From the IMG/VR virus record IMGVR_UViG_3300033233_000192, positions 1 through 20,306 of that record: DNA of 20,306 nt; one strand, 5' to 3'. A model generated the notes under the pieces. It was given only the letters and a program-made list of their open reading frames with translations. It was not told where the DNA came from and did not search any database. The translations under genes were made by a program, and so were the position numbers. Positions within the stretch are counted from its first letter, which is position 1. Each line of letters begins with the position of its first letter. The stretch is from a virus. Positions 1 to 20,306 of this stretch are shown one piece after another.

Positions 1-1
1 A

Positions 2-1678
2 ATAAATTATTACGCTGAACAACTCGCATTAAATAGTTTTTTTGAAAATTACGAATCTATTGCAGCACGCTTATCTGTTGATCTCATCCATAATTTTGAA
101 TCATTGTTATCGATCAAAGGTACTGGTGCTGCATCACCCTGGTTATCTGAGAATTTTAATAGGGCGGATGAATTGTTGAGCGCATCCAATGGGTGGGTAT
201 TAAAAAACTGCACAATATCAGTGGTCAACAATAGGGCCGTGCTTACCATTAATCCCAACGCATCTTCAGCGGTCGCAACTAATTCTACCGGGGTAAACTC
301 TCCTGATTATTATGTTGAGTCTGTGATCAACTTGCCCGCAACTGTATCGGATATTATGGGAATCGGCGGTCGGCGCGTTAATTTTGGTGCATTGGATAGC
401 GATTATTACGCTGCATCGCTGGACAAAAATAGCCAAACGGCGGCATTGTACAAAAGGGTATCGGGAGTTTACACATTGCTTGGCACCTGGGTTATGTCTC
501 CACCAGGGCCTGCGGATGCGGTGGATTATACTCTGCGCCTAACAATGTCGGGCTCTACGATTTCAGTCGACATAAACGGTGTCACGCGAATAAGCGTGAC
601 AGACACCTCACTAACTGCACAAGGCGAGTATTGCTTAACGGCTTTTTCTGGAAATACTGCTACCACTACGATCTGGGATGATTTTGTAGCGAGCCCACTT
701 ACGGGAACATCACCAAACAACATTACTGTACCGTATTGCGCAGATATCGGCGTGTCAGCAAGTCCAGTGCTATCGTATACCGCGCTGATGGCAATATCCA
801 GAGACGCACTGTTTGATTACGATGCTAAATCACCGATACAGACCACCATGATCGTTAGTTATGATGCCGCGCAATCGATAGAGGCGTTGCCGTCGGCCAG
901 CTATGAGGCTTTACTTGGTGTGCTGACAAATGTAATTGTGAACTTTGAATCATTGAATGGTGTAACAACAACCACGGTATCGAACGATTTTATTATTAGC
1001 ATCACAGCAGAGGCATCAATCATTGTTACATTTTTGCCGGTTTACTCCGTACATCAAATAATTTCAGTTTCCACATTAACGGATTATGAAACAAAATCCG
1101 CCGCACTTATTAACGTTACCATGAGTAACGAGTCCTCGGCGGCACTGTCCAATAGCGCTATCGTGAGTAACGAAGCGGCTCAAGCGATCACTTTGAGCGC
1201 CGTAGAGAATTATGAATCAGTATCATTAATATTCTTGGACAAGATACTCAACTTTGAGTCCCTGGGTGTAATAGAAGTACCTGTTTCAAAGGATTTTATT
1301 ATAGCCATGGAGTCGCTGGGTACAGCTATCAACGCGATGACCATAGACTTTTCGTCAGTCTCTAATGTGCAAATATCGTCGTCATTATCGTTTGAGGCCA
1401 AGGCGACCATTCAGTTATCAAAAACGGGAGACTATGAATCGTTATCATCGGTTGCGGCGATAGGATCGTTGCCTTTTGAGGTCTTACAGGCCATATCGTT
1501 TTTAACAAACGTGCCCTACGAGGCCCTGCTGGGAAGCAATGTTGTTGTGGTATTCAATCTCGTTGCGAAAACCGCATCCTTTACGCTGTCGCTTAACCGA
1601 TCTATTTCAGTAAAAAAATCAGTAACAGGTACGCTGACGTTCAAAAATAAAGTTGATAAAACATCCAGTTTCCACTAA
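2..1678 (+). CDS. Fibre-like virion protein with 14-residue repeats and inserted lectin-like domain (5' end missing)
   Basis: The frame is open from the window edge, so the N-terminus is missing; about 558 residues are visible. Two parts are clear. First, a 14-residue repeat, roughly [YF]-E-[SA]-L-x2-[IV]-x6-[NSD], occurs in the first ~110 bases and again from about 734 to 1560, with near-constant spacing of the aromatic residue (for example YEALLG, NFESLNG, NYESVS, DYESLS, PFEVLQ). Second, bases ~130-700 encode a beta-rich segment with features of a concanavalin A/LamG-like jelly roll (FNRADEL, YYAASLD, YTLRLTMSG, IWDDF), inserted between repeats. Such domains commonly bind glycans, so a tail-fibre or decoration role in host binding is inferred, not shown. 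The C-terminus is basic and Ser/Thr-rich. The next gene starts 23 bases on. No family name is recognised with certainty. Confidence 0.8.
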   Translation: MNYYAEQLALNSFFENYESIAARLSVDLIHNFESLLSIKGTGAASPWLSENFNRADELLSASNGWVLKNCTISVVNNRAVLTINPNASSAVATNSTGVNSPDYYVESVINLPATVSDIMGIGGRRVNFGALDSDYYAASLDKNSQTAALYKRVSGVYTLLGTWVMSPPGPADAVDYTLRLTMSGSTISVDINGVTRISVTDTSLTAQGEYCLTAFSGNTATTTIWDDFVASPLTGTSPNNITVPYCADIGVSASPVLSYTALMAISRDALFDYDAKSPIQTTMIVSYDAAQSIEALPSASYEALLGVLTNVIVNFESLNGVTTTTVSNDFIISITAEASIIVTFLPVYSVHQIISVSTLTDYETKSAALINVTMSNESSAALSNSAIVSNEAAQAITLSAVENYESVSLIFLDKILNFESLGVIEVPVSKDFIIAMESLGTAINAMTIDFSSVSNVQISSSLSFEAKATIQLSKTGDYESLSSVAAIGSLPFEVLQAISFLTNVPYEALLGSNVVVVFNLVAKTASFTLSLNRSISVKKSVTGTLTFKNKVDKTSSFH

Positions 1679-1701
1679 AACATCCATAGAGGTAAAAAAC
1701 T

Positions 1702-2445
1702 ATGCCAATTATTGCAAGTGAACTACAAGCACGCCAAGCCGCGAACATGCCGGAAACAGATGCCGCGTTATGTGGCGGTGCCATTCTAACCACGGGAATC
1801 GTTGAACTAACCCAGCTCGCGGTTAACGATACGATCCGCGTATCATCTAGTGCGGCTGGCGACACCACGCAAACGGTAACAATTGACGGTCGTCTTGCAT
1901 CAGGTGTGCGCACAACTGAGGTGTTGACATTAAACGGCACAACAGTCGTATCTGGTGCCGTGACATTCGAACGCATACTCAAGCTAACGCTGTCTGCAGC
2001 CGCCGCCGGTATCGTAACCGTTGCGCGAAACACCACGCCATTTACGACAATTGTGGCTGTGCCCATTGGTATCACCAGCGTTGTTACCCTGTTTATTGAT
2101 TCGGCCTCGGATGTTGCTCAGGTCGTACGCTATATGAAAATGTTCATGCGCAACACCAATGCAACGCTCGCACTGACCACGGCGGTCACTCGATTAACCA
2201 CAGATCCGGCCACATCCATACGGATCGCCAATGCGGCGGCAAAAGGTGATGCAACGACAATTGCAAATCGTTTGGCCGCGCCTGCTGGCGTTACCTTTGT
2301 TGACGATGGTATTGATCAGGCGGTGCCCACCGGAAATTTAGGCGCAGCAGAGAATATTGGCGTGTGGATCGAGATGACACGAGGCGCAAGTGCTGCGGCT
2401 ATTAAATCCACATTTACGGTGCGTTTAGCCGGTAACACTGTCTAA
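1702..2445 (+). CDS. Putative virion structural protein
   Basis: A 247-residue protein rich in Ala, Thr and Val with very few aromatic residues, and an N-terminal helical start (MPIIASELQARQAANMP) followed by beta-rich sequence; this composition is typical of phage tail or head decoration proteins. A GAGG-type ribosome binding site sits about 8 bases before the ATG. It lies between the repeat-containing fibre-like gene and small genes leading to the lysis cassette, so it belongs to the late operon. There is no signal peptide, membrane segment or catalytic motif. The structural role is inferred from position and composition; no specific family is recognised. Confidence 0.75.
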   Translation: MPIIASELQARQAANMPETDAALCGGAILTTGIVELTQLAVNDTIRVSSSAAGDTTQTVTIDGRLASGVRTTEVLTLNGTTVVSGAVTFERILKLTLSAAAAGIVTVARNTTPFTTIVAVPIGITSVVTLFIDSASDVAQVVRYMKMFMRNTNATLALTTAVTRLTTDPATSIRIANAAAKGDATTIANRLAAPAGVTFVDDGIDQAVPTGNLGAAENIGVWIEMTRGASAAAIKSTFTVRLAGNTV

Positions 2446-2464
2446 AAAAAAGAGGAATTTTCAA

Positions 2465-2638
2465 ATGAAATGCAAAGGCAAAGTGATCAAAACAACAGAA
2501 ACAGAAACGATCCGAGAGGGTTGCGGTTTTGATATGACTGAGGTCATTGCGGCAATACCAGATGATGGTGACGTGTATGAGTATGAGTGTCCAGAGTGCG
2601 GCAATACCGGTACAGTACGCAAGACACCAACTGAATGA
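2465..2638 (+). CDS. Small Cys-containing (zinc-ribbon-like) protein
   Basis: A 57-residue ORF starting at ATG 2465 after an AGAGGA ribosome binding site; its TGA overlaps the start of the next gene as ATGA, which supports translation. Cysteines at 3, 20, 42 and 45, the last two as CPEC, resemble a four-Cys zinc ribbon. The spacing between the first two cysteines is unusually long, so metal binding is only suggested. Its role is unknown. It sits in the late operon between two structural genes. Confidence 0.6.
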   Translation: MKCKGKVIKTTETETIREGCGFDMTEVIAAIPDDGDVYEYECPECGNTGTVRKTPTE

Positions 2639-2946
2639 CATGCACGTTTGATTTTGTTGTTGATGATAATTTCGTTCTGGCGGTGACTTGCCAGGACGCA
2701 GTAGGTGCGGCCATTGATCTCACTGGCGCGGTTGTGTCTTTACAGTGGTTGTCCAGCGCTGGGATACCAGTTACTCGGACAAACATTACTTACGTTGATC
2801 GCCCAGCGGGAAAAATATCGTATGAATTTCAGATTGGCGAGTCATATAGTCCAGAGATGGAGATCGACATTGTGATTGTCAGTGGTGGAAAAACATTTAC
2901 TAACACATGCCCCTTGGTGATCAAGGGGCGGAAACAGGTGGCGTAA
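2635..2946 (+). CDS. BppU/Ig-like N-terminal domain phage structural protein
   Basis: A 103-residue beta-strand-rich protein. The pattern FDFVVDDNFVLAVTCQDAVG, then IDLTGAVVSLQW, then a GKISYEF strand, resembles the Ig-like N-terminal domain of baseplate upper proteins (BppU family) and related short phage proteins of the form 'vt..D..G.piDLTGa.v'. It is coupled to the preceding gene through an ATGA overlap, and its TAA overlaps the ATG of the lysozyme gene. A baseplate or tail accessory role is inferred. No catalytic residues are visible. Confidence 0.65.
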   Translation: MTCTFDFVVDDNFVLAVTCQDAVGAAIDLTGAVVSLQWLSSAGIPVTRTNITYVDRPAGKISYEFQIGESYSPEMEIDIVIVSGGKTFTNTCPLVIKGRKQVA

Positions 2947-3392
2947 TGACGAGTCTTGAGAAGATGCTTATCAAACAAGAAGCCTTACGACTGCGGACAT
3001 ATCGTTGCACGGCGGGAAAATTAACTATTGGTATCGGGCACAATCTTGATGCAAACCCACTGCCAGGCTTTTACGAGGATATGCCACCGATAACAAATGA
3101 AGTGGCCATGAAAATATTGGCTGATGATATCGATGCATGTAGACAGGAGTGCGTTAAGACGTTTCTTTTCTTTAACAGCCTGGATTCAGTTCGTCAAGAC
3201 GCATTGATCAATCTGTGTTTCAACATGGGTATGCATGTGTTGTTGCAGTTCAAAAATACCCTGAAAGCAATTGCCGATCATCGCTGGGAAGATGCGGATA
3301 AAGGCCTTGAATCTTCTCTGTGGGCCAAGCAGGTTGGGAAAACCCGATCCGGCGAAATCCGGCATATGATTTTGACCGGAACATATCCGTGA
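2946..3392 (+). CDS. GH24 (T4-type) endolysin, lysozyme
   Basis: This 148-residue muramidase cleaves the MurNAc-GlcNAc bond of peptidoglycan during host lysis. The N-terminus aligns with T4 lysozyme: catalytic E12 in KQEALRL, then C21 at the T4 Asp20 position, then T27 in LTIGIGH, giving the E-x8-C-x5-T triad. The Cys form of this triad is known in other phage lysozymes. Later features (DALINLCFNMG, FKNTLKAI, W-AKQVGKTRSGEI) fit the GH24 C-terminal lobe. The ATG at 2946 overlaps the previous stop and gives the normal family start; the open frame also extends upstream to 2907 but without matching sequence. There is no signal peptide or SAR segment, so export should depend on a holin, and one lies downstream at 4220. 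Confidence 0.95.
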   Translation: MTSLEKMLIKQEALRLRTYRCTAGKLTIGIGHNLDANPLPGFYEDMPPITNEVAMKILADDIDACRQECVKTFLFFNSLDSVRQDALINLCFNMGMHVLLQFKNTLKAIADHRWEDADKGLESSLWAKQVGKTRSGEIRHMILTGTYP

Positions 3393-3475
3393 GAAATCAT
3401 GTCCTTGTTTTTATCGGCGTGGCCATCGCTTTTGTAATTGTGGTGATCGGTTGTTCCGTGTTTCACGTTCATTAA
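3389..3475 (+). CDS. Tiny hydrophobic peptide with lipobox-like VIGC
   Basis: A 28-residue ORF starting at GTG 3389, overlapping the lysozyme stop as GTGA, which suggests coupled translation. It is almost entirely one membrane segment (HVLVFIGVAIAFVIVVIGC) and ends CSVFHVH. The VIGC sequence fits a lipoprotein signal-peptidase II site, so it could be a very short lipoprotein or a one-span membrane peptide in the lysis cassette. Rz1-type outer spanins are normally longer. Function is unknown, and the short length leaves real doubt that it is a gene. Confidence 0.4.
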   Translation: MRNHVLVFIGVAIAFVIVVIGCSVFHVH

Positions 3476-3490
3476 CTAGAGAGGTCACTT

Positions 3491-3991
3491 ATGAAAAAGT
3501 TTATCGCATCACTGTTTTTATTACTTATTATCCCTGTTACATTTGCTGCATCAGTGTATAAAACACCGCGATTTATTGTTACCTACACGGACGACGGAAC
3601 CACCTTCCGGGCGATTAATTTTATCGGAATCGGTGTGCTTTCTCCGGTGTATGTCGATACAACTCGCACATTTACAGTTAACATAATCAATAAGCGTATC
3701 TCAAACTTTAAGCCCAATATTATGGTTAACGTCCGGCATCAGCATGCGAATATTGGTGGGGATGGCGGCCTGATATATATAGAATATCATGATTCCCCTG
3801 ATTTCGCGGTTGTATCAGGCTGCGATGGGATATTGCCGATTGGTGCAACGTGCTCAATTACAGTAACGTTTACACCAGTTAAGCCGGAGACATATGACGG
3901 CAGTATCCAATCAACACAGACGGAGTCGTTACGATTGTATGACGGCTATTTTTCTATAGAGGAATTTACATTAACTGGTTGGCAGAGGTGA
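3491..3991 (+). CDS. Secreted ASH/HYDIN-like beta-sandwich protein
   Basis: A 166-residue protein with a clear signal peptide (MKKFIASLFLLLIIPVTFA, cleavage after about residue 19). The C-terminal half carries the pattern FAVVSGCDGILPIGATCSI-VTFTP, typical of the ASH/HYDIN-like beta-sandwich domains of secreted or envelope proteins (Cys, 'lpiGatCsitVtFtP'); the two cysteines could form a disulfide in the periplasm. An AGAGG ribosome binding site precedes the ATG. It lies inside the lysis cassette, between lysozyme and holin, where such a domain is unusual. It could be an envelope-interacting, superinfection or lysogenic-conversion factor; this is inference only. Confidence 0.7.
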   Translation: MKKFIASLFLLLIIPVTFAASVYKTPRFIVTYTDDGTTFRAINFIGIGVLSPVYVDTTRTFTVNIINKRISNFKPNIMVNVRHQHANIGGDGGLIYIEYHDSPDFAVVSGCDGILPIGATCSITVTFTPVKPETYDGSIQSTQTESLRLYDGYFSIEEFTLTGWQR

Positions 3992-3995
3992 ATCT

Positions 3996-4220
3996 ATGGA
4001 CATAATTATAGTACTCGCAGCACTGGGCATTCTGGGTTACGTTCTGTACACGATGTTTTTCAAAAAGGCTAAGACTCAGATCGTTGATTCAAAAAAAGAG
4101 ACTGAAATAAAAACGCCTGAGCGTGATCACGCTAATGAGCGTGATCAAAAAGAGGTACAGGAACCAAAGAAACGGGCCGACGAAGACAAACGTCGCGAAC
4201 AAAAAGAGGATGACCACTAA
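3996..4220 (+). CDS. One-span membrane protein with charged tail
   Basis: A 74-residue protein with one N-terminal membrane segment (about residues 3-22, IIIVLAALGILGYVLYTMFF) followed by a strongly charged, Lys/Glu/Asp/Arg-rich tail that is probably helical. Its stop overlaps the holin start (TAATG). Inner-membrane spanins and holin-accessory proteins can look like this, but the tail is short for a spanin that has to cross the periplasm. Its place in the lysis operon is the main clue. Function is uncertain. Confidence 0.6.
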   Translation: MDIIIVLAALGILGYVLYTMFFKKAKTQIVDSKKETEIKTPERDHANERDQKEVQEPKKRADEDKRREQKEDDH

Positions 4221-4651
4221 TGTTTGAATTTATCGCAAACATATTCAAGGGCGGCTTTGTCAAAGACGCTGGTGACGCGATTGACAAAATCGTGACCTCC
4301 GATGAGGAGCGGCTAACTCTGAAGAACGAATTAGCAAAAATCACAACCATGCACGAGGAGAAAATGCAGGAGTTCGCCGGGAAATACGAAACGGAACTCA
4401 CTGAACGTCACAAATCAGATATGCAGTCTGATAATCAACTGGCAAAAAACATCCGGCCAGCGTCACTTATCTTTCTGTTGGTGGTTGTGTGTATCCTGGC
4501 AGTGACCGATGGCAACCTCGGAGAGATGGCGATAAAAGAAAGTTACATTGACTTGTTTGCCTCTCTACTGATGGTTGCATTCGGTTTTTATTTTGGCGGG
4601 CGCAGTCTTGAAAAAATATCAGCGCTGATCGCCGGGAAAGGAAAACAATGA
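4220..4651 (+). CDS. Holin, GTA_holin_3TM-like
   Basis: This 143-residue protein probably forms the membrane lesion that releases the endolysin. It has an amphipathic N-terminal segment, then TSDEERLTLKNELAKI, a helical linker, and the hallmark R79-P80 just before hydrophobic segments at about 81-97 and 110-127, closing with GGRSLEKISALI. This order (S-D-E-E-R, RP before a membrane segment, R-S-x-E-K after the last one) matches the 3TM holin family known from gene transfer agents and many phages. It is coupled to the gene before it by TAATG and to the HNH gene after it by ATGA. Assignment is from motifs; lysis timing cannot be judged. Confidence 0.8.
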   Translation: MFEFIANIFKGGFVKDAGDAIDKIVTSDEERLTLKNELAKITTMHEEKMQEFAGKYETELTERHKSDMQSDNQLAKNIRPASLIFLLVVVCILAVTDGNLGEMAIKESYIDLFASLLMVAFGFYFGGRSLEKISALIAGKGKQ

Positions 4652-4986
4652 AAGTATTATTTTTGACGTGCGCTTTATTGGTGACCTTATCCGCACAAGC
4701 CGGGCCGCTGGATGAAACGCGGTGTTGCGTTGATATAGTACGTAATGCTGATGGGACGATTCACCGCCGCGCCGATGTGTTACGCGCCTTTCGCAAGCGC
4801 TGGCCGTGCCCATCAACCGGCCTGACAACTGGGGCATGCCCTGATTGGGCAATGGATCACATCGTTAGTCTCGCGTGCGGCGGAAAAGACGAGGTATCAA
4901 ATTTGCAGTGGTTACCCAACTCAATTAAGTCCGGCAAGGATGCCGATAATAAAGACCGGTGGGAGCGCCGCGTTTATTGCCAATAA
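4648..4986 (+). CDS. Secreted HNH endonuclease
   Basis: This 112-residue protein has a signal peptide (residues 1-18, cleavage at AQA|G) followed by an HNH nuclease domain. Visible motifs are VLRAFRKRWPCP (residues 44-55), ACPDWAMDHIVSLACGG (63-79) with catalytic H71, and NLQWLP (85-90) with the conserved Asn, then KDADNKDRWE. Cysteines at 26, 27, 54, 64, 77 and 111 could form disulfides in the periplasm. It overlaps the holin stop as ATGA and is the last gene of the lysis operon. Cytoplasmic phage HNH enzymes usually help terminase; a signal peptide instead points to the periplasm, where it might cut incoming or released DNA. That role is inference. Confidence 0.85.
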   Translation: MKVLFLTCALLVTLSAQAGPLDETRCCVDIVRNADGTIHRRADVLRAFRKRWPCPSTGLTTGACPDWAMDHIVSLACGGKDEVSNLQWLPNSIKSGKDADNKDRWERRVYCQ

Positions 4987-5041
4987 TAAGACGCCTAATT
5001 CAAAACGTCCGCCAATTCGGGCCTTTGTACCCGTACCAGAC

Positions 5042-5341
5042 CTAACTCAGGTTGGTAGCCAGGGTGTCCCAGCCACAATTAACATGATCAATCCCCGCAT
5101 GGTGACACTCTCGCTCAATCGCCACCTGCCGACAATAATCTCTAACAATTTTTGGCGTCTCTGATTTTCCGGTCAACCATTCGTAAATACGGTTTGATCG
5201 TATTGCCATCCCAGTTGCCTGCTCCAGCTCGCGCCTGGCGCTGGCCAGAGTGTGCCCAGGAATACCCAGCATCAGATCGCAATAACTGCGCAGTGCTGAC
5301 GCTGGGTATTTTTTCAGTCGCTGGTTAATTTTTAATTTCAT
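5042..5341 (-). CDS. Small HTH-like regulator candidate
   Basis: A 99-residue protein read from the ATG at 5341 (an alternative ATG lies at 5356). It is basic, and a central stretch (ASARRELEQATGMAIRSNRIYEWL, then TPKIVRDYCRQVAI) could form a helix-turn-helix with a recognition helix near SNRIYEWL. It converges on the lysis operon and overlaps the gene upstream of it (5325-5573) by 17 bases, so the two form a small operon served by the promoter near 5665-5696. Such a promoter-bearing pair at the end of the late genes resembles a lysogenic-conversion 'moron'. DNA binding is inferred from shape only. Confidence 0.65.
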   Translation of the reverse strand: MKLKINQRLKKYPASALRSYCDLMLGIPGHTLASARRELEQATGMAIRSNRIYEWLTGKSETPKIVRDYCRQVAIERECHHAGIDHVNCGWDTLATNLS

Positions 5342-5573
5342 TTTGGCGATTAACAAAAATGTAATTTTCTAACCATACAGACTGTTGTTCGTCAACGCCT
5401 TTTGTTGCACCGTGGCAATTTTCAACATTGCCGTGCCGATCTAGCACAATTAACGGGTCAAAAGTGTCTGGCCAGCCGAATTCCTCTCGTGCGGCCTTGA
5501 TCGCCGCCAATAGCGCAGGTGGCCGACTATCATAGTTATCGTCGTCCGCGATTGATCGCATTGGTTTTGCCAT
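5325..5573 (-). CDS. Hypothetical protein, first gene of two-gene leftward operon
   Basis: An 82-residue protein with no signal or membrane segment. It starts at the ATG at 5573 after a strong AGGAGT site. The N-terminal half is helical (PPALLAAIKAAREEFGWPD); then comes FDPLIVLDRHGNVENCHG, a strand-turn-strand. No family is recognised. It is transcribed with the HTH-like gene downstream and sits next to a consensus promoter and the tRNA-derived site, so expression in the lysogen is plausible. Confidence 0.65.
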   Translation of the reverse strand: MAKPMRSIADDDNYDSRPPALLAAIKAAREEFGWPDTFDPLIVLDRHGNVENCHGATKGVDEQQSVWLENYIFVNRQNEIKN

Positions 5574-5663
5574 GATGCTGATACTCCTAAGATTCCGAGA
5601 CTCTCACCGTCTGGATGGTGCCTCGCCTGGTACCCGGCGGGGTGGGTTGTTGCTTGGTACGCT

Positions 5664-5696
5664 TATAATATAGTCCAGACGGCGGCCTATTGTCAA
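5664..5696 (-). promoter_or_regulatory. Sigma-70-like promoter for 5573-5042 operon
   Basis: On the minus strand a perfect -35 TTGACA (5691-5696), an 18-base spacer and TATATT as -10 lie about 90 bases before the ATG at 5573. The spacer contains TCCAGACGG when read on the plus strand (5674-5682); its exact inverse CCGTCTGGA lies at 5607-5615 in the leader. The pair could be split operator half-sites. Confidence 0.6.
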
Positions 5697-5827
5697 GTGC
5701 AATACTGATATTTTGTCATCCAATATCGCATCTAACGACGTTATAACCCATTGATAAATAAGGCAACAAACTATATGCCATATTTGACGAAAAAAGAGAT
5801 AAATATTTGATATTATTGATTTACCGT

Positions 5828-5877
5828 ACAGATTCGTAATCAGTAGGTCATCGGTTCGATTCCGGTCTCCAGCACCA
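5828..5877 (+). other. tRNA-Thr(CGT) 3' half, probable attachment (attP) core
   Basis: The bases fold as the 3' half of a tRNA: anticodon loop TTCGTAA at 5833-5839 (anticodon CGT, Thr) with a stem carrying one A-A mismatch, variable loop AGGTC, a perfect T stem (ATCGG/CCGGT, one T-G pair) around TTCGATT, the acceptor 3' strand CTCCAGC and ACCA ending at 5877. No D arm or 5' acceptor strand precedes it, so it is not a full tRNA gene. Phages that integrate into tRNA genes carry exactly such a 3' segment as the attP identity block. The flank at 5690-5830 is AT-rich, as expected for integrase arm and IHF sites, but no integrase gene is visible nearby. Confidence 0.75.
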
Positions 5878-5907
5878 GATACCTAAGCGTTTAGCCGTAG
5901 TATTCAC

Positions 5908-6126
5908 TCACTTCACACCTCTTTTACTCATGTCATTCAGCGTACAAGAGAACGATTTAACAACCAACTTATCGTCTTCAATATAAAACCTCAGTGGACA
6001 ATTAATATTGTGTTTGGCTTTCATAATGTCGATTGCTTGCTGATCTGGTTTTTTTGCATCACCCATTAAAAAACCAAGAAATAAACAAGAAACGACTAAG
6101 GCTATATTGGTAAGTAATTTTTTCAT
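5908..6126 (-). CDS. Small secreted or lipoprotein-like protein
   Basis: A 72-residue protein with an N-terminal hydrophobic segment (KKLLTNIALVVSCLFLGFLMG). VVSC could be a lipobox, or the segment may stay as a membrane anchor. The remaining ~50 residues hold two cysteines (NCPLRFY and SFSCTLND) that could pair in the periplasm. It is coupled to the upstream gene by an ATGA overlap and is the last gene of the leftward operon before the tRNA-derived site. Function is unknown. Confidence 0.65.
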   Translation of the reverse strand: MKKLLTNIALVVSCLFLGFLMGDAKKPDQQAIDIMKAKHNINCPLRFYIEDDKLVVKSFSCTLNDMSKRGVK

Positions 6127-6287
6127 TGCTGCTTAACCTCTTGTTGTGGTAATTGCTTAACATCAATCCACGTATACTCGTCACCGTCGATATCAACTAA
6201 TTCCAACACCTCACCAGCAATCACAATCTGTTTGCCGATGTGCCAAGTCTTTGGGCATGTGTTGCGCTTTATAACTTTAATTGTCAT
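6123..6287 (-). CDS. Small hypothetical protein
   Basis: A 54-residue ORF with an ATG at 6287. Its start overlaps the stop of the gene upstream (ATGA) and its own stop overlaps the start of the gene downstream (ATGA), so it sits seamlessly in the operon. The sequence is beta-rich and compact (MTIKVIKRNT, KQIVIAGEVLELVDIDGDEYTWIDV) and could be a small SH3-like barrel. No family is recognised. Confidence 0.6.
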   Translation of the reverse strand: MTIKVIKRNTCPKTWHIGKQIVIAGEVLELVDIDGDEYTWIDVKQLPQQEVKQQ

Positions 6288-6529
6288 GAGCCCAGTCGTC
6301 CTATGAGTTTGTCCTTTAATTCTTCTAGCCGAAGTTCAAGTTCTTTATTTTTCTTTTTTATTTTTTTCGAGTCAATCAACACCCATGCACATAGGATCAG
6401 TATCAGATGCATCGGCCATATTAAAAACAGAACGAAAAACTGCATAATAAAGAAAATAATGGCGTAGAAAAATCTTCCGGCAAACAAAAGTCCCAGAAAT
6501 GGAAACGGAATAGCCAGCAGATAGGTCAT
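6284..6529 (-). CDS. Pmp3/YqaE-like small membrane protein
   Basis: An 81-residue protein with two or three hydrophobic segments (about residues 2-17, 20-34 and 37-51) followed by a charged coiled-coil tail (KKIKKKNKELELRLEELKDK). The start, LLAIPFPFLGLLFAGRFFYAI, then MQFFVLFLIWPMHLILILCAWV, resembles the short Pmp3/YqaE (UPF0057) proteins, usually ~50-60 residues with two spans; the tail is extra. An AAGGA site precedes the ATG, and its neighbours are coupled by ATGA on both sides. A membrane role is clear; the family call is tentative. Confidence 0.6.
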   Translation of the reverse strand: MTYLLAIPFPFLGLLFAGRFFYAIIFFIMQFFVLFLIWPMHLILILCAWVLIDSKKIKKKNKELELRLEELKDKLIGRLGS

Positions 6530-7125
6530 ACGATCAATTCCTTTTCACAGTCCATCCACGCTTGTTGGACGGCCTGGAATTGATGATCACTTCCGCCCCT
6601 GTCTGGATGCGCCGCTGATCGAGCAAGATAATATGCTTTGATCGCAGCATTCAGGTCGTGACCATAATATGCAAGCACCTCGCGCCACGGCTTACCTGTC
6701 GGCGACGGCAACGCAACAAACCCAGTGAAAGCACGATCTAATATCTCACCGCCTCCCCATCGCTTTATTCCGCGCATAGCATCCAGCGTCATGGCGATGG
6801 CATAAATGTTTTCTTCCACCCGCGCATATTTATCCACGGCAATCACTTTGCGATCATTGTCCGGGCTTTTGTGCCACCATACAGACACACCAGTATCTTG
6901 TGGTTGCGGTTGGTTAGAGTAGGGCAGTCCATCTATTCGCAATCTTAAATCGGTTGATATAATAATATTGTAATCATTAATACCCATTTGCCCAAGCTGA
7001 TGCAGCACATCAGCCACGCATGCGGATATTGATTTACTTTTAAAACGGCTGCGATCTCGTGTTTTCGTTCGCGCCCAGCCTTCTGGCCACGTCAGCGGAT
7101 AACTGGATATTGATTTTTCATTCAC
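6526..7125 (-). CDS. J-domain (DnaJ-like) phage protein
   Basis: A 199-residue protein with a C-terminal J-domain-like module: NAAIKAYYLARSAAHPDRGGSD, with the HPD tripeptide at 173-175, then QFQAVQQAWMDCEKEL. The HPD motif stimulates the ATPase of DnaK-type chaperones, so this may recruit host Hsp70. The N-terminal ~120 residues (YPLTWPEGWART, then VSVWWHKSP, then KVIAVDKYARVEENIYAIAMTLDAMRGIKRWG) resemble a conserved region seen in phage and prophage proteins that end in a J domain. No Gly/Phe or zinc-finger DnaJ regions are present. It lies in the leftward early operon and overlaps its neighbours by a few bases on either side. Confidence 0.85.
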   Translation of the reverse strand: MNEKSISSYPLTWPEGWARTKTRDRSRFKSKSISACVADVLHQLGQMGINDYNIIISTDLRLRIDGLPYSNQPQPQDTGVSVWWHKSPDNDRKVIAVDKYARVEENIYAIAMTLDAMRGIKRWGGGEILDRAFTGFVALPSPTGKPWREVLAYYGHDLNAAIKAYYLARSAAHPDRGGSDHQFQAVQQAWMDCEKELIV

Positions 7126-7390
7126 CGATTACGCCCTCTTCAATTGCAATCAAAAATAACTTCGAGCCAGGAATCGCTATTTTCGCCAGCTCTTCGCGAT
7201 CCTTGTGCTCGATCCGCACCATGGTATTAATTCCTTTTTTGCTCGTTCGCGTCTGCACCACCGTTACAGCAACCGCGTTTTTGAACAACTGATCTCGATG
7301 CCATGCTGCTTTGCATGTGCGCGAGTGAAACACATGACCGTCATTAACCGGTGTGAACTCGGTACTGCATGGCGTGTATTTACAGAGCAT
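7118..7390 (-). CDS. Small zinc-finger-like protein
   Basis: A 90-residue protein read from the ATG at 7390, which has a GAGG site; the frame is open further upstream, but that part overlaps the HTH gene and looks spurious. The N-terminus C-x4-C-x15-HSRTC-KAAWHR resembles treble-clef or FCS-type zinc fingers found in short phage proteins. The rest is a basic beta segment (AVAVTVVQTRTSKKGINTMVRIEHKDRE) and a helix. Nucleic-acid binding is possible but not shown. It sits between the HTH and J-domain genes. Confidence 0.65.
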   Translation of the reverse strand: MLCKYTPCSTEFTPVNDGHVFHSRTCKAAWHRDQLFKNAVAVTVVQTRTSKKGINTMVRIEHKDREELAKIAIPGSKLFLIAIEEGVIGE

Positions 7391-7589
7391 GATCCAACAC
7401 CTCTTTGTAGTGCGGGTATATTTTATTGCTGACGTTATAGATCGTTGATCGATTGATTCCATACTGTTCCGCAATGGCTCCCGCATTGTGACGTTTTGTA
7501 TCACGATTACCAGACGCGACAAGCAGTGTATGATTCTTCTTGAGCTGAAGAATTTCTCTAATATCCGCGTCTGATAATTTTCTGTACAT
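7380..7589 (-). CDS. HTH_Hin/resolvase-type small DNA-binding protein
   Basis: A 69-residue protein, essentially one helix-turn-helix: LSDADIREILQLKK at the start, then AGAIAEQYGINRSTIYNVSNKIYPHY, the A-x-x-Y-G-I-x-R-S-T-I-Y core of resolvase/Hin- and transposase-type HTH domains. An AGGAT site precedes the ATG. It is the first gene after the alternating repeat array when read leftward, so it may bind the array or regulate genes around it; this is inference from position. It has no catalytic domain. Confidence 0.75.
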   Translation of the reverse strand: MYRKLSDADIREILQLKKNHTLLVASGNRDTKRHNAGAIAEQYGINRSTIYNVSNKIYPHYKEVLDHAL

Positions 7590-7614
7590 TTTATCTATCC
7601 TGTTAATTAATTTT

Positions 7615-7869
7615 TGTAACGCTCAAACTTTTTGGTTCTCTCTGGCGCATTGGCTCGCTCACTTATTGTGGTTCTCTCGCTTTTAATGGCTCGCTCTTGA
7701 GCTATGGTTCTCTCTGGACAGTGGCTCGCTCACTTATTGTGGTTCTCTCGCTTTTAATGGCTCGCTCTTGAGCTATGGTTCTCTCTGGACAGTGGCTCGC
7801 TCAGTGGTACTGGTTCTCTCAGGTGGTATGGCTCGCTCGACCTTCCTGGTTCTCTCGGCATTTATGGCT
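7615..7869. repeat. Array of two alternating 10-bp units with 7-8 bp spacers
   Basis: On the plus strand TGGTTCTCTC (unit A) starts at 7633, 7669, 7705, 7740, 7776, 7811 and 7847; TGGCTCGCTC (unit B) starts at 7651, 7687, 7722, 7758, 7793 and 7829. They alternate strictly. A degenerate B (TGTAACGCTC) stands at 7615 and a half B (TGGCT) at 7865, reaching the stop codon of the neighbouring gene. Spacers are 8 bases, except 7 at 7715 and 7786, and most differ in sequence. Bases 7651-7721 are exactly repeated at 7722-7792. The array fills the gap between the IS110-like protein gene and the HTH gene and should be transcribed with the leftward operon, giving GAGAGAACCA and GAGCGAGCCA in RNA. Confidence 0.95.
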
Positions 7870-8680
7870 AAATTTTGTGTGCATGCCCCAATATTGCAAT
7901 TGGATACGGTAACGGTGGTGGCCCATCAAAGTGACCCTCAAACGCTTTTTCATGGTAGTGTGCTAAAAAAAGCTTAACCGCCCACCGTTTTGCGCGCATA
8001 TGGATATGTCCGTCAGGCAATTTACCTTCCTCGTACCTGGCTTTTTGTGCGTGCGTAGGCCGCGCCTTTAAAACAGCGGCGGCCTGTTCCGCATATTCGC
8101 CATTTTCATTTTTTTGTTTTTCATATTCTTTGCGTTTTAAATACAACTTTCCATAAATATCATTGTCGTTGCCCGACACTTTTACAAATGATTCACCGAT
8201 TTTCCAGCACAATGTTTTCAATGATGCGTTGTGCGGACGTTTTTCACCCTTCCCCCATTTTGATGTCGGGTCAAGTCCCGCAAACCGCCAGATGTGGCCG
8301 ACCGTTGGCGCTTTGGTGATATCAATGTGAGCAAGCAAGCCAGAACAAATAACTGGCCCGATACCAACGATTGATCGCGCCCAGCGGCCCAGCTCGGATG
8401 CATTGCTGTATTTATCTAGCGCACGTTTGACCTGATCTTCTAGCGTCGTCGATTGATCAGACAGCCAGTCCAGCACAGCATGTTGTTCTTTGCTTTCCGA
8501 CATTGATCGTATTTGCCCGTCTGTGCGGATACGTTGTTCCTGCATCATGTAGTAAGCATCCACCAAAAAACGTGCCTCATCCCGCGTCAGCGGGTTATCG
8601 CTGAGTATGGTTTTTAACACATCTTTGTTCAGTTTCTTTATTGGCTCAAACGTGTCACTTGGTTCTAAAATATCGCTCAT
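7868..8680 (-). CDS. IS110/IS116-type transposase C-terminal-domain protein (no DEDD domain)
   Basis: A 270-residue protein. Residues ~100-250 resemble the C-terminal Transposase_20 domain of IS110/IS116/IS902 recombinases: a helix-hairpin-helix-like GIGPVICSGLLAHID (106-120), then HIWRFAGLDP (128-137), a helix KTLCWKIGESFVK, and a closing RAKRWAVKLFLAHYHEKAF (229-247). The N-terminal RuvC-like DEDD catalytic domain of full transposases (usual length 300-400 residues) is absent; instead there is a helical, acidic ~95-residue segment. Terminal inverted repeats of an insertion sequence are not seen, and the gene lies in frame with the phage operon between ssb and the repeat array, with an AAAGGA site. 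It is therefore probably a phage protein that binds DNA or RNA, not an active transposase. Confidence 0.75.
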   Translation of the reverse strand: MSDILEPSDTFEPIKKLNKDVLKTILSDNPLTRDEARFLVDAYYMMQEQRIRTDGQIRSMSESKEQHAVLDWLSDQSTTLEDQVKRALDKYSNASELGRWARSIVGIGPVICSGLLAHIDITKAPTVGHIWRFAGLDPTSKWGKGEKRPHNASLKTLCWKIGESFVKVSGNDNDIYGKLYLKRKEYEKQKNENGEYAEQAAAVLKARPTHAQKARYEEGKLPDGHIHMRAKRWAVKLFLAHYHEKAFEGHFDGPPPLPYPIAILGHAHKI

Positions 8681-8736
8681 TGTGTCGTCCTTTAGGTTAA
8701 CTATTTGTATGTGAAAATATAGATACCGCGCTTATA

Positions 8737-9201
8737 TTAAAACGGTATATCGTCATCAAAAACAGCCTCACCTTGATATCCAGAATCATAATCACGCTCT
8801 CCTTCCTTCGCTGGTTTGCCTTGTTGTGGTGTTTGTTCATTCTGCGCACTCGGTTTACCCGTGCCACCACTCAGCATTTGCATCTCATTGCCAACGATCT
8901 CGGTGGTGTAACGATCAATGCCTTGTTTGTCCTGCCATTTACGAGTCTGCAAACGGCCTTCTATGTAAACCTTTGCGCCTTTCTTCAAATACTCACCGGC
9001 AATTTCTGCCAGCCGCCGAAACAACACAACACGGTGCCACTCTGTTTTTTCCTGTGCTGCACCGGTTGCCTTGTCTTTCCATGATTCGGACGTGGCAAGC
9101 GTTAATGTTGCCACTGCCTCACCATTGGGCATGTACCGCATTTCCGGGTCTTTTCCCAAATTGCCAATAATCATGACTTTGTTTAATGTGCCTTTTGCCA
9201 T
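8737..9201 (-). CDS. ssb: Single-stranded DNA-binding protein
   Basis: A 154-residue SSB. The OB fold opens with [22 protein letters not shown], continues through [53 protein letters not shown] and [13 protein letters not shown], then a flexible Gln/Gly/Lys linker and the acidic tip DDDIPF that binds partner proteins. Length and order match bacterial SSB (about 150-180 residues). A GAGG site precedes the ATG at 9201. It coats ssDNA in replication and recombination and stands in the same operon as RecT and two nucleases. Confidence 0.95.
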
Positions 9202-9259
9202 AACTACCTCGTCAGTTAATGATATTTTTAAACCCGATTACCGCTGCTACCCATAAAAT

Positions 9260-9517
9260 TTAGCCCCTCGGCGTTTCGTCGTGCAGCGGCTGTCTACCAA
9301 CGTCAAACACGGGCCACAGAGTGCGCTTTTTCCAGATATCAGCATCCATCACCGCATAACGCTTGTTGGTATTTCCTTCGATGTCTACCTCGCGTATGCC
9401 AGAGGCATTTATAACGTCACACCGCCATAATAAAACTCGCTGGATGGCGAAGCCGCCGTTATACCCGTTATATTGCAGTACTTCGATGCGTGGAATAGGT
9501 AATGTGTCGTTCGCCAT
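9260..9517 (-). CDS. Hypothetical protein in recombination operon
   Basis: An 85-residue protein of probable alpha/beta character (IEVLQYNGYNGGFAIQRVLLWRCDVI, then YAVMDADIWKKRTLWPVFDVG) lying between the exonuclease and ssb genes. It has no signal peptide, membrane segment or recognised motif. Neighbouring genes on the same strand are 12 and 58 bases away, so it is co-transcribed. Function is unknown. Confidence 0.65.
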   Translation of the reverse strand: MANDTLPIPRIEVLQYNGYNGGFAIQRVLLWRCDVINASGIREVDIEGNTNKRYAVMDADIWKKRTLWPVFDVGRQPLHDETPRG

Positions 9518-9529
9518 GTGCCGCCTCGC

Positions 9530-10162
9530 TTAAACGGTTATTGTTGATGAGTGATTGAGCGCATATGAACAAGGCCCGTTGTGAAGGATGCAGTTATATA
9601 TTTCCATGCACGCATCCACATCCGCCAGCGCATTGTGTGCGTTCTCCAACTCCTTACCAGTGAAAAACTTGTAGGCCTCTGACAATTTCGGCATCTTGAA
9701 ACCGTATTTGTTTTTTGGTGTCATCTGCATGATGGGTTTTGACAAAATACCAGTGCATTGATATTCGCCATCTTTCCATGCGTCACTGATAGACTCATCG
9801 CAATACCGCTTTGTTGCGATCCGGATAATCCGGTTATCAAAAGTGGTGTTATGTGCAATGCGCAACCGGCCATCCCACATATTTAAAAACAGTTCCAGGG
9901 CTTGTTTTTCCGAGCAGCCAACGTTCATGGCATGATCAGTCGTGATGCCATGAATATCCGTGGTTTCCTGCGGTATCGTCCAGCCCTCCGGTTTTATAAT
10001 TAAATCAAGGGTCTGTTTGATTTCCAGAGACTCCATATCAACCAAGTGCGCCGCAATCTGTACAATATGCGGCTGATTCTCTGCCTCTGATGGACTTTTC
10101 CAATCTGGAAGACCGGTTGTTTCGGTGTCGAAAAATATTACTTCGTTTTGTTTTGTGCTCAT
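9530..10162 (-). CDS. DEDDh 3'-5' exonuclease (DnaQ-like)
   Basis: A 210-residue exonuclease of the DnaQ/epsilon family. The metal-binding residues are visible: D12 and E14 in FFDTETTG, D109 in HNTTFD, and H176 with D181 in HNALADVDA, the DEDDh set; DIHGIT (residues 69-74) is a further conserved element. It would remove 3' nucleotides from DNA, for proofreading or to prepare ends for annealing. It lies downstream of recT and the PD-(D/E)XK nuclease and upstream of ssb, which points to recombination or replication. An AAAGGA site precedes the ATG. No polymerase gene is seen in the window. Confidence 0.92.
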   Translation of the reverse strand: MSTKQNEVIFFDTETTGLPDWKSPSEAENQPHIVQIAAHLVDMESLEIKQTLDLIIKPEGWTIPQETTDIHGITTDHAMNVGCSEKQALELFLNMWDGRLRIAHNTTFDNRIIRIATKRYCDESISDAWKDGEYQCTGILSKPIMQMTPKNKYGFKMPKLSEAYKFFTGKELENAHNALADVDACMEIYNCILHNGPCSYALNHSSTITV

Positions 10163-10199
10163 GTGTGTATGAATCCTTTAGTTAGTTAAGTTATTTGTA

Positions 10200-11066
10200 T
10201 TAAGTGCGCTGACTGATGCCGGATTTTTTAACAACCTTAATACCGGGAATATTTAGCTGTTCCTTCAGCGCCTTGGCTTGTTTGTTTAACAGTGTCATAT
10301 TCACGTCCAGGTAAATTTCTGGCACTTGCCCGGCGGCAACGGCCTTAATTAATGCCATTTTGTCGGTCAGTTCGGCGACATAGGTAAACGTTTGTGTCAT
10401 ACCGGTAACTTTCTGCACTTGCGCAGCAACAATGGGCGTAGGCACAAACAGGGCTTGCTCATGCAGTGCTTGTGTTTCTTCTTGCGCGTTGCGTAGCGCC
10501 TCGTCTGATTTGGCTTTTTCTTCCTGAGCTTGTTTTTGCAATGCAGCAGCAGCAGCAGCGTTGCCCGCGTCTTGTGCTTTCTTGGCCTCGGCCTGTATAC
10601 GCGCTTGTTCTTCACGCGCCTTGCGTGCTTGTGCCGCCGCTTCATCCGCAATACGTTTGGCTTCCGCTTCTAATCGTTGACGCTCAACACGCGCCAATCG
10701 TTCAGCCTCAGCTTGCGCGGCAAGGCGCTTTTGTTCCTGTGCTGTCATGTATCCATCAATCGATCCTTTGAGTTGCTGCTCAGCCAGCGCCAATCTATCC
10801 CGTGCTGGCCGGAAGAAAGCGATCCATTTTGTTTTGAGATCATTCAGCGGTTTTGTAAAATCCTTTTCTTTGGCCTCCAGCTCTTTTGCAAAGTTCTTGA
10901 TCAACTTCAGTTCGTCGACCGCCGCTTCCAGCATGTCCTGAGAGTCGATCTCATACGACTGCGCGATCACATACAGGCGTTCACTTTTCGGGCCGTAATC
11001 CATCATTGAATTTTCAAAATTCAGGTTAACGGTTTTTTCAGGTATCGGTATTAATTCAGCAGCCAT
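10200..11066 (-). CDS. Coiled-coil protein of the recombination cassette
   Basis: A 288-residue protein read from the ATG at 11066 (GGAG site); the open frame continues upstream but overlaps the nuclease gene without a better start. Residues ~60-220 form a long Ala/Glu/Gln/Lys/Arg coiled coil (repeats of the type AEAERLARVERQRLEAEAK), followed by a C-terminal domain (TFTYVAELTDKMALIKAVAAGQV, then VNMTLLNKQAKAL). Proteins with this layout often accompany RecT and YqaJ-like nucleases in phages, but their activity is not established. It overlaps the nuclease gene by 11 bases. A scaffold or partner role is inferred. Confidence 0.75.
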   Translation of the reverse strand: MAAELIPIPEKTVNLNFENSMMDYGPKSERLYVIAQSYEIDSQDMLEAAVDELKLIKNFAKELEAKEKDFTKPLNDLKTKWIAFFRPARDRLALAEQQLKGSIDGYMTAQEQKRLAAQAEAERLARVERQRLEAEAKRIADEAAAQARKAREEQARIQAEAKKAQDAGNAAAAAALQKQAQEEKAKSDEALRNAQEETQALHEQALFVPTPIVAAQVQKVTGMTQTFTYVAELTDKMALIKAVAAGQVPEIYLDVNMTLLNKQAKALKEQLNIPGIKVVKKSGISQRT

Positions 11067-11658
11067 GTTTTGTTCTCCAGTTGTGTAATTGTAAACAAGC
11101 CAAGAAGGTCGAGAAGTCGGAACGGTCTTTGTATTCCTCAAGGCGATAAGTGCCGTCTGGTTTTAGTTGCAGGCCAAAACGGTGTGTTAATGGAACGGCC
11201 AATGTTTCGTTTGCAGCGGCAAGATAAGCTGCCGTTTGTACGCCAACAGCTGGCGATAGCACAGCAGTGGTTTTCAGATCGATCACGCAGCTGTGCCCAT
11301 TGAGCATGCCGGTGCGATCATTGGTGCCGCAATACTGATAAGCCTGGTGGTAAACAATTCGCTCCAATGATTCGATCTTGAAATGGGTATCGGCCAAGAA
11401 TTTAATCCATGCATCGAGATAGGGTTGTGCCGCAGGATCAACGCTGGCTTTGTCCAACGTGCCCAGGTCATACAGTTCGCATGCTTTATGTACTGCAACA
11501 CCAAGACCCCGCTTATATTCCAAAACGTGTGGCGGTATGTTGTCGAAGTTGGTCAGCGGCTTGATCGCCGTGGTCACTCCTGGAATGATTCGACTGCCCA
11601 CAGTATAGGTATGCGTCGCTTCATCCAAAACCGGCCAATCTAAATTCAATGCTTCCAT
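11056..11658 (-). CDS. PD-(D/E)XK nuclease (RecB/YqaJ-like exonuclease)
   Basis: A 200-residue protein with the core of the PD-(D/E)XK nuclease fold: a His at the start of the fold (GVAVHKACELYD), then D114 in CGTNDRTGML, D127-x-K129 in VIDLKTT, and Q141 in VQTAAYLAA. This is the H / D / (D/E)xK / QxxxY order of RecB, AddB and lambda-type recombination exonucleases. With RecT encoded immediately upstream (3 bases away), it probably resects dsDNA ends to give 3' ssDNA for annealing, a Red-like pair. Whether it degrades from one end processively cannot be told from sequence. Confidence 0.85.
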   Translation of the reverse strand: MEALNLDWPVLDEATHTYTVGSRIIPGVTTAIKPLTNFDNIPPHVLEYKRGLGVAVHKACELYDLGTLDKASVDPAAQPYLDAWIKFLADTHFKIESLERIVYHQAYQYCGTNDRTGMLNGHSCVIDLKTTAVLSPAVGVQTAAYLAAANETLAVPLTHRFGLQLKPDGTYRLEEYKDRSDFSTFLACLQLHNWRTKHGC

Positions 11659-11660
11659 AA

Positions 11661-12686
11661 TTAGCCTCGGATAAATTTCAAAATGTCGTTGATTTTTGCG
11701 GCTGGTAATTGATCCAGCGATGCGACACCAAACTGCGCAGAGATATCCGCCTCCGTTTTTTGTCCGCCGACAAGCTGGGCTTTGATCACTTTCAGCATAC
11801 TTTGATTTACTGGATTGTTATTTGCGGCTGGCGGCTGCGATTGTGCAACAACCTCACCTTGCACGACTTTTGGTTGCTCGGGTTGTTGCTGTGCTGGCGG
11901 TTGCGACACAGGCTGGTTAGTTGGCGGGATCGGCTGTTGAGTCACCGCCGCTTGCGGCATAGCAACCGGCGCTTTTGTTGGCGCATCACCCGGTAAATCA
12001 AAACCCTCTGAATCATTCAGATAGTGTATTGCCGCGTCCAATTTTTTGGATTTTGGCCAGAATTTTGAGCCGACCTTGATTAACGTCTTGAGTCGCATCG
12101 CCTCTGGCCACGCCGTCCAAATATTTTTTGTTTTGGCTACGTTGCAAACACGAGAAAAATAGGCCTCAGTTTGTACGTCAACGATGTAATCACCGCCAGC
12201 TAATTTAGCAACCGAGTACCCGCCGATAATATTTCCGCGACCTGTAGAAAATGGATTGTATTTGTGAAATGGCAGCGAATTGATGCCCGTCATCTCGAAC
12301 TGATCGTTTTCATAAACCAATTCGGCTTTCGCCCATATGATGTTGCCGGTGTCGGTCGCGAGCTTAATCAGCCCGATGTAACTGATGTCCAGACATGCGT
12401 TTTTATCACGCGGTACCAAATACGCCAGCTTTTCGGCTGGATTCAGCGATAGGCCAATTGATGCCACATTGATCACCGCATTGAGCAACGACTGTGGATT
12501 CTGGTTCGCAGCCTCCATTAAGTAAGAACTTTTCGCGACAGATTGCATCGCAAACAAAGCTTCTTTCTGGTAATTCAGAAAATTACCCTCGGCTACCGCA
12601 ATTTCAGTAAATTTCGCCTCAGCATCCGCTATGGCTATTTGCCAAGGCGCTGGTTGTGCGGTCATGGTTTGTGTGTTATTGCTCAT
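11661..12686 (-). CDS. recT: RecT-family ssDNA-annealing recombinase
   Basis: A 341-residue RecT-type protein. Family features run in order: EAKFTEIA, NFLNYQKEALFAMQSV, SLLNAVINVASIGLSLNPAEKLAYLVPRD, then LDISYIGLIKLATDTG, VYENDQFE, and the helical C-terminal part TAWPEAMRLKTLIKVGSKFWP. The Pro/Gln-rich tail (about residues 245-295) is a flexible linker, and a short helical domain ends the protein. It anneals complementary ssDNA in phage recombination, together with the nuclease gene immediately downstream. Typical RecT proteins are about 270-330 residues, so it is near full length. Confidence 0.93.
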   Translation of the reverse strand: MSNNTQTMTAQPAPWQIAIADAEAKFTEIAVAEGNFLNYQKEALFAMQSVAKSSYLMEAANQNPQSLLNAVINVASIGLSLNPAEKLAYLVPRDKNACLDISYIGLIKLATDTGNIIWAKAELVYENDQFEMTGINSLPFHKYNPFSTGRGNIIGGYSVAKLAGGDYIVDVQTEAYFSRVCNVAKTKNIWTAWPEAMRLKTLIKVGSKFWPKSKKLDAAIHYLNDSEGFDLPGDAPTKAPVAMPQAAVTQQPIPPTNQPVSQPPAQQQPEQPKVVQGEVVAQSQPPAANNNPVNQSMLKVIKAQLVGGQKTEADISAQFGVASLDQLPAAKINDILKFIRG

Positions 12687-12689
12687 GTT

Positions 12690-12881
12690 TTATTCCTCGC
12701 TTATCGCTTCAAATTCGATTGATTTTATTGTTGCGACGGCACCAACCAGCGCCACCGATGCGTGTATGTGTTTTTCTACATCCTCAATCGTCGTGTCGTC
12801 CACGACCGGAATACGCCACATTTTTTGGCGCACGTTGCCTATTTCAAACTCAGCGGACAGGTATATGATTGCTGTTTTCAC
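12690..12881 (-). CDS. Small hypothetical protein upstream of recT
   Basis: A 63-residue ORF that begins with GTG at 12881, overlapping the stop of the tiny membrane peptide as GTGA. The sequence suggests an alpha/beta mini-protein (KTAIIYLSAEFEIGN, IPVVDDTTIEDVEKHIH, AVATIKSIEFEAISEE). It ends 3 bases before the recT start. No family is recognised. Confidence 0.6.
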   Translation of the reverse strand: MKTAIIYLSAEFEIGNVRQKMWRIPVVDDTTIEDVEKHIHASVALVGAVATIKSIEFEAISEE

Positions 12882-12952
12882 AATGCGGCCTCGACAAAAT
12901 ACGCGGCCATCAGCAGTAGAGTTAAAACCACAGATACCAGCGCATGACGCAT
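12878..12952 (-). CDS. Tiny one-span membrane peptide
   Basis: A 24-residue ORF, almost all hydrophobic (HALVSVVLTLLLMAAYFVEAAL), starting at the ATG at 12952 close behind the end of the gene at 12961. Its TGA overlaps the GTG start of the next gene, which supports translation. No strong Shine-Dalgarno site is seen. It may be a membrane peptide, or a leader that couples translation to the next gene. Small size makes this uncertain. Confidence 0.35.
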   Translation of the reverse strand: MRHALVSVVLTLLLMAAYFVEAAL

Positions 12953-12960
12953 GCGGTTAA

Positions 12961-13335
12961 TCACGCTGTACCGTCCGTTGTACCCGTACCACACAGACAA
13001 GTAACGCCGCTTGGTAATTTTATGCAGTCCATGCGGGCAAGCGGGCATAAGTGATAAGCGCCGCCTGGGTCTTGCGAATAGTCGGCCTGTTCCTGCGCCT
13101 CCGTTTCTGGGGTCGGAAGCGGGATCACGATCTGATCGTTGTCTTCGCTAATTTCGATGGGTTGCCAAAAAGCGTGGATGTATTTTTTTCTGAGATGCTT
13201 TAACTCTGTTCGCACCGACTCCCAGTTTTTGTAATGCTTGGCTTTATGCAGGTAGGTCGTCAACACCTCATCACCCACCCACAAACCGGCGCGGGGCTGA
13301 AACTCATAAAACCAAACCATCAATACGTAACTCAT
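12961..13335 (-). CDS. Hypothetical protein with C-terminal Cys motif
   Basis: A 124-residue protein. The N-terminal half is rich in aromatic residues (MVWFYEFQPRAGLWVGDEV) and contains a basic helix (ESVRTELKHLRKKYIHAF). The C-terminus has cysteines at LCPLARMDCIKL and VTCLCGT, which could bind metal. It follows the 40-residue membrane gene after one base, in the leftward operon. No family is recognised. Confidence 0.65.
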   Translation of the reverse strand: MSYVLMVWFYEFQPRAGLWVGDEVLTTYLHKAKHYKNWESVRTELKHLRKKYIHAFWQPIEISEDNDQIVIPLPTPETEAQEQADYSQDPGGAYHLCPLARMDCIKLPSGVTCLCGTGTTDGTA

Positions 13336-13336
13336 A

Positions 13337-13459
13337 TCAAACCCCTTTTGTCATGTAGTAAAAGCCGACGCCAATAATCACCAGAAGCGTAAGTCGAAAA
13401 ACATTTACTAACAGACGCATGTAGCGCGACCGACTGGTATTCATGTCGATTATTTTCAT
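13337..13459 (-). CDS. Small one-span membrane protein
   Basis: A 40-residue ORF with an ATG at 13459 that overlaps the stop of the NSG-repeat gene as ATGA. Basic residues (SRSRYMRLL) precede a membrane segment (VNVFRLTLLVIIGVGFYY), giving an inner-membrane one-span protein with its N-terminus probably inside. It ends just before the start of the next gene. A competing frame from 13544 crosses the repeat gene and is much less likely. Confidence 0.55.
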   Translation of the reverse strand: MKIIDMNTSRSRYMRLLVNVFRLTLLVIIGVGFYYMTKGV

Positions 13460-14475
13460 ACTCGTATCCCTGATATTTCAAAAAACACGTCCGCATCAAA
13501 ATTTGGCAGGTTACGCAGCATCTCGATGTCTTCATCTGTGGCACTTTTAAAAGATTCTTGAAAACTTTTCTTGTAATCCGATCCTATGGAAAAATATAAA
13601 AATCTTGGTTTTTTTGCGTTTTCCCAATCCGCTCTGTTACACGGCATATTAAATACACGTATAACATCGCTTTGCACCGTGTTAAATGAACCAGTTTCGT
13701 AGGCGCACGCATTCCATTGTCCTGAATTTCTGTCGCCGGAATTTCTGTCGCCGGAATTGACGTCGCCGGAATTGTTGTCGCCTGAATTTCTGTCGCCGGA
13801 ATTGTAGTCGCCGGAATTGTAGTCGCCGGAATTGTAGTCGCCGGAATTGTAGTCGCCGGAATTGTAGTCGCCGGAATTGTAGTCGCCGGAATTGTTGTCG
13901 CCGGAATTGTAGTCGCCGGAATTGTTGTCGCCGGAATTGTTGTCGCCTGAATTTCTGTTGCCGGAATTGCTGTAGCCGGAATTTCTGCCGCCGGAATTGC
14001 TGCCGCCGGAATTGCTGCCGCCGGAATTGTTGTCGCCGGAATTGCTGCCGCCGGAATTGTTGTTGCCGGAATTGTTTTTGCCGGAATTGTTGTTGCCGGA
14101 ATTGCTGCCGCCGGAATTGTTGTTGCCGGAATTGTTGTTGCCGGAATTGTTTTTGCCGGAATTGTTGCGCTGATCCAGGAGAGCAACAACCTCCTCATCG
14201 GTTAATACGCGTATTATTTTTAGACCGGCAGCGACGCCCTTATGCTCTGTAGGCTGCTCTAAAATTATAGTACCCAATGGCTCAACGACTGCGTAACGGT
14301 TGTCAGTGACGTCTTTCACAGGATAATATTGCAGCGTTAAAACCAAGTCTTTGCAAAAATGGAATCCTTTTTCACACAATATTGGATCGCCTTCGATCCA
14401 ATAAGTCTGACCCTCAACATACTGAAAACCACGACATTTAAGCTCCCGGTCGAATGCTTTGTAGTAATGTGCCAT
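13456..14475 (-). CDS. NSG pentapeptide-repeat protein
   Basis: A 339-residue protein in three parts. Residues 1-100 form an N-terminal domain with a pattern (YYKAFDRELKCRGFQYVEG, then CEKGFHFCKD, then NRYAVVEPLG) seen in some phage and bacterial proteins ahead of repeats. Residues 105-252 carry thirty uninterrupted pentads of the form N-S-G-x-x, with the variable pair shifting from KN/NN/GS to DN and DY (six DY in a row). Residues 253-339 form a C-terminal domain ending FFEISGIRV. Such N-S-G-rich pentads can form a right-handed beta-helix. At DNA level the repeat period is 15 bases (13720-14163). It starts after a GAGGA site, downstream of the 14786 gene. Role unknown; DNA mimicry or surface binding are possibilities. 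Confidence 0.9.
   Translation of the reverse strand: MAHYYKAFDRELKCRGFQYVEGQTYWIEGDPILCEKGFHFCKDLVLTLQYYPVKDVTDNRYAVVEPLGTIILEQPTEHKGVAAGLKIIRVLTDEEVVALLDQRNNSGKNNSGNNNSGNNNSGGSNSGNNNSGKNNSGNNNSGGSNSGDNNSGGSNSGGSNSGGRNSGYSNSGNRNSGDNNSGDNNSGDYNSGDNNSGDYNSGDYNSGDYNSGDYNSGDYNSGDYNSGDRNSGDNNSGDVNSGDRNSGDRNSGQWNACAYETGSFNTVQSDVIRVFNMPCNRADWENAKKPRFLYFSIGSDYKKSFQESFKSATDEDIEMLRNLPNFDADVFFEISGIRV
13720..14163. repeat. 15-bp coding repeat (30 NSG pentads)
   Basis: Thirty copies of a 15-base unit, built around CCGGAATTG on the plus strand, encode the NSG pentads. The DY stretch (around 13800-13880) is nearly identical at DNA level, which suggests recent slippage or recombination. Copy-number changes would keep the reading frame. 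Confidence 0.95.
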
Positions 14476-14534
14476 TATTCGTTGTCCTCGGAAATATTGT
14501 TTTGTTTAAACCGGTAGGCCGCAATATAATGCGC

Positions 14535-14786
14535 TCATGATTGCAGGCACCGACGTTCAGCGCGCACTAGTACCCGCATTTCGCGCTTGATGACGCTCAA
14601 CAGCGTGATCGGGTTGGCTATCAATGTTGGCCCGCGTGACGCCAGACCGTCACACACCTGATGACCGTCCAACGTGCGCACATAGATACCGATACATAGA
14701 TATGTGACTGTTTCGCGTTCACCGGTAATCAGGTTGTCTCTCTCCACTGTCACATACTGGCCGGTTTGCGTGTATTTTGTTTTCAT
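14535..14786 (-). CDS. Hypothetical protein, first gene behind the AATAGCC operators
   Basis: An 83-residue beta-rich protein (YTQTGQYVTVERDNL, then ETVTYLCIGIYVRTLDGHQV) with a basic C-terminus (VIKREMRVLVRAERRCLQS). An AGGAGTACATACC leader ending at the ATG carries the ribosome binding site and resembles the leaders of the genes at 15572 and 15776. Directly upstream is a promoter with two AATAGCCNGGCTATT palindromes, so this gene heads a transcript that includes the NSG, recT and ssb genes. No family is recognised. Confidence 0.65.
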   Translation of the reverse strand: MKTKYTQTGQYVTVERDNLITGERETVTYLCIGIYVRTLDGHQVCDGLASRGPTLIANPITLLSVIKREMRVLVRAERRCLQS

Positions 14787-14831
14787 GGTATGTACTCCTG
14801 GTTGCTGTGTTATTACTGCTCTGTGTTGTAA

Positions 14832-14873
14832 ACAATAGCCCGGCTATTACATTATGTCAATAGCCTGGCTATT
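14832..14873 (-). promoter_or_regulatory. Promoter with paired AATAGCCNGGCTATT operators
   Basis: Two 15-base palindromes, AATAGCCCGGCTATT (14834-14848) and AATAGCCTGGCTATT (14859-14873), are 25 bases apart centre to centre. On the minus strand a perfect -35 TTGACA (14855-14860), a 17-base spacer and a TATTGT -10 (14832-14837) lie between and across them. Repressor binding would block leftward transcription into 14786 and the genes beyond. Confidence 0.75.
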
Positions 14874-14891
14874 AAATATATATTTGTCAGA

Positions 14892-15083
14892 TCATGTTTT
14901 TCCCATTTTTTCTAATCGCTGTGCGATCAGCTCGTCCGCATACTTCCTGATCGCCGGACGATCAACATCAAACACATATACCGTTTGTGGCAGCAGACCT
15001 TGCTCAAATTTGTTGGCCCGGTATGTGGCCGTATTCTCCGCCAGCCGTTTAGCCCGAGCCGTTTTAGATTCTTTTTTAACCAT
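14892..15083 (-). CDS. Small basic protein, regulator candidate
   Basis: A 63-residue protein read from the ATG at 15083, which has a GAGGGG site; an upstream in-frame part to 15200 overlaps the membrane gene and is unlikely. It is basic and helical, with a strand-like VYVFDVDRP followed by AIRKYADELIAQRLEKMGKT, a shape compatible with a ribbon-helix-helix DNA-binding protein. It ends just upstream of the AATAGCC operators and could be their repressor, though only position suggests this. Confidence 0.55.
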   Translation of the reverse strand: MVKKESKTARAKRLAENTATYRANKFEQGLLPQTVYVFDVDRPAIRKYADELIAQRLEKMGKT

Positions 15084-15273
15084 GGCGGGCCCCTCGCTCG
15101 TGCCGAGCAGCCTGTCTAACGATGATGTCCCCGAGGTTGTCGGTCGACCGGCGCTTATAGCTGGCCATCCCCAGATCGCGGCGTTGCTGATACCGCACAT
15201 ACAGCCTGATTACGATTACCTCAATGGCCAAAAACACCAGGAGGCCCAGGATTACGATGGTTGTGTTGCTCAT
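15076..15273 (-). CDS. Small one-span membrane protein
   Basis: A 65-residue protein with an N-terminal membrane segment (TTIVILGLLVFLAIEVIVIRLYV) and a basic, helical tail (RYQQRRDLGMASYKRR, then VRQAARHERG). The ATG at 15273 overlaps the stop of the gene before it (ATGA), and its end overlaps the start of the next gene by 8 bases. Function is unknown. Confidence 0.6.
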   Translation of the reverse strand: MSNTTIVILGLLVFLAIEVIVIRLYVRYQQRRDLGMASYKRRSTDNLGDIIVRQAARHERGARHG

Positions 15274-15572
15274 GATTGCACCTCAATCAAGGCATGAGCA
15301 AAATTAATGATATTGGCCCATCCACCATCATAATCGGCAAAATCCCCAACGTTAGCATCAATGTAGATCGAGTAACCACCGTTGCGTACCTCGTCCCACG
15401 TGGGAGCTAGCGCGGCTGCATCAGCATCGTTACCATCCCAATCTAGGGGGGACTGGCCGCGATCAATCTGGTTGTAATCACTGGCCGCTTGCGCCATATC
15501 ATCGTAGCGGTGCGCATAACCGGCGGTTTGCAGGGTTAAGCCGCCGCCGTTATCAAATATTAATGTAATCAT
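15270..15572 (-). CDS. Acidic hypothetical protein
   Basis: A 100-residue acidic protein, rich in Asp, Gly and Tyr, with a beta start (MITLIFDNGGGLTLQTAG) and a stretch MAQAASDYNQIDRGQ. A strong AGGAGTAAATAAC leader precedes the ATG, almost identical to that of the gene at 15776. It is the second gene of the leftward early operon, just after the operator region. Acidity could suit nucleic-acid mimicry, which is only a guess. Confidence 0.65.
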   Translation of the reverse strand: MITLIFDNGGGLTLQTAGYAHRYDDMAQAASDYNQIDRGQSPLDWDGNDADAAALAPTWDEVRNGGYSIYIDANVGDFADYDGGWANIINFAHALIEVQS

Positions 15573-15605
15573 GTTATTTACTCCTGGTTTTGATGGTTGT
15601 GTTGC

Positions 15606-15776
15606 TTATAATGTCCCCGCCTTGAAACGCGCGAGCTGGGAATCTATCTCGGTCACGAATATCTTGCCGCTCCATTGTTTACGGGCCTGCCGACGCGCAG
15701 CCGTAGCACTGGTGGCCACGACAACCATTAAATGAGCGCCTTGACGGTTAGTGATGCTGTATCGTGATTTGATCAT
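15606..15776 (-). CDS. Small basic protein, first leftward early gene
   Basis: A 56-residue ORF with an ATG at 15776 behind an AGGAG site in a leader (AGGAGTAAATAACATG) shared with the next gene. It has a beta start (SRYSITNRQGAHLMVVVATS), a basic helix (AARRQARKQWSG) and an Ile/Val strand (KIFVTEID). It is the first gene under the leftward promoter controlled by the ATAACATGTTAT sites. No family is recognised. Confidence 0.6.
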   Translation of the reverse strand: MIKSRYSITNRQGAHLMVVVATSATAARRQARKQWSGKIFVTEIDSQLARFKAGTL

Positions 15777-15815
15777 GTTATTTACTCCTGGTTGGTTTGT
15801 TTGGTGTATGTATCT

Positions 15816-15843
15816 ATTATAGACCTATAACATGTTATAGCAA
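15816..15843 (-). promoter_or_regulatory. Leftward early promoter overlapped by operator O1
   Basis: On the minus strand, TTGCTA (15838-15843), a 16-base spacer and a perfect TATAAT -10 (15816-15821) form a promoter about 40 bases before the ATG at 15776. Operator O1 lies in its spacer, so a repressor bound there would shut the leftward operon. Confidence 0.65.
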
Positions 15844-15915
15844 GCAAAATAACATGTTATTTCAAACTTGCCGACAAACGGTAGGTTTTAACGAATTTGC
15901 CCTATAACATGTTAT
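15825..15915. promoter_or_regulatory. Three ATAACATGTTAT operators
   Basis: The 12-base palindrome ATAACATGTTAT occurs three times, at 15827-15838 (O1), 15849-15860 (O2) and 15904-15915 (O3). O1 extends to a perfect 16-base palindrome CTATAACATGTTATAG and O2 to AAATAACATGTTATTT. O1 and O2 centres are 22 bases apart, O2 and O3 55 bases. They lie between divergent early operons, as lambda oL/oR sites do, and are likely bound by a CI/Cro-type regulator. Confidence 0.85.
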
Positions 15916-16020
15916 TTTTCGGCTGATACCAACGCCAGGGGCCAGCACAGATAACGCCCTACAGCGTGCCCTGCGAAGCCACTTTTTTTTGACGACAAAT
16001 ATGTATCAGTGGCACGCCTA

Positions 16021-16051
16021 TTGATTTACGAAATAGCTGTGCTAGTATTAT
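16021..16051 (+). promoter_or_regulatory. Probable promoter for Cro-like gene (possibly leaderless)
   Basis: TTGATT (16021-16026) with TAGTAT (16043-16048, 16-base spacer) or TATTAT (16046-16051) stands immediately before the ATG at 16055. Either -10 would put the transcript start at or within a few bases of the ATG, and no Shine-Dalgarno is visible, so the mRNA may be leaderless. Confidence 0.4.
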
Positions 16052-16054
16052 CAA

Positions 16055-16312
16055 ATGACACTAAATGACTACCTGAAATCACAAAATTTGACCCAAAAAG
16101 CATTTGCCGCCGTACTAAACGCCGACTCTGCCGCCCATGGGATCAATAAAACCGCAACACAAGGAGCCATTTGGCAATGGCTGCAATCAAAAATCCCCGC
16201 CGAGCGACTACCACAGCTTGAGCGTATCTCTGGTGGGAAATTAAAAGCCGAATTTTTGCGGCCTGATTTGTTTCCCATTTTACCAATAGAGCAATTAACA
16301 CCTAAAAAATAG
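16055..16312 (+). CDS. Cro/YdaS-like HTH regulator
   Basis: An 85-residue protein with a Cro/YdaS-type helix-turn-helix: MTLNDYLKSQNLTQKAFAAVL, a longer than usual turn, then ATQGAIWQWLQSKIPAERLPQLERISGGKLKAEFLRPDLFPI. The closing 'ip.eRl.qle.isgGkl..e.LRPDlF' is characteristic of YdaS/Cro-like phage regulators. It is the first rightward gene beyond the three operators and probably acts on them. No Shine-Dalgarno is evident, so translation may be leaderless. It might instead be the main lysogeny repressor, since no CI-type protein is seen elsewhere in the window. Confidence 0.85.
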   Translation: MTLNDYLKSQNLTQKAFAAVLNADSAAHGINKTATQGAIWQWLQSKIPAERLPQLERISGGKLKAEFLRPDLFPILPIEQLTPKK

Positions 16313-16339
16313 GCATTTTCACGTTTTAAAGGAGACCGC

Positions 16340-16540
16340 ATGAGCAACACCACCATACGTCGCATGGATAATTCTGACTTTCATAACGAGGAAGAAATAG
16401 AGCGGCATTATCAGATTGTCGAGGATGAAGCTCGCACATTACATGATCGACGCTTGGCGCTGAAAACGATCAGTGAGTTGGTGAAGCGGAGATCTGTGTG
16501 TGTGGTTTGTAAGATGGAACAAGAGATGGGATTACGCTGA
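16340..16540 (+). CDS. Small hypothetical protein with CxxC
   Basis: A 66-residue protein after an AAAGGAG site. It is acidic and helical in the first half (NEEEIERHYQIVEDEARTL), then basic (LVKRRSVCVVCKMEQEMGLR) with one CVVC motif. Its stop overlaps the ATG of the replication gene (TGATG), so it is co-translated with it. It could be a small regulator or a replication accessory; nothing specific is recognised. Confidence 0.65.
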   Translation: MSNTTIRRMDNSDFHNEEEIERHYQIVEDEARTLHDRRLALKTISELVKRRSVCVVCKMEQEMGLR

Positions 16541-17322
16541 TGTACGGGAAAATATTCGATTCGATTTATGACGGAACCCTCGCTGAAGACTGGAGGGCAC
16601 TGATCACCTTTCAGCAGATGATCGTTTTATGTGATGCCGATGGAATGATTGATATGACCCCGCACGCCATATCTCGCCGAACTGGAATACCTATCGAACA
16701 CATTGAGGCCGGTATAAAAATTTTAGAAAATCCAGACCCATACAGCAGAACCGATGCCGATGAGGGGCGGAGAATCATGCGTATTGATTCACATAGGCCG
16801 TGGGGGTGGCATATCGTAAACCATACTAAATACAAGAACTTGCAGGATTCCGACATGATTAGAGCGCAGACCAGGGAGCGTGTTAGGAGACATAGGGAAG
16901 CGAACAAAAACGATGTAACGGACGGTAACGAATGTAACGGTGATGTAACGGACGGTAACGCAAAGAAACGGCATACAGATACAGATACAGATACAGATAC
17001 AGATACAGATACAGATACAAACACAGAAGAAAAGATCAAGATCAAACCCATACGGGAGAAACCCGAAAAAACAAACCCACAAGAAAACACACATTTGCCG
17101 GATTGGGTTGACATGGCGGCATGGAGTGATTTTGTCACGTACCGGAAAGAACTGAAAAAGCCGCTCAAGAACATGGGCGTTACCCGGTGTCTGTCATTGC
17201 TGGAAAAATATAAACCTCAGCAGCGGGAAATTATCGACCGAAGCATCCAGGCCGGATGGACAGGTTTGTTTGAACCAAAACAAAAACAAAAAGTCGTTGA
17301 TCAATTCGCAGGTTGCATATGA
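16540..17322 (+). CDS. Phage replication initiator (O-like, wHTH)
   Basis: A 260-residue protein. Residues ~1-105 form a winged-helix-type domain (MYGKIFDSIYDGTL, then ITFQQMIVLCDADGMIDMTPHAISRRTGIPIEHIEAGIKILE, then WGWHIVNHTKYKN) of the kind seen in phage replication initiators. A linker with seven Thr-Asp pairs (HTDTDTDT...) follows, then a C-terminal helical part (WSDFVTYRKELKKPL, CLSLLEKY, IDRSIQAGWTGLFE) that may load the helicase. The layout resembles lambda O, which also holds its origin within the gene. It overlaps the primase-helicase gene as ATGA. Confidence 0.85.
   Translation: MYGKIFDSIYDGTLAEDWRALITFQQMIVLCDADGMIDMTPHAISRRTGIPIEHIEAGIKILENPDPYSRTDADEGRRIMRIDSHRPWGWHIVNHTKYKNLQDSDMIRAQTRERVRRHREANKNDVTDGNECNGDVTDGNAKKRHTDTDTDTDTDTDTDTNTEEKIKIKPIREKPEKTNPQENTHLPDWVDMAAWSDFVTYRKELKKPLKNMGVTRCLSLLEKYKPQQREIIDRSIQAGWTGLFEPKQKQKVVDQFAGCI
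16913..17095 (+). other. Candidate replication origin inside the initiator gene
   Basis: Five GTAACG hexamers start at 16915, 16925, 16934, 16945 and 16955, that is 10, 9, 11 and 10 bases apart, close to one helical turn each. The outer pairs form two copies of GATGTAACGGACGGTAACG (16912-16930 and 16942-16960). They are followed by seven ACAGAT hexamers (16975-17016) and a long A-rich stretch to about 17095. This order of iterons, then an easily melted region, inside an initiator gene is like lambda ori. The call is inferred from layout. Confidence 0.55.
16975..17016 (+). repeat. Hexanucleotide repeat ACAGAT x7
   Basis: Seven exact ACAGAT copies code for the Thr-Asp linker of the replication initiator. 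Copy-number changes keep the frame and would change only linker length. Confidence 0.95.
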
Positions 17323-19229
17323 CCCCGAAAGAAATTAATTATCTGCTGACGAAAGACGTGGAGGATATTTGCCACGAGTTATTGCCGAACGGAAAACGTG
17401 AAAGCGGAAACTGGTGTACTGGATCAATCCACGGTGAAGAAGGTCACAGTTTCAAAGTTTGCCTGAGTGGTGATCGTGCGGGGGTGTGGAAGGATTTTAA
17501 TTCCGACCAAAAAGGCGGAGACTTGCTTGACCTGTATTCAAAAATAAAAAATGTCAAAATTGTTGACGCGATTAAGTGGGCTAAGTCACGGCTTGGCATC
17601 AACGACGTTACATTCACGTCATCATCACGCACATACGTGAAACCGGAAAAGCCAGAATGTCATACACCAAAATCGAATGTGTTGACGTGGTTGATTGAGC
17701 AAAGAAAATTATCGTTCGACGTGATCAAACAATACAAAATCGCAGAGCATGCCGATGATGTTATTTTCCCCTCGCAACGTGACGGTGTTTTAATCCGCTG
17801 GAAATCGCGCAATATCTACGACAAACACAAATGCCAAACGTCGAAAGACTCGGAGCCTTGCTTGTTTGGCTGGCAAGCGATCCCGGCGAATGATCGCAGT
17901 ATCGTAATTTGCGAAGGAGAGATTGATGCGATGACGTGGGCACAGTTGGGATATCCGGCGCTGAGCGTTCCAAACGGTGCAGCAGGGTTAACGTGGATTG
18001 AGGCCGACTATGACATGCTGGAGCGGTTTGACATCGTATACCTGAGCATGGATATGGACGAGGCCGGACAGAAAGTGATCCCGCAAATTATCGAACGTTT
18101 GGGAAGGGAGCGTGTTCGCGTTGTCAGCTTACCCAAGCCGTGGAAAGACATTAACGAAATTTTGCAAACAGGAATTATTGTCCCCGCATGGCAATACATC
18201 GCCGAAGCAAAGACGCTCGATCCCGCAGAGCTGAAGCCGTCAAGTTTTTACGCGGACAAGGTGTTTGATATTTTCACCGGCAAAAACAAAGACGAAGTTG
18301 GCTACTTCACGCCGTGGACAAAAGTCAAAAACCGGTTTCGCTTTCGGCCCGGCGAAGTAACGATTTTGGCGGGTGAAAATTTTCACGGAAAATCCGAGGG
18401 TGTTGGACACATCAGCGTTGACGTTATGAACCAGGGTGGCAGAGTATGTGCCGCTTCTCTTGAATCAAAGCCAGAGCGCTGGATAGCGAACATAACCAGG
18501 CAGGCTTCTGCGTTGGCAAAAAACGAGATCACAGAAAACTATTTGCACGAAGTGATCGCGTGGTTCAACGATAAACTTTGGGTGTTCGATGTGGTTGGCA
18601 CAACCAAAGCCAGTAAAATAATCGAGGTGTTCAGGTATGCCGCACGTCGCTACGCAATAAATTTTTTCGTCATCGACAACCTAGCCAAGTGCGGATTCGC
18701 GGAAGACGACTACAACAAACAAAAAGATTTCATTGACGAGCTGACTGATTTTTCAAAACAACACAACTGCCATGTCGTGCTGGTGCATCACCTTAACAAA
18801 AGCCAGGATGAGACAACAGCCAGAAACAAAAGCGCCATAAAAGGCACGGGCGCGCTGACAGACATGGCCGACAACGTCGTGATCTGGTGGCGTAATCGAC
18901 CCAAGGAAAAACAAATCGAAGATCACAAAATCGCCGGGGAAGAAGTGCCCGATGAAATTTTAAAAAAACCTGATGCGATTGCTATCGTTGAAAAGCAACG
19001 TAATGGCGAGGGCTCGCCACCAAAAGTCATGCTGTGGTTTGATTCTGCAACACATCAATTCGTGGAGTACAAAAATGCAAAACCAAAATCCTACGTCAGA
19101 CACCTGGGCGGCGATTCCCAAGAGCGAGCTACTGGAACACATCCAGAAGACCGATCCGATCCTGCATCAGTTCATCCAGGATTTACGGATGACCTTCGGC
19201 CCGTTAGCGACAAGACCGAAGCGTTTTGA
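17319..19229 (+). CDS. Primase-helicase (TOPRIM plus DnaB/T7 gp4-like)
   Basis: A 636-residue bifunctional replication protein starting at the ATG 17319 that overlaps the previous stop. Residues ~1-95 form a primase-type N-terminal domain (HGEEGHSFKV, then GVWKDFNSDQKGGDLLDL) without a full CHC2 zinc ribbon. A TOPRIM domain follows (IVICEGEIDAM at about 195-205, then YLSMDMDEAG at about 241-250). The helicase domain has Walker A GENFHGKS (352-359), Walker B FFVIDN (449-454) and VVLVHHLNK (about 487-495). The enzyme would unwind DNA 5' to 3' and make primers for phage replication. The last ~55 residues overlap another gene and look less conserved. Confidence 0.93.
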   Translation: MTPKEINYLLTKDVEDICHELLPNGKRESGNWCTGSIHGEEGHSFKVCLSGDRAGVWKDFNSDQKGGDLLDLYSKIKNVKIVDAIKWAKSRLGINDVTFTSSSRTYVKPEKPECHTPKSNVLTWLIEQRKLSFDVIKQYKIAEHADDVIFPSQRDGVLIRWKSRNIYDKHKCQTSKDSEPCLFGWQAIPANDRSIVICEGEIDAMTWAQLGYPALSVPNGAAGLTWIEADYDMLERFDIVYLSMDMDEAGQKVIPQIIERLGRERVRVVSLPKPWKDINEILQTGIIVPAWQYIAEAKTLDPAELKPSSFYADKVFDIFTGKNKDEVGYFTPWTKVKNRFRFRPGEVTILAGENFHGKSEGVGHISVDVMNQGGRVCAASLESKPERWIANITRQASALAKNEITENYLHEVIAWFNDKLWVFDVVGTTKASKIIEVFRYAARRYAINFFVIDNLAKCGFAEDDYNKQKDFIDELTDFSKQHNCHVVLVHHLNKSQDETTARNKSAIKGTGALTDMADNVVIWWRNRPKEKQIEDHKIAGEEVPDEILKKPDAIAIVEKQRNGEGSPPKVMLWFDSATHQFVEYKNAKPKSYVRHLGGDSQERATGTHPEDRSDPASVHPGFTDDLRPVSDKTEAF

Positions 19230-19254
19230 AAATAAAAAAGGCGAATCAAAGTGA
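19075..19254 (+). CDS. Overlapping small gene inside the helicase 3' end
   Basis: A 59-residue ORF in a different frame from the helicase, overlapping it by 155 bases. It has a GTGGAG site 8 bases before the ATG at 19075, and its TGA overlaps the GTG start of the next gene (GTGA). Both points favour translation. The protein is helical (AAIPKSELLEHIQKTDPILHQFIQDLRMTFGPL) with a basic tail. No family is recognised. The frame opens further upstream without a site. Confidence 0.55.
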   Translation: MQNQNPTSDTWAAIPKSELLEHIQKTDPILHQFIQDLRMTFGPLATRPKRFENKKGESK

Positions 19255-19583
19255 GTTCACTGAAAAATGAAATAATCGCAAACCTAAGTCAGGGCGCGAA
19301 AACGATTGAGCAGTTGACTCGGTTAAGCAAACTGACTCGGCATGAGCACCGCGTCGGCTTGGCAATTAGGGAGCTGGTGGATTCCGGCGTGGTGCAAGAA
19401 CCTTCATGGGAGCCGCATGCCCCCAGAAATTTAATCCACAAATACTTTTTGTCACCGGAAATAAAAAACCCCCAGACTGTTTCCAATCCGGGGGCCAGGA
19501 GCAACACAACAAGGAGCCATGAAAGCATAGCGAAAACAGAAACCAATAGCAAGATTATTAATCACACACAGCCAGGAGTATGA
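19251..19583 (+). CDS. Winged-helix DNA-binding protein
   Basis: A 110-residue protein starting with GTG at 19251, coupled to the gene before it. Residues ~4-70 look like a winged helix: LKNEIIANLSQGAKTIEQLTRLSKLTRHEHRVGLAIRELVDSGVVQEP, then a wing and HKYFLSPEI. The C-terminal ~40 residues are low-complexity (Asn, Ser, Thr). A regulatory or replication-accessory role is inferred from the fold and location. The sequence at 19463-19494 also forms a terminator-like hairpin on the opposite strand. Confidence 0.65.
   Translation: MSSLKNEIIANLSQGAKTIEQLTRLSKLTRHEHRVGLAIRELVDSGVVQEPSWEPHAPRNLIHKYFLSPEIKNPQTVSNPGARSNTTRSHESIAKTETNSKIINHTQPGV
19463..19494 (-). terminator. Terminator-like hairpin on the minus strand
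   Basis: Read on the minus strand, CCCCC (19490-19494), a partly paired loop and GGGGG (19469-19473) are followed by six T (19463-19468), a rho-independent terminator form with a short, imperfect stem. It lies inside a plus-strand gene. It could stop antisense transcription entering the replication genes. Confidence 0.3.
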
Positions 19584-19586
19584 AAC

Positions 19587-20129
19587 ATGAAAAAGTTACA
19601 ATTTGAACCCACTGAGGCATTCGTAAAAAACATCAATCTGCGGCGTGAAAAGCACGGCGAAGAAAACAAAATTGCTGTTGACATCAATGTCCGCGCAATT
19701 GTGCGGCCAGCTATTTTAGATTCGTTGGTGTACGGGCTGGATAAATCATTCGAGTCAATCCTGTTTTCTGGAAGTGAACAGCAAAAAACATCCGGCCTCA
19801 ATACAATCAATTTCGACACCCAGTTTTCCAGCTATATCGTCAGTTTTAATTACTCAATGCTGGACGATGGCGAGGCGTTGCGTTTTACAAATGTGAAAAT
19901 CGGTAAATTCAGCGCGACACCACAAAACGGCGGACTGGTTGAATTGTGTTTTCAGATACAACTCAACCCCGCCAGTGACGAACTGGAATGGCTAGTTGAC
20001 GGCTATGAGCACCAGATTTGGATGGTCGAATGTATCGGGCCTATGCAGCAAGATTTACTGGACGACAACCCGGCTATCGACATGAGCATGGGCGATGATG
20101 ACAGCCAAGAAGACGACGAGGCGGCATGA
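19587..20129 (+). CDS. Hypothetical protein with acidic tail
   Basis: A 180-residue protein, beta-rich through residue ~150 (KKLQFEPTEAFVKNINLR, then INFDTQFSSYIVSFNYSML, then VELCFQIQLNP), ending in a strongly acidic tail (DDDSQEDDEAA). Acidic tails are typical of ssDNA-binding and some DNA-mimic proteins, but an SSB is already encoded and no OB motif is recognisable. A GGAG site precedes the gene. The ATGA overlap with the methyltransferase gene suggests co-translation. Function is unknown. Confidence 0.7.
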   Translation: MKKLQFEPTEAFVKNINLRREKHGEENKIAVDINVRAIVRPAILDSLVYGLDKSFESILFSGSEQQKTSGLNTINFDTQFSSYIVSFNYSMLDDGEALRFTNVKIGKFSATPQNGGLVELCFQIQLNPASDELEWLVDGYEHQIWMVECIGPMQQDLLDDNPAIDMSMGDDDSQEDDEAA

Positions 20130-20306
20130 TCCCATTTCCCGACAAGAAGTTTTCGGTGATTTATGCGGATTGTCCATGGACATACTCGGATAAAGCCAAC
20201 GCAGGGAAGCGTGGCGCTTGTCACAAGTACAACGTGATGAGTATGCAAGACATTTGCGCGCTGCCTGTCGCGGATATTGCCGCCGAGGATTGCGCGTTGT
20301 TTTTGT
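20126..20306 (+). CDS. MT-A70-type DNA adenine methyltransferase (3' end missing)
   Basis: The first 60 residues of a gene cut by the window end, starting at the ATG 20126 that overlaps the previous stop. FSVIYADCPWTYSD (residues 9-22) has the place of the catalytic (D/N)PP(W/Y) motif of N6-adenine methyltransferases, here D-C-P-W, followed by a helical MSMQDICALPVADI. This start is typical of the MT-A70 family of phage enzymes that modify adenines, often to evade host restriction. The rest of the protein is outside the window. Confidence 0.8.
   Translation, partial: MIPFPDKKFSVIYADCPWTYSDKANAGKRGACHKYNVMSMQDICALPVADIAAEDCALFL

What the first reader, a model, noticed from the sequence alone, without database searches (positions are those of the whole stretch)
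7615..7869. Strictly alternating two-word DNA array beside an IS110-like protein gene
Thirteen perfect 10-bp units of two kinds (TGGTTCTCTC and TGGCTCGCTC) alternate without exception, with 7-8 bp spacers of mostly different sequence, plus a degenerate unit at one end and a half unit at the other. The words are conserved and the spacers are not, so the words are probably under selection as binding sites in DNA or in the leftward RNA. The units are too short and too close for CRISPR. The array sits between the stop of a gene for a transposase-derived protein and a small HTH gene, either of which could be the partner. A protein-array or protein-RNA system (regulatory, replicative, partition, or RNA-guided by analogy with bridge RNAs of IS110 elements) is a hypothesis only.
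Basis: partly seen in the sequence, partly recalled or inferred. Interest (0 to 1): 0.9.

Follow-up and report, generated by a model that had tools for sequence, protein, structure and literature searches.

The report
Phage TIGR-TasA guide-RNA array

Summary
Thirteen perfect 10-bp words of two kinds alternate without exception at window 7633-7856, flanked by two half-words. Read on the minus strand, in the sense of the 270-aa gene just upstream, it is a TIGR array: edge repeat GAGCGAGCCA, loop repeat GAGAGAACCA, two 7-8-nt spacers per unit. The half-words are the two truncated edge repeats that bound TIGR arrays, so 7869-7620 divides exactly into seven guides (five of 36 nt, two of 35). The protein is a nuclease-less TasA: its fold matches TasH and TasR well above IS110. 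An array chain was found in 77 of 81 loci (window plus 80 viral relatives), against two chains in reversed controls, with paired repeat positions that covary as in the published TasR structure. The neighbouring phage genes are not conserved with it. This is a new member of a known kind.

What TasA does, and what natural TIGR spacers target, is open. I found no self-targeting and no general excess of targets in other phage or host DNA. One lead: guide 3, present twice, matches 15/15 nt, in the tandem-spacer orientation inferred from the TasR paper, the D arm of phage-borne tRNA-Arg genes (79 of 123 hits inside tRNA genes; 2 of 114 in the other orientation). That is suggestive only.

The parts
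7868..8680 (-). tasA: 270-aa Nop-domain Tas protein without a nuclease domain
   Evidence: phmmer to TasR 9mty 1.6e-11 and TasH 21kl 9.4e-11; profile 3.9e-21 and 3e-14; AlphaFold2 pLDDT 87; VIA-align TasH Z 18.5, TasR Z 17.1, IS621 Z 13.0; no HNH or RuvC in Pfam
7620..7869 (-). TIGR array, 250 nt, seven tigRNA units, from 5'-truncated edge AGCCA (7869-7865) to 3'-truncated edge GAGCG (7624-7620)
   Evidence: sequence; TRF; parse; same organisation as PMC12045711
7865..7869 (-). 5'-truncated edge repeat AGCCA, overlapping the tasA stop codon (7870-7868)
   Evidence: sequence
7834..7869 (-). tigRNA 1 (36 nt): spacer A TAAATGCC, spacer B GGAAGGTC
   Evidence: parse
7798..7833 (-). tigRNA 2 (36 nt): A TACCACCT, B GTACCACT
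   Evidence: parse
7763..7797 (-). tigRNA 3 (35 nt): A CTGTCCA, B TAGCTCAA; composite matches the D arm of phage tRNA-Arg genes
   Evidence: parse; target scan and tRNA overlap
7727..7762 (-). tigRNA 4 (36 nt): A TTAAAAGC, B CAATAAGT
   Evidence: parse
7692..7726 (-). tigRNA 5 = copy of tigRNA 3 (71-bp duplication)
   Evidence: parse, TRF
7656..7691 (-). tigRNA 6 = copy of tigRNA 4 (71-bp duplication)
   Evidence: parse, TRF
7620..7655 (-). tigRNA 7 (36 nt): A ATGCGCCA, B AAAAGTTT, ending in the 3'-truncated edge repeat GAGCG (7624-7620)
   Evidence: parse, sequence
7633..7856 (-). seven loop repeats GAGAGAACCA and six full edge repeats GAGCGAGCCA, alternating
   Evidence: sequence

Best explanation
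A phage-borne TIGR-TasA system. The array is transcribed from the same strand as tasA, most likely on the same message. TasA dimers bind it through the edge and loop repeats (box D-like AG pairing with box C-like CCA), and a host RNase cuts in the middle of each edge repeat (GAGCG|AGCCA) to give seven guides of 35-36 nt (five different ones). Each guide holds a TasA dimer on DNA where spacer A pairs with one strand and spacer B with the other, directly adjacent or 1-2 bp apart. Having no nuclease, TasA would bind and sharply bend its target and so block transcription or replication of that DNA rather than cut it. Shown here: protein family and fold, absence of a nuclease domain, array anatomy, conservation of the gene-array pair, and covariation inside the repeats. 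Inferred from the published TasR/TasH/TasA work: processing, DNA binding, orientation of pairing. Speculative: that the targets are competing mobile elements.
For: Protein: sequence match to both solved Tas proteins and to no other family at E below 1e-3 except IS621 at 9.5e-4. Fold search ranks eleven Tas chains at E 1.4e-4 or better, with IS110 chains next at 4e-3 or worse. Array: edge/loop/spacer anatomy, both truncated edge ends and a 36-nt unit exactly as described in PMC12045711. The published TasH phage (Salicola CGphi29), run through the same parser, gives edge AAGCGAGCCA and loop AAGACAACCA, one base and three bases from the window's words. Family: 64 of 73 relatives carry an array within 100 bp of tasA, median 30 bp, and 95 of 98 chains lie on the tasA strand. 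Reverse test: 11 of 16 fetched stretches holding the window's two words in register encode a TasA within the stretch; of the other five, two lie on contigs that carry a TasA in another stretch (contig names). Covariation over 43 array groups: edge positions 4-7 are C-G in 33 and T-A in 10, loop positions 4-7 mostly A-A; edge positions 3-8 are G-C 31, A-T 7, T-A 1, G-T 3, A-C 1. Other window genes are not conserved around tasA in relatives.
Against: No terminator-like site was found on the minus strand after the array, whereas published arrays usually end with one. Two units are 35 rather than 36 nt. No expression or processing data can be had here. Box D is AG/GAG here instead of the UG of TasR (the paper says these motifs can diverge between loci).
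Confidence: 0.93

Rival explanations
1. An IS110-family element: the protein is a degenerate transposase and the array a bridge-RNA-like or end structure.
For: Weak Pfam hit to Transposase_20, PHROG name 'transposase', and a shared Nop-like RNA-binding fold (IS621 Z 13.0).
Against: No DEDD catalytic domain: the model aligns only to IS621 residues 124-314. Tas proteins match far better. The array RNA folds no better than shuffles (z -0.14), unlike a structured bridge RNA. Relatives keep long arrays.
Confidence: 0.02
2. The words are DNA binding sites (operator, partition or replication iterons) for the HTH or another protein.
For: Regular spacing and proximity to a small HTH gene.
Against: Strand-specific placement with tasA in 95 of 98 chains, internal base-pair covariation that makes sense only in RNA, truncated halves at both ends, and the HTH gene not conserved with the array.
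Confidence: 0.03
3. A TIGR-TasA system whose purpose is to regulate the phage's own genes or help its integration, not to act on other elements.
For: Spacers could be chosen by the phage; the paper suggests help to integrases because of the DNA bend (PMC12045711).
Against: No excess of matches of guides to their own locus over mispaired controls (<=1 mismatch: 4 real, 1 control; <=2: 35 against 49). No integrase was recognised among the window proteins scanned. Own loci are up to 20 kb only, so distant own genes are untested.
Confidence: 0.2
4. The system targets tRNA-Arg genes carried by rival phages (guide 3) and other viral genes, blocking their expression.
For: Guide 3 composite TAGCTCAA-N(0-2)-TGGACAG: 79 of 123 viral hits lie in tRNA genes, all in one orientation, mostly tRNA-Arg(TCT). 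Other orientation: 2 of 114. Absent from 185 Gammaproteobacteria with the longer pattern and found in 1 of 150 Pseudomonadota genomes. Exact in Pectobacterium phage My1 and Bordetella phage vB_BaM-IFTN2. Family-wide, near matches to tRNA genes exceed mispaired controls in the tandem orientation only (<=1 mismatch: 13 against 5.1, control max 7; other orientation 4 against 4.3).
Against: Only 15 nt; one of five distinct guides; tRNA sequences are conserved and abundant, so a chance hit looks common. The tRNA set used was largely fetched by guide 3 itself. The other four guides show no clear target. No excess in bulk viral or host DNA.
Confidence: 0.2

Closest known systems
TIGR-TasH of Salicola phage CGphi29 (SpTIGR, PDB 21kl/9w04)
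   Same: Phage-borne; array downstream on the same strand; 8+8-nt spacers; edge AAGCGAGCCA against GAGCGAGCCA here; same Nop fold (Z 17-18).
   Different: TasH has an N-terminal HNH nuclease; the window protein lacks it (its alignment starts at about TasH residue 65).
TIGR-TasA (FpTIGR, Flavonifractor plautii; PMC12045711)
   Same: Nuclease-less Nop protein with a dual-repeat array; 36-nt guides.
   Different: FpTIGR spacers total 18 nt, here 15-16 nt; sequence of FpTasA not available for comparison here.
TIGR-TasR (TaTIGR, PDB 9mty)
   Same: Nop domain, box C CCA, extra base pair in the edge repeat only.
   Different: RuvC nuclease; UG box D; 9-nt spacers; archaeal locus.
IS110/IS621 bridge-RNA recombinases
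   Same: Related RNA-binding domain; two-part guide RNA idea.
   Different: DEDD recombinase with a single structured bridge RNA, no tandem array.

Membership tests
TIGR-Tas | Nop-domain Tas protein | tested here: met
TIGR-Tas | Adjacent array of two alternating 8-12-nt repeats with two short spacers per unit | tested here: met
   10-nt repeats, 7-8-nt spacers; within the published range if SpTIGR (8+8) counts
TIGR-Tas | Array bounded by a 5'-truncated and a 3'-truncated edge repeat | tested here: met
   AGCCA at 7869-7865 and GAGCG at 7624-7620
TIGR-Tas | Box C/D-like pairing in both repeats, extra pair in the edge repeat only | tested here: met
   Covariation over 43 array groups; the parser used there did not score these positions, though edge and loop were told apart by the 4-7 pair
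TIGR-Tas | Array stays with the tas gene in homologues | tested here: met
   77 of 81 loci (window included) with a chain, 64 of 73 within 100 bp
TIGR-Tas | Rho-independent terminator after the array (typical in the paper, not defining) | tested here: not met
   Simple scan finds none on the minus strand after 7620
TIGR-Tas | Transcript processed into about 36-nt guides | not testable with these tools
   Unit length 35-36 nt is consistent
TIGR-Tas | Guide-directed DNA binding with one spacer per strand | not testable with these tools
   Only target predictions were made
TIGR-TasA subtype | No HNH or RuvC nuclease domain | tested here: met
   No such Pfam hit; alignment to TasH begins at about its residue 65 and to TasR at 110; no longer start in frame
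IS110 transposon | DEDD (RuvC-like) catalytic domain | tested here: not met
   Only the RNA-binding part aligns
IS110 transposon | Single structured bridge RNA | tested here: not met
   Array RNA z-score -0.14
CRISPR | One repeat of about 25-36 nt with spacers of similar length | tested here: not met
   Two 10-nt repeats, 7-8-nt spacers

The most novel reading that the evidence does not exclude
Natural TIGR-TasA arrays of phages contain guides against tRNA genes of competing phages: guide 3 (present twice) directs nuclease-less TasA to the D arm of phage-borne tRNA-Arg genes that proteobacterial chromosomes nearly always lack, so that a bound, bent complex silences the rival's tRNA supply without harming the host.
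Probability: 0.15. Interest if true: 0.8.

Novelty: new member of a known kind. Interest (0 to 1): 0.45.

Why it matters
The natural targets of TIGR arrays and the job of the nuclease-less TasA are open questions, stated as such by the discoverers. This locus is a compact, fully delimited example (one 270-aa gene and seven guides in about 1.06 kb), and it and its relatives give about 1,650 distinct guides for statistics. It also offers one concrete, testable target, the phage tRNA-Arg D arm. The repeat covariation across 43 array groups gives independent support, in TasA loci, for the box C/D pairing seen in the TasR structure.

Tried and rejected
(1) Self-targeting: guides against their own loci in two orientations with mispaired controls, no excess. 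(2) Shared targets: spacers recurring between unrelated arrays, 69 against 41 expected, partly because related arrays L033/L035 were labelled with opposite phase. (3) Palindromic targets (spacer A like spacer B), suggested by tigRNA 2: no family-wide excess. (4) Bulk viral DNA, Tas-bearing loci and host DNA as targets: no excess in either orientation. (5) Guides 1, 2, 4 and 7 against all viral contigs: hits form clumps in conserved genes or look random. Guide 4 falls in two unrelated viral gene families that share the codons for LKALI, so I do not claim it. An apparent double hit of guides 3 and 4 in two contigs is one virus sequenced twice, the guide 3 hit being in a tRNA-like stretch. (6) Prophage guides of Acidobacteriaceae KBS 96, Halomonas NO4 and two other genomes against parts of their own genomes: nothing. 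(7) Rfam: no match. (8) A first DP parser had positive drift and was discarded. (9) One bulk search timed out and was rewritten. (10) Plasmids: no Tas relative.

Full report
What was checked. The window holds 13 perfect 10-bp words of two kinds, TGGTTCTCTC (7) and TGGCTCGCTC (6), strictly alternating from 7633 to 7856 with 7-8-bp spacers (TRF rows at period 36 and 71). On the minus strand these read AGCCA and GAGCG, the right and left halves of GAGCGAGCCA.

What it is. Read on the minus strand, the strand of the 270-aa gene at 7868-8680, the array is AGCCA-[A-loop-B-edge]...-GAGCG with edge GAGCGAGCCA, loop GAGAGAACCA and two spacers per unit. Cut in the middle of every edge repeat, 7869-7620 (250 nt) gives seven units: five of 36 nt and two of 35. 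Units 3 and 5 are the same, as are 4 and 6, from a 71-bp duplication. This is the layout that Faure et al. describe for TIGR arrays: alternating 8-12-nt edge and loop repeats, short paired spacers, a truncated edge repeat at each end, and 36-nt processed guides that begin and end in the middle of the edge repeat (PMC12045711). The first half-edge overlaps the stop codon of the protein gene.

The protein. By sequence it matches the two solved Tas proteins, TasR 9mty (1.6e-11) and TasH 21kl (9.4e-11); with a 38-member profile 3.9e-21 and 3e-14, IS621 following at 9.5e-4. The AlphaFold2 model (pLDDT 87, pTM 0.83) matches TasH (Z 18.5, 216 residues, 3.2 A), TasR (Z 17.1, 191 residues, 2.9 A) and, lower, IS621 (Z 13.0) and ISCro4 (Z 12.9) (Foldseek). 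The alignment starts at about TasH residue 65 and TasR residue 110, that is after their N-terminal nuclease domains, and no HNH or RuvC domain is found. It is therefore a TasA.

The pair is conserved. Among 80 viral contigs with a relative (46-63% identity) plus the window, a parser for the repeat chain that ignores the paired positions finds an array in 77 of 81, against 2 chains in the reversed sequences; 95 of 98 chains lie on the tas strand. Nearest arrays lie a median 30 bp from the gene, 59 downstream and 14 upstream. Relatives in bacterial genomes (Acidobacteriota, Halomonas, Propionivibrio, Chloroflexi, Latescibacterota and others) mostly carry arrays too. In the reverse direction, 16 stretches of viral contigs hold the window's two words in register, and 11 encode TasA within the stretch held. 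Other genes of the window are hardly ever found around tasA in these relatives, so gene and array travel as a unit.

RNA signature. Over 43 array groups, edge positions 4 and 7 are C-G (33) or T-A (10), while loop positions 4 and 7 are mostly A-A. Edge positions 3 and 8 are G-C (31), A-T (7), T-A (1), G-T (3) or A-C (1), and loops are G-C (37), T-A (2), A-T (1) and three unpaired. Edge and loop classes were told apart by the 4-7 pair itself, so the contrast between the two classes is partly built in; the switch between C-G and T-A, and the 3-8 covariation, are not. This is the box C/D pair in both repeats plus one extra pair in the edge repeat only, as in the TasR structure. The characterised TasH phage, Salicola CGphi29, gives edge AAGCGAGCCA and loop AAGACAACCA with a parser of the same kind.

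How it probably works (inferred from the published members, not shown here). TasA binds the transcript, a host RNase cuts inside the edge repeats, and each TasA dimer with one guide pairs spacer A with one DNA strand and spacer B with the other. Of the two possible target orders, only A followed by the reverse complement of B fits the 8-nt 3' overhangs and the 'C-5 rule' reported for TasR; this is my derivation from the text, and the paper also contains a sentence with the opposite polarity. Without a nuclease, TasA would block or bend its target.

Targets. Guides show no excess of matches to their own locus, to other Tas-bearing loci, to 3.3 Mb of viral DNA or 0.9 Mb of host DNA. For guide 3 (spacers CTGTCCA and TAGCTCAA, present twice), 79 of 123 hits lie in tRNA genes, all in the same orientation, mostly tRNA-Arg (TCT), at the D arm TAGCTCAA-N-TGGACAG. 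In the reversed order of halves it is 2 of 114. The site was absent from 185 Gammaproteobacteria (with two more bases, AG, in the pattern) and present in 1 of 150 Pseudomonadota genomes, and is exact in the tRNA-Arg of Pectobacterium phage My1 and in Bordetella phage vB_BaM-IFTN2. The nearest named phages by the primase-helicase, lysozyme and SSB genes infect Gammaproteobacteria, so the host may lack the site, but the host is not known. Across the family, near matches (at most one mismatch) to tRNA genes are 13 against 5.1 in mispaired controls in the tandem order, and 4 against 4.3 in the other. This is a lead, not a result: the match is 15 nt, it is one of five guides, tRNA genes are abundant and conserved, and most of the tRNA set was fetched by guide 3 itself.

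Verdict. A clear, well-delimited new member of a family described in 2025. The observation and its suspected importance hold up; the novelty is modest. The open questions it touches (what TasA does, what TIGR spacers target) remain open, with one testable candidate target.

Noticed in passing
13456-14475 (-): 339-aa protein with about 29 tandem 15-bp units (NNSGD-type pentapeptide repeats), 13731-14167.
   Followed up: no
16973-17027 (+): Nine copies of a hexamer (ATACAG) coding for a (DT)n run inside a 260-aa gene next to the primase-helicase; possibly phase-variable or a linker.
   Followed up: no
6526-7125 (-): 199-aa protein with a J-domain-like C-terminus (HPDRGG), relatives annotated as DnaJ-like or molecular chaperone in Synechococcus, Microbacterium and Gordonia phages.
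   Followed up: partly
7798-7833 (-): tigRNA 2 has spacers that are near copies of each other (TACCACCT, GTACCACT), so its target would be an inverted repeat; no such trend in the family.
   Followed up: yes
L096 11580-13543: Array of about 109 repeat units downstream of a Tas homologue on a 4.3-Mb chromosome record of a Latescibacterota MAG.
   Followed up: no
L059 17551-18602 (-) and L062 766-1117: Further arrays 7-9 kb away from tasA; in L062 with a different loop word (GACAACTTCA).
   Followed up: no
L073, L077: TasA relatives whose upstream array uses other words (GAACATCA with CGAGCCA), missed by the parser.
   Followed up: no
L014-L019: Arrays that share spacer pairs, several with identical coordinates relative to tasA, in contigs of different metagenomes, useful for following how arrays change.
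   Followed up: no
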